In this document: positions 1 through 64,000 of the stretch, piece after piece
Numbering within the stretch: the stretch's first letter is position 1
Layout of the letters: each line of letters starts with the position of its first letter
Assembly: GCF_900113715.1 (NCBI RefSeq)
Contig: NZ_FOQK01000007.1
Span: forward strand, 1-64,000
DNA: 64,000 nt
From: Pseudoselenomonas ruminantium
Lineage (GTDB): Bacteria > Bacillota > Negativicutes > Selenomonadales > Selenomonadaceae
Direction of reading: 5' to 3'
Made by a program: the position numbers and the translations under genes
Notes under the pieces: generated by a model
The model's database searches: none
Told to the model about the DNA's origin: nothing
What the model saw: the letters and a program-made list of their open reading frames with translations, nothing else

Positions 1-127
1 CACCCAAGCTGAGCTGTACCGAGTTTGTTTTAACCACGTACGGACAGATAAACTGCAATTTGCAATATGGAAGTAGTTGCTTGTAGCCGCAGCCCATATT
101 TCGTTATCTATTTTGGCCGGGATAGGG

Positions 128-133
128 TATAAT
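128..133 (+). promoter_or_regulatory. Possible -10 box of the first gene
   Basis: A perfect TATAAT lies 30 bases before the start codon of the first gene. I could not find a convincing -35 hexamer 16-18 bases upstream, so this is only a tentative promoter. The rest of positions 1-127 shows no gene I can support. Confidence 0.4.
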
Positions 134-163
134 GAAGATAATGAATGATGGGGAGGGAATGGT

Positions 164-1027
164 ATGGCAGTGACACCACCGGTGGCACCGACACCGCCGA
201 CGCCTCCGTCTGTGCCGAAAGTGATGATGGGGGATGGCGGCAGTGTGACGGAATCGACTGTGCCGCAGAACAGCCAGCAGACGGATGCGCAGCGGCAGGA
301 GGCACAGGCCCGTCAGGCTGTAGCGCGTGGTGATGGTGCGCTTTCTAAGACGACGCAGGCGCGGCCGGAGGCTAAGAATGAGGCGCCGGCGGGACAGTCG
401 TCAAATGGAAGCCAGCAAAATGGTGCAACACCTGTGGTGCAGACGGATCCGCAGGCGGCCGCCGCTTTGCAGGCTGGCAGTTCCCAGGAGCAGGGAGATC
501 AGGCGGCGCAGGCTGCGGTTCAAACGGCGACGGGACAGCCGCCACCTTCGCCGTTGACGCAGGGAGCTGGGTATTGGGCGTTCACATTTGCAGCGGTCGT
601 CGTCCTGGCATTTGTGTTTTACCGCGTGTTCATGAAAAAGCGGCGTGGCGCCAAGGGCGAGTTGTCGGCCGAAGATATCCGGCTAGCAGTGATGACGGAG
701 ACGGAGGATCTGCCGAATCTGCGTGGCTTGACGCCGGATGAGGTGTTGAGGCAGCTGGAGGAGCAGGAACGGCTTGAGGCTGAAGCCGAGATGCGCCAGG
801 CCCGTGCAGAGGCGAAACAGCGGCTGGCGGCAGCCAAAGCCAGCCGCGGCGTACCTGTGCATCCGTCACGCGGGGAGTCGGCAGCGGCAGCACCGAAGCA
901 GGCGGCACAGCAGTATCGTGAGCAGGTGACAGCTATGCCGCCTGAGGTAAAGGCAAAGCCGAAGAAGATCGTGCGCAAGCCACCGTCCAGCCCCGATGAG
1001 AAGGAGCATTTTGAGATAAGTGTCTGA
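164..1027 (+). CDS. Unknown single-pass membrane protein with Pro/Gln/Ala-rich N-terminus
   Basis: This 287-residue protein is not one I recognise. Residues 1-130 are low complexity, rich in Pro, Gln, Ala and Thr. One hydrophobic segment at about 136-157 is followed by a basic cluster (KKRRGAK), which by the positive-inside rule suggests N-terminus outside and C-terminus in the cytoplasm. Residues 165-250 are charged and probably helical or coiled coil (Glu/Arg/Ala-rich), and the end is Lys/Pro-rich. The ATG at 164 follows GGGAGGG at 151-157. The gene stands just upstream of serS, which has its own promoter, so there is no operon evidence for function. The composition suggests an envelope-spanning linker or scaffold, but that is speculation. 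Confidence 0.75.
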   Translation: MAVTPPVAPTPPTPPSVPKVMMGDGGSVTESTVPQNSQQTDAQRQEAQARQAVARGDGALSKTTQARPEAKNEAPAGQSSNGSQQNGATPVVQTDPQAAAALQAGSSQEQGDQAAQAAVQTATGQPPPSPLTQGAGYWAFTFAAVVVLAFVFYRVFMKKRRGAKGELSAEDIRLAVMTETEDLPNLRGLTPDEVLRQLEEQERLEAEAEMRQARAEAKQRLAAAKASRGVPVHPSRGESAAAAPKQAAQQYREQVTAMPPEVKAKPKKIVRKPPSSPDEKEHFEISV

Positions 1028-1030
1028 ATA

Positions 1031-1059
1031 TTGACCGAGATTCTTTTAGACGATATAAT
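1031..1059 (+). promoter_or_regulatory. Sigma-70-type promoter of serS
   Basis: TTGACC at 1031-1036 and TATAAT at 1054-1059 are separated by 17 bases, an almost consensus housekeeping promoter. It begins four bases after the stop of the preceding gene and leaves a leader of roughly 60 bases before serS. That is too short for a T-box, which some Firmicute serS genes carry. Confidence 0.8.
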
Positions 1060-1084
1060 AGAGAAATGGAATGACAGGAAATGA

Positions 1085-2410
<1,326 letters not shown>

Positions 2411-2423
2411 GCGAGAACGATTC

Positions 2424-2450
2424 AGAGCCTCCCAGGTGGGAGGCTCTTTT
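2424..2450 (+). terminator. Intrinsic terminator after serS
   Basis: A perfect 10-bp stem (AGAGCCTCCC with GGGAGGCTCT) around a 4-base loop is followed by a short run of T. Confidence 0.85.
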
Positions 2451-2470
2451 GCTGAAAGAAGGAGAGCGCT

Positions 2471-3022
2471 ATGAAAATCGTTGTGGGAATCACTGGTGCC
2501 AGCGGCAGCATCTACGGCCTGCGGCTCATCGATACGCTGCGGCAGGCTGGCCATGAGGTGCATGCTGTCGTCACGGACAGCGGCTGGCAGGTGCTGGATT
2601 ACGAATGCGGCGTGAGCCGCGAGGCTTTTGCCCAGCGCGTCGACGTGCTCTACGATAACCATGATATCGGAGCTGCCATTGCGAGCGGCTCCTTCCGCAT
2701 GGATGCGATGGTCATCGTGCCGTGCTCGATGAAGACGGCCGGCAGTATCGCCCATGCGGTATCGGATAATCTGCTGACGCGGGCGGCGGATGTCGCGCTC
2801 AAGGAATACCGGCCATTGCTCATCGTGCCGCGTGAGACGCCGATGCATGCGATTCATTTGGAGAATCTGCTGAAACTTTCCCAGGCGGGAGCCCGCATTA
2901 TCCCCGCGAGCCCGGGGTTCTATCATCGTCCGCAGACGCTGGCTGATCTCGTGGACATGCTCGTGGGCAAGATCTGCGATCAGCTGGGGGTGGAGCATGA
3001 GCTGTTTGCCCGCTGGCAATGA
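2471..3022 (+). CDS. ubiX: Flavin prenyltransferase, UbiX/Pad1 family
   Basis: UbiX enzymes join dimethylallyl phosphate to FMN to make prenylated FMN, the cofactor of UbiD-type decarboxylases. The 183-residue protein has the family length. It shows the N-terminal flavin-binding motif GITGASGSIYGLRL and the conserved VPCSMKTAGSIAHAVSDNLLTRAADV and RETPMHAIHLENL segments. The ATG at 2471 follows AGAAGGAG. The gene lies between two terminators and stands alone. No ubiD partner is visible in this window, so the decarboxylase served is unknown. Confidence 0.93.
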   Translation: MKIVVGITGASGSIYGLRLIDTLRQAGHEVHAVVTDSGWQVLDYECGVSREAFAQRVDVLYDNHDIGAAIASGSFRMDAMVIVPCSMKTAGSIAHAVSDNLLTRAADVALKEYRPLLIVPRETPMHAIHLENLLKLSQAGARIIPASPGFYHRPQTLADLVDMLVGKICDQLGVEHELFARWQ

Positions 3023-3031
3023 GATAAAGCG

Positions 3032-3071
3032 AAAGCCAGCAGGAGGATATATCCTCCTGCTGGCTTTTTTT
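3032..3071. terminator. Bidirectional terminator between ubiX and rnhA
   Basis: An exact 36-base palindrome (3032-3067) folds into a stem of about 16 bp. It is followed by T residues on the plus strand and by an interrupted T-rich stretch on the minus strand. It sits between two convergent genes and overlaps the rnhA stop codon. Confidence 0.85.
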
Positions 3072-3771
3072 ACAGGTATTTCATTGCTTCGCTCTTGGCG
3101 AGCTGGTCGCAGCGTTCGTTGAGGTCGACGCCGACGTGGCCTTTTACCCAGTGGAAGGTGATCTGGTGACGGGCGTAGAGCTCGTCGAGTTTCATCCAGA
3201 GATCCTGGTTGAGCACCGGATTGCCATCGGCTTTTTTCCAGCCGCGGCTTTTCCAAGACTTGAGCCATCCCTTGGTGAAGCCGTTCTTCAGGTATTGGCT
3301 GTCGGTGTAGATCGCGATCTTGGCCGGGGACTGGGGGAATGACATGGCGGCGATGGCTGCCGATAGTTCCATGCGGTTGTTGGTGGTGCTTGGCGTTCCT
3401 TCGTGGAGCTCAGTTACTTCGCCGGTGTGCACATCGGTGACGACGGCGGCCCAGCCGCCAGGCCCGTCGGGATTGCGCAGGCAGGAGCCATCGGTGTAGA
3501 TGACGTAATCCTGTTCGTCATCTGGCAGGGCCGGCGCGGCTGGCTGGGAAGCTGCTGTACGTCTGGCGGGGTTCGTGGCGCGCCGGGGGGCAGGGGCAGC
3601 CTGTGGCAGGGTGCGTTCGCCGCCATTCAGCCAGGCGAGGGCCTCGCTGACATCGGTGAAGCCCTTGTAGCGGGCACCGGCAAAACCATCGACCTGTTTC
3701 TTGCATTCGGCCCAGGTCGTGAAGATGCCGCAGGCGCGGCCAGCGCGTACGGCGTATACTTTCTTTGGCAT
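3070..3771 (-). CDS. rnhA: Ribonuclease HI with N-terminal hybrid-binding domain
   Basis: The enzyme cuts the RNA strand of RNA-DNA hybrids. Residues 1-48 form the small RNase H1 N-terminal (caulimovirus viroplasmin-type) hybrid-binding domain. Residues 50-86 are a Pro/Ala-rich linker, and 88-233 form the RNase H domain. The four metal-binding acids are visible: D94 (YTDGS), E135 (RMELSAA), D157 (YTDSQYL) and D222 (ERCDQLA). The layout resembles eukaryotic RNase H1 and the two-domain forms common in Firmicutes rather than the single-domain E. coli enzyme. The gene is convergent with ubiX and divergent from mlaE. Confidence 0.95.
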   Translation of the reverse strand: MPKKVYAVRAGRACGIFTTWAECKKQVDGFAGARYKGFTDVSEALAWLNGGERTLPQAAPAPRRATNPARRTAASQPAAPALPDDEQDYVIYTDGSCLRNPDGPGGWAAVVTDVHTGEVTELHEGTPSTTNNRMELSAAIAAMSFPQSPAKIAIYTDSQYLKNGFTKGWLKSWKSRGWKKADGNPVLNQDLWMKLDELYARHQITFHWVKGHVGVDLNERCDQLAKSEAMKYL

Positions 3772-3806
3772 AGAAACCTCCTGAATCGTAAAGTGAGAGT
3801 ACCTTT

Positions 3807-3812
3807 ATTATA
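3807..3812 (-). promoter_or_regulatory. Possible -10 box of rnhA
   Basis: Read on the minus strand, this is TATAAT, 35 bases upstream of the rnhA start. No good -35 box is seen at the right distance, so the call is tentative. Confidence 0.4.
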
Positions 3813-3852
3813 TAGGGAAATGCAGGGAAAAAGAAGTTGAAATTTCCAGTAA

Positions 3853-3878
3853 AAATAGTAAACTTATCTTTACTATTT
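3853..3878. repeat. Perfect inverted repeat over the mla promoter
   Basis: AAATAGTAAA (3853-3862) and TTTACTATTT (3869-3878) are perfect inverted repeats with a 6-base spacer. The right arm contains the -35 hexamer of the mlaE promoter. This is the usual position and size of a repressor operator. A terminator role is unlikely because no T tract follows and no gene ends here. Confidence 0.6.
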
Positions 3879-3897
3879 CGGTTATCTCTGCTAAAAT
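3869..3897 (+). promoter_or_regulatory. Promoter of the mla operon
   Basis: TTTACT (3869-3874) and TAAAAT (3892-3897) are 17 bases apart, with a TG at 3889-3890 forming an extended -10. It is the only good promoter seen before mlaE. Transcription could run on through tolC and tamB, because no convincing terminator is seen before 17555. Confidence 0.7.
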
Positions 3898-3932
3898 CGA
3901 AAGGTAGTATAGGATAGGAGAATTCTCGGCGG

Positions 3933-4721
3933 ATGGGAAGGGAGATGGTGAGGCTGCTGAAGCTGCTGGAGCTTGTCGGTGCGTTTGTTTTGCGCCGGCT
4001 GGATGATTTGGGCACGATTGTGCTGCTTTACCGTGATACCATGCGGGAGCTCGGCCATAAGCCGCGTTTGCGCCATATCCTGGCGCAGATGTCGCATCTT
4101 GGCGTCGACTCTTTGCTGATCGTGAGCTTGACCCTGCTGTTCACAGGTGTGGTAATGACCTTGCAGACGGCAGATATCCTGATCCGTTTCGGGGCGCAGG
4201 GGACAATCGGTGGTATCATTTCAATCGCTATCGGCCGTGAGCTGGGCCCTGTTCTGGTCGGCGTCGTCTGTGCGGGCCGCGTGGGGGCGGCAATCACGGC
4301 GGAGATCTCGACGATGAAGGTTACGGAGCAGATCGATGCGTTGCGCGTCATGGCGGTCAGTCCTGTCAATTACCTCATTGTGCCGCGCATGATCGCCTGC
4401 ATGATTGTCGTCCCGATACTTACGGTGTTCGGTGATATCATCGGTGTGATAGGCGGTTGGTTCGTGGCGGTCTACTATAATGGCATCAGCTCGTATCTGT
4501 TTATGAATTCAATCCATAAGTTCACGGAAGTCTTCGATATCACGGGCGGTGTCATCAAGGCGGTGTTCTTCGGCAATGTCATTGCTGTACTGGGCTGTTA
4601 TTACGGCCTGCACAGTCCCGATGGTGCCGAGGGCGTCGGCAAGGCGACGACCAAGACGGTCGTTTCTTCGATCATCGTCATTTTTATCCTGAACGCCGTG
4701 CTGACGTTCGTCCTATATTGA
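3933..4721 (+). CDS. mlaE: MlaE-family lipid ABC transporter permease
   Basis: MlaE is the inner-membrane permease of the Mla lipid transporter, working with the MlaF ATPase and the MCE protein MlaD to move phospholipids between the membranes. The 262-residue protein has the family length, about five or six hydrophobic segments, and the conserved core GRELGPVLVGVVCAGRVGAA followed by EISTMKVTEQIDALRVM. The start is not certain: ATG 3933 has AGGAG 12 bases upstream, while codons 3945 and 3948 lie just after GGGAAGGGAG. The next two genes are mlaF and mlaD. mlaA, mlaB and mlaC of the Proteobacterial system are absent here. Confidence 0.93.
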   Translation: MGREMVRLLKLLELVGAFVLRRLDDLGTIVLLYRDTMRELGHKPRLRHILAQMSHLGVDSLLIVSLTLLFTGVVMTLQTADILIRFGAQGTIGGIISIAIGRELGPVLVGVVCAGRVGAAITAEISTMKVTEQIDALRVMAVSPVNYLIVPRMIACMIVVPILTVFGDIIGVIGGWFVAVYYNGISSYLFMNSIHKFTEVFDITGGVIKAVFFGNVIAVLGCYYGLHSPDGAEGVGKATTKTVVSSIIVIFILNAVLTFVLY

Positions 4722-4748
4722 GATTTGCTTGTAAAAGTGTGAGGAATC

Positions 4749-5495
4749 ATGATTCGACTCGTGGATGTGTGCAAGAGCTTTGGCGAGAAAGAAGTCCTGC
4801 ACCATATCAATCTGACAATTGAAGAGGGGGAGACGCTTGCCATCATCGGGGGCTCAGGCTCAGGCAAAAGCACGCTTCTGCGTCTGCTTATCGGTCTGAT
4901 CCGGCCGACTGCGGGCGAGATCTGGATCGGTGATCAGGACATTGCACAGTTGGCGGAGAAGGAGCTTGATAAGGTCCGGCTGCATATGGGCATGGTGTTC
5001 CAGTATTCAGCCCTGTTTGATTCGATGACTGTGGGGGATAATGTAGCCTTTGGCTTACGGGAGCACACGGATCTTCCTGAGACGGAAATCCAGCGTATCG
5101 TGACGGAGAAGCTGCATCTTGTCGGCTTGGACAATGCTGCGCAGCGGATGCCGAGCGAACTTTCGGGCGGCATGAAGAAGCGCGTGAGTTTGGCGCGAGC
5201 CATTGCCTTTGGTCCGGACATCATCTTCTACGATGAACCGAGTTCGGGCCTTGATCCGCTGATGACGGCAAAAATCGACGAGCTCATCCTGCATACGCAG
5301 CAGACTCTCGATGTGACTTCGGTCGTCGTAACGCATGATATGGTGAGTGCTTGCCGCATTGCCGATCGCATCGCGATGGTTCACGAAGGGAGCATCATTG
5401 CCCTCGACACGGTCGAGAACATCAAGCAGAGCAAGGATGAAAGGGTGCGGGCATTTTTCCGCACAGTGGCGATAGATAGGGAGGCACAGGGATGA
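4749..5495 (+). CDS. mlaF: MlaF-family ABC transporter ATPase
   Basis: This is the cytoplasmic ATPase of the Mla complex. The 248 residues hold a complete ABC nucleotide-binding domain: Walker A at 34-42 (GGSGSGKST), a Q-loop around Q85, the signature LSGGMKKR at 138-145, Walker B with catalytic Glu near 163 (FYDEPSSGLDP), and a switch His in VVTHDM. GGMKKR is typical of the Mla/Ttg2A subfamily. The stop overlaps the mlaD start by four bases (ATGA), implying coupled translation. Confidence 0.94.
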   Translation: MIRLVDVCKSFGEKEVLHHINLTIEEGETLAIIGGSGSGKSTLLRLLIGLIRPTAGEIWIGDQDIAQLAEKELDKVRLHMGMVFQYSALFDSMTVGDNVAFGLREHTDLPETEIQRIVTEKLHLVGLDNAAQRMPSELSGGMKKRVSLARAIAFGPDIIFYDEPSSGLDPLMTAKIDELILHTQQTLDVTSVVVTHDMVSACRIADRIAMVHEGSIIALDTVENIKQSKDERVRAFFRTVAIDREAQG

Positions 5496-6781
5496 TGACA
5501 ACAGAGGCAAAGGTAGGTGCGTTTACGCTGGTGGGGCTGGCACTCTTGGCTGGTGTCATCGTCATGCTCAGCGGGTTCAAGTTCGGTGGTGACAAGGACT
5601 ACACGCTCTATGCCGGTTTCCGTCAGGTCATTGGCGTAGAACCGCAGTCGACTGTCCGGCTTTCTGGTGTGCCGGTCGGCGAAGTCAAGGAAGTCAGGAA
5701 TGATGGCCGTGGTGTTACCGTGACGATGCGCATCCATGGTGATGCGCAGATCCCGAAGGGGTCGCAGGTAACGGTCGGCTCAGCTGGCGTCATGGGCGAG
5801 AAGTTTATCAACATCGTACCGGCAGACACGTATAAAGGCTGGGTTGAAGATGGTGACTACTTGATTGGCCAGGACGAGGAAGGCATGGATACGATGTTCG
5901 CCAACCTCAATAAGCTGACCGAACAGGCGCAGACCTTGATTGCCGATATGCACGGTATCCTGGGGAACGCAGATTTCCAGCAGTCGATTATCATGATGGC
6001 TGTGAATATGCGCGATACGACAGCACATGTCAATGGACTCGTGGCGGCGCTGGAAAGCATGGCACAGTCCAATCAGGGCAACATCAATCAGATGCTTGGC
6101 AATATGAATGCGATGACGGCCAGCCTCAACCGGACGGCCCAGGTTGTCGAAGCCATGATGACAAATCTTTCGACTGTGGGAGCTGATCCGCAGACGGCTG
6201 AGAATCTGCGGCTGACACTTAGCAACATTGCCGAGGCCAGTGATAAGATCCGGGTGATTGCGGAAGGGCTGGCTAAAGTGGCTGGCGATGAAAAGACTAT
6301 CGAAGATACGAAGGCTATCATCCATAATACGCGTGAACTGACAGAAAAGGCAGGAAAAATGAAACGCCGCCTCGAATCTATCAAGGTGTCACCGGAGATG
6401 GATGTTCTCTACAGCGGGGGCCAGGGAAAGTGGAGCACCAATTTGAATGTCAATGTGGGAGCGCCAGAAGGGGCATTCCTGAATTTTGGCATGGATAATA
6501 TCGGTAAAGATGGCCGAGGGAATTTCCAGCTGGGGACACGTGCTGGCAGTTTCGGTGCGCGTGGCGGCGTCATCTATGGCAAGGCTGGTCTTGGTGTAGA
6601 TGCCTATGCAGGCGATAAGTTCAAGTTTTCGGCGGATGTCTATGATGCTAGTGATCCATCGGTGCGCCTGCGGGCACAGTATCGTCTGGGGAACAGTGAT
6701 ACCTGGCTGCTGGGGCAGATGAACGATGTCAATGACAGCGAGCATCGTGCGACCTTCGTAGGCATCCGGCAGTCGTTTTGA
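5492..6781 (+). CDS. mlaD: MlaD-type MCE protein with C-terminal predicted outer-membrane beta-barrel
   Basis: MCE proteins form hexameric rings that conduct lipids across the periplasm. Residues 8-28 are the inner-membrane anchor, and about 35-118 the MCE domain (including TVRLSGVPVGEV and GSAGVMGEKFINIVP). Residues 130-300 are long amphipathic helices. Residues 310-429 are short alternating strands rich in Gly and aromatic residues, ending in Phe (GIRQSF). At 429 residues it is more than twice the length of E. coli MlaD (about 180). From memory of the literature, a similar MlaD-barrel bridging both membranes was described in Veillonella parvula. That this protein does the same is an inference from its sequence pattern. 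It is translationally coupled to mlaF. Confidence 0.88.
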   Translation: MMTTEAKVGAFTLVGLALLAGVIVMLSGFKFGGDKDYTLYAGFRQVIGVEPQSTVRLSGVPVGEVKEVRNDGRGVTVTMRIHGDAQIPKGSQVTVGSAGVMGEKFINIVPADTYKGWVEDGDYLIGQDEEGMDTMFANLNKLTEQAQTLIADMHGILGNADFQQSIIMMAVNMRDTTAHVNGLVAALESMAQSNQGNINQMLGNMNAMTASLNRTAQVVEAMMTNLSTVGADPQTAENLRLTLSNIAEASDKIRVIAEGLAKVAGDEKTIEDTKAIIHNTRELTEKAGKMKRRLESIKVSPEMDVLYSGGQGKWSTNLNVNVGAPEGAFLNFGMDNIGKDGRGNFQLGTRAGSFGARGGVIYGKAGLGVDAYAGDKFKFSADVYDASDPSVRLRAQYRLGNSDTWLLGQMNDVNDSEHRATFVGIRQSF

Positions 6782-6856
6782 TTCTCGATAATCTCTGCCC
6801 GCGCAAGCGGGCATCTATATACATGATGAAATCTGGTTTCAAGGGAGGATATAGTC

Positions 6857-8443
6857 TTGAAGAGGAATAAAGGTTTTCATAAAAAATTGACGGCGCTCGT
6901 CATGGGCGGCCTGGCGATGATGATGGTGTCGGGAACGGCTATGGCTGCCGACACGGTGCAGCTGGATCTCAAGGACAGCGTGCAGATGGCGCTGGAGAAT
7001 AACCGCAATATCAAGAGTGCCTTGGCGGGCGTAGATGCGGCGAAGTGGAATCTGTCGTCTTATCGCCGCAAGACCGGCGTGACTTTTTCCTGGGCAGCGA
7101 CGGCTCAGCGTATTGGCGGCAGAACGAATGAGCTAAACGGCATCGATGGTTCGCAGTATGGCAACACCTGGAAGGCTACCATGCCGCTTTACAATGGTTC
7201 GCTGCGTGCAGCTATCGACCAGTATGGCTATGGGCTCAATGAAGCCGATGTAACGCTGGAGAATGTGAAACAGGGCATCCGTTACGAGGCTACGGCTGAT
7301 TACTATAAGATCCTGCAGTGCCGCAATCTCATCGGCGTCCAGCAGGATGCAGTCAACACGCTGCAGGAACATCTCGACAATGTCAATGCCCAGTATCGCG
7401 TTGGTACGGTAGCCAAATCGGATGTGCTGGCTTCCCAGGTACAGCTGGCTAATGCACAGCAGGCACTGGTGACAGCGCAGAACAATTACGATATCGCTAT
7501 CTCAACGCTTAATAACGTTGTCGGCTTGCCGACGGATACGGTGCTCGATATCCGTGATCAGCTTAAATACACGAAATACGATTTATCGCTTGATGACTGC
7601 ACGAAGTATGCATTGGCTAATCGTGCCGATGGTGCAGCTGCGTATTATGCGGTCAAGCAGGCTGAGGCCTCCATCAATACGGCACGTTCGGGCTATTATC
7701 CGACGGTCAATGCTGTGGCCAGCAAGACCATTGCTGGTGACAGCGGGTTCAAGGATAATGAATCAGAAACTTGGGTGGCAGGTGCTGAGGCATCGTGGAA
7801 TATCTTCGATAATGGTGTAACCGCAGCGAATATCAAAACAGCAGAAGCCAGCCTGGTCACGAAGCAGGAAAAAGCTCATCAGACGGATGAGACCATACAG
7901 CTTGACGTGCGCACGGCATATCTGAGCTTGCAGGCTGCAGAGAAGAATATCCAGACGACGCAGGTAGCTGTGACGCAGGCTGAGGAGGATTATAAGATTG
8001 CGCAAGTCCGCTACAGTGCTGGTGTCGGTACGAACCTTGACGTCATGGATGCCAACGAGAAGCTGACGTCGGCCCGGACAAATTACTATACGGCGCTCTA
8101 TCAGTACAATACAAGCAAGGCAGCGCTTGATAAAGCAATGGGCCTGCCCGTAGATATCGATGTCGTGAAGTACCGTGAGTCGCAGCTTGCTGGCAACCGT
8201 GTCAAGAAAGTCCGCGAGGATGCCAAGCTCCATGCGGATGCAATTCTTGAACTGACGGAGGAAGCAAAACAGGCCTCCAAGGAAGAGGCAAAGGCAGGCC
8301 GTCAGATAGAGCGGGAAGCACAGAAGGCAGCCAAGGAGAAGAAGGTTAAGGAGAGTGCAGCAACGGCTAAGTCTGCACCGGTGGCAGAACCGGCTGAAGC
8401 AGCACAGAATACGGATTCAGTAGCAGAGGAAATGGCAAAATAA
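6857..8443 (+). CDS. tolC: TolC-family outer-membrane efflux protein
   Basis: TolC-type proteins form trimeric outer-membrane barrels with long periplasmic alpha-tunnels, used for efflux and type I secretion. The TTG start at 6857 follows GGGAGG (6843-6848). A signal peptide is clear (about residues 1-31, cleavage after AMA). Two outer-membrane-efflux repeats follow (about 40-240 and 245-440), including YNGSLRAAIDQYGYGLNEAD and IFDNGVTAANIKTAEASL. The last 80-90 residues are unusual: a Lys/Glu/Ala-rich, probably coiled-coil tail beyond the tunnel domain. The gene lies between mlaD and tamB with no inner-membrane pump partner nearby. Confidence 0.92.
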   Translation: MKRNKGFHKKLTALVMGGLAMMMVSGTAMAADTVQLDLKDSVQMALENNRNIKSALAGVDAAKWNLSSYRRKTGVTFSWAATAQRIGGRTNELNGIDGSQYGNTWKATMPLYNGSLRAAIDQYGYGLNEADVTLENVKQGIRYEATADYYKILQCRNLIGVQQDAVNTLQEHLDNVNAQYRVGTVAKSDVLASQVQLANAQQALVTAQNNYDIAISTLNNVVGLPTDTVLDIRDQLKYTKYDLSLDDCTKYALANRADGAAAYYAVKQAEASINTARSGYYPTVNAVASKTIAGDSGFKDNESETWVAGAEASWNIFDNGVTAANIKTAEASLVTKQEKAHQTDETIQLDVRTAYLSLQAAEKNIQTTQVAVTQAEEDYKIAQVRYSAGVGTNLDVMDANEKLTSARTNYYTALYQYNTSKAALDKAMGLPVDIDVVKYRESQLAGNRVKKVREDAKLHADAILELTEEAKQASKEEAKAGRQIEREAQKAAKEKKVKESAATAKSAPVAEPAEAAQNTDSVAEEMAK

Positions 8444-8493
8444 ATCTTGCCGGAATAATATAGCCAGGGACTGGGCTTTTTGAGGGGTATATC

Positions 8494-11400
8494 ATGAAGC
8501 GGAAATCAATGGGAATACTGGCAGTTGTTTGTTGCATATGCATGCTCGGGGTATTAGGGCTCCGCTACTATATGCAGACGGCTGCCTTCACGGAATCCGC
8601 TGGACAGACAATCTCCTCAGTGGCCACAGAAGCACTGGGCGTGCAGGTCGATGTCGGTGATATCGAAGTCAAGTCGTTCCGCACGCTGGAGTTGCACGAT
8701 CTGGCAATCTATGATAAGCAGGCGGCAGTCATCGCACGGGCAGAAAAAGCGCAGGTGACCTACCGCCTGCTTTCTGCGCTTTCTTCGCCGGTCGAGGCGA
8801 TCAAAGAGGTGACTGTCTCGGATGTGACGGCCGTTGTCGAGCAGCGGGCCGATGGCAGCTGGAACTATCGCGATGTGATCAGTGATGAGCCAAGCAGTCA
8901 GCAGTTCCACGGCATCGTCAATGTCGAGAACGCACAGGTGACTGGCCGTATGCAGGGGCGGGAACTGACGCTGACGGATGTCAATGGCAGCCTGGATTTT
9001 GCAGACTATCCGGTGCTCAAGGCGCAGGTGTCGGCCAATAACCAAGGGGCAGCCATCGAGGCGTCGGGAACCTTTGATGACGCGCGGCAGATTTTCAATG
9101 TGGCAGTCCATGAGGCCGATGTGCAGCACTATCTCGGACTCTTGCCAGCTGATTGGCTGCCCGATGAGGTGACACTTGAAGGTGGCCGGATCAGCCAGGC
9201 GGAACTGCATGTATTCCGGGATGGCAGCCAGCTGTCATTCAGTGGCGAGGCAGACTTCACGGAGGGGGCTCTGCGCGTCCAGTCGACGGAAATCAAGGGC
9301 ATCAAGGGCCATACGGCCTTCACCAATGTGGAGGTCCTGCTTTCGGCTGAGGCGGAAGCCAATGGCCAGCAGGCTAAGGCACATGGCAAGATTCGGCTGG
9401 ATACAGGTGTACCCTATCTGGATCTTGAGGCCACGTCGGATTCATTCGACCCTGGAAAGATCCTGGTGAATATCCCCTATCAGGGGGCGGCGTCTTTTGC
9501 AGCTAAGGTGAAAGGTACCATCCAGAATCCGTTGGTTGATGGCAGCGTCAAGGTAGCCGCCGGTTCCGCCGCAGGAGTGTCCTTCAAAAATCTGGCGGCG
9601 AAGGTTCGCTATCAGGACGGCCATGTGTTTGTGGAAGACATGCGCATGGACACGTTGGGTGGTCAGGCGGCAGGCGAGTTGGCGCTGTCGACGCTTGATC
9701 TGGGATATACTGCCCATGTACGGGTACAGGGAATCGATATGGCAGAGGTGGCCGCTGTGATTCCGGCTGCCAGTGCGGTGACCGGACGCGTGTCGGGAGA
9801 CATCGGCTTCAGCGGTACCGGCCTGGAACTGGAGGTGATGCAGGCGTACGGCAATGCCAAGCTGCAGCATGGTGCCTATCGGGATCTGCCCATCGAGGAT
9901 CTCAATGGCTCCTTCTATCTGGCTGGTGACGACCTCAAGCTGGATTTCGTCAGCATGAACCTGCCAGGCAAGAGCCGCTTAGGGGTCGAGGGCACGGTGG
10001 CCGATGTGCTGGCTGAACCGACGCTTGACTTGGCGTTCTATGGAGCGCATTTCGATTTGTCTCTGCTGAGCAAGCTTGAGCCTGAGGCCGACCTGACTGG
10101 TGTCAGTGATTTCAAGGGGACGGTGCAGGGCCCCGCCGTCAATCCGCAGGTGGAGATCAAGTTTTCTGGCCTTAATGGCACTTTGTTCAAACAGCCCTTT
10201 GACAGTCTGAAACTTATGGCCAGCGGCAGTTTGGATGGTGTGCATATCGATGACTTCCTGATGGAGAAAGATGGCCGGGAAGTTTGGCGGGTGGCTGGTT
10301 CTGCCGGTTTTGCCGGCGAGCGCCGGTTGAATCTGCGAATCGATACGATGGGCGCCCGTATGGAAGATATCGCGGCATTGGTGGCGCCGGATCAGCCCAT
10401 CACGGGTAATGTCGATAATATCATCACACTTACGGGAACATTGGATAATCCCAAAGGTGTCGGTTATATTCATTTCTATCGTGGCAGTTATCATGGTGTA
10501 CTGCTTTCAGGCATGGACGGTGACTATTTCCTGGATAATGGTGTAATCCGTTTGCAGGATTTTCATGCGTATTCGCCGATGGTTGATATGGTGCTCAACG
10601 GCACGATCGACCAGGCGAAGCATCTCGATATGGAGGTAGAAGCCCGGGACATCGATCTGAAGCGCGTGGAGCACAAGCTGCCCTATGAGGTAAGCGGTCA
10701 TGGAACTTTCAAGGGCAAGATCCTGGGCACGACGGACAGCCCGGAGTTTTATGGTATCCTCGAGGCATCGAGCCTGGTGCTGAATGAGCAGGAAATCACG
10801 AATCTGCGCGGTCTGGTCAAGTACCGGCGTGAGATTGCTGACCTCGATCAATTCCGCTTTGAACAGAATGGCGGCACGTATGAGGTTACCGGCTCGGTCG
10901 ATACGGCTACTGAAAAGATAGCAGGCAAGCTGAAGATCGATAATGCAGATGCCAATGCGATAGCGGCGCTGGCCAATCAGAAGAATGATTTGCTGCAGGG
11001 ACGGGTCGACTGTACCGCTGATGTAGGCGGTACGCTGCGCAATCCGCAGGTACAGCTGGCTGGTGCTATGGAACAGGGTACCGTGGGCGGCTACGATATC
11101 CACGATGTGGCGTTCAACCTCCGGCTGGCAGATCAAGTGGTGTATATCGATAAGTTCTCGGCCTGTCAAGGGCCGACGGGGCTGATGACCTTGTCCGGCA
11201 GTGCCGGGCTGGCTGGCGGGCCGCTGGCAGCAAAACTTTCCGCGTCCAATCTGGAAATGGGCATGTTTGCGCAGTTGGCAGGCATCAAGACCACGGTCAT
11301 CGGCACAGCTGATGTTGAAGCTGTGTTTGGCGGTGTGCTGGCGAATCCGTCCGCCGATGTGACCATCAAGGGCCATGACGGTGGTGTGCAGGGGTCGACT

Positions 11401-12837
11401 TTCGATAGCCTCGATGGTGCGCTGCACCTCAAGAATGGGCTGGTGCGTGTCGACGCATTGACCGTGAGAAAAATGTCTGGAGCTAGGACGTATCAGGCCA
11501 GTGCACAGGGAATCATCCCGTTGCGTGCGCTTTCGGCGGACCGCGACGAGGCGCTGGATGATATCGAGCAGATGCAGTTGACGCTAAGCCTCGATCAGGC
11601 GGATCTGTCACTGCTGCCCCTGCTATCCAAGCAGCTTGACTGGGCTGTGGGCGCGACGACGGGCAGCTTGAAGATCCATGGCACGCTGGCGCACCCTTAT
11701 ATCGATGGTTCGCTGGGGATAAGGGCTGGTGCTGTCAAATTCAAGGCGATTGAGAATCCGGTGACCGATATGAATGCGGATATTGTATTCATGGGCAGCA
11801 AGATGACAGTCAGGGATTTTTCTGGTAAAATGGGCGATGGTACGTATTCATTGACTGGTGATATACAGTTTGATGGCGTGAAGCCGCAGAAATACGATCT
11901 GAAGCTGCAGCTTGACAAGCTGGATGTGCAAAGCAGTATGTTCCGCGGGCCGATTACTGGTGAGTTCCGTCTGTTCGATACGGATTTTTACGGGGAAACA
12001 CTGCCGAAACTCTATGGAAAAATCGATTTTGCTGATTGCCTTGTCTCGGTGCCGGCTATCCCCGATAGTGAGGGTGAGATGCCTGAGGCTGTGCTCGATG
12101 TACAGGTCAATGTCGGAAAGAAGGTTCATTTCTACAGTCCCTATCTTTACGATATGTATCTGACTGGCCAGGTCCATGCTGGCGGCATCACCAGTCATCC
12201 GAAGATGTCGGGCAGCTTGGAGGTCAAGCGTGGCGGCACCATCAACTACCTCAAGACAGAGTTTGCCATCCGTGAAGGGCGGGCGACTTTTAATCAGGTG
12301 GCTTCGTTCCTGCCGAGCATTGATTTCTTCGCCGACACACGGCTGACGCGGACGCGGGTGTTCCTGGCGGCCAAGGGGCCACTGGGGAACATGAGGGTCA
12401 TCCTGTCGTCAAGCCCGCAGATGAGCCAGACGCAGATTATCCAGCTGCTCACATTGCGCGATGCATACAAGCATGGGCAAAATAACATGACAGCGGCAGA
12501 TCTTCTGACTGTGGGCTTGCAGATGAGTTTCCTGTCGGAAGTGGAGGGCGTCATGCGTGACGTTCTCTATCTCGACCAGTTCACGATTTCCCGCGGTAAT
12601 GGTTCGGCTTTTGAAAATCGCGCCGAAGAAAATGAAAGAAACAAATACGATTTTAATGTTCAGATGGGAAAATATATCTCGGACAAGGTTATGGTGAAAT
12701 ATACGCGCAGTCTGGGCGGCAACAAAAGTGTCAACCGCTATGGGCTTCGCTATGATTTCGATGACAGATGGGGTATGACGCTTGAGCGTGAAGGCCGTGA
12801 CTATGTTGTCGGTGTTGAAGCAAGGACATCGTTCTGA
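8494..12837 (+). CDS. tamB: TamB-family translocation/assembly and lipid-transport protein
   Basis: TamB/AsmA-like proteins are long periplasmic beta-groove bridges linking inner and outer membranes, implicated in phospholipid transport and outer-membrane protein assembly. The 1,447 residues have one N-terminal membrane anchor (about 7-26) and then a very long, repetitive beta-rich region. The C-terminal TamB (DUF490) domain lies at roughly 1100-1447 and includes GSLEVKRGGTINYLKTEF and SSSPQMSQTQIIQLL. The last residues are SF. Length matches E. coli TamB (about 1,260) or slightly more. No tamA partner is present. bamA lies 1.4 kb downstream and could be the barrel partner, as proposed for other bacteria lacking TamA. 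Confidence 0.92.
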   Translation: MKRKSMGILAVVCCICMLGVLGLRYYMQTAAFTESAGQTISSVATEALGVQVDVGDIEVKSFRTLELHDLAIYDKQAAVIARAEKAQVTYRLLSALSSPVEAIKEVTVSDVTAVVEQRADGSWNYRDVISDEPSSQQFHGIVNVENAQVTGRMQGRELTLTDVNGSLDFADYPVLKAQVSANNQGAAIEASGTFDDARQIFNVAVHEADVQHYLGLLPADWLPDEVTLEGGRISQAELHVFRDGSQLSFSGEADFTEGALRVQSTEIKGIKGHTAFTNVEVLLSAEAEANGQQAKAHGKIRLDTGVPYLDLEATSDSFDPGKILVNIPYQGAASFAAKVKGTIQNPLVDGSVKVAAGSAAGVSFKNLAAKVRYQDGHVFVEDMRMDTLGGQAAGELALSTLDLGYTAHVRVQGIDMAEVAAVIPAASAVTGRVSGDIGFSGTGLELEVMQAYGNAKLQHGAYRDLPIEDLNGSFYLAGDDLKLDFVSMNLPGKSRLGVEGTVADVLAEPTLDLAFYGAHFDLSLLSKLEPEADLTGVSDFKGTVQGPAVNPQVEIKFSGLNGTLFKQPFDSLKLMASGSLDGVHIDDFLMEKDGREVWRVAGSAGFAGERRLNLRIDTMGARMEDIAALVAPDQPITGNVDNIITLTGTLDNPKGVGYIHFYRGSYHGVLLSGMDGDYFLDNGVIRLQDFHAYSPMVDMVLNGTIDQAKHLDMEVEARDIDLKRVEHKLPYEVSGHGTFKGKILGTTDSPEFYGILEASSLVLNEQEITNLRGLVKYRREIADLDQFRFEQNGGTYEVTGSVDTATEKIAGKLKIDNADANAIAALANQKNDLLQGRVDCTADVGGTLRNPQVQLAGAMEQGTVGGYDIHDVAFNLRLADQVVYIDKFSACQGPTGLMTLSGSAGLAGGPLAAKLSASNLEMGMFAQLAGIKTTVIGTADVEAVFGGVLANPSADVTIKGHDGGVQGSTFDSLDGALHLKNGLVRVDALTVRKMSGARTYQASAQGIIPLRALSADRDEALDDIEQMQLTLSLDQADLSLLPLLSKQLDWAVGATTGSLKIHGTLAHPYIDGSLGIRAGAVKFKAIENPVTDMNADIVFMGSKMTVRDFSGKMGDGTYSLTGDIQFDGVKPQKYDLKLQLDKLDVQSSMFRGPITGEFRLFDTDFYGETLPKLYGKIDFADCLVSVPAIPDSEGEMPEAVLDVQVNVGKKVHFYSPYLYDMYLTGQVHAGGITSHPKMSGSLEVKRGGTINYLKTEFAIREGRATFNQVASFLPSIDFFADTRLTRTRVFLAAKGPLGNMRVILSSSPQMSQTQIIQLLTLRDAYKHGQNNMTAADLLTVGLQMSFLSEVEGVMRDVLYLDQFTISRGNGSAFENRAEENERNKYDFNVQMGKYISDKVMVKYTRSLGGNKSVNRYGLRYDFDDRWGMTLEREGRDYVVGVEARTSF

Positions 12838-12867
12838 GATGGCATGCTGGAAAAGGAGGTGAGCAGG

Positions 12868-13500
12868 ATGCAGTTTGAACAATATGTCGCAGCGCTGCAG
12901 CAAGTGAAGACCTTGTCCCCTGAGCGGGAGCGCAGGCTTTGGCAGGCCTACAAAGAGGAGGGGCAAAGCGAAGCCCGCCGCCTGCTCATCGAGTCTTACC
13001 AGCCGTTGGTGTTCAAGCAGGCGGTGCCTTACCGCAACCTGCAGAATATCATGGATATCGTGCAGGAAGGTACTATTGGCCTTATCGAGGCGGTGGAAAG
13101 CTATGATCCGCAGCGCGGTGTGGCTTTCAGCCTGTTTGCCGTGCATCGCATCCGCGGGCGCATGCTGAATTACCTGCACAAGGAGGGCCGCGTGGATGTT
13201 GCCTGTATGGATGCGCGGCCGGCCGATGGCGGCTTGACTCTCAAGGAAAATCTCATGGATCTGAGCCCCTCGGTCACCGAGCAGGCTGAGTCCAATGAGC
13301 TGGCAGCCAGACTGCATCAAGCGATGGAGCGGCTGCCGGCACGCGAGCGCGCCGTGCTGGAGAGCATGTACATGCAGAGTGAGGAGGCTGGCGATGTGGC
13401 TGCAGGGCTGCAGGTCAGCAAGTCACATATCTACCGGCTGCAGAAAAACGGCATCCGCCGCGTGCGTGGCATGTTGTCGCGTTTCATGCAACATTGGTGA
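12868..13500 (+). CDS. Sigma-70 family RNA polymerase sigma factor
   Basis: This is a compact alternative sigma factor of 210 residues. Region 2 spans about 25-105 (core-binding motif DIVQEGTIGLIEAVESYDP, then FSLFAVHRIRGRMLNYLH). A short linker replaces a full region 3. Region 4 with a helix-turn-helix covers about 150-205 (LPARERAVLESMYM, then AAGLQVSKSHIYRLQKNGIRRVR). An in-frame start exists at 12844, but ATG 12868 lies 7 bases after a perfect AGGAGGT (12854-12860), so I use it. Regulon and signal are unknown. The gene sits between tamB and bamA, directly before a single-pass membrane protein, which suggests an envelope-linked role. Confidence 0.85.
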   Translation: MQFEQYVAALQQVKTLSPERERRLWQAYKEEGQSEARRLLIESYQPLVFKQAVPYRNLQNIMDIVQEGTIGLIEAVESYDPQRGVAFSLFAVHRIRGRMLNYLHKEGRVDVACMDARPADGGLTLKENLMDLSPSVTEQAESNELAARLHQAMERLPARERAVLESMYMQSEEAGDVAAGLQVSKSHIYRLQKNGIRRVRGMLSRFMQHW

Positions 13501-13649
13501 AAATGGCTGAAAAACAGTGAAATCAAGCTCAATAGGGCTTAAAATCAAGGATAAATGCCAACGTTTATCCAAAACCGCGTTATATTGCAGGTCACGCTCT
13601 ATATAGCCAATTGGATTATAAGATAGAGTGGGTTACAGGAGGTTATGTG

Positions 13650-14180
13650 ATGGCGGACCGGCGCAAAACGCAGAAAAATCATATCCGGGCAGCCCGGGAT
13701 TGGCTTGGCGAGGCGGAGCATTCCTTGGAGCATGAAAATGACATCCAGGGAGATCTCAAGCTCATGCTGGCACGGGCGGAGCTGTCACAGGTAAAAGACA
13801 GTCCGCGCTGTGCGTGGCTGAAGTGCTGGGCAAAGCGGCTATTGCCGCCTGTGGTTGCGCTTTTACTCGTGGCGGCTGGTATTTTCGCTAGTGGCCGTCT
13901 GGCAGGTGATGAAGTGCCGCCTGGGCCGCAGTCTCCTGCCGTGGACGACATAGCAGATCCGGTCACGCCGCCTGTTGTGGAAGAGCAGCCGCAGCAGGCA
14001 GCTGGTGAAGCTGCAACTGCACCAGCCAAAGCTGAGGCCGGGGCCAGGGAGGCAGAAGCTCCCGCTGCGACGACGGCTGCTCCGGAAGAGAAAGCAGCGG
14101 TGCCAGCCCCAGCGGCGGTGCCGGATGCGCAGAAACAGCGGCTCATGCAGTCGGCAGGCAAGATCCTGCGGCAGCAATGA
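13650..14180 (+). CDS. Unknown single-pass membrane protein (possible anti-sigma factor)
   Basis: I do not recognise this 176-residue protein. Residues 1-58 are charged and helical, probably cytoplasmic. A hydrophobic segment at about 63-82 (PPVVALLLVAAGIFASG) crosses the membrane. The remainder is a Pro/Ala/Glu-rich periplasmic stretch ending in a short helix (QKQRLMQSAGKILRQQ). The ATG at 13650 lies 7 bases after AGGAGG; a longer frame from 13611 has no such site. The order sigma factor then single-pass membrane protein with a short cytoplasmic helical domain resembles sigma/anti-sigma pairs. However, no zinc-finger or recognised anti-sigma motif is seen and 149 bases separate the genes, so that role is a hypothesis. 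Confidence 0.75.
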   Translation: MADRRKTQKNHIRAARDWLGEAEHSLEHENDIQGDLKLMLARAELSQVKDSPRCAWLKCWAKRLLPPVVALLLVAAGIFASGRLAGDEVPPGPQSPAVDDIADPVTPPVVEEQPQQAAGEAATAPAKAEAGAREAEAPAATTAAPEEKAAVPAPAAVPDAQKQRLMQSAGKILRQQ

Positions 14181-14214
14181 CGATAGAAAACATCAACCTT
14201 AGGAGGTTTGTCTG

Positions 14215-16188
14215 TTGAATAGAAAGAATGAACGATTCCTTGCCTATGCGGTTGCATTGGCTACCAGTTTTTCCGCGTTCCCTGGCGCTGCTCATGCAGC
14301 CGAGGCTGAGGTACCAGCCGTGACAGCCAATGCCGAGGCGGCACCTCCTGCTGGCGCAACTGTTGAGGCAGCTGCTGATGCTGCTGCGCAGCCGCAGGCC
14401 GATAAGTCTGCAGCTGCCGATACTGCAGCTGGCAGTGCTCCGGCAGAGCAGACGGCGGCTGAAAAGCCGGATGACTCTGCTGTTGATACACGTACGGCGG
14501 AGTGGTCGCAGAAGCGCCCGCAGGAAAAAGCCATCAGCGATATGCTGAGCCAGTATGAGGGCAAGACCATTGTCGATACAGTCTTTGAGGGGGCGACAAG
14601 TCTTACGGAAGGCACGGCCAAGGCGGCCATCGGCATGCATACCGGTGATATGTTCACGGCGGCTGGTCTCAACAAGGATCGTGATGCTATCTATAACACG
14701 GGCTATTTCTATGATCTCTACCCGTCCTTCGAGGTGGTGCCTGAGGGTGTGGTCATCACGTATCATGTGCTGGAGAATCCGGTGCTGAATGATGTGAAGA
14801 TCTCGGGCAATACGGTGGAATCGGACGAGGTGCTCTATGGTCTTGTGACGGTCAAGAAGGGCGAGATCCTGAATAGCCGTACCCTGCAGGAGAGCGTGCA
14901 GGCTATTCAGGACCAGTATCGCAAGGATGGCTATATCCTGGCCAAGATCACGGATATGAACATTGACCGTGAGGGGGCACTGCAGCTCAAGATCAACGAA
15001 GGTGTGCTGGAAGGCTATAAGGTCAAGGGAAATTCGAAGACCAAAGACCGCGTCATCCTGCGGGAGATGCGCCAGAAGGTAGGCGAGCCGTTCAACTCCA
15101 AGAAGGCGCGCCGCAGTATGCAGCGTGTCTATAACCTCGGCTTTTTTGAGGATGTTAACATCAAGATGAATCCAGGCGTTGAGCCGAATGCTGTTGTCAT
15201 GGAGCTCGATGTCAAGGAGAAGCGTACGGGTACCTTTGGTATCGGTGCGGGCTATAGCAGCCAGGATGGTGTCCTTGGTATGATCAGTATCGGCGACACG
15301 AACTTCCTCGGCACTGGTGATGCCATCAATCTGACTTATCAGAAGAGCGGCGGCAACCGCGATGCACAGGGCTATACGTTCTCTTACCGTAAGCCGTGGC
15401 TTGATTCCAAAGAGACTGTTGGTACGCTGCGCCTTTACAACCGCACCTATGAATATGACGATTATAATACGGATGGCGGCCTGATCGAGTCGTATATGCG
15501 CAAGTATGCGGGCGGTGAGATCACGTTCGGCCGGCCGGTCAGTGAGTATTCGACGAACTATATCACGTTCCGCAATCGCGATGATAAATACGTACGGCAT
15601 ACCGGTGGCAGCACATATCCTGCCGGCCGTAAGGGAACGGCTTGGGAGAAGGAAAACTTTGGTACTACCCGCAGCGTTACACTCGAGCATGTCACAGATA
15701 CACGCGACAATGTCTACAATCCGACGACGGGCGGCCGTGTCAGCTTGATGGGTGAGGTAGCCGGCTTGGGCGGTGATTTCAATTTCCAGAAAGTTACCAT
15801 TGAGGATAAGCGCTATGTCAAGGTAGGCCATGCACAGGTTATCGCTTTGCGTGGGCAGTATGGTGTTGGCCGTGGTCATATCTCGTACTTCAATAAGTTC
15901 AAATTAGGTGGCCAGGATTCATTGCGTGGTTACCGCGACGACCAGTTCCGCGGCACACGCATGATGCTGGCTACGCTGGAATATCGTTTCCCGCTGGCCT
16001 CCAAGGTCCAAGGTGCGTTGTTCACGGACTGGGGTGCTGCCTGGAGCGATGGTCTGACGCCGAAAGACCTCAAGGGGAGTATCGGTGTCGGCCTGTCGCT
16101 GAACACGCCGCTGGGGCCGCTGCGTCTCGACTACGGCCGTGGCAGCAATGGCGGCCGTGTTCACTTCACGGTAGGCGGTGCATTCTGA
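14215..16188 (+). CDS. bamA: BamA, outer-membrane protein assembly factor
   Basis: BamA is the Omp85 barrel that inserts beta-barrel proteins into the outer membrane. The TTG start lies 8 bases after AGGAGG. A signal peptide (about 1-28, ending AHA) is followed by an Ala/Glu/Pro-rich linker to about 105. Three POTRA domains follow (about 115-190, 190-265, 268-345), against five in E. coli, then a barrel to residue 657 ending in Phe (VGGAF). The LRGY motif that matches the conserved barrel-lumen VRGF/Y of Omp85 proteins is present (DSLRGYRDDQFRG). Bam lipoproteins are not in the window. Neighbours tamB and skp genes fit its job. Confidence 0.95.
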   Translation: MNRKNERFLAYAVALATSFSAFPGAAHAAEAEVPAVTANAEAAPPAGATVEAAADAAAQPQADKSAAADTAAGSAPAEQTAAEKPDDSAVDTRTAEWSQKRPQEKAISDMLSQYEGKTIVDTVFEGATSLTEGTAKAAIGMHTGDMFTAAGLNKDRDAIYNTGYFYDLYPSFEVVPEGVVITYHVLENPVLNDVKISGNTVESDEVLYGLVTVKKGEILNSRTLQESVQAIQDQYRKDGYILAKITDMNIDREGALQLKINEGVLEGYKVKGNSKTKDRVILREMRQKVGEPFNSKKARRSMQRVYNLGFFEDVNIKMNPGVEPNAVVMELDVKEKRTGTFGIGAGYSSQDGVLGMISIGDTNFLGTGDAINLTYQKSGGNRDAQGYTFSYRKPWLDSKETVGTLRLYNRTYEYDDYNTDGGLIESYMRKYAGGEITFGRPVSEYSTNYITFRNRDDKYVRHTGGSTYPAGRKGTAWEKENFGTTRSVTLEHVTDTRDNVYNPTTGGRVSLMGEVAGLGGDFNFQKVTIEDKRYVKVGHAQVIALRGQYGVGRGHISYFNKFKLGGQDSLRGYRDDQFRGTRMMLATLEYRFPLASKVQGALFTDWGAAWSDGLTPKDLKGSIGVGLSLNTPLGPLRLDYGRGSNGGRVHFTVGGAF

Positions 16189-16210
16189 TAATAGGCAGGG
16201 GAGAAAGGAA

Positions 16211-17521
16211 GTGCCAGGCTGCATGAGGTATGTAGCAGTTGCACTTGCGATGTTCTGCAGTTTTCTGTGCATGGTGCCGTCCGTGCTGGCAGCGCCAGCC
16301 CCCCGTATTGAGCAGGTGACGGCTAAAGTTACTGCCGCCGGCAGTCTGCCGCCTTTGGTCCAGGAACGCATGGAGCAGAGTGTGGGGGCGATTGCCCGCC
16401 AGCTATTGGAAGGCAAGCCGGTTGCTGAGCCGCCAGCAACGCGCCGGCAACAGGAACAGCTCATCCATGAGGTATTCGATAAGGTGCTGGTTGGTTATAC
16501 CGTCAAACGTGTAACCATCCAGCCAGCGCCGATTGCAACGGTGGCGGTAGAGCTATACCCTTGGGCAGATACCATCCAGCAGGTGGATGTAAAGACAAGT
16601 GTCGAAGGCATGTCACCGCGCATCGAGAAATTGGTCCGGCAGGATATCGCTGGGGTGGAGCAGGTTTTCCAGGCAGCGCTGACGGGTCTGCCGACTGCGG
16701 CTTCGGATTGGACGAATGGTGTGCTCAAGCATCATCTGAACGATTATCTGGCTGAGCATCTGCCGGAGTTCCGGGCTGATTTCGAGCTGGATCCGGAACA
16801 GGTGACGAAGGTACAGCTAGTGCTTTATCCGCGGCTGCCAGTGGTGCGAACCGTGGATCTATCCATGCGATCGGATACGGTGCCGAATTTCACGCTGCTC
16901 AATCATCGCCAGCTTGTTCAGGAGAAAGCCGATGAGCTAGTGGGGGTTCCTGTGGCCTTCGTGGCTCGGCACAAGCAGGAGCTCTCGCGGCAGTTCGCCG
17001 AGGAGCTTGACTGCCAGCCGGATTTCCGGATCATGCATATGAAGACGCAGATGACGCTGGAAGTAGCTGAGCAGCTGCAGATCATGAGCCGTTCAGATAC
17101 GAGCCGTTACCGGCTGCGGCTTACTGGCTGGGCCGATGTTGGCCGCAGGAATAGTAGTGGCAAGGCGGAAGATGAGAATTTGATGCTGCGCCTGCATGCG
17201 GGCAGCATGCTGTCCCAGCAGGATGAGCTGTTCCTGTTGCTGGATTTTGCCCCGCAGGCTGTGAATTGGCGTTGGGCTTTGGGGTATGACCGCTTGTTGA
17301 GCCCCTATACGCATGGGCAGATCCGTTATGATTTCACGGCGGGGGATTTTGTGCTGGCGGCCACGCAGCAGCTTTCCCCACGCTGGCTGCTGCGTTATGA
17401 GTACCGGCTGGCCGATGCGTTGGGAGAGGCTGCTGTGCGCTATAAGCTTCACGACTTCCTGAGTGTGGAGTATCTCATTAATCGGCGGCAGAAGTGGTTT
17501 CGATTTATAGGCAATTTCTAA
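16211..17521 (+). CDS. Unknown exported protein, likely small outer-membrane barrel with periplasmic domain
   Basis: I cannot assign a family. A signal peptide is clear (MRYVAVALAMFCSF to VLA|APAP). About residues 25-280 form a mixed alpha/beta region with repeats reminiscent of POTRA or secretin-like folds (for example VKRVTIQPAPIATVAVELYPW and VTKVQLVLYPRLPVVRTVDL). About 290-436 are alternating strands typical of a barrel of perhaps eight strands, ending in Phe (FRFIGNF). GTG 16211 has GGGGAG 7 bases upstream; ATG 16223 is the alternative, and a longer frame from 16178 overlaps bamA. Its place between bamA and the skp genes suggests outer-membrane assembly, but function is unknown. Confidence 0.75.
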   Translation: MPGCMRYVAVALAMFCSFLCMVPSVLAAPAPRIEQVTAKVTAAGSLPPLVQERMEQSVGAIARQLLEGKPVAEPPATRRQQEQLIHEVFDKVLVGYTVKRVTIQPAPIATVAVELYPWADTIQQVDVKTSVEGMSPRIEKLVRQDIAGVEQVFQAALTGLPTAASDWTNGVLKHHLNDYLAEHLPEFRADFELDPEQVTKVQLVLYPRLPVVRTVDLSMRSDTVPNFTLLNHRQLVQEKADELVGVPVAFVARHKQELSRQFAEELDCQPDFRIMHMKTQMTLEVAEQLQIMSRSDTSRYRLRLTGWADVGRRNSSGKAEDENLMLRLHAGSMLSQQDELFLLLDFAPQAVNWRWALGYDRLLSPYTHGQIRYDFTAGDFVLAATQQLSPRWLLRYEYRLADALGEAAVRYKLHDFLSVEYLINRRQKWFRFIGNF

Positions 17522-17554
17522 TGGATGATGCCGGCTTGATCGGCGGAAATTTGC

Positions 17555-17583
17555 TTGAATAAGAAATGAGAGTTTGTTATAAT
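17555..17583 (+). promoter_or_regulatory. Promoter of the skp-lpxD operon
   Basis: TTGAAT (17555-17560) and TATAAT (17578-17583) are 17 bases apart, with TG at 17575-17576 making an extended -10. This is among the best promoters of the window and separates the skp/lpx series from the upstream mla-bam series. The untranslated leader is about 75 bases. Confidence 0.85.
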
Positions 17584-17593
17584 GAAATTCGTA

Positions 17594-17615
17594 TATGGCG
17601 GCGAAGCCAGCCATA
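17594..17615 (+). other. Hairpin at the start of the skp leader
   Basis: TATGGC (17594-17599) pairs with GCCATA (17610-17615). Inside it GGC pairs with GCC around a GAA loop, with one bulged A. It would form at the very 5' end of the mRNA, where such structures often protect the transcript. No T tract follows, so it is not a terminator. Confidence 0.5.
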
Positions 17616-17665
17616 GCGGAATCATAACTCTTAAACAAACCCGCAAGGGAAAAGGAGAAAGAAAA

Positions 17666-18130
17666 ATGGTTAAATTAGAGAAAAAACAGGTCAAGATCAT
17701 CAGCGTACTGATTGCGATTGTATTTATCGGTTCTGTTGTAGCTTTAGCCCTGACGCAGTCGGGTTCGGGTATTGCCAGCGCTGCCAGCTCGAATGTTGGC
17801 GTCGTTGATTACAACCAGATCATGAGCCAGCATCCGCAGGTGCAGGCAGCCAGCACGGAAATGCAGCAGGCTGTCCAGGATGCCCAGAAAGAGTTCGAGT
17901 CGAAGGCGGCAAACATGAACGACCAGGAAAAACATGACTATTATCAGCAGACACAGCAGCGTCTGCAGCAGAAACAGCAGGAACTGATGGAGCCAATCAC
18001 GAAGAGCGTTGAGGCTTCCGTCAAGAAGGTGGCCGAGCAGAAGGGCCTTTCCGTTGTTCTGGAGAAGAGTGCAGTCGTTTACGGTGGCACCGACATCACG
18101 CAGGATGTTGTAAAACAGGTAAGCAAATAA
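17666..18130 (+). CDS. skp: OmpH/Skp-family periplasmic chaperone (first of three)
   Basis: Skp holds unfolded outer-membrane proteins in the periplasm and passes them to BamA. The 154-residue protein has an N-terminal signal anchor (about 9-30) that may be uncleaved. It then shows the OmpH start motif VGVVDYNQIMSQHPQVQ, a Gln-rich coiled-coil tentacle (about 60-120), and the C-terminal VLEKSAVVYGGTDITQDVVKQV typical of the family. ATG 17666 lies 8 bases after AAGGAG; a longer frame starting at 17582 would overlap the promoter and is rejected. Two more Skp-like genes follow. Confidence 0.92.
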   Translation: MVKLEKKQVKIISVLIAIVFIGSVVALALTQSGSGIASAASSNVGVVDYNQIMSQHPQVQAASTEMQQAVQDAQKEFESKAANMNDQEKHDYYQQTQQRLQQKQQELMEPITKSVEASVKKVAEQKGLSVVLEKSAVVYGGTDITQDVVKQVSK

Positions 18131-18151
18131 AACGGGATATAGACCTGGAAA

Positions 18152-18186
18152 TACCGAGCCACTTGTTGCGCTCGGTACTTCTTTTA
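18152..18186 (+). terminator. Terminator or attenuator after the first skp gene
   Basis: TACCGAGC (18152-18159) pairs with GCTCGGTA (18170-18177) around a 10-base loop, followed by CTTCTTTT. It lies inside an apparent operon, so it probably lowers rather than stops expression of downstream genes. Confidence 0.65.
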
Positions 18187-18200
18187 GGGGGGAGACGGGC

Positions 18201-19334
18201 ATGGACGAGGAAAAAGCCACGGAGGATGGCGCTAGAAGACGGCGCCGTAATATCGCGGCGGGCGCAATCGCTGCAATCTGTTTGCTTGCAGCAGGTGCGG
18301 GAATCTTCCATAGCCTGGTTCGCCCGCCAGGGGAAAGCCAGCAGCAGGCGCTGGCAGCTGATGCCGGCCTGATCGACTGGCAGAAGGTCATCGAAGCACA
18401 TCCAGATCATGCGCGGCTCACGAAGCTGCGTGAAGAATGCAAGGTGCTGGAGCTGGAGACGAGTGAAGTCGAGGATATCTTCACCGTCAAGCCGCCAGAG
18501 CAGGATCCTAAACCCTTGGAGGATTCGGTATGGGCGAAGAATGCACTGGACATCGTCGGCCAGCGGGCTGAACTGGAGCGCAAGAGCAAGCGCATTGCAG
18601 CGGAGTACCGTGCGCAGACTGAGGCGGCTTATCAGGAACAGATCCGGGCAATTGATGAGGAGTATCTCAACGATATCCTGAATATCAACATCAAGCTTGA
18701 TAATCAAGAAGCGATGCATAATCCGTTGGATCCGGAACGGCAGCTGGCAGAAGAACGCGCAATCTGGCTGCAGCAGCGTGAGCAGTTGCAGCAGGAACGC
18801 GGGCGGCGTCAGTATGAGCTGAGGCAGGCCTATGAGCAGCAGGTCGCGGCGCATGTCCAGCAGGTCCTGGGGCCGGAGCTTGCCGCTTGGCGGGCGAATC
18901 TGCCCCAGCAGCAGGCCCAGCAGCGGGCAGCCGCTGCTGCCACGCAATCCGAGGCAGACAAGCGCAATGCTGAGACCATGCAGAAGCAGATGGAACTTGC
19001 GCAGCAGGTCCAGCAGCGGCTGGCAAAGCGCCAGGAATTACTGGCCAAACAGGCGCAGCTGCAAGCTCTGGAGGCGCATATTTTGAATGATGTGGCTGGC
19101 AGAGCGGCGAAGATAGCGATACTGCATCATTTCACCTTGATATTGGTGGATCATCCTCGTGTGCTTACGAGCTTTGCACCCGATCTGGAGCAGGCCGATC
19201 CGCTGCATCGTACGTATAGCCGAGCTATCGGCGTGACGACGGTGGATGTGACTGATGAGCTCGTACAGGAAGTGCAGACGCTTACGCCTGGCAGTGATGC
19301 GCAGGTTCAAGATACAGATAATACTAAAGGTTAA
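18201..19334 (+). CDS. Large OmpH/Skp-like coiled-coil protein (second of three)
   Basis: The 377-residue protein begins with a basic stretch and one membrane segment (about 17-38). It then shows an OmpH-like motif (DWQKVIEAHPDHARLTKL) and a very long Gln/Glu/Ala/Arg-rich coiled coil (about 75-310). The C-terminal module (HFTLILVDHPRV, then VTTVDVTDELVQEV) matches the end of Skp proteins. It is therefore read as a Skp paralogue with an extended tentacle, more than twice the usual length of about 160. The start ATG follows GGGGGAG by 7 bases. Whether it is membrane-anchored or secreted is unclear. A distinct function such as a longer chaperone cage or spacer is possible. Confidence 0.72.
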   Translation: MDEEKATEDGARRRRRNIAAGAIAAICLLAAGAGIFHSLVRPPGESQQQALAADAGLIDWQKVIEAHPDHARLTKLREECKVLELETSEVEDIFTVKPPEQDPKPLEDSVWAKNALDIVGQRAELERKSKRIAAEYRAQTEAAYQEQIRAIDEEYLNDILNINIKLDNQEAMHNPLDPERQLAEERAIWLQQREQLQQERGRRQYELRQAYEQQVAAHVQQVLGPELAAWRANLPQQQAQQRAAAAATQSEADKRNAETMQKQMELAQQVQQRLAKRQELLAKQAQLQALEAHILNDVAGRAAKIAILHHFTLILVDHPRVLTSFAPDLEQADPLHRTYSRAIGVTTVDVTDELVQEVQTLTPGSDAQVQDTDNTKG

Positions 19335-19354
19335 TAGAAAGAAGCGGATTACAG

Positions 19355-19804
19355 ATGAAATTACGCAAGAAATCAACGGCCCTGCTGATGGCGGCCTTTG
19401 CCTCCATGATGCTTATGAGCGGCTGTGGCCAGGCAAAGATTGGATATATCGACGGCGAGCGGGTGACGAAAGAAGCTCCGCAGATCGCATCGCTTGTCGA
19501 GGAGGGCAATCAGAAGCTGCAGGAAGCCCAGACGCAGGCAGAAGCAGATCTCAAGCAGAAATTGCAGGAAAATCCGAATATGAGCCAGGAAGAAGCGCAG
19601 AAGCTGCAGATGGATACGCAGCGCAAACTGCAGGGACTCAATCAGTCGTATGCGCTGCAGCTGCGTCAGAAGGTAGATGCGGCACTGGCTAAAGTGACCA
19701 AGGACAAGAAACTGGATGCAGTAGTCAACAATTCCCAGGAGCAGCCGATTGCCATTTCGGGGGCTACGGATGTGACGGATGATGTCATCAAGGAACTGCA
19801 GTAA
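19355..19804 (+). CDS. OmpH/Skp-family lipoprotein (third of three)
   Basis: This 149-residue protein has a lipoprotein signal peptide with lipobox LMSGC at about 20-24, so it should be lipid-anchored. An OmpH-like body follows: KIGYIDGERVTKEAPQ, a Gln/Glu-rich helical hairpin, and the C-terminal AVVNNSQEQPIAISGATDVT ending in DDVIKEL. Classical Skp is soluble, so a lipidated form is unusual. It lies 20 bases after the second Skp-like gene and 21 bases before lpxD, clearly in one operon with both. Confidence 0.85.
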   Translation: MKLRKKSTALLMAAFASMMLMSGCGQAKIGYIDGERVTKEAPQIASLVEEGNQKLQEAQTQAEADLKQKLQENPNMSQEEAQKLQMDTQRKLQGLNQSYALQLRQKVDAALAKVTKDKKLDAVVNNSQEQPIAISGATDVTDDVIKELQ

Positions 19805-19825
19805 GGATTAGATGGGAGAGGAATC

Positions 19826-20845
19826 ATGAAGAAAACGTTGCAGGAAATCGCCGATTTCCTTGGTGGCCGGGTGGTAGGTGATGCGGCCATCGAAATCCAC
19901 GGTCTCGACAATATCGAGGGGGCAGGTGCAGGTGACTTGACCTTCGCCGTGGAACCTCACATCGAGGAAGCGAAGACCTGTCAGGCGGCTGCTGTCATGC
20001 TGCCGGAGGGGGCTGGGGAGTTCCCGAAGACGGCGCTTTATGTGGAGGAGCCGCGTGCAGCTTTTGCAAAGCTCTTGGAGCTTTTTACGCCGAAGCTCGA
20101 ATTCCCGCAGGGGGTCAGCGATAAGGCGCATATCGGCAAGGATGTGAAGCTGGGCAAGGATGTTGTCATCATGCCGTTCGCTGTGGTGGATGATCATGCG
20201 GTGATCGGTGATTGCGTTACCTTGTATCCGCATACTTACATTGGCCAGTATGCGGAGGTGGGCGATGACAGTGTGATCTACTCGAATGCAACGGTCCGTG
20301 AGCACTGCCGCGTAGGCAAACGCTGTGTGATCCATAGCTCGGCAGTCATCGGATCTGACGGCTTTGGCTTCACGACTAAAGACGGTGTACATACGAAGGT
20401 GCCGCAGGTCGGCAATGTCGTGCTCGAGGATGATGTGGAGATCGGTGCCCACGACGGTATCGATCGTGCGGCCATGGGGTCGACGGTCATCGGGAAGGGC
20501 ACGAAGATTGACAATCTCGTGCATATCGGCCATAACTGCAAGATTGGGCCGAACTGCCTGATTGTTGCCCAGACGGGTATTTCCGGTTCGACGACAGTGG
20601 GCCATAATGTTACTTTTGGCGGCCAGGTCGGCACGGTTGGCCATATCAAGATTGGGGCCAATTCGGTCTATGCGGCCCGTTCGGGCATTATCGGCAATAT
20701 GCCGGAGGGCGTGTTCTGCGCGGGGTTCCCTGTGCAGCCGCATGCTGAGTGGCTGCGCATGCAGGCAGCTATGAAGCATTTGCCGGAGATGCATAAGAAG
20801 CTCAAGCAGCTCGAAAAGAAGCTCGCCAAGTACGAGAAAGAGTGA
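19826..20845 (+). CDS. lpxD: UDP-3-O-acylglucosamine N-acyltransferase
   Basis: LpxD adds the second (N-linked) 3-hydroxyacyl chain in lipid A synthesis using acyl-ACP. The 339 residues comprise an N-terminal uridine-binding domain (about 1-95), a left-handed beta-helix of hexapeptide repeats (about 100-300) and a C-terminal helical end. The catalytic His is visible as H236 (VHIGHNCKIG), and GSDGFGF at 176-182 is the family motif. As in many Gram-negatives, it follows bamA and skp. An intrinsic terminator follows. Confidence 0.95.
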   Translation: MKKTLQEIADFLGGRVVGDAAIEIHGLDNIEGAGAGDLTFAVEPHIEEAKTCQAAAVMLPEGAGEFPKTALYVEEPRAAFAKLLELFTPKLEFPQGVSDKAHIGKDVKLGKDVVIMPFAVVDDHAVIGDCVTLYPHTYIGQYAEVGDDSVIYSNATVREHCRVGKRCVIHSSAVIGSDGFGFTTKDGVHTKVPQVGNVVLEDDVEIGAHDGIDRAAMGSTVIGKGTKIDNLVHIGHNCKIGPNCLIVAQTGISGSTTVGHNVTFGGQVGTVGHIKIGANSVYAARSGIIGNMPEGVFCAGFPVQPHAEWLRMQAAMKHLPEMHKKLKQLEKKLAKYEKE

Positions 20846-20862
20846 TTTCATTTAGTAACAGG

Positions 20863-20887
20863 CCTCCTCGTTTTGAGGAGGTTTTTT
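20863..20887 (+). terminator. Intrinsic terminator after lpxD
   Basis: CCTCCTC pairs with GAGGAGG around GTTTT, followed by six T. It closes the skp-lpxD unit. Confidence 0.85.
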
Positions 20888-20920
20888 ACTGTGGTTACCG
20901 GAGCGATTAGGAGGAGGAAA

Positions 20921-21787
20921 ATGGTATCTTATTATCTGCTTAAAGCAATCAGTGCCATTGTCTGTCTGCTGCCGCGCGGATTCGTCGAGGCCATTGGGCA
21001 GGGGCTGGGCAATTTTGCTTGGCTGGTCATCCCGCGGAAGCGCAAAGTGCTGGCTCATGATCAGATCGTTGCTTGTTTAGGCGTTACGGATAAGGAAGCA
21101 GAGCGGATCGCAAAAGCCAGTGTCGTCCGCTTTGGACCGATGTTGTTTGAAGTATTGCGGTTTCCAGTAATCAAGAAAAATCCGCAGGCGTATGTGCGCA
21201 TCGAGGGGCTTGAAAAGCTGCAGCGGGGAATGGCCGAAGGACGCGGCGCTGTGATAGCTTCGGCGCATAGCGGCAACTGGGAGCTCATGGGCGGTGCGTT
21301 TGCCATGGCTGGCATTCCCCTCGTCGGCGTGGCCATGAAGCAGAAATCGTCCGGCTCAGACCGCTTCATCAATGAGTATCGCACACTGATTGGTATGCAT
21401 ATCACTTACAAGACCGGTGTGCGGGAAATGTTTGATATGCTGAAAAAGGGCTGGGCAATCGGGCTCATCATGGATCAGGACACGAATCGCCATGATGGCC
21501 TGGTACTGGATTTCTTTGGACAGCCGACGAACTGTACGCCAGGGGCGGCATCCATGGCCAGGTTCCAGGATGTGCCGATCTTCACTTCGTTCATGCATCG
21601 CGATGCCCAGGGGCGGCATACTTTGTTTGTCGAGGGTCCGTTCCATGTGGAAAAGACGAAGGATAAGCGCGAGGATGTCCGGCAGATGACGCAGTTTCTC
21701 ACCCATGAAATCGAGAAACATGTGCGCAGATATCCAGAGGAATGGTTCTGGCTGCATGATCGCTGGAAGTCTATCCGTGAGGAGTAG
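20921..21787 (+). CDS. LpxL/HtrB-type lipid A acyltransferase (first of two)
   Basis: Enzymes of this lysophospholipid-acyltransferase family add secondary acyl chains to lipid A at the inner membrane. The 288-residue protein has an N-terminal hydrophobic anchor and the catalytic HX4E motif in SAHSGNWELMGG. It also shows the conserved MDQDTNRHDGLVLDFFGQP and a C-terminal WFWLHDRWKS end. ATG 20921 follows AGGAGGA directly upstream; a longer frame would start inside the terminator and is rejected. A second, divergent family member lies at 33774. Which position each acylates cannot be told from sequence. Confidence 0.88.
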   Translation: MVSYYLLKAISAIVCLLPRGFVEAIGQGLGNFAWLVIPRKRKVLAHDQIVACLGVTDKEAERIAKASVVRFGPMLFEVLRFPVIKKNPQAYVRIEGLEKLQRGMAEGRGAVIASAHSGNWELMGGAFAMAGIPLVGVAMKQKSSGSDRFINEYRTLIGMHITYKTGVREMFDMLKKGWAIGLIMDQDTNRHDGLVLDFFGQPTNCTPGAASMARFQDVPIFTSFMHRDAQGRHTLFVEGPFHVEKTKDKREDVRQMTQFLTHEIEKHVRRYPEEWFWLHDRWKSIREE

Positions 21788-21798
21788 GTGGCCAGAAC

Positions 21799-21827
21799 TT
21801 GCGCAACCAGGCATTGTCCGTTAAAAT
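21799..21827 (+). promoter_or_regulatory. Promoter of lpxC-fabZ
   Basis: TTGCGC (21799-21804) and TAAAAT (21822-21827) are 17 bases apart, about 35 bases before lpxC. A separate promoter for lpxC would allow independent control of the committed lipid A step. Confidence 0.6.
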
Positions 21828-21861
21828 AGAGAAAGGTAATTGACTGTCGGGAGGATTAATT

Positions 21862-22692
21862 TTGCAGAATCAGATTACATTGGCCCAAGAGGCTGCCTAT
21901 ACCGGCGTCGGTCTGCATTCGGGACGTGACGTCCATATGGTGTTGAAACCGGCTCCGGCAGATACCGGAATCGTCTTTATCCGCACGGATCTGCCGGAGC
22001 GTCCGCAGATCCACGCCGTGGCCATCAATGTCACGTCGACGCTGCGGGCGACGACTGTGGAGGAAAACGGCCATAAGGTATTTACGATTGAGCATCTCAT
22101 GAGTGCATTCCACGCGCAGGGCATCGATAATTGCTATGTGGAAATGGATTCGGAAGAGCCGCCGGTAGCTGATGGCTCGGCGCTGGCTTTTTTTGATCTC
22201 ATGCAGCAGGCGGGGCGTCAGGAGCAGGCAGCGCCACGCCGTGAGGTAGTGATTGATAAGGTTTACCGCATCGACGATGAAGAGCATAAGCGCTTTGTCA
22301 TGGTGCTTCCCTATGATGGGTTTCGTGTGAGCTTTACTTCGTTGAATCCGCACAAGCTTATCGGTGTGCAGTATGAGAACTTCGAAATCACGCCGGAGAC
22401 GTATCATCAGGAAGTAGCACCGGCGCGCACGATTGCTTATGAAAAGGAGATCAAGGCTCTGCAGGAGATGGGATTGGGCCTTGGTGGCACGCTGGACAGC
22501 GTCATCGTCTACAATGATGAGGGGTGGCTGAATCCGCTGCACTTCGAGGATGAGCTCGTGCGCCATAAGATACTGGATGTCATCGGTGACCTGCGGCTGG
22601 CTGGGCCTATCCGTGGACATGTCATCGCTGTGGCTTCCGGGCACGCGCTGAATACACAGCTGGCTAAGAAGATAGCTGCTGAACTGGGATGA
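21862..22692 (+). CDS. lpxC: UDP-3-O-acyl-N-acetylglucosamine deacetylase
   Basis: LpxC is the zinc deacetylase that commits UDP-GlcNAc to lipid A. The 276-residue protein shows the zinc and catalytic residues: E77/H78 (IEHLMSAFHA), H235 and D239 (RHKILDVIGDL), and H261 (SGHALN). The TTG start lies 7 bases after GGGAGG. The E. coli protein has about 30 more C-terminal residues, which include its FtsH degradation tag. This one ends soon after the catalytic core, so control by FtsH of the E. coli kind is unlikely. fabZ follows by 36 bases. Confidence 0.96.
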   Translation: MQNQITLAQEAAYTGVGLHSGRDVHMVLKPAPADTGIVFIRTDLPERPQIHAVAINVTSTLRATTVEENGHKVFTIEHLMSAFHAQGIDNCYVEMDSEEPPVADGSALAFFDLMQQAGRQEQAAPRREVVIDKVYRIDDEEHKRFVMVLPYDGFRVSFTSLNPHKLIGVQYENFEITPETYHQEVAPARTIAYEKEIKALQEMGLGLGGTLDSVIVYNDEGWLNPLHFEDELVRHKILDVIGDLRLAGPIRGHVIAVASGHALNTQLAKKIAAELG

Positions 22693-22728
22693 AAAAGAGT
22701 TGATTTTTAAGAGGAAGAAGGAATAACC

Positions 22729-23169
22729 ATGGTATTAGATATCAACGAGATTCAGAAAATCCTGCCGCATCGTCCGCCGATGCTGCTGGTAGACCGCATC
22801 ATTGAGATCGATCCGATGAAGTCGGCTACGGGTATCAAGAATGTCACGATGATGGAGGACTTTTTCCGCGGACATTTCCCGGAGCATCCAATCATGCCAG
22901 GTGTGCTGATCCTTGAGGCTATGGCGCAGGTCGGTGGTGTCATGATGCTGTATCCGGAGGAGAACCGCGGCAAACTGGCGCTGTTTGGCGGCATGGAGAA
23001 TGTCAAGTTCAAACGCCAGGTCGTTCCTGGCGACCAGCTGGTGACGAAATCCCATATTGTCCGCGTACGTGGCGATTTTGGCATGCTGCATTGCGATGGC
23101 TATGTCGATGGCCAGCTGGCAGCATCGGCGGATTTTAAGTTCGCCATGCGAGACGGCGATAAACTGTGA
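22729..23169 (+). CDS. fabZ: 3-hydroxyacyl-ACP dehydratase
   Basis: FabZ dehydrates 3-hydroxyacyl-ACP in fatty acid elongation. It competes with LpxA and LpxD for the same hydroxyacyl-ACP, which is why it is often clustered with lpx genes. The 146-residue hotdog-fold protein shows the catalytic His and Glu (H49 in FRGHFPEHP, E63 in LILEAMAQ). It is immediately downstream of lpxC and probably co-transcribed. Confidence 0.95.
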   Translation: MVLDINEIQKILPHRPPMLLVDRIIEIDPMKSATGIKNVTMMEDFFRGHFPEHPIMPGVLILEAMAQVGGVMMLYPEENRGKLALFGGMENVKFKRQVVPGDQLVTKSHIVRVRGDFGMLHCDGYVDGQLAASADFKFAMRDGDKL

Positions 23170-23257
23170 TTTTTACCGGTTTTTGCCAGAGAGAAAGAGA
23201 TAATCTTTGTTCAACTCGATAAACGCCTGGATTTGCTGTCAAATGCGATGTTAAAAT

Positions 23258-23285
23258 TTGAAGTTTACTGGGGAGTATATATAAA
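23258..23285 (+). promoter_or_regulatory. Probable promoter of the lpxA operon
   Basis: TTGAAG (23258-23263) and TATAAA (23280-23285) are 16 bases apart in an AT-rich stretch between fabZ and lpxA. The 190-base gap otherwise holds only the hairpin at 23303. Confidence 0.5.
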
Positions 23286-23302
23286 AGGACAGAGCAAAGA
23301 GG

Positions 23303-23336
23303 ACTGCCATTCTGTGTAAAACGGAATGGCAGTTTA
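23303..23336 (+). terminator. Hairpin in the lpxA leader, possible attenuator
   Basis: ACTGCCATTC (23303-23312) pairs with GAATGGCAGT (23324-23333), extendable inward by two pairs, followed by only TTTA. It could be a weak terminator of fabZ readthrough or an attenuator or leader structure upstream of lpxA. Confidence 0.4.
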
Positions 23337-23360
23337 GGATAGTTGAAGGAGTTGGAGTAG

Positions 23361-24176
23361 ATGAATACTGAAAATAGCAGTATTACGAAGCATATACACG
23401 AAACCGCAATCGTAAAGCCTGGGGCAAAGATTGCGCCGAATGTTGAGATCGGCCCGTATTCGGTGATCGGCGAGAATGTAGAGATCGGCGAGGGTACTGT
23501 GATCGGCCCGCATGTGGTCGTTACCGGCTGGACGGAAATCGGCAAGGACTGCCATATCTTCCAGGGGGCATCGATTGGCGAGGATCCGCAGGATCTCAAA
23601 TTCAAAGGGGAAAAGAGCTATACCTACATCGGTGATCGTACGACCATCCGTGAGGGGGCGACGGTTCACCGTGCCACCGGCGAAGGCGAGGAGACGCGCA
23701 TTGGCTGTGACTGCCTGCTTATGGCATTGACGCATGTAGCCCATAACTGCGTGATTGGCAACCATGTCATCATGTCCAACTTGGCTAGCTTGGCCGGGCA
23801 TGCAATCGTGGAGGACCGGGCGGTCATCGGCGGCATGACCGGTGTGCATCAGTTCGTCAAGATTGGCCGCAATGCGATGGTCGGCGGTATGTCGCGGCTG
23901 ACGCAGGACGTTGTGCCGTACACGATCGTCAATGGCCAGCCGGCTAAGGTGGTTGGCCTCAATAGTGTGGGCATCTCGCGTGCAGGCATCAAGATTGAGT
24001 CCCGCCGTAATCTCAAACAGGCCTATAAGATCCTCTACCGTTCGGGGCTGCGTATGCAGCAGGCCATTGCGGTCATCGAGCAGGAAGTCGATTCCTGTGA
24101 GGAAGTGGATCATCTGCTGCGCTTCCTGCGCAATGCTGAACGCGGCATCTGCCGTGAGCGCCGTGATGCCGAATAA
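23361..24176 (+). CDS. lpxA: UDP-N-acetylglucosamine O-acyltransferase
   Basis: LpxA adds the first 3-hydroxyacyl chain to UDP-GlcNAc. The 271-residue protein is a left-handed beta-helix of hexapeptide repeats (about 12-190), then a helical C-terminal domain. The catalytic His is H128 (THVAHNC), equivalent to H125 of E. coli. Length and the GGMTGVHQFVKIG segment fit the family. ATG 23361 has AAGGAG 9 bases upstream. lpxI follows closely. Confidence 0.95.
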   Translation: MNTENSSITKHIHETAIVKPGAKIAPNVEIGPYSVIGENVEIGEGTVIGPHVVVTGWTEIGKDCHIFQGASIGEDPQDLKFKGEKSYTYIGDRTTIREGATVHRATGEGEETRIGCDCLLMALTHVAHNCVIGNHVIMSNLASLAGHAIVEDRAVIGGMTGVHQFVKIGRNAMVGGMSRLTQDVVPYTIVNGQPAKVVGLNSVGISRAGIKIESRRNLKQAYKILYRSGLRMQQAIAVIEQEVDSCEEVDHLLRFLRNAERGICRERRDAE

Positions 24177-24200
24177 CGATTGATCAAGGGAGTTATCCGC

Positions 24201-25007
24201 ATGGAGAAGATTGGACTGCTGGCCGGCATCGGCTTCCTGCCGGTAGAGTGCGCCAAGGCAGCCAGAGCACAGGGCTATGAAGTCTATGTTGTCGCCCTGC
24301 TGCCAGAGACCGAGAAATGCCTGCAGGAATATGCGACGGATTATCAGGAAATCGGCGTATTCAAGGTGGGGAAGATCCTCAAGTATCTGCGCGATAAAGA
24401 AGTCACGCAGGTCACGATGATCGGCAAAGTCACAAAAGAGCTCTTGTATGCACATAAGACGATGCCGGACTTCAAGACGATGCAGATCCTCATGAGTCTC
24501 AAGAACCGCAAGGACGACACGGTCATGGAGGCTTTGGTGGATGTTTTGGAGAAGAATACCGGGGCAAAGGTCGTCGATCAGACGGCCCTGATCCGTCCGC
24601 TGATGCCGGCTGCCGGCACGCTTACGCGCCGGCAGCCGACGGCTGAGGAGCGCAAGGACATGGAGTTCGGCTTCAAGATGGCGAAGGAGATCGGGCGCAT
24701 GGACGTCGGCCAGACTGTGGTGGTCAAAGACCTGGCAGTCATGGCATTGGAGGCCATCGAGGGGACGGATGCCTGCATCCGCCGCGGTGGCCAGCTGGCC
24801 CGGGGCGGTGCCGTTGTGGCGAAGGTCGCCAAACCGCAGCAGGATAAGCGCTTCGATGTGCCGGCCGTTGGTCTCACGACGCTCAAGACCATGGTGGAGG
24901 TTGGAGCCAAAGCTTTGGTCATCGAAGCTGGTGAGACGCTGCTGGTGGAGAAGGACAAGGTCTTGCAGCTGGCTGATGCGAACGATATCACTATTGTCGC
25001 GATGTGA
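24201..25007 (+). CDS. lpxI: UDP-2,3-diacylglucosamine pyrophosphatase, LpxI type
   Basis: LpxI (DUF1009) hydrolyses UDP-2,3-diacylglucosamine to lipid X, the step done by LpxH in E. coli. The 268-residue protein has the family start IGLLAGIGFLPVECAKAARAQGY and the C-terminal domain with GGQLARGGAVVAKVAKPQQDKRFDVPAVG. ATG 24201 lies 8 bases after AAGGGAG; the upstream in-frame TTG at 24180 has no ribosome binding site. A strong terminator follows, separating it from lpxB. No lpxH is seen, so LpxI is presumably the only enzyme for this step here. Confidence 0.93.
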   Translation: MEKIGLLAGIGFLPVECAKAARAQGYEVYVVALLPETEKCLQEYATDYQEIGVFKVGKILKYLRDKEVTQVTMIGKVTKELLYAHKTMPDFKTMQILMSLKNRKDDTVMEALVDVLEKNTGAKVVDQTALIRPLMPAAGTLTRRQPTAEERKDMEFGFKMAKEIGRMDVGQTVVVKDLAVMALEAIEGTDACIRRGGQLARGGAVVAKVAKPQQDKRFDVPAVGLTTLKTMVEVGAKALVIEAGETLLVEKDKVLQLADANDITIVAM

Positions 25008-25012
25008 TTGGG

Positions 25013-25057
25013 AGACGCAGTGGATACGAAAAAATTGTGTCCACTTGCGTCTTTTTT
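25013..25057 (+). terminator. Intrinsic terminator after lpxI
   Basis: A 15-bp stem (AGACGCA plus GTGGATAC against their complements, with one bulged T and one G-T pair) around an A-rich 9-base loop is followed by six T. Confidence 0.85.
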
Positions 25058-25060
25058 GTG

Positions 25061-25066
25061 TATAAT
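25061..25066 (+). promoter_or_regulatory. -10 box of the lpxB operon promoter
   Basis: A perfect TATAAT directly follows the terminator T tract, 41 bases before lpxB. The hexamer 17 bases upstream (TGTCCA) is a poor -35 and lies in the terminator stem. It is the only promoter candidate before the long lpxB-lpt series. Confidence 0.5.
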
Positions 25067-25107
25067 AGAGAGTGGACTATTATGAGGAAATGCAGGAGGT
25101 GATTCGC

Positions 25108-26253
25108 ATGAAAATCATGTTTTCTGCCGGGGAAGCATCCGGCGATGTACATGGCGAGCAGCTGGCCACGTCGATTCTGCGCATGGATCCATCGGTTGAG
25201 CTTATCGGCTTTGGCGGTGCGCAGATGGAACAGGCAGGAGTACGGCTCTATGAGAATTTTGCCGATTACAATGTCATGGGCGTCTGGGAAGTGCTCAAGA
25301 ATCTGCGGCGCATCCTGAAATTATTGGACGGGCTTACAGCGTTTATGCGTGAAGAGCGGCCGGATCTGTTGGTGCTTATCGATTATCCGGATTTCAACTG
25401 GCGGCTGGCCAAACGGGCCAAGCAGCTTGGTATACCGGTGTTCTCGTATATTCCGCCATCGGCTTGGGCCTGGCGCAAGGGGCGGGCCAAGTCCTGTGCG
25501 AAGCTGGCCGATGAGTTTGTGGCCATCTTTCCGCATGAGCTGCCCGTCTATGAGGCAGCGGGAGCGAATATCTCGTTCGTAGGCAATCCGCTGGTCGATA
25601 AAGTCCGGGCTAAGATGCCACGCGAGGAGGCGCGGCGCTATTTCCGCATTCCGGCGGACAAGACGGCGGTGCTTTTGATGCCGGGCAGCCGCCGCCAGGA
25701 AATCGAGCTGCTGCTGCCGGCGATGCTGCGGGGGGCCAAGCTGCTGCTGGAGCGCAGACCGGACACACTGCTGCTGCTGCCCGTAGCCGATGGCATCGAC
25801 GAAAGCCGTATCCGGCAGCTGATCGATGCGGCTGGGGTGACGGTGAAGCTGGTGCATGATGACCGGTACTCGCTGATGGGGGCTGCCGATGCGGCAGTGG
25901 CCACGTCGGGGACCGTGATCATGGAAGCGGCGTTGCTGGATCTGCCGTGTGTGGTTCTTTACCGGCTGTCGCCGCTATCGTATGCGATCGGCCGGCTGCT
26001 GGTCCATGTGGAGAATTTCAGCCTGCCCAATATCCTGCTTGGAGAGCAGTTTGAACGGGAGCTGCTGCAGGATGAGGTGACGCCGGAAAACATTGCCGGT
26101 GAGCTGGAGAAGCTCTATCCGGGGCATCCGCACCGCAAGCTGGTGGTGGATAAGCTCCAAGCCGCTTGTGCTAAACTGGGAGGCCCCGGCGCATCGTTCC
26201 GCGTGGCGGAGAAGATCTTGGCGGCGGCGCGCCGTTTGGCGACAGCAAAATGA
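25108..26253 (+). CDS. lpxB: Lipid-A-disaccharide synthase
   Basis: LpxB joins lipid X and UDP-2,3-diacylglucosamine to form the lipid A disaccharide at the inner-membrane face. The 381-residue GT-B fold protein starts MKIMFSAGEASGDVHGEQL, the family N-terminus. It shows GSRRQEIELLLPAML and ATSGTVIMEAALLDLPCVVLYRLSPL in the donor-binding half. ATG 25108 lies 7 bases after AGGAGGT; a frame opening at 25072 overlaps the promoter. msbA follows after 16 bases. Confidence 0.95.
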   Translation: MKIMFSAGEASGDVHGEQLATSILRMDPSVELIGFGGAQMEQAGVRLYENFADYNVMGVWEVLKNLRRILKLLDGLTAFMREERPDLLVLIDYPDFNWRLAKRAKQLGIPVFSYIPPSAWAWRKGRAKSCAKLADEFVAIFPHELPVYEAAGANISFVGNPLVDKVRAKMPREEARRYFRIPADKTAVLLMPGSRRQEIELLLPAMLRGAKLLLERRPDTLLLLPVADGIDESRIRQLIDAAGVTVKLVHDDRYSLMGAADAAVATSGTVIMEAALLDLPCVVLYRLSPLSYAIGRLLVHVENFSLPNILLGEQFERELLQDEVTPENIAGELEKLYPGHPHRKLVVDKLQAACAKLGGPGASFRVAEKILAAARRLATAK

Positions 26254-26269
26254 TTATCGGGGGACAAAC

Positions 26270-28000
26270 ATGAAGAATTATCGACGGCTGCTTCAGTATA
26301 TGCGGCCTTATCTCAAGCAGCTGTTCTTGGCTATCATCTGTATCATTGTGGCAGCCGGCTGCAATCTATACCTGCCTTGGATCATCAAGGATATGATCGA
26401 TAAGGTGCTGGCTGAAAAAGACATGATGATGCTCAACGTGATCTGCGTGGGAATCGTCGTGGTATTTTTAGTGCGCGGTATTTTCTATTACGGCCAGTCG
26501 TACCTGGTGTCGTATATCGGACAGAAAGTCATCATCGATGTGCGCGAGGTCATGTTTCGCAAGTTCCAGCGCATGCCGATGGCTTACTTCGACAAGCATC
26601 AGACGGGCGAGACCATGAGCTTCATCACCAACGATGTAGCGGCAATCCAGTCCGCACTTGTCGATCAGCTCATCGAGATGGTTACGGAAGGTTCCATCCT
26701 CATCGGCTCGATTGCGATGATGATCTATCTGGACTGGAAGCTCTCTTTGCTGACCCTGGTGGTCATTCCGCTGGTGGGCCAGGCTATGAAGATATTCGGC
26801 CGCAAGATCAAGCGTAACGGTACAGTCATCCAGGAGCGCATGGCTGATATCACCTCGCTTTTGCAGGAGAGCATCTCGGCTATCCGTGTCGTCAAATCCT
26901 TTGTGCGTGAGAAATATGAGACGGATCGTTTCCAGCGCCAGAATCAGCTCAACTTCCAGGCGGCCATGAAGAATGTGCAGCTCACGAGCCTGCTGACGCC
27001 GACCGTTGAGTTCCTGGCAGCGGTATCGGTCACCTTCATCGTTTGGTTCGGCGGCTATGAGGTCGTCAACAATGAGATGACGGCCGGTGCACTTGTGGCC
27101 TTCCTGACCTATGCGGTCAATCTGGCCAATCCGGTCAAGCGCCTGTCGCGCGTCTATGGCAACCTGCAGCGTGCGATGGCTGCTGTCGACCGTGTCTTCG
27201 CGGTCATCGACCTTGAGGAGCCAATCCACGACAAGCCTGGTGCCAAGCCGCTGCCGGAAATCGCCGGTGCGGTCAAGCTCGATAAGGTGACCTTCGAGTA
27301 CAAGAAAGGTGTACCAGCGCTCAGCGATGTATCGCTGGAGGCCAAGCCAGGCCAGATGATTGCGTTTGTGGGGCCCAGTGGTGCCGGCAAATCGACGATC
27401 GCCAACCTGATCCCGCGGTTCTACGAGATCACGGAAGGGGCGATTTCCATCGATGGACAGGATATCCGGGATGTCACGGTAGCTTCGCTGCGAGAGCAGA
27501 TCGGTATCGTGCCCCAGGAAACGGTGCTGTTTTCGACGACGGTGCGTGAGAATATCCGCTATGGACGCCTGGATGCGACGGATGAAGAAGTCGAGGCGGC
27601 GGCCAAGGCGGCCAATGCCGATGAATTCATCCAGAACTTGCCGCAGGGCTACGACACGAAGATCGGTGAGCGCGGCATGAACCTGTCAGGCGGCCAGCGC
27701 CAGCGCATGGCCATCGCGCGGGCCATCTTGAAGAATCCGCGCATCCTGATCCTGGACGAGGCCACGTCGGCGCTGGACACGGAAAGCGAGAAGATCGTAC
27801 AGGCGGCCCTCGATAAATTGATGGTAGGCCGCACGTCCTTTGTCATTGCGCATCGTTTGTCGACCATCTTCAACGCAGACCAGATCTTCGTCATCGATGG
27901 CGGCAAGGTTAGCGAGCATGGAACGCATGAGGAGCTGTTGAAGCGCAATGGACTGTACAGTTATCTGTACAACATCCAGTTCAACAAGCAGAACGTCTAA
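26270..28000 (+). CDS. msbA: MsbA-type lipid A flippase, ABC exporter
   Basis: MsbA flips core-lipid A across the inner membrane. The 576-residue half-transporter has a six-helix membrane domain (about 1-315). Its ATPase domain shows Walker [10 protein letters not shown] (about 368-376), signature LSGGQRQR, Walker [13 protein letters not shown], and the switch His in IAHRLST. ATG 26270 follows CGGGGGA; the open frame extends upstream into lpxB but without a start site. The position between lpxB and waaA-lpxK supports MsbA over a drug exporter. Confidence 0.93.
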
Positions 28001-28018
28001 GGAGGAAGGGAAAGAGAT

Positions 28019-30526
28019 ATGCAATTTCTCTACAATATAGCGGCGATACTTGTCGTCATATTGATCATCCCCGTGTTCATGGTCCGTTCGGTCCGTGAAA
28101 AGGGCTTTGTGGAACGGATTCGGCAGAGTCTCGGGTTCTTTCCCGCCCATGCGCTGGATAAGGTAGCCAAGAAGCACTGTATCTGGGTGCATGCGGCTTC
28201 GGTTGGCGAGATCGTCGCCACGAGTCCGCTCATCAAAGAATTCCGCCGCGAGTTCCCGAAGACGCCGATCATGGTGTCGGTGGTCACGACCAGCGGCTAT
28301 GAGATGGCGAACCGCATCATCAAGGATGCAGATGCCATCATCTATTTCCCGTTGGACCTGCCGTTTTTGGCTGGCAGCGTGCTGCGCCGCATCCATCCGC
28401 GTGTATTCCTGCCGGTGGAGACGGAGCTTTGGCCGAATTTCCTGAAAACAGCACGGCAGATGCATATTCCGGTCATGATGGTCAACGGCCGCATCAGCGA
28501 TCGCAGCGTCAAGCAGTACAAGCATCTGCGCAGCATCCTGACCGATATGATCGGCACCGTGAAGAAATTCGCCATGCAGTCGCAGATTGACGCGGACTAT
28601 ATCATGCGCCTCGGCGCGCCGCCAGAGCTGGTCACTGTCACGGGCAACACGAAGTTTGACCAGACCTATACCGATGTGAGCGCCGAGGAAAAGGCGGAAA
28701 TCATCGCAGAGATGGGGCTGACGGATAATGAGGGGATTTTCCTGGCCGGATCGACGCATCGCGGCGAGGAGGACTTTGTCCTTGCTGCCTTTGCGGCTGT
28801 GCGCCAGAAGCATGCAAGGGCCAAGCTGGTCATTGCCCCGCGTGAGCTGCTGCGCACCCAGGAGGTCATCCACCTGTGCAAGAAAGCAGGGTTTACGGTC
28901 ACAACGCGCACGAAGCTCCAGCAGCAGGCATCCCAGGATGAGGATATCGTGATCCTCGATACGATTGGCGAGTTGGGCAAGGTGTACAGTGCCGGTGATG
29001 TCGTTTATGTTGGCGGCAGCCTCATCCCCCATGGCGGGCACAACATCCTCGAGCCTGCGGCCCATGGCAAAGCCATCATCGTGGGGCACCACATGTTCAA
29101 TTTCAAGGATACCCATGCTTTGTTCAAGAATCGCGATGCTTGCATCACCGTCGAGAATGAGAAGGAACTGGTAGAGGAAACGGTGCGTCTCTTTGACGAT
29201 CCGGATCATCGTCATCGTATGGAGGCGGAGACGCTGGCCATTGTCAACGAGAATAAGGGAGCATCCCGCAAGTCGGCGGTGATCCTGCGCGAGACGCTCG
29301 AAGAATACGAGAGCGATCCTGAGAACCGCCAGCTGGCTCGTTCTACGCAGAAAATCGACAATTTCCAGACATACTTCATCGATCTTGTCCACAGCAAGGA
29401 AGTCAATGGCTTCTGTGCGCATATCATCATGGCGGTGCTGTATGTTTTTTCCCGGATCTATGTGGGCCTGGTCAACCTCAAGCTGGCCGGGTATCGCATC
29501 GGTCTGTTCAAGCAGCGTCGCCTTGGCTGCTATGTCATCAGCCTCGGCAATGTGACGGTGGGCGGAACGGGCAAGACGCCGACGGCTCAGCGGCTGGCCA
29601 CGGATATCCGTGATATGGGCTATCGCGTGGTCATCCTGAACCGCGGCTACCGGGCCAAATGGCACGGTGAGGTCGGCATTGTCTCGGATGGCCAGCGGCT
29701 GCATATGAGCGCAGCCGAGGCCGGTGATGAGGCCTTCATGCTGGCCAAGCATTTGCCCAACGTGCCGGTGCTTATCGGTGCTGAACGCGCTGTAACGGGA
29801 CAGTATGCTATCGACCATTTTGGCGCTGAGGTCGCAATCCTCGACGATGGCTATCAGCATTGGCAGCTGGAACGTGATATGGATATCCTGCTCATCGATG
29901 CCGTCAATGTTTTCGGCAATGGCTATATCCTGCCGCGCGGCACGCTGCGTGAGCCGGTATCCCATATCAGCCGTGCGGATGTCTGCCTGATGACCAAGGT
30001 CGATCAGGCAGCGGCCGGCTCCTGCGAGTATATCCGTGAGACCGTCAAGCGTTATAATCCGGCGGCAACTGTGGTGGAAAGCATCCATCAGCCGCGCTGC
30101 TTTGTGCCGCTGGCGGACTGGTATGTTGATATTGCCGGCGAGGGCATCGACGTGAGCCAGATGCGCGGCAAGAAGATCATGGCCGTATCGGCTATCGGCA
30201 ATCCGGCCTCGTTTGAGCAGACCCTGTCGGATCTGGGCACGGTCATCCTCGAGAGCCTGCGCTACCCGGATCATCACGATTATACGATGCAGGAGATGGC
30301 TGACATTCTGCATCAGGCAAAGAACATGGGGGCCGAGGCCATCGTCATCACGGAAAAGGATGCAGTCAAGGTTCCGGCGGAGGTCATCCAGGCTGGCTGG
30401 GATATCCCGGTTTATGTCATCTGCGTAGAGGTAACGTTCCAGACGGGGCGGGATGCCTTCTGCCATATGCTCAAGGATCGGCTGGAAGAGCGTCTGGGCC
30501 CCAGAGAGACAAAACAAAACAAGTAG
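28019..30526 (+). CDS. waaA-lpxK: Kdo transferase (WaaA) fused to lipid A 4'-kinase (LpxK)
   Basis: One 835-residue frame holds two enzymes. Residues 1 to about 425 are WaaA/KdtA, which adds Kdo to lipid IVA: an N-terminal anchor, catalytic Glu in HAASVGEIVATSPL, and donor-site motif SLIPHGGHNILEPAAHGK. Residues about 470-835 are LpxK, which phosphorylates the disaccharide 4'-position: a membrane helix near 475-495, P-loop GNVTVGGTGKTP at about 510-521, and ILDDGYQHWQLERDMDILLID. In E. coli these are separate genes. The join (about 425-470) has no stop or start signal. LpxK acts just before WaaA, so the fusion couples successive steps. Confidence 0.93.
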   Translation: MQFLYNIAAILVVILIIPVFMVRSVREKGFVERIRQSLGFFPAHALDKVAKKHCIWVHAASVGEIVATSPLIKEFRREFPKTPIMVSVVTTSGYEMANRIIKDADAIIYFPLDLPFLAGSVLRRIHPRVFLPVETELWPNFLKTARQMHIPVMMVNGRISDRSVKQYKHLRSILTDMIGTVKKFAMQSQIDADYIMRLGAPPELVTVTGNTKFDQTYTDVSAEEKAEIIAEMGLTDNEGIFLAGSTHRGEEDFVLAAFAAVRQKHARAKLVIAPRELLRTQEVIHLCKKAGFTVTTRTKLQQQASQDEDIVILDTIGELGKVYSAGDVVYVGGSLIPHGGHNILEPAAHGKAIIVGHHMFNFKDTHALFKNRDACITVENEKELVEETVRLFDDPDHRHRMEAETLAIVNENKGASRKSAVILRETLEEYESDPENRQLARSTQKIDNFQTYFIDLVHSKEVNGFCAHIIMAVLYVFSRIYVGLVNLKLAGYRIGLFKQRRLGCYVISLGNVTVGGTGKTPTAQRLATDIRDMGYRVVILNRGYRAKWHGEVGIVSDGQRLHMSAAEAGDEAFMLAKHLPNVPVLIGAERAVTGQYAIDHFGAEVAILDDGYQHWQLERDMDILLIDAVNVFGNGYILPRGTLREPVSHISRADVCLMTKVDQAAAGSCEYIRETVKRYNPAATVVESIHQPRCFVPLADWYVDIAGEGIDVSQMRGKKIMAVSAIGNPASFEQTLSDLGTVILESLRYPDHHDYTMQEMADILHQAKNMGAEAIVITEKDAVKVPAEVIQAGWDIPVYVICVEVTFQTGRDAFCHMLKDRLEERLGPRETKQNK

Positions 30527-30557
30527 TCATGATTCCCAGGAAAGGATGGTATATGCC

Positions 30558-31289
30558 ATGAATGTATTATGTGTCATACCTGCCCGCTACGCTTCAACGC
30601 GCCTGCCGGGCAAACCGCTCAAGGATATCGCTGGCAAGCCGATGGTCTGCCGTGTCTATGACCGGGCTGCCAAGGCGGCCAAGGTCAGCCGGACGCTGGT
30701 CGCTACGGATGATGAACGCATCCTGCAGGCGGTAGAGGAGCATGGCGGTGAGGCCATGATGACGCGCAAGGACCATCCGACGGGAACGGATCGGCTAGCT
30801 GAGGTGGCGGCGGCTTTCCCGGATGCGGAGCTCATCATCAACGTGCAGGGCGACGAGCCGCTCATTGAACCGGCGCTCATCGACGAGCTGGCCAGCGTGT
30901 TCGAGGCGGACAGTGAACTGCAGATGGCTACCGTAAAGACCGAGATGACGGAGAAGGATGAACAGGAAAATCCCAACAACGTCAAGGTTGTCACCGATAA
31001 GAATGGTTACGCGCTCTACTTCTCACGGTCGCTGCTGCCGTATCCGCGCCATGCGGGCTGCCCGGTATACAAGCATATCGGCATCTATGCCTATAAGCGG
31101 GATTTCCTGCTGCAGTATGCCAAGATGGAGTCGACGCTGCTGGAGACAGCAGAGTCCCTTGAGCAGCTGCGGGCGCTGGAGAATGGCTACCGCATCAAGG
31201 TGGTCGAGACGAAGGCTAAGTTTGTCGGCGTCGATACGGCCGAAGATCTGCAGAAGGTCAACGAGATTTATCAGAAAATGGGTTTATAA
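30558..31289 (+). CDS. kdsB: 3-deoxy-manno-octulosonate cytidylyltransferase
   Basis: KdsB activates Kdo as CMP-Kdo for WaaA. The 243-residue protein has the family N-terminus [35 protein letters not shown] in the nucleotide/metal site, and the C-terminal [21 protein letters not shown] 30558 is preferred; AGGAAAGGA lies about 12 bases upstream. A longer open frame runs back into waaA-lpxK without a start signal. The next genes complete the Kdo pathway. Confidence 0.95.
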
Positions 31290-31323
31290 TAAGAGTTGTA
31301 AATTTTTTAAAGGAGAGGCGAGT

Positions 31324-32151
31324 ATGAACAAGGTAAAAGTGGGAAACTTTGAAATCGGTGGCGGCGAGAAACTGACGCTGCTGGCTGGGCCATGCGTGTT
31401 GGAGGGCCTTGACCGCTGCCTGCTGATCGGCCGCACCATCAAGGAAATCTGTGCGCGTCTGGACATCAACTACGTATTCAAGGCTTCGTTTGACAAGGCC
31501 AATCGTTCCTCCTTCCATAGTTTCCGCGGTCCGGGCATGGAAAAGGGCATCGAGATGCTCCAGCAGATCAAAGAGGAGCTTCAGGTACCGGTAGTCACGG
31601 ATATCCACGAGACGTATCAGGCTGAGCCGGTGGCGAAGGTGGCAGATATCCTGCAGATCCCGGCTTTCCTGTGCCGTCAGACAGATCTCCTGCATGCGGC
31701 TGCGCAGACGGGGCGGGTCGTCAACGTCAAGAAAGGCCAGTTCCTGGCACCTGAGGATATGCGCAATGTAGTGGACAAGCTCCACGAGAGCGGCTGCAAT
31801 CAGATCATGCTGACGGAGCGCGGCGCTTCGTTCGGCTATCACAATCTCGTGGTCGATATGCGTTCGCTGCCCATCATGCGTTCCTTCGGCTATCCGGTGG
31901 TCATGGATGGCACGCACAGTGTCCAGCTGCCGGGCGGCAATGGCACGACTTCGGCTGGCAACCGCGAATACGTCGAGTATCTTGTCCGGGCGGCAGTCGG
32001 TGCTGGTATTGATGCACTGTTCCTTGAAGTCCATGACAATCCGGAGGAGGCACTCTCTGACGGCGCCAACATGGTTTATCTGGACAAGCTTGAGGATCTG
32101 CTCAAGGATGCTGTTGCTATCCATGAGATCGTGCGCCAGAAGAGAGGCTGA
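31324..32151 (+). CDS. kdsA: 3-deoxy-8-phosphooctulonate synthase
   Basis: KdsA condenses phosphoenolpyruvate with arabinose 5-phosphate to Kdo 8-phosphate. The 275-residue TIM-barrel protein shows [37 protein letters not shown] and the C-terminal [14 protein letters not shown] 31324 follows AGGAGAGG; an open frame continues upstream in kdsB but has no start signal. A Cys-containing AGPCVLE motif is shared by metal-dependent and metal-independent forms, so metal use is not settled here. Confidence 0.95.
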
Positions 32152-32198
32152 GCAAACGCTGATTTCGGTTCGTTTACGGGCATAAGGGGAAAAGACTT

Positions 32199-33173
32199 GT
32201 GATGAAGATAAAAGAAAAGGCAATTGAAACACTGGAGATTGAAGCTGAGGCTGTACTGAAGCTCAAGGAGCGCATTGATGATGAGTTCGTGGCGGCTGTG
32301 CAGTGCATCCTGGACTGTCAGGCACGCGTTGTCGTGACCGGTATGGGCAAATCGGGCCATATCGGCCGCAAGATCGCGGCTACGCTGGCGAGCACTGGTA
32401 CGCCGGCATTCTTCATGCATCCGGCTGAGGCCTTCCATGGCGATCTGGGTATGGTCACGGAGCGCGACGTAGTTATTGCCATCAGCAATAGCGGCGAGTC
32501 GTCGGAAATCGTCAATATCTTGCCGATCATCAGCCGCATCGGCGCGACGATCATCGCGATGTCAGGGCGCCGTGAGTCGCAGCTCGGCAAGGCCTGTGAC
32601 CATTTCATCGATATCGGGGTCGCGCGCGAGGCCTGCCCGCTCGGACTGGCTCCGACGGCCAGCACGACGGCGACGCTGGCCATGGGCGACGCCGTGGCGA
32701 TGGCGCTGATGTCGGTGCGCCATTTCACAAGTCAGGATTTTGCTCTTTATCATCCGGGCGGAGCTTTGGGCCGCCGCTTGCTCCTCAAGGTCGCCGATGT
32801 CATGCATACGGGCGAGGAGAATCCGATTGTCCTGCAGGATAAGACGGCGAAGGATGCGCTCTTCATCATGACGGACAAGGGCCTCGGGGCTGCTTCGGTG
32901 GTGGATGAGCAGGGCAGATTTGTCGGTCTCATCACCGATGGCATCATCCGCCGGGCACTGGCCAAGGATTACAAGTTTCTTGACGAGTCGGTCAAGAACA
33001 TCATGTTCGAGCAGCCGCTCACCATTGCGCAGGATGAGCTGGCGGCGGCGGCACTCTCGGTCATGGAGAAGCATAAGCCGCGTCCGGTCACCGTACTGCC
33101 GGTCATCGATGATGACCAGACGCCAGTGGGCATTGTCCATCTGACGGATCTGCTGCGTCAGGGGGTTGTCTGA
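32199..33173 (+). CDS. kdsD: Arabinose-5-phosphate isomerase
   Basis: KdsD/KpsF converts ribulose 5-phosphate to arabinose 5-phosphate, the Kdo precursor. The 324-residue protein has an N-terminal SIS sugar-isomerase domain (about 40-180: VVTGMGKSGHIGRKIA, SNSGESSEI, HPGGALGRRL) and two C-terminal CBS domains (about 205-324). GTG 32199 or the adjacent ATG 32202 can be the start; AGGGGA lies 8-11 bases upstream. It almost abuts kdsC. Confidence 0.94.
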   Translation: MMKIKEKAIETLEIEAEAVLKLKERIDDEFVAAVQCILDCQARVVVTGMGKSGHIGRKIAATLASTGTPAFFMHPAEAFHGDLGMVTERDVVIAISNSGESSEIVNILPIISRIGATIIAMSGRRESQLGKACDHFIDIGVAREACPLGLAPTASTTATLAMGDAVAMALMSVRHFTSQDFALYHPGGALGRRLLLKVADVMHTGEENPIVLQDKTAKDALFIMTDKGLGAASVVDEQGRFVGLITDGIIRRALAKDYKFLDESVKNIMFEQPLTIAQDELAAAALSVMEKHKPRPVTVLPVIDDDQTPVGIVHLTDLLRQGVV

Positions 33174-33174
33174 T

Positions 33175-33735
33175 ATGGAACAGAAGAGTGGTGCGTTGGA
33201 GCGGGCGCAGGCCTTGAAGCTGATCATCTTTGATGTGGATGGCGTGCTGACTGACGGCGGGATATATATCGGCGAGAGCGGCGAACTCTACAAGCCGTTC
33301 TTCTGCCGCGATGGACTGGGCATCACGCTGGCACATAAAGCCGGCCTCAAGACAGCCATCATCACGGGGCGCAAGTCCTCTCAGGTAGCTTTCCGCGCTG
33401 GGGAGCTGCATATCTCGGAGGTGTTCCAAGGCAGCTTGGATAAGCGCGCAGCTTATCGCACGCTGAAGGAAAAACTCAATCTGCGGGATGAGGAAATCGG
33501 CTATATCGGCGATGATCTCATCGACCTGCCCATCATGTGCCAGGTCGGTCTGCCGATGGCCGTGGCTGATGCGGTGCCGGAGGTTCGCCAGCAGGCATTG
33601 CTGACGGCGGGCTTTGCCGGTGGCCAGGGGGCTGTCCGGGAGCTGATCGAATTCATCCTGAAGGCGCAGGGCAAGTGGCAGGCACTGCTTCAGGACTTTT
33701 ACGAGCCGGACGCTGGAAGCGGCTTGGCTCAGTGA
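33175..33735 (+). CDS. kdsC: 3-deoxy-manno-octulosonate-8-phosphatase
   Basis: KdsC is the HAD-family phosphatase that makes free Kdo from Kdo 8-phosphate. The 186-residue protein has HAD motif I (IFDVDGVLTDGGIYIG), FFCRDGLGI, motif II with ITGRKS, and the acidic motif YIGDDLIDLPIM. It is the short cap-less form typical of KdsC. ATG 33175 comes two bases after the kdsD stop, with GGGGG 9 bases upstream. Confidence 0.94.
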   Translation: MEQKSGALERAQALKLIIFDVDGVLTDGGIYIGESGELYKPFFCRDGLGITLAHKAGLKTAIITGRKSSQVAFRAGELHISEVFQGSLDKRAAYRTLKEKLNLRDEEIGYIGDDLIDLPIMCQVGLPMAVADAVPEVRQQALLTAGFAGGQGAVRELIEFILKAQGKWQALLQDFYEPDAGSGLAQ

Positions 33736-33773
33736 TACTTTTGCTAGAAACATTTTGTGGAGGAACGTAATCC

Positions 33774-34688
33774 ATGCATTATAAATTCGTGATGTTTATG
33801 AGCTGGCTCATATGCCATACGCCATATGGCCTGCTTATGGCGGCTGGCCGCGTGTTGGGCAATCTCTACTATCTCCTGATCAAGAAGGAGCGTGAGCGTG
33901 CTGTGGCGCAGATGATGCCAGCCTTAGGCCTGTCCGAGGCTGAGGCTCGCAAGATGGTGCGGGAGTCCTTCGTGAATCTGGCACGCAATGTATTGGAAAT
34001 CCTCTATATGCCGCGGCTCAATGAACAGAATTTCACCAAGTACATCGAGGTCGAACACCTAGAGCGCATGCGCGATGCACTGGCGGAGAACAAGGGCGTT
34101 GTGGTCCTTACTGGCCATATCGGTACCTGGGAATGGTTGTCCGCAGCGTTTTCGCTCAACGGCATGCCGGTCACGGCCATTGCCAAGCCGCAGCCGAATA
34201 TCCAGTACACACAGGCTCTTGATGACCTGCGCAAGACAATCCATGTAGAGATCTTCTCGCGTGGTACGAGTGAGCTCATCGCAGCTGCCCGGGCCCTCAA
34301 AAAGGGCAAGATCCTGGGCTTCCTGGCCGATCAGGACGGCGGCCCGGGCGGTGCTTTCATCCCGTTCCTGGGCAAGATCGCATCGACGCCGATGGGGGCA
34401 GCCGTATTTTCCCGCAAGTTCAATTCACCGGTCATCCCCGCGTTTATCCTGCGCCAGCCGGATGGCAAGCATAAGGTGATTGTCGGCGAAGCCATGCGCT
34501 ACGAGGATACGGGCGATACGGACAAGGATCTGTTTGACTTCACGGTGCGCATGACCAAGGTCGTGGAGCAGGTGATCCGTGAGAATCCTACCCAGTGGCT
34601 ATGGTTCCAGAAGCGTTGGAATACGACGCCAGATATGCAGAAGACGGGCAAGCACCATACTGTCAAGGCACGGGAGGCTGAAGGATGA
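33774..34688 (+). CDS. LpxL/HtrB-type lipid A acyltransferase (second of two)
   Basis: This 304-residue lysophospholipid-acyltransferase family protein has an N-terminal hydrophobic segment and the catalytic HX4E motif in LTGHIGTWEWL. It also shows LADQDGGPGGAFIPFLGK and the C-terminal WLWFQKRWNT end. It is clearly divergent from the family member at 20921, so two different secondary acylations (or one lipid A and one other acceptor) are likely. Its stop overlaps the lptC start by four bases, which ties it to LPS export genes. Confidence 0.88.
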   Translation: MHYKFVMFMSWLICHTPYGLLMAAGRVLGNLYYLLIKKERERAVAQMMPALGLSEAEARKMVRESFVNLARNVLEILYMPRLNEQNFTKYIEVEHLERMRDALAENKGVVVLTGHIGTWEWLSAAFSLNGMPVTAIAKPQPNIQYTQALDDLRKTIHVEIFSRGTSELIAAARALKKGKILGFLADQDGGPGGAFIPFLGKIASTPMGAAVFSRKFNSPVIPAFILRQPDGKHKVIVGEAMRYEDTGDTDKDLFDFTVRMTKVVEQVIRENPTQWLWFQKRWNTTPDMQKTGKHHTVKAREAEG

Positions 34689-35236
34689 GCAAGAGGACAA
34701 AGGGCTTACTGGCAGCCGGGCTGGCAATCTTTGTGGCACTGGTCGTATGGACGGTGATGACAATACCTGAGGTGCCGGCCGACAAGACGAAGGTGGAAGC
34801 GCCGAAAACCATGTCGTATGAGGGCAATACCCTCAGTGAGGAGAAAGATGGGCGCAAGCTGTGGGAGCTGACGGCGGAGCGCATCGATGTCGATGTCGAG
34901 ACGCAGGATGTCAAACTGGTGAATATCACGGGGCATTTCTATGCGGAAGATGGCCGTACCGTGGAGGTCAAGGCCGCTGAGGGAACGTTTGACAACGCGA
35001 CGAAAGACGTCGCGGTCAAGGGCGGCGTGGACATCCATACCAGCGACGGTGCAAGCCTCAAGGGGCAGGAGCTGCGCTGGCAGGCGAAGGAAGCGATGCT
35101 CGCAGCTATTGGCGATGCCGTGGCCGAAAAGGACGACATGAAGATCAGCGGCGACCGCATCGAGAGTACGGATGGCTTCAATAAAATCAAGGTTATCGGC
35201 AAGGCACACCTTGTCAAGGGAGGAGAGAACAAATGA
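34685..35236 (+). CDS. lptC: LptC, inner-membrane LPS transport protein
   Basis: LptC takes LPS from the LptB2FG extractor and hands it to LptA. The 183 residues comprise one N-terminal membrane helix (about 7-24) and a beta-jellyroll LptC domain (about 40-180), with VETQDVKLVNITGHFYAEDG and GASLKGQELRWQAKEAML recognisable. It overlaps both neighbours by four bases (ATGA at 34685-34688 and 35233-35236), indicating tight translational coupling with the acyltransferase and lptA. Confidence 0.9.
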   Translation: MSKRTKGLLAAGLAIFVALVVWTVMTIPEVPADKTKVEAPKTMSYEGNTLSEEKDGRKLWELTAERIDVDVETQDVKLVNITGHFYAEDGRTVEVKAAEGTFDNATKDVAVKGGVDIHTSDGASLKGQELRWQAKEAMLAAIGDAVAEKDDMKISGDRIESTDGFNKIKVIGKAHLVKGGENK

Positions 35237-35913
35237 GCAAGATGAAGAAAATGCTGCTGGCACTGGCGGTAAGCGTGGCTTTGCCGATGAGCAGCATGAG
35301 TGCTGCTGGTGAGCCGGCGGAGCTCGATGCTGACACGGTGACCTATGATATGAGCACTGGCGTTGCCACGGCAACGGGCGATGTGCTTATCCGGCGGGGC
35401 ACGGCCCGCGTCACGGGAGCCAAGGCTACGTATAATTCCAAGACCCAGGAGGCTACGGTAGAAGGCAGCGTCATCGCTACGCGCGATGATATGCGCCTTA
35501 CCTGCGCCAAGGTCGTATCCGATGGACAGGGGCATATCCTGGCGTCGGGGAATGTGCAGGGTGCGCAGGCCGACAAGAGCTTTTCAGGCGAACAGGTTGA
35601 CTATTATCCGAACCAGGGCAATTATGTGCTGATGCCGCTGGGCGGCACCCTGGCAAATGCCGATGCAACCTTCACGGCCAGCCGCATCGAAGGCTGGCTG
35701 GATGAGGAACATTATGTCGGCACTGGCAGCGCGCATCTGGTCAGCCCTGCACGCAATATGGAGGCTGGCGGCGATGCGATGGATTATCAGGGCAAGGAGC
35801 AGGGTGTCGTTGTCGTCACGGGCAATGCCTGGGCAATCCAGGGTAACAACACGCTCAAGAGCAATCGCCTGACGCTCTATCTTGCACAGGATGGGCAGGC
35901 TAAGGTAAAATAA
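35233..35913 (+). CDS. lptA: LptA/OstA-type periplasmic LPS transport protein
   Basis: LptA oligomers bridge the periplasm for LPS. The 226-residue protein has a signal peptide (about 1-26) and an OstA beta-jellyroll (for example ADTVTYDMSTGVATATGDVL, then RGTARVTGAKATYNSKTQEATVEG). At 226 residues it is longer than E. coli LptA (185). The repeats GNVQGAQADKSFSGEQVDYY and GGDAMDYQGKEQGVVVVTG suggest extra jellyroll length. lptB follows after 39 bases. Confidence 0.92.
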   Translation: MSKMKKMLLALAVSVALPMSSMSAAGEPAELDADTVTYDMSTGVATATGDVLIRRGTARVTGAKATYNSKTQEATVEGSVIATRDDMRLTCAKVVSDGQGHILASGNVQGAQADKSFSGEQVDYYPNQGNYVLMPLGGTLANADATFTASRIEGWLDEEHYVGTGSAHLVSPARNMEAGGDAMDYQGKEQGVVVVTGNAWAIQGNNTLKSNRLTLYLAQDGQAKVK

Positions 35914-35952
35914 ACGGATAGACGATTATCTGGTTTTTGGAGGGCATGAGCT

Positions 35953-36672
35953 TTGCATATCGAAGCGAAGAATCTGGTAAAGAAATTCAAGGAGCGGACA
36001 GCCGTTGACCGGGTGTCCCTGCGGGTAGATAAAGGTGAGATCGTCGGTCTTCTGGGGCCAAACGGTGCCGGCAAGACGACATCGTTCTATATGATCGTAG
36101 GGCTTGAGCGTCCTACCTCTGGTGAGGTATATCTGTCGGATATCAATATCACGGAGCTGCCGATGTATCGCCGGGCGGAACTCGGCATCAGCTATCTGAC
36201 GCAGGAGGCGTCCATTTTCCGCAAGCTCACGGTGCGTGAGAATATCATGGCCATCCTTGAGACGACCAAGCTTTCCAAGGCGGAGCAGATCACGAAATAC
36301 AAGGAGCTCATCGAGGAGTTCCACATCGGCCATGTGCAGGAGCGCAAGGGGACGGAGCTTTCGGGCGGTGAGCGCCGTCGCGTGGAGATCGCGCGCTGCC
36401 TGGCGCTGGAGCCGCAGTTCATTCTGCTCGATGAGCCGTTTGCCGGTGTCGATCCGCTGGCGGTAGCAGATATCCAGGAAATCATCCAGTATCTGCGCCA
36501 GCGTGGCATGGGCATACTGATTACGGACCATAACGTACGTGAGACGCTGCATATCGTCGATCGTGCTTACATCCTCAGCGAAGGCAAGATCCTGCTGGAA
36601 GGCGACAGCCAGACCATCGCGAACAGTCCGGTGGCCAAGAAATTCTACCTCGGCGAGAATTTCACGCTTTGA
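35953..36672 (+). CDS. lptB: LptB, LPS export ATPase
   Basis: LptB powers LPS extraction from the inner membrane. The 239-residue ABC ATPase shows Walker [10 protein letters not shown] (35-43), Q-loop near [14 protein letters not shown], signature LSGGERRR, Walker [14 protein letters not shown] and switch His in [10 protein letters not shown], all typical of LptB rather than amino-acid transporters. The TTG start lies about 8 bases after GGAGGG. Confidence 0.95.
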
Positions 36673-36686
36673 TTGGAGAAAGAACG

Positions 36687-37787
36687 ATGCATTTAAGAAT
36701 CTTAGATAAATATATATTCCGCGAGGTATTTTTGACCTTCCTGTTCGGCATCGCGGCCTTCACGGCTGTCTTTGTCGGATCGGGAACGCTGTTCAGCATT
36801 GCCAAATACATCACGGAATACGGCGCTTCACTGCAGTCGGTGGTGAAGATATTCGTACTGGGCCTGCCAGGCGTCATCATGTGGACGTTTCCGATGTCCA
36901 TGCTGCTGGCAAGCCTGCTGACCTTTGGCAAGCTGTCGAGCTCCAGTGAGATCACAGCCATGAAGTCGTGCGGCATCAGCTTTTCGCGCATTGCGGCTCC
37001 GGCGGTGATCATGGGCTTCGTGGTCAGCATCGGTGCGATTGCCTTCAATGAATATGTTGTCCCTTGGGCGAATACGGCATATCATAACGTCCTGTATTAT
37101 GAGATCCAGGGAAAGAGCGGCATGAAGTCCCAGGAACATATCATCCTCAAGGAGCTCGACCATGATAAGATAAAACGTCTTGTCTATGCGCGGGCCTACA
37201 ACGCGGATACCCAGACGCTCCAGAGCATCACGCTGCAGGAGTTCAATGCCGACAGCAAGGTCAGCCATGTCGAGAATGCTGAGTATGCGGAGTGGAATGG
37301 TGACGAGTGGATCATGCATAATGGCATGATTTATGACATCGCGCAGGAAGATGGGCAAAGCGAGCACACGATGCGTTTCAACAAGCAGATATTGCCCATC
37401 AATGCCAACCCGAAACAGATCGTCCGCGAGCAGAAAGAGCTCGAGGAGATGACGATGAAGGAGCTGCGTGAGCAGATCGAGATCATGAAGACGCAGTATG
37501 TGGACACGAAGACGCTGGAGGCAGAGCTCTATCAGCGCGTCACCGTGCCGCTGGCGAGTTTGATCTTTGCACTGGTCGGTGTGCCGCTCGGCTTGCAGCC
37601 GACGCGTAATTCGTCCTCGGCAGGCTTTGCGATGAGTGTTATCATCATTTTCTGCTATTATGCACTGATGACCTTGGGCAATGCACTGGCGCGCGGTGGC
37701 ATCCTGCCGCCGATGCTGGCGGTTTGGATACCGAATCTCATTGGTATGGCAGCAGGATTTGTCTTGATCCGACGGGCATCACGGTGA
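36687..37787 (+). CDS. LptF/LptG-family LPS export permease (single gene)
   Basis: This is the YjgP/YjgQ-type permease that works with LptB. The 366-residue protein has three N-terminal membrane helices (about 12-35, 55-80, 100-120), a periplasmic jellyroll (about 130-255) and three C-terminal helices (about 280-365). It starts with the usual ILDKYIFREVFLTFLFG. E. coli has two such genes, lptF and lptG; only one is present here, so it either forms a homodimer or has a partner elsewhere. ATG 36687 follows GGAGAAAG. Confidence 0.92.
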   Translation: MHLRILDKYIFREVFLTFLFGIAAFTAVFVGSGTLFSIAKYITEYGASLQSVVKIFVLGLPGVIMWTFPMSMLLASLLTFGKLSSSSEITAMKSCGISFSRIAAPAVIMGFVVSIGAIAFNEYVVPWANTAYHNVLYYEIQGKSGMKSQEHIILKELDHDKIKRLVYARAYNADTQTLQSITLQEFNADSKVSHVENAEYAEWNGDEWIMHNGMIYDIAQEDGQSEHTMRFNKQILPINANPKQIVREQKELEEMTMKELREQIEIMKTQYVDTKTLEAELYQRVTVPLASLIFALVGVPLGLQPTRNSSSAGFAMSVIIIFCYYALMTLGNALARGGILPPMLAVWIPNLIGMAAGFVLIRRASR

Positions 37788-37825
37788 GGATGCCGAAATT
37801 TTGCAGGAAGGTGGAATGATGGAGG

Positions 37826-39049
37826 ATGTATGGAGTCCTTTTGATTGCAGTGCTGATTGTTACCGGCGGTGCTATTGCGTTTATCGGTGATCGGCTGGGA
37901 ACAAAAATCGGTAAGAAGCGGTTGTCTATCTTTGGCTTGCGGCCGCGGCATACATCGATCATCATCACTATTTTCACGGGTATCTGCATCACGACGCTGA
38001 CCTTCGGCGTCATGGCAGCCGCTTCGGAAAATGTGCGCACAGCGCTTTTCGGCATGGAGCGGCTGAACCGGACAATGCTGGAGACGCAGGCCAGCCTCAG
38101 GGATGCGCAGTCGGACCTGCAGGCGGCGCAGAGCGAGCAGGAGCGTACCAATGAGGCCCTGGCCAAGTCGAAAGAAGACGTGGAAAGACTGCAGACGCAG
38201 CAGTCGGAGCTGGAAGCTGAGTCGGCAAGACTGCAGGAGGGCAACCGCCTGCTGGAGGCAGCGACGCAGGAGCTGACGTTGCGCAATGACACCCTGGCGG
38301 CGCAGAACAGCACGCTGAGCGCGCAGAACGGCGAGCTTACGGACAGCAACGCGCAATTGACCCGGGATAATGCCGCACTGGAAACGCGGGCCGCCAATCT
38401 GCGCGATGGGTTGATCACCATCCGTGAAGGCGACATCGTTTTCCAGGCTGGTGAGGTCATCGCCAGCGGCGTCATCCGCGGCCATCGGCCGGTAGCTGAG
38501 GTTGACCGCGATATGCAGGCCTTAGCGCAGCTGGCCAACCGCAACATATCGAATAAGCTGGGGCAGGACAATTCCGACCAGGACATCTGGATCTACCAGC
38601 CTGAATATGAGGCAGCTGTGCAGCAGATTGCGGAAAGTCCGCAGGATATGGTCGTGCGCATCGTCGCTGCTGGCAACCTGCTGCGTGGCGAGGCTGTGCG
38701 CACGACATTGGCGCTCTATAAAAACAGTGTGATTTACCGGGACAAGGAATTCATCATTGCCCGTCCGTATATGTTGGACGGTGGATCTGACGGTGAGGCT
38801 GAGCAGACCGTGATGAGCTTCCTCAAGGATGTCAATCTGGCGGCTACATCCAAAGGCATTCTGCCTGACCCAATTCGTGGCTCGGTTGGAGTCATGGAGG
38901 GGGCGCAGTTCTACGATATCGTCAATTCCCTGCGCGGCCGTCATGGCGCGGTGGTTCTGTCGGCGTATGCCAATGGCGACACGGATGCGATGGGACCGCT
39001 CCGGCTGACACTTCGGTCGGAGTTCCAGACCAATAGCGCCGTTCGTTGA
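37826..39049 (+). CDS. DUF3084-family coiled-coil membrane protein
   Basis: The 407-residue protein has two N-terminal membrane helices (about 3-20 and 44-66) separated by a basic loop (GTKIGKKRLSIFGLRPRHTS). A long coiled coil rich in Gln, Glu, Ala and Asn follows (about 75-200). A globular C-terminal domain (about 205-400) begins near GDIVFQAGEVIASGVIRG. This matches DUF3084, known from Cyanobacteria and Negativicutes and of unknown function. It follows the lptF/G-type gene by 38 bases and ends at a terminator, so it belongs to the LPS transport operon. The exact start is unsure: GGAGG directly abuts ATG 37826 and TTG 37841 is an alternative. Confidence 0.85.
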   Translation: MYGVLLIAVLIVTGGAIAFIGDRLGTKIGKKRLSIFGLRPRHTSIIITIFTGICITTLTFGVMAAASENVRTALFGMERLNRTMLETQASLRDAQSDLQAAQSEQERTNEALAKSKEDVERLQTQQSELEAESARLQEGNRLLEAATQELTLRNDTLAAQNSTLSAQNGELTDSNAQLTRDNAALETRAANLRDGLITIREGDIVFQAGEVIASGVIRGHRPVAEVDRDMQALAQLANRNISNKLGQDNSDQDIWIYQPEYEAAVQQIAESPQDMVVRIVAAGNLLRGEAVRTTLALYKNSVIYRDKEFIIARPYMLDGGSDGEAEQTVMSFLKDVNLAATSKGILPDPIRGSVGVMEGAQFYDIVNSLRGRHGAVVLSAYANGDTDAMGPLRLTLRSEFQTNSAVR

Positions 39050-39058
39050 GTGGAAAGT

Positions 39059-39086
39059 AAGCCTTCCCTACGGGGAAGGCTATTTT
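39059..39086 (+). terminator. Intrinsic terminator after the DUF3084 gene
   Basis: AAGCCTTCCC pairs with GGGAAGGCT around TACG and is followed by TATTTTA. It closes the lpt operon. The next gene's ribosome binding site lies only 4 bases on. Confidence 0.75.
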
Positions 39087-39098
39087 ATAGGAGGAAGC

Positions 39099-39515
39099 AT
39101 GAACATCGCAGCACTCGATCCCGGCCGGGATAAATGTGGGTTTGCCGTGCTGGCCGGCGATGGTACGGTGCTTTTGCAGCAGGTCATCGCAACGGCTGAG
39201 TTGGAGCAGGAAATCCTTATGGCACGGCAGCGTTTTTCGTTTGACTGCCTCATCGAAGGCAACGGTACGACGAGCCAGCAGGCGCGGGAACGCATTGCTG
39301 CTGCTCTGCCGGATCTTGCGGTCATCGTGGTCGATGAATACCGCACGACGGAGATGGCTCGTGGTGCGTACTGGCAGGCGCATCCGCCCAAGGGCTGGCG
39401 GCGGTTGCTGCCGGTGACTATGCAGGTGCCGCCTGAGCCGGTCGATGATTTTGTCGCCGTGATCCTGGGGCATCGTTATTTGCAGACTAGAGAGGGAGAG
39501 AAGCATGAATCGTGA
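39099..39515 (+). CDS. RuvC/YqgF-like RNase H-fold nuclease
   Basis: The 138-residue protein starts MNIAALDPGRDKCGFAVL, the first strand and acidic residue (D7) of the RuvC/YqgF RNase H-like fold. Further acidic positions are in DCLIEGNG and PVDDFVAVIL. Related YqgF proteins process pre-16S rRNA, while RuvC resolves Holliday junctions. The short length and missing RuvC-specific regions make a YqgF-like or stand-alone family more likely. The substrate is not known. It overlaps the following dCMP deaminase gene by 11 bases. Confidence 0.75.
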   Translation: MNIAALDPGRDKCGFAVLAGDGTVLLQQVIATAELEQEILMARQRFSFDCLIEGNGTTSQQARERIAAALPDLAVIVVDEYRTTEMARGAYWQAHPPKGWRRLLPVTMQVPPEPVDDFVAVILGHRYLQTREGEKHES

Positions 39516-39969
39516 AAAACAGCAGCGTCCGGGCTGGACGGAGTATTTCCTGGATATCGCCAAGGCTGTCGGCCGCCGGGCAACCTGCCTGCGCCGCCGC
39601 TATGGCGCGATCATCGTCAAGGACAAGATCATCATCAGCACGGGGTATAATGGTGCGCCGCGCGGTGAAGCGAACTGCATCGATACGGGCATCTGTGAGC
39701 GCGAGCGCCTGCATGTGCCCAAGGGACAGAACTATGAGCTCTGCGTAGCTGTCCATGCGGAGCAGAATGCCATCATCAATGCTGATCCTGCAGCGATGGA
39801 GGGGGCAACCATCTACATCGTCGGCATCAATGCCGATGGCAGCCTGGCATCGGGCAAGCCATGTCTGCTTTGCCGCCGCATGCTGCGCAACGCCAAGCTG
39901 GGCCAGGTGGTCTATTACGAAACCGACGGCAGCATCGTCACTTGCCGTCCGGATGAAATCCATGATTAA
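39505..39969 (+). CDS. dCMP/cytidine deaminase, ComEB-like
   Basis: This 154-residue zinc deaminase shows the two signature motifs: HAEQNAI (zinc His and catalytic Glu) and PCLLCRRML (two zinc Cys). ATCLRRRYGAIIVKD and GYNGAPRGEANC are typical of deoxycytidylate deaminases that feed dUMP to thymidylate synthesis. The C-terminus is short. It lies 11 bases inside the preceding nuclease gene and is therefore probably coupled to it. Confidence 0.9.
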   Translation: MNREKQQRPGWTEYFLDIAKAVGRRATCLRRRYGAIIVKDKIIISTGYNGAPRGEANCIDTGICERERLHVPKGQNYELCVAVHAEQNAIINADPAAMEGATIYIVGINADGSLASGKPCLLCRRMLRNAKLGQVVYYETDGSIVTCRPDEIHD

Positions 39970-39992
39970 ACGCTGCATTCAGCTTATTTTCA

Positions 39993-40021
39993 TTGACACT
40001 GGCGAACCGCTGCGGTAAAAT
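39993..40021 (+). promoter_or_regulatory. Promoter of the wecA-type gene
   Basis: A perfect TTGACA (39993-39998) and TAAAAT (40016-40021) are 17 bases apart, about 50 bases before the next gene. Confidence 0.85.
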
Positions 40022-40070
40022 AGGCTTGCTATAAAAATTTGAATACAAAGGGAAAAAGAGGTGCACTTGT

Positions 40071-41123
40071 ATGCCGGATTATATGATGGCGTTTGTGATT
40101 GCAGCCGGTGTGGCTTTGCTCATTACGCCAGGCGTGATCTTTTTGGCGGCCAAGACGGGAGCGATGGATGCTCCTGATGCGAGAAAAGTACATAAAAAAC
40201 CGATTCCGCGGATTGGCGGATTGGGTATCTATGCAGCGTTCATGGCGGCGATGCTCAGCATCATGTTTGTGGTGCCGATGTCTGCTGAGGTCACGAACGA
40301 GCTCATCGGCCTTATGGTCGGCGGTTCGCTGATCGTGCTGGTCGGTATCATTGATGATTACAAGAATCTGCCGGCCAAGGTCAAGCTCGTCGGCCAGATC
40401 CTGGCAGCAGCAGTGCTGGTGGTTGTCTTTGATGTGCGCATCGATTTCATCACCGATCCGTTCGGTGACTATATCTACACCGAATGGTTTGCGATTCCGG
40501 TGACGATTTTCTGGATTGTCGGTCTCACGAACACGGTCAACCTCATCGATGGTCTTGATGGCCTGGCGGCTGGCGTATCGACCATTGCCGCTATCACGAT
40601 CTTCCTCGTGGCCTTGCAGCAGGATATCGTGCTCGTAGCCGTGCTCACGGCAGCTCTGGCTGGTGCAGCCTTTGGTTTCCTTTATTACAACTTCAATCCT
40701 GCCCGCATCTTCATGGGGGATTCGGGCAGCATGTTCCTGGGCTACATGCTCGCAGGCATCTCGGTGATCGGTGCCGTGAAGAGCGCTGCGACGATCGCAC
40801 TTATCGTGCCTATCCTGGCACTCGGTCTGCCGATCCTTGATACGACGTTTGCGATTGTCCGCCGTTATCGTGGCGGTGTGCCAATCTTCAAGCCCGATAA
40901 GGGTCATCTGCATCATCGCCTGCTTGACTTGGGCTTCAGCCAGCGTCAGGCCGTGCTGCTGATGTATGTGATCAGTGCGCTTTTGGGCCTGAGTGCGGTG
41001 GCGCTCACCGAGGTCAGCACGCAGATTGCCATCCTCATCGTCTGCGCGGTCGTGGTGGCAGTGCTCTTCGGGGCAAAGAAGATTGGTATTTTCCGGTTGA
41101 ATGACTCCGCGCATCAGCATTGA
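40071..41123 (+). CDS. WecA/TagO-type undecaprenyl-phosphate sugar-1-phosphate transferase
   Basis: The enzyme moves GlcNAc-1-phosphate (or a related sugar) from UDP to undecaprenyl phosphate, starting O-antigen, enterobacterial common antigen or teichoic-acid-like polymers. The 350-residue membrane protein has about ten helices and the family motifs: DAPDARKVHKKPIPRIGG, GIIDDYKNLPAKVKL (Asp pair), GLTNTVNLIDGLDGLAAG, FNPARIFMGDSGSMFLG, and the His-rich loop GHLHHRLLDLGFSQ. Pairing with wecB points to GlcNAc/ManNAc-containing surface polymers. Confidence 0.92.
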   Translation: MPDYMMAFVIAAGVALLITPGVIFLAAKTGAMDAPDARKVHKKPIPRIGGLGIYAAFMAAMLSIMFVVPMSAEVTNELIGLMVGGSLIVLVGIIDDYKNLPAKVKLVGQILAAAVLVVVFDVRIDFITDPFGDYIYTEWFAIPVTIFWIVGLTNTVNLIDGLDGLAAGVSTIAAITIFLVALQQDIVLVAVLTAALAGAAFGFLYYNFNPARIFMGDSGSMFLGYMLAGISVIGAVKSAATIALIVPILALGLPILDTTFAIVRRYRGGVPIFKPDKGHLHHRLLDLGFSQRQAVLLMYVISALLGLSAVALTEVSTQIAILIVCAVVVAVLFGAKKIGIFRLNDSAHQH

Positions 41124-41152
41124 GCCCGCGGGAATATACAGCGTAAGAACCC

Positions 41153-41182
41153 AGAAGGCAGGTGAAGACCTGCCTTTCTTCA
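41153..41182 (+). terminator. Hairpin terminator between the wecA-type gene and wecB
   Basis: AGAAGGCAGGT pairs with ACCTGCCTTTCT (one bulged T) around GAAG, with a short T-rich tail. It may only partly terminate, because no promoter is seen before wecB. Confidence 0.6.
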
Positions 41183-41199
41183 TAGAAAGGGGATTTTTG

Positions 41200-42363
41200 A
41201 TGGATAAGAAGAAAATCAAGGTGATGACGGTCTTTGGCACGCGTCCTGAGGCAATCAAGATGGCACCGATCGTGCTGGAGCTTCAGAAACATGCTGACAA
41301 GATCACGCCGGTGGTAGCGGTGACGGCACAGCATCGCGAGATGCTCGATCAGGTGCTGAACCTGTTCCATATCACGCCGGACCACGACCTTGATATCATG
41401 GCACAGGGACAGACGCTCTTTGATATCACGACGAAAGCCATGAAGGGCCTGGATGCTGTGCTGTCTGAGGAGAAACCGGACATCGTGCTCGTCCATGGCG
41501 ATACAACGACGACATTCGCTGGTGCTTTGGCTGCCTACTATCACCAGACGACGGTCGGCCATGTCGAGGCTGGCCTGCGCACGCACAACAAATATTCGCC
41601 GTTCCCGGAGGAGATGAACCGCAAGCTCACGGGCTGCATTTCCGATCTCAACTTCGCGCCGACCCAGACCAGCGAGCAGAACCTGCTGGCAGAAAACGTC
41701 AAACCCGAAAGCATTTTTGTCACGGGCAATACGGTCATTGATGCACTGCATCATACGGTCCGTTCCGATTTTGAGTTTGAGGATGAGATGCTGCGCAGCA
41801 TCGATTTCGATAACAAGCGTATCATCCTTGTCACGACCCATCGCCGCGAGAATCTTGGTGAGCCGATGCGTCATGTCTACAAGGCACTGCGCCAGCTGAC
41901 CGAGGAATTCGATGATGTTGAAGTCGTATTCCCGGTCCACAAGAATCCGAAGGTCCGCGAGGTAGTCCGCGAGGAACTCGGCGGCTTGGAGAAAGTCCAT
42001 CTGATTGACCCGCTCGATTACGAGCCATTTGCCAACCTCATGAGCCGTGCGCATCTGATCCTGACGGATTCGGGCGGCGTACAGGAGGAGGCACCGGCAC
42101 TGGGGAAACCCGTCCTTGTCCTGCGTGATACGACGGAGCGTCCGGAGGCTGTTGCCGCTGGTACGGTCAAGCTCATTGGTACTGACCGCGAGCGCGTGTA
42201 TCAGGAAGCTAAGACGCTGCTCGAAGATCCGGCGGAGTATGGCCGCATGGCGGAGTCGGTCAACCCGTATGGCGATGGCAAGGCTTCGGAGCGCATCATC
42301 CAGGCAATCCTCTATCATTACGGCCTGGCTGAGAACCGCCCGGATGTATTCAAAGGAAAATAA
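41200..42363 (+). CDS. wecB: UDP-N-acetylglucosamine 2-epimerase (non-hydrolysing)
   Basis: WecB interconverts UDP-GlcNAc and UDP-ManNAc. The 387-residue GT-B fold protein has the family motifs MTVFGTRPEAIKMAPIV, HGDTTTTFAGALAAYYH, HVEAGLRTHNKYSPFPEEMNR and LTDSGGVQEEAPALGKPVLVLRDTTERPEAV. ATG 41200 is chosen because it follows AAAGGGGA; an open frame from 41101 overlaps the previous gene. A strong terminator follows. Confidence 0.95.
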   Translation: MDKKKIKVMTVFGTRPEAIKMAPIVLELQKHADKITPVVAVTAQHREMLDQVLNLFHITPDHDLDIMAQGQTLFDITTKAMKGLDAVLSEEKPDIVLVHGDTTTTFAGALAAYYHQTTVGHVEAGLRTHNKYSPFPEEMNRKLTGCISDLNFAPTQTSEQNLLAENVKPESIFVTGNTVIDALHHTVRSDFEFEDEMLRSIDFDNKRIILVTTHRRENLGEPMRHVYKALRQLTEEFDDVEVVFPVHKNPKVREVVREELGGLEKVHLIDPLDYEPFANLMSRAHLILTDSGGVQEEAPALGKPVLVLRDTTERPEAVAAGTVKLIGTDRERVYQEAKTLLEDPAEYGRMAESVNPYGDGKASERIIQAILYHYGLAENRPDVFKGK

Positions 42364-42372
42364 ACCACGTAT

Positions 42373-42401
42373 AAGCCTTCCTGTAACGGGAAGGCTTTTT
42401 T
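42373..42401 (+). terminator. Intrinsic terminator after wecB
   Basis: AAGCCTTCC pairs with GGAAGGCTT around a 7-base loop and runs into TTTT. The ribosome binding site of atpZ follows at once. Confidence 0.8.
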
Positions 42402-42416
42402 GGCAGGGAGACAGAT

Positions 42417-42662
42417 ATGGACAAGCAGGGAAATGATGGACAGAAACATGAGGGGCTGCGCCAGGCAGTCAAGGCTTTTTCGGTGCTGGGCGGCATTGGC
42501 ATATATCTGGTGGTCTTTGTCGGTATTTGTGTATTCTTGGGCAATCTGGCCGATGAGAATCTCGGGCTTGGCTATGCCGGAAAATTGGTCGGGATCCTCG
42601 TAGGTTTCCCTGGCGCTATCTATACGTTATACCGTCAGCTCAAGCAGGGAAATGTGCTTTGA
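42417..42662 (+). CDS. atpZ: AtpZ/AtpI-family small membrane protein
   Basis: This 81-residue protein has two membrane helices (about 22-44 and 54-72), the second with GKLVGILVGFPGAIYTLYRQ, as in AtpZ proteins that accompany Firmicute ATP synthase operons. In such operons AtpZ and AtpI have been linked to magnesium handling or c-ring assembly. It sits 324 bases upstream of atpI, after the wecB terminator, so it may be expressed apart from the main operon. ATG 42417 lies 6 bases after CAGGGAG. Confidence 0.8.
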   Translation: MDKQGNDGQKHEGLRQAVKAFSVLGGIGIYLVVFVGICVFLGNLADENLGLGYAGKLVGILVGFPGAIYTLYRQLKQGNVL

Positions 42663-42985
42663 ATGGCGGTATTGATGGAATTGTTGATATTTTGTATTTT
42701 GTTGAAAAAATACTTGCCATTCATTAATCAATCGCATATAATAAACATTGCGACCAACGTGGATAAATCAATTTTATTGGTTTATGGTAGTATAAATAAA
42801 TGTTTTTTATGACTAAATAGGAAAAATAAATCATATTTTTTCGTTGGATTTCTAGAAAACAAAAGGGATTTGAACCATCGATGTCGAAATATGACTGTTA
42901 GGCAGATGGTGTCCCACAGGGATGTATACTATCGTCGTAAGTATTCAACGAAAACGACGGCTTTGGCTGCCGTTGGAGGAGGAAT
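42663..42985 (+). other. 323-base AT-rich region between atpZ and atpI
   Basis: This stretch is far more AT-rich than its surroundings. It holds a 7-bp inverted repeat (GTATTTT at 42694-42700 and AAAATAC at 42707-42713) immediately before the -35 box of a strong promoter. About 235 bases of leader then precede atpI, and a small ACGGC/GCCGT hairpin lies near its ribosome binding site. I see no supported gene or RNA family in it. Confidence 0.5.
42714..42742 (+). promoter_or_regulatory. Promoter of the ATP synthase operon
   Basis: TTGCCA (42714-42719) and TATAAT (42737-42742) are separated by 17 bases. It gives an unusually long leader of about 235 bases before atpI. Confidence 0.8.
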
Positions 42986-43360
42986 ATGAAAGAAGTTTTA
43001 TCGGTATTCATAAGGCGCCTGGCGGGTGGCTTGGCGGCAGCCTCATTGATGGTCGGCAGTCTCTTGCTTGCAAGAGGCGAGGCGGATCTCATCGGTGCAC
43101 TGCTGCTGGGGTATCTGGCGGCGCTGGTGTTTGTCTGGAATATGGCCTGGCGATTGTGGAAAATCGCTGCGGTTCCTACTGGCGGCGCAAAGAAGCAGAT
43201 GCTTTGGGGGCTGGTTTTGCGGATGATGGTTCTACTGTTGATCCTGCTGACAGCCGTGAATATTTCTGCGCAAGTGTTCGGAGTGACCGTGCTGGGTTTT
43301 CTCATCTGTTATGGGCTGTCAATATTCTTGCTGATCCACATGAATCACGGTAAAGAATAA
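42986..43360 (+). CDS. atpI: ATP synthase protein I family
   Basis: The 124-residue protein has four hydrophobic helices (about 12-32, 35-58, 75-95, 98-118) and is the first gene before atpB, the normal place of atpI. AtpI proteins assist c-ring assembly or stability. Sequence conservation in the family is low, so the call rests on size, topology and position. The ATG follows GGAGGAGG. Confidence 0.82.
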   Translation: MKEVLSVFIRRLAGGLAAASLMVGSLLLARGEADLIGALLLGYLAALVFVWNMAWRLWKIAAVPTGGAKKQMLWGLVLRMMVLLLILLTAVNISAQVFGVTVLGFLICYGLSIFLLIHMNHGKE

Positions 43361-43391
43361 CTTTGGTTTCTTAGGGAAGGAGGTTGAGTGT

Positions 43392-44072
43392 ATGGGCGAA
43401 GAGGTCGTTCATCGCGGAACAGAGCAGATAATGGGCTTCTCCTTTAACATGGAGACGCTGTATATGACCTGGCTCGCGATGGCAATTGTCCTGTTGATCG
43501 CATTCCTGGCTACCCGCAATCTGAAGATCATTCCGAGCGGCTGGCAGAATGTCGTGGAAATCATTGTCTTGTGGCTCCACGAGCAGCTGGATGCGATGAT
43601 GGGGCAGAGAGGCCGGTTCCTGGCGCCATTCATCGTGTCACTGTTCATGTTCCTGCTGGTTTCCAACTGGCTGGGACTGGTGCCGAAGATGGCATCACCG
43701 ACCAATGATCTGAACACTACACTGGCATTAGCACTCCTGGTCATTGTCATGGTACATGTACTGGGGCTTTTCATGAAGGGGGGCCACTATGTGGCGCATT
43801 TCTTCAAGCCGACGCCGGTATTTGTGATCATCAATGCGATCGAGGAAATTGCCAAGCCGATCACGCTGGCATTTCGTCTATTTGGTAACATCCTGGCAGG
43901 CGAGATCCTTATTGTCGTCCTGCTGAAACTCATGCCAATCTGGATGCCGATCCCGGCCGTTGCCTGGCTGGCGTTCAGTATCTTCATCGGCGGAGTTCAG
44001 GCCGTCATCTTCACGATGCTTTCAATGGCATATCTTGCCAATGCAGTCAAGCATGAAGAAGAGGAATCATAA
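43392..44072 (+). CDS. atpB: ATP synthase subunit a
   Basis: Subunit a holds the half-channels for ions at the c-ring. The 226-residue protein shows the essential Arg, R162, in ITLAFRLFGNILAGE. Other family regions are SNWLGLVPKMASPTNDLNTTLALAL and the C-terminal GGVQAVIFTMLSMAYL. ATG 43392 follows AAGGAGG by 8 bases. Confidence 0.95.
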   Translation: MGEEVVHRGTEQIMGFSFNMETLYMTWLAMAIVLLIAFLATRNLKIIPSGWQNVVEIIVLWLHEQLDAMMGQRGRFLAPFIVSLFMFLLVSNWLGLVPKMASPTNDLNTTLALALLVIVMVHVLGLFMKGGHYVAHFFKPTPVFVIINAIEEIAKPITLAFRLFGNILAGEILIVVLLKLMPIWMPIPAVAWLAFSIFIGGVQAVIFTMLSMAYLANAVKHEEEES

Positions 44073-44117
44073 CTCTACTATCTGAGAAGTTTGTACATTT
44101 TTAAGGAGGATTTTTTC

Positions 44118-44369
44118 ATGGAAAATGCAATTATGGTAGCAGCAGCTTTAATCGGTGCAGGTCTCTGCATGGGTCTTGCCGCAGTCGGCGCAGGTCTTGG
44201 TGATGGTATGGTAACGAGCCGTTTCATCGAGGGTATCACGCGTCAGCCGGAAGCTAAGAACACGCTGTTCACCAATACGCTGATTTCCGTCGGTCTGATC
44301 GAGGCAATGGCAATCATCGCAACGGTTGTTGCCCTGATCATGCTCTATGCTAACCCGCTCATCAAATAA
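44118..44369 (+). CDS. atpE: ATP synthase subunit c (two-carboxylate type)
   Basis: Subunit c forms the rotor ring. The 83-residue helical hairpin has the loop RQPEAK and the ion-binding Glu E62 in the second helix (GLIEAMAI). In the first helix, position 29 is Asp (GLGDG), where the Na+ enzyme of Ilyobacter has Gln32 in the same alignment. There are therefore two carboxylates in the binding site. The other Na+ ligands of Ilyobacter (Ser66, Tyr70) are Ala and Ile here, so ion choice is unclear. ATG 44118 lies 7 bases after AAGGAGGA; a longer frame from 44091 is rejected. Confidence 0.95.
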   Translation: MENAIMVAAALIGAGLCMGLAAVGAGLGDGMVTSRFIEGITRQPEAKNTLFTNTLISVGLIEAMAIIATVVALIMLYANPLIK

Positions 44370-44411
44370 TTCCTTTTTGATGAAGAATATGCACAAGGGG
44401 GGGCATAGTAA

Positions 44412-44915
44412 TTGATCGAGTTAAATATGACATTTTTCGCGCAGATCCTCAACTTCGTAATCCTGGTCGTATTGCTGCGCGCTGTGGCTTATAAGCCGGT
44501 CGTCAACATGCTCAAAGCCCGCGAGGATAAGATAAAGGAAAGCCTCGATAAAGCAGACGCTGATGCAGCAGAAGCTGATCAGCTGCTGGCTGACTACAAA
44601 AAGAAGCTGGCTGCTGCCAATATCAAGGCTGAGGAGATTATCCGCAACGCGGAAAAACGTGCCAGCGAAGATCGCGAGGCCGCACGTGCTGAGACGAAAC
44701 GCGAAATCGAGCAGATGAAGAAAGCCGCTGCAGCGGAGATCCAGCGTGACCGCGAGCGGGCTGTTGCCCAGCTCCGCGCTGAGGTCGTGGCTCTGTCCAT
44801 GGCTGCTGCCGGCAAGATCATCTCGAAAAATATCGATAAAGCTGAGAATGAACAGCTTATCACGGAATTCGTCGATAAGCTCGACAAAGATAAGATTGGT
44901 GATCTGCCATGCTAA
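44412..44915 (+). CDS. atpF: ATP synthase subunit b
   Basis: Subunit b is the peripheral stalk. The 167-residue protein has one N-terminal membrane helix (about 5-25: FFAQILNFVILVVLLRAVAYKPV) and a long charged coiled coil (Ala/Glu/Lys/Arg-rich, 35-155). TTG 44412 lies 8 bases after a G-rich ribosome binding site. It overlaps atpH by 7 bases. Confidence 0.94.
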   Translation: MIELNMTFFAQILNFVILVVLLRAVAYKPVVNMLKAREDKIKESLDKADADAAEADQLLADYKKKLAAANIKAEEIIRNAEKRASEDREAARAETKREIEQMKKAAAAEIQRDRERAVAQLRAEVVALSMAAAGKIISKNIDKAENEQLITEFVDKLDKDKIGDLPC

Positions 44916-45451
44916 ACTTACAGCTTGCACGTAAATATTCCCGGGCCATCTTCGAGATTGCCCAGGAGGAAGATAAGCTTGTGGAGTATGGCAAGGAACT
45001 CGCGGATGTACGTGCCGGGCTGGACTCGGTTCCCGAGGCTGCCGCATTCCTTTCCAATCCGCAGGTCGAGACGAAGGCGAAGAAAGAGCTCCTGGCGAAG
45101 ATGTTTGCCGGCGAGCTTTCGGCAAACGTGTCCAATTTCTTGATGCTGCTGGTCGACAAGCGCCGCATTGCGCTCCTGGCTGCCATCGAGGATGAGTACC
45201 GTGGGCTTTCCAATGAGGCCAGAGGCATCCTTATTGCGGATGTGACGACGGCAGAGCCGGCAGGTGAGGCGCAGCAGCAGGCCATACGGGCCAAGATTGC
45301 GCAGGTCACGGGCAAGAAAGTGGAGCTTCGTCTCCATGAAGACAAAGACATCATCGGTGGTGTGGTCGTCAAGATCGGTGACCGCCGCATCGATGGCAGT
45401 GTTGCCGGCCGCCTCGAAACGCTGAAAAAAGAATTACTGGCGAACAAGTGA
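44909..45451 (+). CDS. atpH: ATP synthase subunit delta
   Basis: Delta joins F1 to the peripheral stalk. The 180-residue protein has the N-terminal helical domain (ARKYSRAIFEIAQEED) and the C-terminal conserved end DKDIIGGVVVKIGDRRIDGSV. It starts 7 bases within the end of atpF, implying coupled translation. Confidence 0.94.
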   Translation: MLNLQLARKYSRAIFEIAQEEDKLVEYGKELADVRAGLDSVPEAAAFLSNPQVETKAKKELLAKMFAGELSANVSNFLMLLVDKRRIALLAAIEDEYRGLSNEARGILIADVTTAEPAGEAQQQAIRAKIAQVTGKKVELRLHEDKDIIGGVVVKIGDRRIDGSVAGRLETLKKELLANK

Positions 45452-45475
45452 TGAAACTGGGGTGACAGCGAAGTT

Positions 45476-46993
45476 ATGAAAATGAATCCGGAAGAAATAA
45501 CAGCCATCATCAAAAACCAGATCAAGAACTATAACGTTGATCTCAATGTGGATGATGTTGGCACGGTTATCGAAATCGGTGACGGCATCGCGCATATCCA
45601 TGGTCTTGAGAAGGCTATGGCTGGCGAGCTGCTCGATTTCGGCAATGATGTATATGGTCTGGTCCTGAACCTTGAGCAGGACAATGTCGGTGCCGTTATC
45701 TTAGGCGGTGAGACGAAGGTCAAAGAAGGCTCGCAGGTCAAGCGCACGGGCAAGATTATGCAGGTGCCGGCTGGCGAAGCTATGATTGGCCGCGTTGTCG
45801 ATGCTATCGGCCGTCCAATTGATGGCAAGGGTGAGATCAAAGCAGAGACGATGCGTCCGGTCGAGTATCATGCACCGGGCATCGCTGACCGTAAATCGGT
45901 CCATGAGCCGCTGCAGACTGGTCTGAAGGCAATCGATGCGCTCGTACCGATCGGCCGCGGCCAGCGCGAGCTCATCATCGGTGACCGTGGTATCGGTAAG
46001 ACGGCTATCGCCGTTGACACGATCCTCAACCAGCATGACCAGGATTGTATCTGCGTCTATGTGGCTATCGGCCAGAAGGCATCGACGGTTGCCCGTGTCG
46101 TCAAGACCCTCGAAGAGGCTGGCGCTATGAAGTATACGATCGTCGTCGCAGCTACGGCTGCTGACAGCGCTCCGCTGCAGTATCTGGCTCCGTATGCCGG
46201 TGTTGCTATGGCTGAGCACTTCATGTATCAGGGCAAGGCCTGCCTCTGCGTATACGATGACCTTACGAAGCACGCAGCTGCTTATCGTGCTATGTCCCTG
46301 CTGCTCAGAAGACCGCCGGGGCGCGAGGCTTATCCGGGCGATGTATTCTACTTGCATTCCCGCCTTTTGGAGCGTGCGGCAAAACTCAGCGACGAGCTCG
46401 GCGGCGGTTCCATCACGGCTCTGCCGATCATCGAGACGCAGGCCGGCGACGTATCTGCCTACATCCCGACGAACGTCATCTCCATTACCGATGGCCAGAT
46501 TATGCTCGAGACGAACTCGTTCTATTCCGGTATCCGTCCGGCTATCAGCGTCGGTCTGTCCGTATCCCGTGTCGGTGGTTCGGCGCAGATCAAGGCGATG
46601 AAGCAGGTCGCTGGTACGATGCGCCTTGACCTTGCCCAGTATCGTGAGCTGGCTGCCTTCTCGCAGTTCGCTTCCGACCTCGACAAGGCTACGAAGGCTC
46701 AGCTCGACCGCGGTGCCCGCATGGTAGAGACGCTGAAGCAGGCGCAGTACAGCCCGCTCTTGGTACAGGATCAGGTCATGGTCATCTACACGGCTGTCAA
46801 GGGTTTCCTCGTCGACATCCCGGTAGAGAAGGTCGTAGAGTTCCATGCAGATTTCCTGAAGTTCATGCATGCACAGCATCCGGAGATCGGCCGCAAGATT
46901 GCCGAGCAGAAGAAGCTGGATGATGCAATCGAGGCAGAGCTCAAGCAGGCAATTGAGGAGTTCAAGGAAACCATCACATACAAAATGGCATAA
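45476..46993 (+). CDS. atpA: ATP synthase subunit alpha
   Basis: This is the non-catalytic nucleotide-binding F1 subunit. The 505-residue protein has Walker [10 protein letters not shown] (about residues 170-178), the arginine-finger segment in [15 protein letters not shown], and the full length of the family. The N-terminal helix ([16 protein letters not shown]) is the contact site for delta. Confidence 0.97.
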
Positions 46994-47012
46994 GGCAGCG
47001 AGGTGATTCTTT

Positions 47013-49306
<2,294 letters not shown>

Positions 49307-49309
49307 TCT

Positions 49310-49744
49310 ATGGCGACTATCAAGCTAGAGATTGTCTCTCCGGATAAAGTTGTTTACTCCGCAGACATCAGCATGCTCATCGTCCGTTCCACGGGCGGCG
49401 AGCTCGGCATCCTGCCGAAACATGCCCCGCTGGTCACGGGCCTCGTGCCGCACGCTATGCGCGTGCGCTTAGGCTCCGACCGTGATGAGCAGCTCATCGC
49501 GGTGGCTGGTGGGTTCATGGAGGTCACGCCGGATAAGATCACGGTGCTGGCGACTGCTGCTGAGCAGCCGATCGACATCGACATCAACCGCGCGAAGGAT
49601 GCTATGGCCCGTGCGAAAGCACGTCTGAATGAGTTCCATCAGGGAACCGCTGAGGCGAAGAACATCGACGTCGAACGCGCCCAGCTTGCCATGCAGCGTG
49701 CTATGGCCCGCCTGCGTGCGACGAAGACGGAATTCCAGGAATAA
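49310..49744 (+). CDS. atpC: ATP synthase subunit epsilon
   Basis: Epsilon couples rotor to F1 and can inhibit ATP hydrolysis. The 144-residue protein has the N-terminal beta-sandwich (LEIVSPDKVVYSADISMLIV, GELGILPKHAPLVTGL) and the C-terminal helical hairpin (about 90-140). It is the last gene of the operon, three bases after atpD, and a strong terminator follows. Confidence 0.95.
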   Translation: MATIKLEIVSPDKVVYSADISMLIVRSTGGELGILPKHAPLVTGLVPHAMRVRLGSDRDEQLIAVAGGFMEVTPDKITVLATAAEQPIDIDINRAKDAMARAKARLNEFHQGTAEAKNIDVERAQLAMQRAMARLRATKTEFQE

Positions 49745-49751
49745 GGCACAC

Positions 49752-49782
49752 AAAAAGAGCTATCGTTGGATAGCTCTTTTTT
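49752..49782. terminator. Bidirectional terminator after the atp operon
   Basis: A 13-bp perfect stem (AAAAAGAGCTATC with its complement) around GTTG is flanked by A and T runs, so it can act on both strands between the convergent atpC and the next gene. Confidence 0.9.
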
Positions 49783-49797
49783 GGTGCGCAGAACGAA

Positions 49798-50130
49798 TCA
49801 GTTGGCGTACTTATTATAAAGCTCGAGCAGGAACATGGCGATGGCAAGGCCCATCGAAGCAAGGCTCGCGCGGTTCACGTAGATCTTGGCGTTCTCGGAG
49901 ATCTTGGCATGACGGAAGACATAGGTCATGGACAGCGAGAAGGTCAGCAGCACGTACATCCAGCGGTTGAGGCTGGTGAGGTATTCCCAGCCGGCAAGGG
50001 TGATGACGATCATGAAGGCGATGATGCCCAGCAGCAGATAGTCCTTGCCGATTTTTTCCTGCGGCTTGCTGTCGTCAGCTTTTTTCTTGGGATAGACTTT
50101 GTTTTGCAGTTTCTTGTATTGTTTGGCCAT
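49798..50130 (-). CDS. Small membrane protein, unknown
   Basis: I do not recognise this 110-residue protein. A basic N-terminal stretch (about 1-28: Lys-rich, KKLQNKVYPKKK) is followed by three hydrophobic segments (about 30-48, 56-74, 84-106). The start ATG at 50130 has AAAGGAG a normal distance upstream; the frame extends further but without a signal. A strong promoter lies upstream, divergent from the GGDEF/EAL gene. The name and role are unknown. Size and topology recall small respiratory or holin-like proteins, but there is no motif to support either. Confidence 0.7.
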   Translation of the reverse strand: MAKQYKKLQNKVYPKKKADDSKPQEKIGKDYLLLGIIAFMIVITLAGWEYLTSLNRWMYVLLTFSLSMTYVFRHAKISENAKIYVNRASLASMGLAIAMFLLELYNKYAN

Positions 50131-50167
50131 AAGCGAAAACTCCTTTGCGATGAAATCAAACATATCC

Positions 50168-50197
50168 ATTATACCATGAGATGATTGGACGAGACAA
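50168..50197 (-). promoter_or_regulatory. Promoter of the small membrane protein gene
   Basis: On the minus strand TTGTCT (50192-50197) and TATAAT (50168-50173) are separated by 18 bases, with TGG before the -10 (extended -10). Confidence 0.75.
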
Positions 50198-50315
50198 ATC
50201 ATGGTTTACAGGGTTACGGCTATTTTGGCGGCGGGGCAGGAAATAACGCGTTCGAGGCGAATGATATAGGTAATGATGTGAACGAATGTGCCGGAAAGAG
50301 TTAGAGGGTAGCTAT

Positions 50316-53300
50316 ATGGATAGCGAAGCATTAGGGAAGAAATTGGCAGCCAAGGCGGATTACCTGCCGGGGGGATTCTTCATCTACCGGGCGGACGCGG
50401 CTGAGGAAATATTATATGCCAACGAGCAGGTCCTGAGGCTTTTCGAGTGCGAGAGCTATGAAGAGTTCTATGCGTATGTCGGCGGCAGCTTCCAGGGAAT
50501 GGTCAACCGCAATGAGCTCGAGGGCGTCGAGAAGGATATTGCCTATCAGGTAGGCCAGCATGACAACCGTTTCGATCATGTGACGTATTTCATCACGACA
50601 AAAAAGGGGAATACCTGCTATATCGAGGACTTTGGCCGTCTGGTCGACGATCCGGAGGAAGGGCCGCTTTATTATGTCTTCATTGCCGATGTGGAAGTGA
50701 AGTCGCAGAAGTATGAGCACGACCGCGTGACGGGGCTCATGAGCATGCGGCTGTTCCTCGAGGCGACGGAGTCGCTGCTGGCCAACCTGCGCCGCAGTCC
50801 CCTGCCGCGGCCCATGGTGCTCGTCTTCATCAACGTGCGCAATTTCAAGCATTACAATGTCCGCTATGGGCTGGCTGCCGGCGACGAATGCTTGCGCAAT
50901 ATCGGCCGCATCCTCACGCTGCATTTCCCGCAGGATCTGCTGACGCGGCTCAACAACGATCACTTTGGCATCCTGACCCAGGCAGAGGGTGTGACGGAAA
51001 AACTTGCACAGGTCCGGGAGGCCATCAAGGCACTGAGCGATGAATTGCTGCTGGAGATGAAGGCGGGCGTCTATGCCATCCCTGAGCAGCGGGAGGTACA
51101 GACAATCGTGGCGCTGGACTATGCCAAGATCGCCTGCGACAGCATCAAGAACAAGGTCGGCAGCTCGGTGCAGTATTATTCTGAGGACATCCACCGCCAG
51201 CTGGAGATCTATGAGTATGTCACGAGCCATATCGATATGGCGCTGGAGCGCAAGTGGGTCAAGCTCTACTACCAGCCGGTCGTGCGGACGCTGTCCAAGG
51301 AGCTTTGCAGCATGGAGGTGCTGGCGCGCTGGGTAGATCCCATCTATGGCATGCTGAATCCAGGGCAGTTCATCAGTGCGCTGGAGGATAGCGGCCAGAT
51401 CCACAAGCTGGATGCGTATATGGCGTGGGAGACCTGCCGGCTCATGCGCGAGCGCATGGACAAGAATATCGTCGTTGTGCCGGTATCCTTCAATCTGTCG
51501 CGTCTGGATTTCCTGCTCTGCAACATCTTTGCCGACATCGAGGCGGCGGTGACGGAGTTTCGGATTCCACGCTATATGATCCACATTGAGATCACTGAGA
51601 GTATGCTGTTTGACAATGGGGTGCACATGCAGGGGGAGATCCAGAAGTTCCACGATGCCGGCTATCAGGTCTGGATGGATGATTTCGGCAGCGGCTATTC
51701 GTCCCTCAATGTGCTCAAGGATTATCATTTTGATGAAATCAAGCTCGATATGATGTTCCTGTCGTCGTTCAATGACCGTTCGCAGGCGATCCTGACCTCC
51801 ACGGTGGATATGGCCAAGAAGATCGGCATCCAGACGCTGGCCGAGGGGGTCGAGACGGAGGAGCAGTTCGAGTTTCTGCGCAGCATCGGCTGCGAGAAGG
51901 TGCAGGGCTATTTCTTCGGCAAGCCGCTGCCCTATCAGGAATCCATCGACAATATCATCAGCAAGGGCATGAAGATTGCTTCGCTGGACTGGCAGCATTA
52001 TTACGACCAGGCCGGCCGCATCAATCTGATCACCGATCAGCCCACGGCCATCGTGGAGGACGACGGCCGGAATTTCCAAGTACTGTTCGCCAATGTGGCC
52101 TTCTATGAGCAGCTGAATGGACTGGAGATCCACGGCTTGGTGCAGCTCGAGCGTACGGTCAATTCGAGCTTCTCGCCGCTGCATCTGCGGCTGCGGGAGT
52201 TCGTGGAGAAGCTGAAGCGGCATAAGACAGAAGATGTGATGTTCTATGCCAACCGGGGCCAATATCTCATGCTGAAGTTCGAGCCGGTGGTGGAGTATGC
52301 GAACAAATACCTGTACCGTGCGACGCTTATCAATCTGTCGGCCGATGCGGAGCGCGTCGCCGAGCAGCGGCTGGATCGTGTCATGCGCGATGTCAGTGTC
52401 TTGTTTGATGATATTGTCGTGCTGGATTTTGCCAAGGACTGTGCTGAGCCCTTGCTGTTCTCCAAGGTGACGGGTAAGGCGGGAGAACGTCATTGGTATG
52501 AGCTTTTGGCTTACCGGAAAAAGATGCTCGATGAGATGATGCATCCGGAAGACCGGCAACGGTATCTGGATTTTGTCGGAGGCATGGATGTGCGGCAGCG
52601 CATCAAGGAAAGTCCGCGGGGCTTTGTCGAGGGATTCTTCCGCACGAAGGATCGGGATGGTCTGTATAGCTGGAAGCAGTTCGACTGGTTTGCGGAAGGA
52701 GGGGTGAAGGATCCGCTGGTGGTGCTCTGTGTCAAGCGGGCCAATCTTGAAGATCCGGCGCTTACCGAGACGCTTATGCAGATCGTAAGGGAAGACGTGG
52801 AGGTGCAGGAACGCTTTTCGCAGGCGGGGCGCAAGCAGCAGCAGCAGGCGCTGCTTTGGCGTACCTTGATGGCACACACCACGGACTGCTACTTCTGGAA
52901 GGATGCAGAGCGTCGTTTTGTCGGGGCCAGCCAGTCATTCCTTGACTATTACGGCCTGGCATCATTGGATGACATTGTGGGTAAGAATGATGAGGAGATG
53001 CATTGGCATATCGACAATCAGCCCTATAAAAGCGATGAACTGGATGTCATTGCCAACGGGGCTGTGGTGCATGATGCGCCCGGTAAGTGCATCATCAAGG
53101 GAACCGTGCACCCCATTGTCTGCAATAAGTGGCCAATTTATGACAAGGGCCGCATTGTTGGCCTTATGGGCTATTTCATGAATGCCGAGAAGCTGTGCAA
53201 CCGCACCCGGAGCATCACAGGCAGCGTGCGCATGGACATGATTACGGGGCTCATGAATTGGCGCGGTCTGGCGGAGGTTTTTGTGGGCTATGTGGAGCAG

Positions 53301-53693
53301 ATGGAGTTCCATGCGCGTCATTTCGGTCTTATCCTGTTGCGTTTCGGTGAGTATGCTGAAATCAGCCAGCAGCGTGGTGTGCGGATCGCCAATTCGTATC
53401 TGCGGACAGCAGCTGACAGCTTGCGGGAAAGCTGTGGCAGGCAGTGCTCGCTGGCACGTCTCAAAGGGGCCGATTTTGGTGTACTGAGTTATTTCGAGCG
53501 GGCTGGTGAGCTGGAAAACCGCGTGGCGGCCATGATGAAGCAGCTCTGCGGCAGCTATGAGATCCATCATCAGCTCGTGGAGATGACGGTGCGCTGCAGC
53601 GTGACCGTTGACACCGAGGCTTCTTCTCTCGAAGAGATGTATGCACTTGGCAATAAAAAACTGGAAAAATGTACACAAAAAGGTCAAAAGTAA
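50316..53693 (+). CDS. Large PAS/GGDEF/EAL protein, probable cyclic-di-GMP phosphodiesterase
   Basis: The 1,125-residue protein has no membrane segment. Order: PAS-like (about 10-110), a degenerate GGDEF domain (about 125-285, NNDHF in place of GGDEF near 213), and an EAL domain (about 300-560). Two or three PAS-like modules follow (about 570-975), then a second degenerate GGDEF (about 980-1120, KGADF near 1050). The EAL domain keeps its catalytic residues: ExLxR (EVLAR), FNLSR, EITES, MDDFGSG, IKLD, EGVETEEQ and VQGYFFGKP. It should therefore hydrolyse cyclic-di-GMP, with the flanking domains sensing or regulating. ATG 50316 follows AGAGGG; 50286 is an alternative. No diguanylate cyclase lies nearby. 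Confidence 0.9.
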   Translation: MDSEALGKKLAAKADYLPGGFFIYRADAAEEILYANEQVLRLFECESYEEFYAYVGGSFQGMVNRNELEGVEKDIAYQVGQHDNRFDHVTYFITTKKGNTCYIEDFGRLVDDPEEGPLYYVFIADVEVKSQKYEHDRVTGLMSMRLFLEATESLLANLRRSPLPRPMVLVFINVRNFKHYNVRYGLAAGDECLRNIGRILTLHFPQDLLTRLNNDHFGILTQAEGVTEKLAQVREAIKALSDELLLEMKAGVYAIPEQREVQTIVALDYAKIACDSIKNKVGSSVQYYSEDIHRQLEIYEYVTSHIDMALERKWVKLYYQPVVRTLSKELCSMEVLARWVDPIYGMLNPGQFISALEDSGQIHKLDAYMAWETCRLMRERMDKNIVVVPVSFNLSRLDFLLCNIFADIEAAVTEFRIPRYMIHIEITESMLFDNGVHMQGEIQKFHDAGYQVWMDDFGSGYSSLNVLKDYHFDEIKLDMMFLSSFNDRSQAILTSTVDMAKKIGIQTLAEGVETEEQFEFLRSIGCEKVQGYFFGKPLPYQESIDNIISKGMKIASLDWQHYYDQAGRINLITDQPTAIVEDDGRNFQVLFANVAFYEQLNGLEIHGLVQLERTVNSSFSPLHLRLREFVEKLKRHKTEDVMFYANRGQYLMLKFEPVVEYANKYLYRATLINLSADAERVAEQRLDRVMRDVSVLFDDIVVLDFAKDCAEPLLFSKVTGKAGERHWYELLAYRKKMLDEMMHPEDRQRYLDFVGGMDVRQRIKESPRGFVEGFFRTKDRDGLYSWKQFDWFAEGGVKDPLVVLCVKRANLEDPALTETLMQIVREDVEVQERFSQAGRKQQQQALLWRTLMAHTTDCYFWKDAERRFVGASQSFLDYYGLASLDDIVGKNDEEMHWHIDNQPYKSDELDVIANGAVVHDAPGKCIIKGTVHPIVCNKWPIYDKGRIVGLMGYFMNAEKLCNRTRSITGSVRMDMITGLMNWRGLAEVFVGYVEQMEFHARHFGLILLRFGEYAEISQQRGVRIANSYLRTAADSLRESCGRQCSLARLKGADFGVLSYFERAGELENRVAAMMKQLCGSYEIHHQLVEMTVRCSVTVDTEASSLEEMYALGNKKLEKCTQKGQK

Positions 53694-53722
53694 TTGCAGG
53701 ATGACCCAATGCTTGGTAAAAT
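53694..53722 (+). promoter_or_regulatory. Promoter of the AcoR-like regulator gene
   Basis: TTGCAG (53694-53699) and TAAAAT (53717-53722) are 17 bases apart, with TGG before the -10 (extended). A CCTGG/CCAGG inverted repeat (53755-53770) lies in the leader. Confidence 0.7.
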
Positions 53723-53780
53723 GTAAGTTACGATAATTTGCGAAACACGTAATACCTGGCGCGTACCAGGGAGAAAATAA

Positions 53781-53810
53781 ATGATTTACAGGAGGCTGAG
53801 CTATGATTAG
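53781..53810 (+). CDS. Possible 9-codon leader peptide overlapping the regulator start
   Basis: ATG 53781 lies 7 bases after AGGGAG (53768-53773) and encodes MIYRRLSYD before a TAG at 53808. Its two AGG Arg codons are the regulator's own AGGAGG ribosome binding site, and its stop overlaps the regulator's first codons. It could couple translation or be chance; there is no proof it is made. Confidence 0.3.
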   Translation: MIYRRLSYD

Positions 53811-55719
53811 AGAGCATCGCAGCAGAAGCAAACTCGAGGCTTATTATCAGAAATTCACGGAAGACGGCATATTAGATCCCAATGTACATCCCTGGGTGGC
53901 CGAGTCCTGGGAACGGAGCCAGGAGCTGGGCATCGATCGGGATACGATGAAGATTGAACGCAGGATGTCCAAGGAGGAATTCCTGGAGCTGCAGAACAAG
54001 CATCGCGATGCTATCGACTATCTGAGCAAGCTCAGTGAGGGCATCCGCGAGTTCTTCCAGGAGTACAACCTGAGCCTGCTGCTGGTCGACGCTGACTGCA
54101 CGGTGCTCAAGAGCTATTCGCTGCCGTTCTATCAGATGACACCGGGGGAAATCGAAGGCACGCGTGTCGGGGTGGAGGAGGTCGGTACCTCATCCATTTG
54201 CATTGCCTATGAGCATCAGACGCCGTTTTGGATGTTTGGGCCGGAGATGTGGGTCAAAGAGTGTCAGCTCGGCGATGCCTGCTCGGCGCCGGTCAAAGTC
54301 AATGGTGAGTTCCATTACATCATCACGCTGGTATCGATGGAGCAGATCGCGATGCCGCAGGATGCGGTCATCTCGCTGCTGCTGACGATGCGCACGGCCC
54401 TTGAGCAGCATCTGACGGAATCCCTGCGTATAAAAGCGGAGGAAGCAATCCTTGACGCGACGCCGTTTGCGGTCTACCATGTCATGCCGGGGGGCGAGGT
54501 CGCCTATGCGAACCAGCTCGGCCATACGCGCCTTGAAGGCATCGGTGCCAAGAAGGGCGATGGCAGCCGCCATACGCAGAATCTCAACGATGTCATCATG
54601 AACTATCAGCATACGCCTATCTACAAGGGCTTCCGCGGTGTGCCTTCCTACAACAAGGAAGTCACCTGGATCACGCCGGCTAAGACCTATGAGGACATCA
54701 CGACCGTCGTGCCGTTGGAGCGCGATGAAGACCAGGCCGTGCAGAGCGTCGTGGTCGTATCGATGCCGATCGAGGATCTGCGCACGCTCGTGGCCCATGC
54801 CGCTGGCTATACGGCCAAGTACAGCCTCAACTCGATGGTCGGCGACGGCTCGACGTTCCTGAGTGTCCGCAATAAAGCGGGCCGCGTGGCCAAGAACAAC
54901 CACCATGTCCTGATCCAGGGCGAGGCCGGCACGGGCAAGCAGCGCATGGCGCATGGCATCCATCAGGCAAGTGCGCGGGCAGCTGGTCCGCTGATCACGC
55001 TGCGCTGCGGCGACACGACGCCGGAGCTGCTGGAGCAGGAGCTTTTCGGCGTCATGCTGAATCCGGAAGTCAGCCACCAAGGCCGTCTCGAGCTGGCTTC
55101 GGGCGGTACATTGTTCCTCGACGAGATTGAGAAACTGCCAAAGAATATTGCCCTGGAGCTGGCAGAGGCATTGGAGACAGGCAAGACTTGCCGTGTGGGC
55201 GAGAATGTAGAGCGCACGATTGATGTGCGCATCATTGCGGCCTGCGACAGCGACCTCAAGCGCCTGACCGAGCGCGGGCTGTTCGCCCGCGAGCTCTATG
55301 AGATCGTCAGCCGCAGCATCGTACGCGTGCCGGCCCTGCGGAGCCGCCGCGAGGATATCCCTGAGCTGGCCCAGCATATTGTCAAGGAGCTGGCAGAGCA
55401 GCATCAGATGGAACCGAAGGAAATCCTGCCAGCCACGGAAAAAGTGCTGGAGGACTACGACTGGCCGGGCAATATCAAACAGCTGCAGAGCGTTCTGGAG
55501 TATGCCTTCTTCAATACGCCGGGCAAGACCATCCGGCCGAACGACATCAGTCTCATGGGCGATGTCAAGCCGGATAACAAGTGGAAGGAAGACAAGGAAG
55601 TATTCGTCAAGGCCTGGCAGGCTGCGGGCGGCAATGTCAGCCGTCTGGCGAATCTCTTGAATGTCAGCCGCGTGACGCTGTATCGTTATCTGAAGAAATA
55701 CGGATTGGAAAAGAAGTAA
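53803..55719 (+). CDS. AcoR-like AAA+ transcriptional regulator lacking GAFTGA
   Basis: The 638-residue protein resembles AcoR-family regulators. An N-terminal helical/GAF region (about 20-200) begins HPWVAESWERSQELGID and has GVEEVGTSSICIAYEHQTPF. A PAS-like segment (about 210-330) follows, then a sigma-54-interaction AAA+ domain (about 345-570) and a Fis-type helix-turn-helix (about 590-635, GGNVSRLANLLNVSRVTLYRYL). Walker A (GEAGTGKQ, about 373-380), Walker B (LFLDEIE) and LRSRREDI are intact. Where GAFTGA normally stands there is VMLNPEVSHQG, so contact with sigma-54 is doubtful. TyrR-like proteins that also lack it act with sigma-70. Targets are unknown. Confidence 0.88.
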   Translation: MIREHRSRSKLEAYYQKFTEDGILDPNVHPWVAESWERSQELGIDRDTMKIERRMSKEEFLELQNKHRDAIDYLSKLSEGIREFFQEYNLSLLLVDADCTVLKSYSLPFYQMTPGEIEGTRVGVEEVGTSSICIAYEHQTPFWMFGPEMWVKECQLGDACSAPVKVNGEFHYIITLVSMEQIAMPQDAVISLLLTMRTALEQHLTESLRIKAEEAILDATPFAVYHVMPGGEVAYANQLGHTRLEGIGAKKGDGSRHTQNLNDVIMNYQHTPIYKGFRGVPSYNKEVTWITPAKTYEDITTVVPLERDEDQAVQSVVVVSMPIEDLRTLVAHAAGYTAKYSLNSMVGDGSTFLSVRNKAGRVAKNNHHVLIQGEAGTGKQRMAHGIHQASARAAGPLITLRCGDTTPELLEQELFGVMLNPEVSHQGRLELASGGTLFLDEIEKLPKNIALELAEALETGKTCRVGENVERTIDVRIIAACDSDLKRLTERGLFARELYEIVSRSIVRVPALRSRREDIPELAQHIVKELAEQHQMEPKEILPATEKVLEDYDWPGNIKQLQSVLEYAFFNTPGKTIRPNDISLMGDVKPDNKWKEDKEVFVKAWQAAGGNVSRLANLLNVSRVTLYRYLKKYGLEKK

Positions 55720-55737
55720 AGCTAAAGGAGCAACAAC

Positions 55738-56388
55738 GTGCGTTTAAGAAGAAAACCGTGGGTGGATGAGGCCATCCATGAATTTGATGCGTTTGTCATC
55801 AGCCGTGACCAGGAAATCGGTGAGGAAAAGCAGGGCAAGTGGGCGGAGATCTTTGGCCGCCAGGCGCCGCTGCATGTCGAGCTCGGCACGGGCAAGGGCG
55901 ATTTCATCAGCCAGCTGGCTGAGCGCAACCCCGATATCAACTACATCGGCATTGAGGCCCAGCAGGATGTCCTCTATTCGGCAGCCAAGAAGATTGCGGA
56001 GAAGGAACTCAAGAATGTCCGCCTGCTGGTGTTTGATATCAACAACATCGAGAAAATCTTCGGCGAGGAGGAAGTTGACCGCTTCTACATCAACTTCTGC
56101 GATCCCTGGCCGAAGAAGCGTCATGCGAAACGCCGCCTGACCCATGTCGGTTTCCTGGAGAAGTACCGCCGTCTGCTCAAGAAGCCAGGCGAGCTGCATT
56201 TCAAGACCGACAATCGTCCGCTGTTTGATTTCTCGCTGGAGCAGTTCGAGGAGGCAGGCCTGCCGACGCGTGATGTGTCGTTTGACCTTCATGCTGAGAA
56301 CCGTCCGGACAATATCATGACGGAATATGAACGCAAGTTCAGCGGCTTCGGCGAGAAGATCAACCGCTGTGAGGTTATCTTTCCGTAA
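55738..56388 (+). CDS. trmB: tRNA (guanine-N7)-methyltransferase
   Basis: TrmB methylates G46 in tRNA variable loops. The 216-residue protein has the SAM motif VELGTGKGDFISQLA, the YIGIEAQQDV acidic loop, and the family signature FCDPWPKKRHAKRRLT. The TDNRPLFDFSLEQF and TEYERKF segments complete the active site. The GTG start at 55738 follows AAGGAG. It lies 18 bases after the regulator and 12 bases before the SEDS gene. Confidence 0.95.
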   Translation: MRLRRKPWVDEAIHEFDAFVISRDQEIGEEKQGKWAEIFGRQAPLHVELGTGKGDFISQLAERNPDINYIGIEAQQDVLYSAAKKIAEKELKNVRLLVFDINNIEKIFGEEEVDRFYINFCDPWPKKRHAKRRLTHVGFLEKYRRLLKKPGELHFKTDNRPLFDFSLEQFEEAGLPTRDVSFDLHAENRPDNIMTEYERKFSGFGEKINRCEVIFP

Positions 56389-56400
56389 GGGGGCTATGTC

Positions 56401-57600
56401 ATGCGGATAAGGAAGACCATGTGGAACAACGATGCCGAGCCCATCCTTGTCATCATGATTATCCTCATTGTTCTTGGGACAATCAATGTATTCAGCTCAA
56501 GCTTTGTCATTGCGACGACGGATTATGAGAACCCGTATTATTTCCTGATCCGTCACGCAGTCTGGCTGGTGGTCGGGTTCATTGCCTTCGTCATCTGCCG
56601 CAAGGTCAACTACCGGCGCTGGCGAGACTGGATGCCGATGCTGCTGATCGGCATGATACTGGCGCTGGCGGCGGTGCTCGTGGTGGGCATGAGCGTCAAC
56701 GGTGCGCGGCGCTGGCTGGGCGTCGGCCCGCTGAGCTTCCAGCCAGCGGAGTTTGCCAAGCTCGTGAGTCTGATGCTGGCGGCTGCAATCCTGTCGGTGC
56801 AGGTCAAGGCTGGCCGGCCCGCAAGTGTCATGAACCTGCAGTTTGCCTTGATCATGTTGATGGCTGGCCTTACGGAGCTGGAGCCTGATATGGGAACGGC
56901 GTGCATCATCCTGGGCGTGCCGCTCATCATGGCCTTTGTCGTCGGCATGACGCCGGCGATGACCAAGGGCGTACTGCTCGCCATCCCGTTGGGCGTTGTC
57001 GGCCTTATCACGCTGCAGCCGTATCGTCTGAACCGCGTGCGCATCATGCTCGATCCGTGGTCGGATGCCCAGGGCATCGGCTATCAGACGGTGCAGTCGC
57101 TCTCGACCATCGGCTCGGGGGGCTTCTGGGGCATGGGCCTGGGCGATGGCGTCAGCAAGTACGAGTACCTGCCCGAGGCACATACGGATTTCGCGTTTGC
57201 GATTTTCTGCCAGGAGCATGGGTATGTCGGTGCCTTGATGGTATTCTTGCTGTTTGCCCTGTTGATTTTCTTCTGTGTCCGCATTGCCAACCGTGCGGCC
57301 GATGAGTTCGGCCAGATCCTGGCCATGGGCATCATGCTCTTGATCCTTGGCCAGGCGCTGGCGAACCTCGCGATGGTCGGTGGCATGTTCGCCGTCGTCG
57401 GCGTGCCGCTGCCCTTCATCAGCTATGGTGGCTCATCGCTGCTGGTCACGATGATTGCCATGGGGATGCTGCTCAATATCTGCGACCATGGCCGTGCGCC
57501 GGATTACGGTGACGCGGCCGGCAGGAAGACGGAAGCCGTCAAGGGCAAGCCTGGGCAGGAAGCGGCCAGCAGCCGTCCGCAGCTTCGCTTGGTGAAATAA
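56401..57600 (+). CDS. FtsW/RodA/SpoVE-family peptidoglycan polymerase
   Basis: SEDS proteins polymerise lipid II with a partner class B penicillin-binding protein, FtsW in division and RodA in elongation. The 399-residue protein has about ten membrane helices and the motifs NGARRWLGVGPLSFQPAEFAKL, GQALANLAMVGGMFAVVGVPLPFISYGGSS and YLPEAHTDFAFAIFCQEHG (the extracytoplasmic loop with a conserved Asp). A cytoplasmic tail of about 40 residues is Lys/Gln/Ala-rich. No penicillin-binding protein is adjacent, so which of the two roles it has is not settled. Confidence 0.92.
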   Translation: MRIRKTMWNNDAEPILVIMIILIVLGTINVFSSSFVIATTDYENPYYFLIRHAVWLVVGFIAFVICRKVNYRRWRDWMPMLLIGMILALAAVLVVGMSVNGARRWLGVGPLSFQPAEFAKLVSLMLAAAILSVQVKAGRPASVMNLQFALIMLMAGLTELEPDMGTACIILGVPLIMAFVVGMTPAMTKGVLLAIPLGVVGLITLQPYRLNRVRIMLDPWSDAQGIGYQTVQSLSTIGSGGFWGMGLGDGVSKYEYLPEAHTDFAFAIFCQEHGYVGALMVFLLFALLIFFCVRIANRAADEFGQILAMGIMLLILGQALANLAMVGGMFAVVGVPLPFISYGGSSLLVTMIAMGMLLNICDHGRAPDYGDAAGRKTEAVKGKPGQEAASSRPQLRLVK

Positions 57601-57614
57601 TGGATCCAGCAACA

Positions 57615-57642
57615 AAAAAACCTTCCCGTGGGAAGGTTTTTT
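57615..57642. terminator. Bidirectional terminator between the SEDS gene and the ygbA-type gene
   Basis: AAAAAACCTTCCC and GGGAAGGTTTTTT form a near-perfect palindrome with A and T runs on either side, between convergent genes. Confidence 0.9.
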
Positions 57643-57653
57643 ATATTGCTGGA

Positions 57654-58115
57654 TTATTTCTTTGCCTTGCGGTCTTTGGCGCGTTTCTTGGAAGCCTCTT
57701 CCTTGGCCTTGACCTTATCGTCGATTTTCTTGGCCTGCTGGTATTTCGCATAATCGACGCCCATGCTGGCCAGCTTGTGCTTGACAGTCATGATGGGGTG
57801 GGAGAAGAACATGCGCTTCTGGCTCGAACCCATGATGTGCAGGAACTCCTGCGCCTGCTTGGAGCCGAAGCACTGCACCGTGCGGTCACAGCGGTCGCAG
57901 ATCGGCTTCGTGATGCCATAGGGGCAGCGGTTCATCTTCGTCATGACCGTGGCCAGAAGGGCCTGGCACTGCGGGCAGAGTTTATCGCCCGATGTCTTGT
58001 GATGGCTGTGGCAGTAGATGCCGAAAGTCTTTCGGATGGTGGCCTTTTCTTTCGGCATGTTGTTCTTTATTTCTACCGGTTTCCTTTTCGGCAAGAAACG
58101 AGAAAAAATGCTCAT
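57654..58115 (-). CDS. YgbA-family (nitrous-oxide-stimulated promoter) protein
   Basis: The 153-residue cytoplasmic protein has a conserved Cys/His core: IYCHSHH, KLCPQCQALL, CPYG, ICDRCDRTVQCF, then KRMFFSHP. This matches the YgbA/nitrous-oxide-stimulated promoter family (PF11756 as I recall it), whose E. coli member is under NsrR control and helps recovery from nitric oxide. The Cys clusters could bind a metal or Fe-S cluster. The C-terminus is a Lys/Ala-rich helix. The gene is convergent with the SEDS gene and divergent from the next. Confidence 0.82.
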   Translation of the reverse strand: MSIFSRFLPKRKPVEIKNNMPKEKATIRKTFGIYCHSHHKTSGDKLCPQCQALLATVMTKMNRCPYGITKPICDRCDRTVQCFGSKQAQEFLHIMGSSQKRMFFSHPIMTVKHKLASMGVDYAKYQQAKKIDDKVKAKEEASKKRAKDRKAKK

Positions 58116-58166
58116 GTTGAATCACCTTTCGCTAGTTGGAATGTACCGTGTGGAGGCACTCTATAT

Positions 58167-58195
58167 ATTTTAAAGGTATTTAACGATAAAAGCAA
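58167..58195 (-). promoter_or_regulatory. Promoter of the ygbA-type gene
   Basis: On the minus strand TTGCTT (58190-58195) and TAAAAT (58167-58172) are 17 bases apart. It lies back-to-back with the plus-strand promoter at 58203. Confidence 0.7.
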
Positions 58196-58202
58196 GTCTC
58201 CC

Positions 58203-58230
58203 TTGACTTCTGTAACTTTCATAGTAAAAT
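58203..58230 (+). promoter_or_regulatory. Promoter of the small membrane protein-kinase operon
   Basis: TTGACT (58203-58208) and TAAAAT (58225-58230) are 16 bases apart. No other promoter is obvious before 63376, so it may serve the genes through rsmA. Confidence 0.7.
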
Positions 58231-58276
58231 TTATAAGTAAGAGTATTTTGGGGGTCGTGTACGTCATGGCCGGGAG

Positions 58277-58480
58277 GTGAGTACGATTTCTTTTTGGAAA
58301 CAGCATGGCAAGGCCATCTCGAATGTATTGGTGGTGCTGCTGGTAGTGGGCGCAATCTATGCGAAGATCCAGGACAATGGGGTCGATTCCCTGTTCCGCC
58401 TGACGGATCTCTATATCCTGGCGGGAGCCCTGCTGGGCCTCGGCGTGATCCGTTGGCTTGGCAAGCGTCACAATAAGTAA
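58277..58480 (+). CDS. Small two-helix membrane protein, unknown
   Basis: This 67-residue protein has two hydrophobic segments (about 14-29 and 42-59) and a basic C-terminus (GKRHNK). The GTG at 58277 overlaps GGGAGG itself, so the initiator is unclear. An ATT at 58286 has ideal spacing, or translation could be coupled to a 4-codon leader (ATG 58266, MAGR) whose stop overlaps the GTG (GTGA). I do not recognise a family. It precedes the DegS-like kinase by 28 bases. Confidence 0.6.
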   Translation: MSTISFWKQHGKAISNVLVVLLVVGAIYAKIQDNGVDSLFRLTDLYILAGALLGLGVIRWLGKRHNK

Positions 58481-58508
58481 CACACTGGCGTGAGAATGGA
58501 GGCGTCGT

Positions 58509-59789
58509 ATGTCAGCCCTCAAAGAGGAAGCCCTGCTGAACGGGGCAGGCGGATTGAAGACCGATTCGCTCAAGAGTATCCTGACCAATACAATCAATAC
58601 CATCGAGGATAACAAATCACAGATCTTTGATATATATGAGACGGCGCGCGCCGAGGTGGAAAGCAGCAAGCAGCAGCTTCAGGAGCTCAAGAAGCAGGCG
58701 CAGCAGACCATCGACCGCGTGGATGACCTGGTGAAGCAGGAGCAGCGGGAGAAGCAGCAGCTCGTGCAGGTCAGCAGCAATTTCCAGGACTATTCGGAGG
58801 AGAAGATCCGCGAATGTTATGAGCAGGTCAAGAATGTGCAGGTAGAGCTCGGCGTGCAGCGCGAGAAGGAGCAGAATCTGCGCCAGCAGCGCGACCGCCT
58901 GGAGCTGCGCCTGCGCCACTTGCAGGTCATGCTCGTGCAGGCCGAGCATCTGGCGCTGGCCATTGGCTCAGTGCTTTCGTATCTGAGCTCGCAGGTCAGT
59001 GGTGTCGTTTGGAAAATCGAAGCAGTGCAGAAGGATAAGTTCGTCGGTGCGCGCATCATCAAGGCACAGGAGGAAGAACGCTATCGGGTTTCCCGTGAAA
59101 TCCACGATGGCCCGGCACAGGATCTGGCGAACCTCATCTTCCAGACCTCGATTGCCGAGAAGCTCATCGACTACGACCCGGAGGAGGCCAAGAACACGCT
59201 GCGCGAACTGCGCCAGCAGATCCGCGACTGCCTCGTCAATGTGCGGCAGGTCATCTTTGACATGCGGCCGATGGCGCTGGATGATCTGGGCCTTGCGCCG
59301 GCGCTCAACCAGCTGGTCGGACGGCTGGCGTCGCGCGGTGTCCTCTCAACGGAGTTCAGCATCGATGGCAACGCCTATGAGCTGCCCAAGCATGTGGAGA
59401 TCGCGATTTTCCGCATCGTGCAGGAGGCACTCAACAATGTGGCCCATCATGCCGGTACGGATAAGGCGCGTCTGCGCCTGCTCTATACGCCGCAGGCTTT
59501 GTCGGTGCTCGTCCAGGATGAAGGCAGCGGCTTTGATGCCGAGGCTGAGCCGGAGATCCCCGACATGGATCATGCGGATGAGATCCTTGACGAAGATGCC
59601 GAGCATGTAGGCAAGTTCGGTCTTATGGGCATGCGGGAACGCGCCAAGATCATCGGTGCGGATCTCAACATCGTCTCGGAGCCCGGCAAGGGGACCCGCG
59701 TCCATCTGCGCGTGCCGAGCAAGATCCCCGCGCCCAGCGTGGACAAGGTCAAGGCCATCAAGACACCGGACAAGGGCAGAAGGAAATGA
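58509..59789 (+). CDS. DegS-like cytoplasmic sensor histidine kinase
   Basis: The 426-residue protein has no membrane segment. A coiled-coil N-terminal half (about 25-150) resembles the DegS sensor. A HisKA_3-type dimerisation domain follows with phosphoacceptor His H199 (VSREIHDGPAQDLANL). The HATPase domain (about 290-405) has the N-box (EIAIFRIVQEALNNVAHHAG), the G1 box (QDEGSGFD), and GLMGMRERAKIIG. In Bacillus, DegS phosphorylates DegU encoded beside it. No response regulator is found here. The next gene overlaps by four bases. Confidence 0.9.
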   Translation: MSALKEEALLNGAGGLKTDSLKSILTNTINTIEDNKSQIFDIYETARAEVESSKQQLQELKKQAQQTIDRVDDLVKQEQREKQQLVQVSSNFQDYSEEKIRECYEQVKNVQVELGVQREKEQNLRQQRDRLELRLRHLQVMLVQAEHLALAIGSVLSYLSSQVSGVVWKIEAVQKDKFVGARIIKAQEEERYRVSREIHDGPAQDLANLIFQTSIAEKLIDYDPEEAKNTLRELRQQIRDCLVNVRQVIFDMRPMALDDLGLAPALNQLVGRLASRGVLSTEFSIDGNAYELPKHVEIAIFRIVQEALNNVAHHAGTDKARLRLLYTPQALSVLVQDEGSGFDAEAEPEIPDMDHADEILDEDAEHVGKFGLMGMRERAKIIGADLNIVSEPGKGTRVHLRVPSKIPAPSVDKVKAIKTPDKGRRK

Positions 59790-61261
59790 CGGATAAACAG
59801 ACAAAACTCAATCAGCTAAGAGCGCCGATTGCGGAGGCCATGCAGGCCTACGCGCGAGACGGCGCTCTCGCTTTTCATACGCCAGGGCACAAGCAGGGAC
59901 TCGGCGCGCATCCGCTGCTCAGGAAGCTCATCACCGCGGAGGGGCTGCGCGAAGAAGTCTCGCTGATGGAGGAGCTTGACGACCTCCATGAGCCGACGAT
60001 GTGCATCCGCGAAGCGCAGGAGCTGGCCGCGGATCTCTACGGTGCCGATGCGGCGTATTTCATGATCAATGGCACGAGCGGTGCTATCCATACGATGCTG
60101 ATGGCGGCGCTGATGCCCGGCGATACTGTGCTGGTGCCGCGCAATGCGCACCGTTCGCTGATCGGCGGCATCATCTTGGTGGGGGCAAGGCCTGTCTTCA
60201 TCCAGCCAGAGATTGATGAAAGGCTCGGCATTGCCATGGGGCTGCGCCTTAGCGACATCAAGAAGGCAATTGCTGCCCATCCCGAGGCCAGGGCCCTGGC
60301 CCTTGTCTATCCGACGTATTATGGCGTCACGGTGGACTTGCCGGCCATCGCCGACGAACTGCATGCGCATGATATGCTGCTGCTCGTCGACGAGGCCCAC
60401 GGGCCGCATCTGAAATTCTCGGACAAGCTGCCGCTGCAGGCCATCGATGCTGGTGCCGATATGGCGGCGCAAAGCACGCACAAGATCACCGGCAGCATGA
60501 CGCAGACCTCGCTGCTGCTCGTGAAGGGGCCGCGGGTGGATCAGGAGCGCGTGCGCCAGGCGGCGAGCCTGCTGCAATCGACAAGCCCCAACCAGCTGTT
60601 GCTGGCTTCTCTCGATATCGCGCGCTTGCAGCTGGCTGAGGTTGGCCGGGAAAGGATTGGCCGCGCTGTGCAGCTGGCCGAGAAGCTCCGCCGGGATATC
60701 AATGCGGTGGATGGCCTGTGGTCCTTTGGGGCCGACTACCTGCAGACGGAGGGCGCCGCAGGACTTGACCTCACGAAGGTCACGGTCAGCCTGCGCGGGC
60801 TGGGCATCAGCGGGCCCCAGGCCGAGGAGATCCTGCGCCATGAGTACAAGATCCAGTGTGAGCTTTCTGATGCGTATAATCTCCTGTTCATCATCTCGTA
60901 TGCCGACACGGAGCATGAGACTGGTGTGCTGCTGGATGCTTTGCGGGCTTTGGCAGCCAGGTTCCAGGGCAAGGCGCAGTTTTCGGTGCCGGCGGCTATG
61001 CCTGCCGTGCCGGCGCTGGGCATGACGCCGCGGGAGGCATTCTTTGCTGCCTATGAGCTGGTTCCGTTCCCCGTGGCGGCAGGCCGCATCGCTGCCGAGC
61101 AGCTGATGTTCTACCCGCCGGGCATCCCGATATTGGCTCCGGGAGACAGGATCAATCAGGCAAGCCTTGACTACATCCGGGCGATGCAGGAGCTCGGGCT
61201 CAAAGTGGTAGGTCCGCAGGATACCAATCTGAAGACATTGAAAGTAGTGAAAGAATCGTGA
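59786..61261 (+). CDS. Orn/Lys/Arg decarboxylase-family PLP enzyme
   Basis: The 491-residue protein is a fold-type I PLP enzyme of the basic amino-acid decarboxylase group. It has the N-terminal FHTPGHKQG, a PLP-stacking His (PRNAHRSLIGG, H122), VDEAHGPHL (D202) and the Schiff-base Lys K233 in STHKITGSMTQ. The C-terminal domain has YPPGIPILAPGD. It lacks the wing domain of enterobacterial inducible enzymes. Arginine, lysine and ornithine cannot be told apart. In Firmicutes such a gene commonly precedes tmk, as here. Its start overlaps the kinase stop (ATGA). Confidence 0.9.
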   Translation: MTDKQTKLNQLRAPIAEAMQAYARDGALAFHTPGHKQGLGAHPLLRKLITAEGLREEVSLMEELDDLHEPTMCIREAQELAADLYGADAAYFMINGTSGAIHTMLMAALMPGDTVLVPRNAHRSLIGGIILVGARPVFIQPEIDERLGIAMGLRLSDIKKAIAAHPEARALALVYPTYYGVTVDLPAIADELHAHDMLLLVDEAHGPHLKFSDKLPLQAIDAGADMAAQSTHKITGSMTQTSLLLVKGPRVDQERVRQAASLLQSTSPNQLLLASLDIARLQLAEVGRERIGRAVQLAEKLRRDINAVDGLWSFGADYLQTEGAAGLDLTKVTVSLRGLGISGPQAEEILRHEYKIQCELSDAYNLLFIISYADTEHETGVLLDALRALAARFQGKAQFSVPAAMPAVPALGMTPREAFFAAYELVPFPVAAGRIAAEQLMFYPPGIPILAPGDRINQASLDYIRAMQELGLKVVGPQDTNLKTLKVVKES

Positions 61262-61929
61262 GCAAAGGAAAACTCATCATCATAGAAGCCGGTGACGGCT
61301 CAGGCAAAGCCACGCAGACCAAGGCGCTTTACGAGCACCTCGTGCGTGATGGTCATGAAGTACGCCGCATCGAGTTCCCGGACTACGCGGCGGATTCGTC
61401 GATGCTCGTGCGCATGTACCTGCGTGGTGATTTCGGCGGTCATGCTGAGGATGTCAATGCGTTTGCTGCATCGACGTTTTTCGCTGTGGACCGCTATGCC
61501 TCTTTCCGCATGAAGTGGAAGGACTTTTACGATGCGGGCGGCATCATCCTGGCTGACCGCTATACGACAAGCAATATGGTTCATCAGGCCGTCAAGCTCA
61601 CCGATGAGGGGGAGCGCGCTGCGTTCCTTGACTGGCTCTGGGATTTCGAGTTCGTGAAGCTCGGCCTGCCGGTACCTGACAAGGTCGTCTTCCTTGATAT
61701 GGACCCGGCGGTGGCGGATAAGCTCATCGCGGCGCGGGCCAAGGAAACGGGAACGGCAAAGGACATCCACGAACAGGACACGGATTATCTGCATCGCTGC
61801 CATGCTGCCTATCTGGAGCTGGCCGCTAAATATGGCTGGGCTAAGGTGACTTGCAGCCAGCAGGGTGAGCCGCGCGCAATCGAGGCCATCCATGCAGATG
61901 TCTATGCTGCAGTCCAGGCGTGTCTATAA
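61258..61929 (+). CDS. tmk: Thymidylate kinase
   Basis: Tmk phosphorylates dTMP to dTDP. The 223-residue protein has the P-loop AGDGSGKATQ (11-20), EFPDYAADSSMLVRMYL (the DRX-adjacent substrate region), and LADRYTTSNMVHQ. The usual text of the P-loop is EGxDGxGKxTQ; here it begins EAGDGSGKATQ, still canonical in Gly and Lys. The GTG start overlaps the previous stop (GTGA). Confidence 0.9.
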   Translation: MSKGKLIIIEAGDGSGKATQTKALYEHLVRDGHEVRRIEFPDYAADSSMLVRMYLRGDFGGHAEDVNAFAASTFFAVDRYASFRMKWKDFYDAGGIILADRYTTSNMVHQAVKLTDEGERAAFLDWLWDFEFVKLGLPVPDKVVFLDMDPAVADKLIAARAKETGTAKDIHEQDTDYLHRCHAAYLELAAKYGWAKVTCSQQGEPRAIEAIHADVYAAVQACL

Positions 61930-61950
61930 TATAGAAGGTAAGGAGTATTT

Positions 61951-62499
61951 ATGATAAAAGAAGTATTGGTCGTCGAGGGCAAGATGGATGTTGTCGCCAT
62001 CGACAAGGCCGTCGAGGCTGACTGCATCATCACCGAGGGCTTCAACCTCAAGCCGCAGGCCTTGAAGAATATCGAGCAGGCCTATAAGAAACGCGGCATC
62101 ATCATCCTGACTGACCCGGACTCGGCTGGCGAGCGCATCCGCACCTATCTTTCGCGCCGCTTTCCCGAGGCCAAGCATGCCTTTGTGCCGGTCGAGGATG
62201 CCACGGATAATGACGATATCGGCATCGAGCAGGCCAAGCCCGATGCTATCCGCAAGGCACTGGAGAAGGTGCGTACGCTGGACTGGGAGCCGACGGATGA
62301 ATTCAGCGGTGCCGATCTCATCGTGAACAACCTGTCGGGGGCTGCTGATGCGAGCCAGCGCCGGGCAAGGCTCGGTGCGATCCTGGGCCTGGGCTTTGCC
62401 AATGCCAAGACGTTTTTGAAGCGCCTCAACCATTATGGCGTGACGCGGGAGGAATTTGCTGCTGCGGTTGCACAGCTTGACAAGGAGGATGGGAAATGA
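61951..62499 (+). CDS. rnmV: Ribonuclease M5
   Basis: RNase M5 matures 5S rRNA in Firmicutes. The 182-residue protein has the TOPRIM start VLVVEGKMDVVAIDKAVEAD, the acidic LTDPDSAGERIR and the C-terminal M5-specific domain (about 100-180). Placement before rsmA with an ATGA overlap is the usual Firmicute arrangement. Confidence 0.94.
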   Translation: MIKEVLVVEGKMDVVAIDKAVEADCIITEGFNLKPQALKNIEQAYKKRGIIILTDPDSAGERIRTYLSRRFPEAKHAFVPVEDATDNDDIGIEQAKPDAIRKALEKVRTLDWEPTDEFSGADLIVNNLSGAADASQRRARLGAILGLGFANAKTFLKRLNHYGVTREEFAAAVAQLDKEDGK

Positions 62500-63368
62500 G
62501 TGGAGAAACCATACAGCCGAAGATTGCCAGCCGTGAAGTCACGACGCATATCCTCAAGGCCTTCGGCCTGCGCATGAGCAAGAAGCTCGGCCAGAACTTC
62601 CTGATCGATGCGGGCATCGTGCAGGGCATCGTCGATGCGGCGGAAATCGAGCCGGGAGACCGCGTGCTCGAAATCGGGCCGGGCATCGGCACGCTGACGC
62701 AGGGCCTTGCCGAGGCTGGAGCCGAGGTCACAGCCGTCGAGCTTGACAAGAAGCTGCCGGCTGTGCTCGCCGAAACGCTCAAGGCTTATGAGAATGTCAC
62801 GATCGTGCCGGGCGATATCCTCAAGGTCAATATTCCGGCCATCATGGGCGATGCGCCGTTCAAGGTGGCGGCCAACCTGCCGTATTATATCACGACGCCA
62901 ATCCTCATGGCCCTCTTGGAGCGTCATCTGCCGATAACGCGGATGGTCACGATGGTGCAGAAGGAAGTGGCTGAGCGCATGGTCGCTGACCCGGGATCCA
63001 AGACGTACGGTGCCCTGTCGGTAGCAGTCCAGTACTACACCGAGCCCGAGATTGTGCTCAATGTACCGCCGCGCTCCTTCATCCCCGCGCCGGAAGTCGA
63101 CAGCGTCGTCATTGCCTGCAAGGTACGTGAGACGCCAGCCGTTGACGTGATGGAGGAGAAGATGTTCTTCCGTGTTGTCAAGGCGGCCTTTGGCCAGCGC
63201 CGCAAGACCCTGGCGAATGCTCTTTGCGGTGGCGGCTTCCCGAAAGAGCAGGTCCGCGATGCCATGGAGCGTGCTGGCATCGACCCGACGCGCCGCGGCG
63301 AGACGTTGTCGCTGGCTGAGTTTGCGCAGCTTGCTGACGAATTCAGCAAGATTGCAAAAAATGCTTAA
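62496..63368 (+). CDS. rsmA: 16S rRNA dimethyladenosine transferase (KsgA)
   Basis: RsmA dimethylates two adenines near the 3' end of 16S rRNA late in small-subunit assembly. The 290-residue protein has SKKLGQNFLIDAGIV, the SAM motif VLEIGPGIGTLTQGLA, and the catalytic NLPYYITTPILMALLE. The C-terminal PAEVDSVV-type stretch and RRKTLANAL are present. It begins inside rnmV (ATGA). Confidence 0.96.
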   Translation: MSGETIQPKIASREVTTHILKAFGLRMSKKLGQNFLIDAGIVQGIVDAAEIEPGDRVLEIGPGIGTLTQGLAEAGAEVTAVELDKKLPAVLAETLKAYENVTIVPGDILKVNIPAIMGDAPFKVAANLPYYITTPILMALLERHLPITRMVTMVQKEVAERMVADPGSKTYGALSVAVQYYTEPEIVLNVPPRSFIPAPEVDSVVIACKVRETPAVDVMEEKMFFRVVKAAFGQRRKTLANALCGGGFPKEQVRDAMERAGIDPTRRGETLSLAEFAQLADEFSKIAKNA

Positions 63369-63375
63369 TTTTTTA

Positions 63376-63404
63376 TTGCTACTATGCAAAAAATGTTATA
63401 CAAT
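63376..63404 (+). promoter_or_regulatory. Promoter of the nhaC-type gene
   Basis: TTGCTA (63376-63381) and TACAAT (63399-63404) are 17 bases apart in an AT-rich gap after rsmA. Confidence 0.65.
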
Positions 63405-63474
63405 AGTACACGTGAAAAATAACAAGCAAAGCATTGTAATGTTGTAAATGTACAAGTATAACAGAAAGTAGGTT

Positions 63475-64000
63475 ATGTTCATGGCAGAATCCGTCTGGTC
63501 CGTACTGCCGCCACTGATTACGATTGCGCTGGCGCTCTGGACAAAAGAAGTATACATGTCCCTGATCATCGGCATCTTTTCGGGTGCGATGTTCTTCACG
63601 GGGGGCAACATCATCGAGTCGATCCTGACGATGTTTGCCGTCATGGCCGATAAGGTCGGCAGCAACGTCAATATCCTCGTGTTCCTCGTTATCCTCGGCA
63701 TCCTGGTCGCAGCCATCACGCGCAGCGGCGCGACGCGCGCCTATGGTGAGTGGGCTGCGCGTTCGATCCGCGGCAAGCGCAGTGCCTCGCTGGTCACGGC
63801 GCTTTTGGGACTGGTCATCTTCATCGACGATTATTTCAACTGTCTGACCGTTGGTACGGTCATGCGTCCGGTGACGGATAAGTTCAAGATTGCGCGCACG
63901 AAACTCGCGTATATCATCGATGCGACGGCGGCACCAATCTGCATCATCGCCCCAGTATCGAGCTGGGCCGCTGCTGTCGGCTCCTCGCTGCCGGAGGGCA
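63475..64000 (+). CDS. NhaC-type Na+/H+ antiporter, truncated by window end
   Basis: About 175 residues are visible, at least five membrane helices. Conserved text includes FIDDYFNCLTVGTVMRPVTDKF and IIDATAAPICIIAPVSSWAAA, typical of NhaC-family carriers, which also include antiporters for malate/lactate or other anions. Start ATG 63475 (or 63481) has only a weak AGTAGG upstream. The gene runs off the end of the window, so its substrate cannot be judged. Confidence 0.85.
   Translation, partial: MFMAESVWSVLPPLITIALALWTKEVYMSLIIGIFSGAMFFTGGNIIESILTMFAVMADKVGSNVNILVFLVILGILVAAITRSGATRAYGEWAARSIRGKRSASLVTALLGLVIFIDDYFNCLTVGTVMRPVTDKFKIARTKLAYIIDATAAPICIIAPVSSWAAAVGSSLPEG

Follow-up and report, generated by a model that had tools for sequence, protein, structure and literature searches.

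Which ion turns a rotor ring whose subunits each carry two carboxylates, and what would the second carboxylate do there? The question is raised by atpE in the window, a 64,000-nucleotide stretch of Pseudoselenomonas ruminantium DNA (contig NZ_FOQK01000007.1, positions 1 to 64,000), and it matters because the coupling ion decides how an anaerobe ties its Na+ pumps to ATP. The gene is preceded immediately 5' of its ATG by AAGGAGG, and its translation (44118-44369, plus strand) is MENAIMVAAALIGAGLCMGLAAVGAGLGDGMVTSRFIEGITRQPEAKNTLFTNTLISVGLIEAMAIIATVVALIMLYANPLIK. It stands in a run of genes that point in one direction, in the order AtpZ-like, small membrane protein, atpB, E, F, H, A, G, D, C:

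42417..42662, plus strand: AtpZ-like protein, first of the atp genes (Pfam match, PF09527 ATPase_gene1)
42986..43360, plus strand: AtpI-like small hydrophobic membrane protein of 124 aa, named by position only (no Pfam or NCBIfam match)
43392..44072, plus strand: atpB, subunit a (sequence and family match), with an RLFGN motif that we take to be the stator arginine motif
44118..44369, plus strand: atpE, F1Fo ATP synthase subunit c, 83 aa and then a stop; a two-helix rotor hairpin
44202..44204, plus strand: codon of Asp29, the second carboxylate, in helix 1; aligned to Q32, E32 and D32 of Ilyobacter, F. nucleatum and M. phlei
44301..44303, plus strand: codon of Glu62, the conserved ion-binding carboxylate of helix 2 (E in 91/91 class sequences)
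44304..44318, plus strand: codons 63-67, Ala-Met-Ala-Ile-Ile, replacing the Na+ partners Ser66, Thr67 and Tyr70 by alignment
44412..44915, plus strand: atpF, subunit b (sequence and family match)
44909..45451, plus strand: atpH, subunit delta (sequence and family match)
45476..46993, plus strand: atpA, subunit alpha (position and sequence only)
47013..47867, plus strand: atpG, subunit gamma (sequence and family match)
47891..49306, plus strand: atpD, subunit beta (sequence and family match)
49310..49744, plus strand: atpC, subunit epsilon (sequence and family match)

Convergent with atpC, at 49798-50202 on the minus strand, lies a 134-aa ORF with hydrophobic stretches and no Pfam match.

AtpE is an ordinary F-type rotor subunit c with a mycobacterial-like two-carboxylate site. 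It matches Pfam ATP-synt_C at E=1.5e-18 and exceeds the cut-offs of two NCBIfam F0F1 subunit C models; profile scores above the curated cut-off, together with the atp gene run, place it with the F-type subunits c (PF00137, TIGR01260), and it has the two helices, the RQP loop and the helix 2 carboxylate of an F-type hairpin. A profile search of its own genome returned atpE as the only PF00137 match. This single match and the F-type gene order speak against a paralogous or N-type c gene. Two S. ruminantium loci (L097 and L101), among the best 80 of 148 Selenomonadaceae loci, encode the identical protein.

The original prediction had placed Asp29 at Gln32 and Glu62 at Glu65 of Ilyobacter, with Ser66 and Tyr70 replaced by Ala63 and Ile67. 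The two acids are real and the residues are as named: in an alignment anchored on RQPEA, D29 falls on Ilyobacter Q32 and F. nucleatum E32, E62 on E65, and A63, M64 and I67 on S66, T67 and Y70 of Ilyobacter, so that AtpE has one acid in helix 1 and one in helix 2. With the Ilyobacter tartaricus c11 Na+ ring (1yce) it shares the hairpin fold, the RQPEAK loop and the essential Glu, but has Asp, Ala, Met and Ile where that ring has Gln32, Ser66, Thr67 and Tyr70. The Fusobacterium nucleatum c11 Na+ ring (3zk1) likewise carries a carboxylate per helix, in the two alignment columns where AtpE has them, but has Glu32, Ser66, Thr67 and Tyr70. A second carboxylate in helix 1 is also found in the Burkholderia N-type ATPase c-ring, where a passage of PMC5376962 describes it as always protonated; that ring, unlike AtpE, combines Glu30 with Thr62, Met63 and Tyr66 and belongs to another operon type.

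The closest known rings are mycobacterial. A PDB sequence search with AtpE gave 55 distinct sequences with E up to 0.1, headed by the c-rings 7jg5 (M. smegmatis) and 4v1f (M. phlei). Both contain GAGIGDG and GLVEA, of which AtpE shares GAGxGDG and GLxEA. Like AtpE, these rings have GDG in helix 1 and a site made of Asp32, Glu65, Ala66 and Ile70; AtpE is identical to M. phlei at positions 29, 62, 63 and 67, and at 49% of residues over the M. phlei stretch. It differs after the Glu-Ala pair, where Met64-Ala65-Ile66 stand in place of Ala-Tyr-Phe. Met64 (44307-44309) occupies the position of M. phlei Ala67, a listed diarylquinoline contact, so that contact surface is not fully conserved in AtpE. 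In the M. phlei ring, a figure legend puts Asp32, Glu65 and Ile70 at one site (PMC5874750). A water-mediated bonding network of Asp32 is described in part of PMC8873251. A passage of PMC6541270 reports clinical variants of M. tuberculosis in which the corresponding Asp is replaced, by the amide among others, showing that the acid can be lost at this position there.

AtpE is therefore a further case of an already known two-carboxylate rotor type, and the claim that it would be a new variant with a coupling ion beyond guessing fails, since the same Asp, Glu, Ala and Ile make up the site in the mycobacterial rings. A passage of Schulz et al. (2013; PMC3692424), the Fusobacterium study to which the original prediction alludes, names the double-carboxylate motif as common to M. 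tuberculosis and S. pneumoniae and treats these rotors as H+-driven. Similarly, a passage of PMC2914638 recognizes a 'mix' class of proton-coupled rotors in which polar or charged side chains persist at the positions used by Na+. Together with the mycobacterial-type site, this makes the coupling ion of AtpE predictable. Schulz et al. expect that the extra acid is constitutively protonated and, as far as selectivity goes, no different from Gln or Asn; in the passages concerned, simulation, crystals and transport assays support this for one Na+ enzyme, and for the H+ enzymes it is an expectation. In the literature searched, theirs was the only paper found on constitutively protonated c-rings of ATP synthase.

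The predicted fold adds little to the choice of relative. The AlphaFold2 model of AtpE (mean pLDDT 80.4, pTM 0.45) has helices at 2-42 and 44-78. M. smegmatis chains fill the first seven ranks in Foldseek, a method that uses both sequence and structure. By VIA-align the top Z was 7.2, for a Pseudomonas ring, and mycobacterial rings were not separated from other c-rings, implying that the relative is chosen by sequence, not by fold alone. By homology, Asp29 is predicted to point toward the ion site.

How constant is this site among relatives? The class search gave a c-subunit match in 148 of 150 Negativicutes genomes. The 91 loci compared are made up of 30 returned loci, the own-genome locus (the own gene being included twice) and 60 regions that add genera; a few genera with unlisted matches, and other matches, were left out. 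Position 29 is Asp in 72 and Asn in 19 of these subunits and no other residue in any, position 62 is Glu in all 91, position 63 is Ser in 53 and Ala in 38, and position 67 is Ile in 82, Leu in eight and Met in one. Among the best 80 of 148 loci from named Selenomonadaceae, Asp29 and Glu62 were present in 80 of 80. With Glu62 invariant and position 29 confined to Asp or Asn in both sets, the Asp29/Glu62 pattern is not due to chance. The conservation of D29 on which the original prediction hung thus stands for Asp or Asn at the position; it does not stand for the acid itself, which the 19 Asn rows show not to be required.

On a quick tree of AtpB, AtpF and AtpH (90 loci, AtpE excluded), position 29 changed between Asp and Asn eight times, counted without direction, and six of these changes are forced by well-supported branches. 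In one clade of eight rows (L046, L053, L058, L064, L068, L071, L077, L081), Asn29 occurs together with Ser63 and Leu67, a combination absent from the other class rows. The Asn29 rows outside it have Ala63 in 11 of 11 cases; in independent pairs, about two speak for an association of Asn29 with Ala63 and none against, with four showing no difference. In some Negativicutes genomes there are at least two F-type c genes at different sites, and every one of the loci concerned (L055/L056, L084/L085, L087/L088, L089/L090) has a subunit a ORF. One hit (L092) is on a viral contig. The interchange of Asp and Asn may be read as mutagenesis done by nature, and its pattern offers an evolutionary test of the predicted constitutive protonation of second carboxylates. 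We did not find this interchange described in the literature searched, whose coverage leaves most subscription journals outside.

We consider it probable that the AtpE ring is H+-coupled and of the same Asp/Asn plus Ile type as the mycobacterial rings, with Glu62 as the proton carrier, Asp29 as a permanently protonated hydrogen-bond donor whose proton is not transported, and no Na+ shell. To judge by its invariance and by what other c-rings do, Glu62 would bind and release the transported proton. Asp29, in helix 1 of the same hairpin, would stay protonated throughout, and its hydrogen bond would keep Glu62 closed while the site faces lipid. A role as a neutral donor may be the reason why Asp and Asn replace each other in evolution. 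With Ala, Met and Ile replacing Ser66, Thr67 and Tyr70, Na+ would find no shell of polar side chains.

The main competitor is a rotor of the F. nucleatum kind, with two carboxylates and Na+ as the coupling ion but with Asp in place of Glu32. In its favor, the genome encodes candidate Na+ pumps: one match to an OAD_beta decarboxylase subunit, with a short gamma-like ORF in front, and two Rnf-Nqr matches in a run resembling rnfD, G, E, A (the rnfD, rnfG and gamma names being readings of the sequence only). These families presumably make Na+ gradients, and a Na+ gradient is then likely in this cell. The ring itself tells against Na+. We scored a Na+ signature of four side chains (Gln/Glu at 29, Ser/Thr at 63, Thr at 64 and Tyr at 67), which gave 4 for F. 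nucleatum and Ilyobacter, 2 for Spirulina, and 0 for both M. phlei and AtpE. Scores were 0 or 1 in 90 of 90 class rows and in 80 of 80 named Selenomonadaceae (best 80 of 148), and no Tyr occupied the Tyr70 position in the 91 class rows or these 80; a score of 4 was found in 19 of 91 other Bacillota rows, two of them tandem half hairpins with Gln replacing Glu. Because none of the four positions is filled in AtpE, its coupling ion is predicted to be H+. The gradients could also be connected by another route, as one of three PF03553 Na+/H+ antiporter matches in the genome lies on the same contig (C9:64000-64884), beginning at the window's last base, 64000; a profile search of the genome gave no match to PF00999. 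A Na+ rotor thus seems improbable to us, with due regard to three points. Ser63, at the Ilyobacter Ser66 position, occurs in 53 of the 91 class rows, so that part of a Na+ shell is common nearby. Motif-based calls can err, as with C. aceticum, where the Na+ motif was first said to be missing and Na+ dependence was then demonstrated, according to part of PMC7911925. And the literature searched on Negativicutes, Selenomonas and Sporomusa yielded no measured ion specificity for any Negativicutes enzyme, and no paper on the ATP synthase c subunit of Negativicutes. If the rotor is H+-driven, Selenomonas would have to route the energy of decarboxylase-made Na+ through an exchanger, for which the PF03553 antiporter is a candidate; the Na+ gradient that other parts of the cell probably make would then drive the ATP synthase by way of Na+/H+ exchange alone. 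In Fusobacterium, a passage of PMC3692424 states, decarboxylase Na+ feeds the ATP synthase directly, a point against the H+ reading.

Two other readings give Asp29 a different task. It might be a second working carboxylate, co-transporting a proton or sensing pH and braking the rotor when the pH is high, an idea once based on double-carboxylate mutants of E. coli (as cited by a passage of PMC3692424). The presence of two acids in the site, and of Asp in all 80 named Selenomonadaceae rows, would fit. A titratable group needed at position 29 would not, however, allow the eight Asp/Asn interchanges seen in the class while Glu62 stays constant, and the passages of PMC3692424 on F. nucleatum report no H+ co-transport, so we hold this to be very unlikely. 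The alternative that Asp29 has no ion-site role and serves packing or assembly in a GxGxG helix contact draws on its location within the glycine-rich strip. Other small residues could pack there, yet all 91 class rows have Asp or Asn, and the equivalents Q32, E32 and E30 are ion-site residues in other rings; we give this reading equally little credence. The swapping of Asp and Asn in relatives suggests instead that Asp29 is a hydrogen-bonding prop rather than a second ion carrier.

A further indication of a permanently protonated donor comes from which exchanges position 29 makes. On a tree of c subunits only (185 rows, with columns 29, 63, 64 and 67 masked; weakly resolved, with 23 of 178 inner branches well supported), position 29 underwent ten D/N and five E/Q changes, one D/E, one D/Q, and four in which Gln alternates with Ile, Met or Val. 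At position 38, an acidic site close to the loop, there were six D/E, one E/Q, one E/N and four other changes. Acid/amide against D/E exchanges thus number 15 to 1 at position 29 and 1 to 6 at position 38 (Fisher p=0.0005, or p=0.0013 with E/N counted too), a contrast that is indicative only, as position 38 is a control picked post hoc and was left unmasked in the tree. It is not repeatable on the AtpB, AtpF and AtpH tree, where position 38 changed only twice (one D/E, one A/E). General exchange rates would not favor D/N, as BLOSUM62 gives D/E 2 and D/N 1. There is thus an indication that position 29 mostly keeps its size and not its charge, as would be the case for a donor that never loses its proton; our reading is that the position calls for a side chain of set length that can form hydrogen bonds, with ionization dispensable.

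Finally, the comparison was widened to the phylum. A Bacillota search matched 130 of 149 genomes, and 80 listed places, mostly one per family, supplied 84 hairpins. A PF00137 search of the 19 genomes without a match and seven weak ones matched 24 of these 26; from its 30 loci, 22 V-type double hairpins were dropped and eight single hairpins added, including the V-type half hairpin L272, and two single-hairpin places without a locus were left out. Among the resulting 182 Bacillota rows, 105 pair Asp or Asn at position 29 with Ile, Leu or Met at 67, and 69 pair Gln or Glu with Tyr or Phe; the remainder are seven with other residues and Tyr or Phe, and L272, with Gln and Leu. This split holds for these 182 rows, among which the streptococci, two-carboxylate according to a passage of Schulz et al. 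(2013), were not recognized. Ala25 is present in 105 of 105 Asp/Asn rows and Gly59-Leu60 in 104 of 105, giving them the appearance of one old lineage. On the c tree, Asp/Asn against the rest requires two changes, whether M. phlei is included or not; the second is owed to a lone Glu row on a very long branch (L244) inside the Asp/Asn group. This amounts to about one old event, and repeated co-evolution of positions 29 and 67 is rejected; their coupling looks like a design difference between two lineages. On balance we favor the broader view that Bacillota F-type rotors follow mainly two designs, one combining Gln/Glu and Tyr/Phe, the other Asp/Asn and Ile/Leu, acid and amide being interchangeable within each. 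The second design would be H+-only, and the acid of its Asp/Asn plus Ile rotors would never deprotonate during the cycle and would be selected as an amide.
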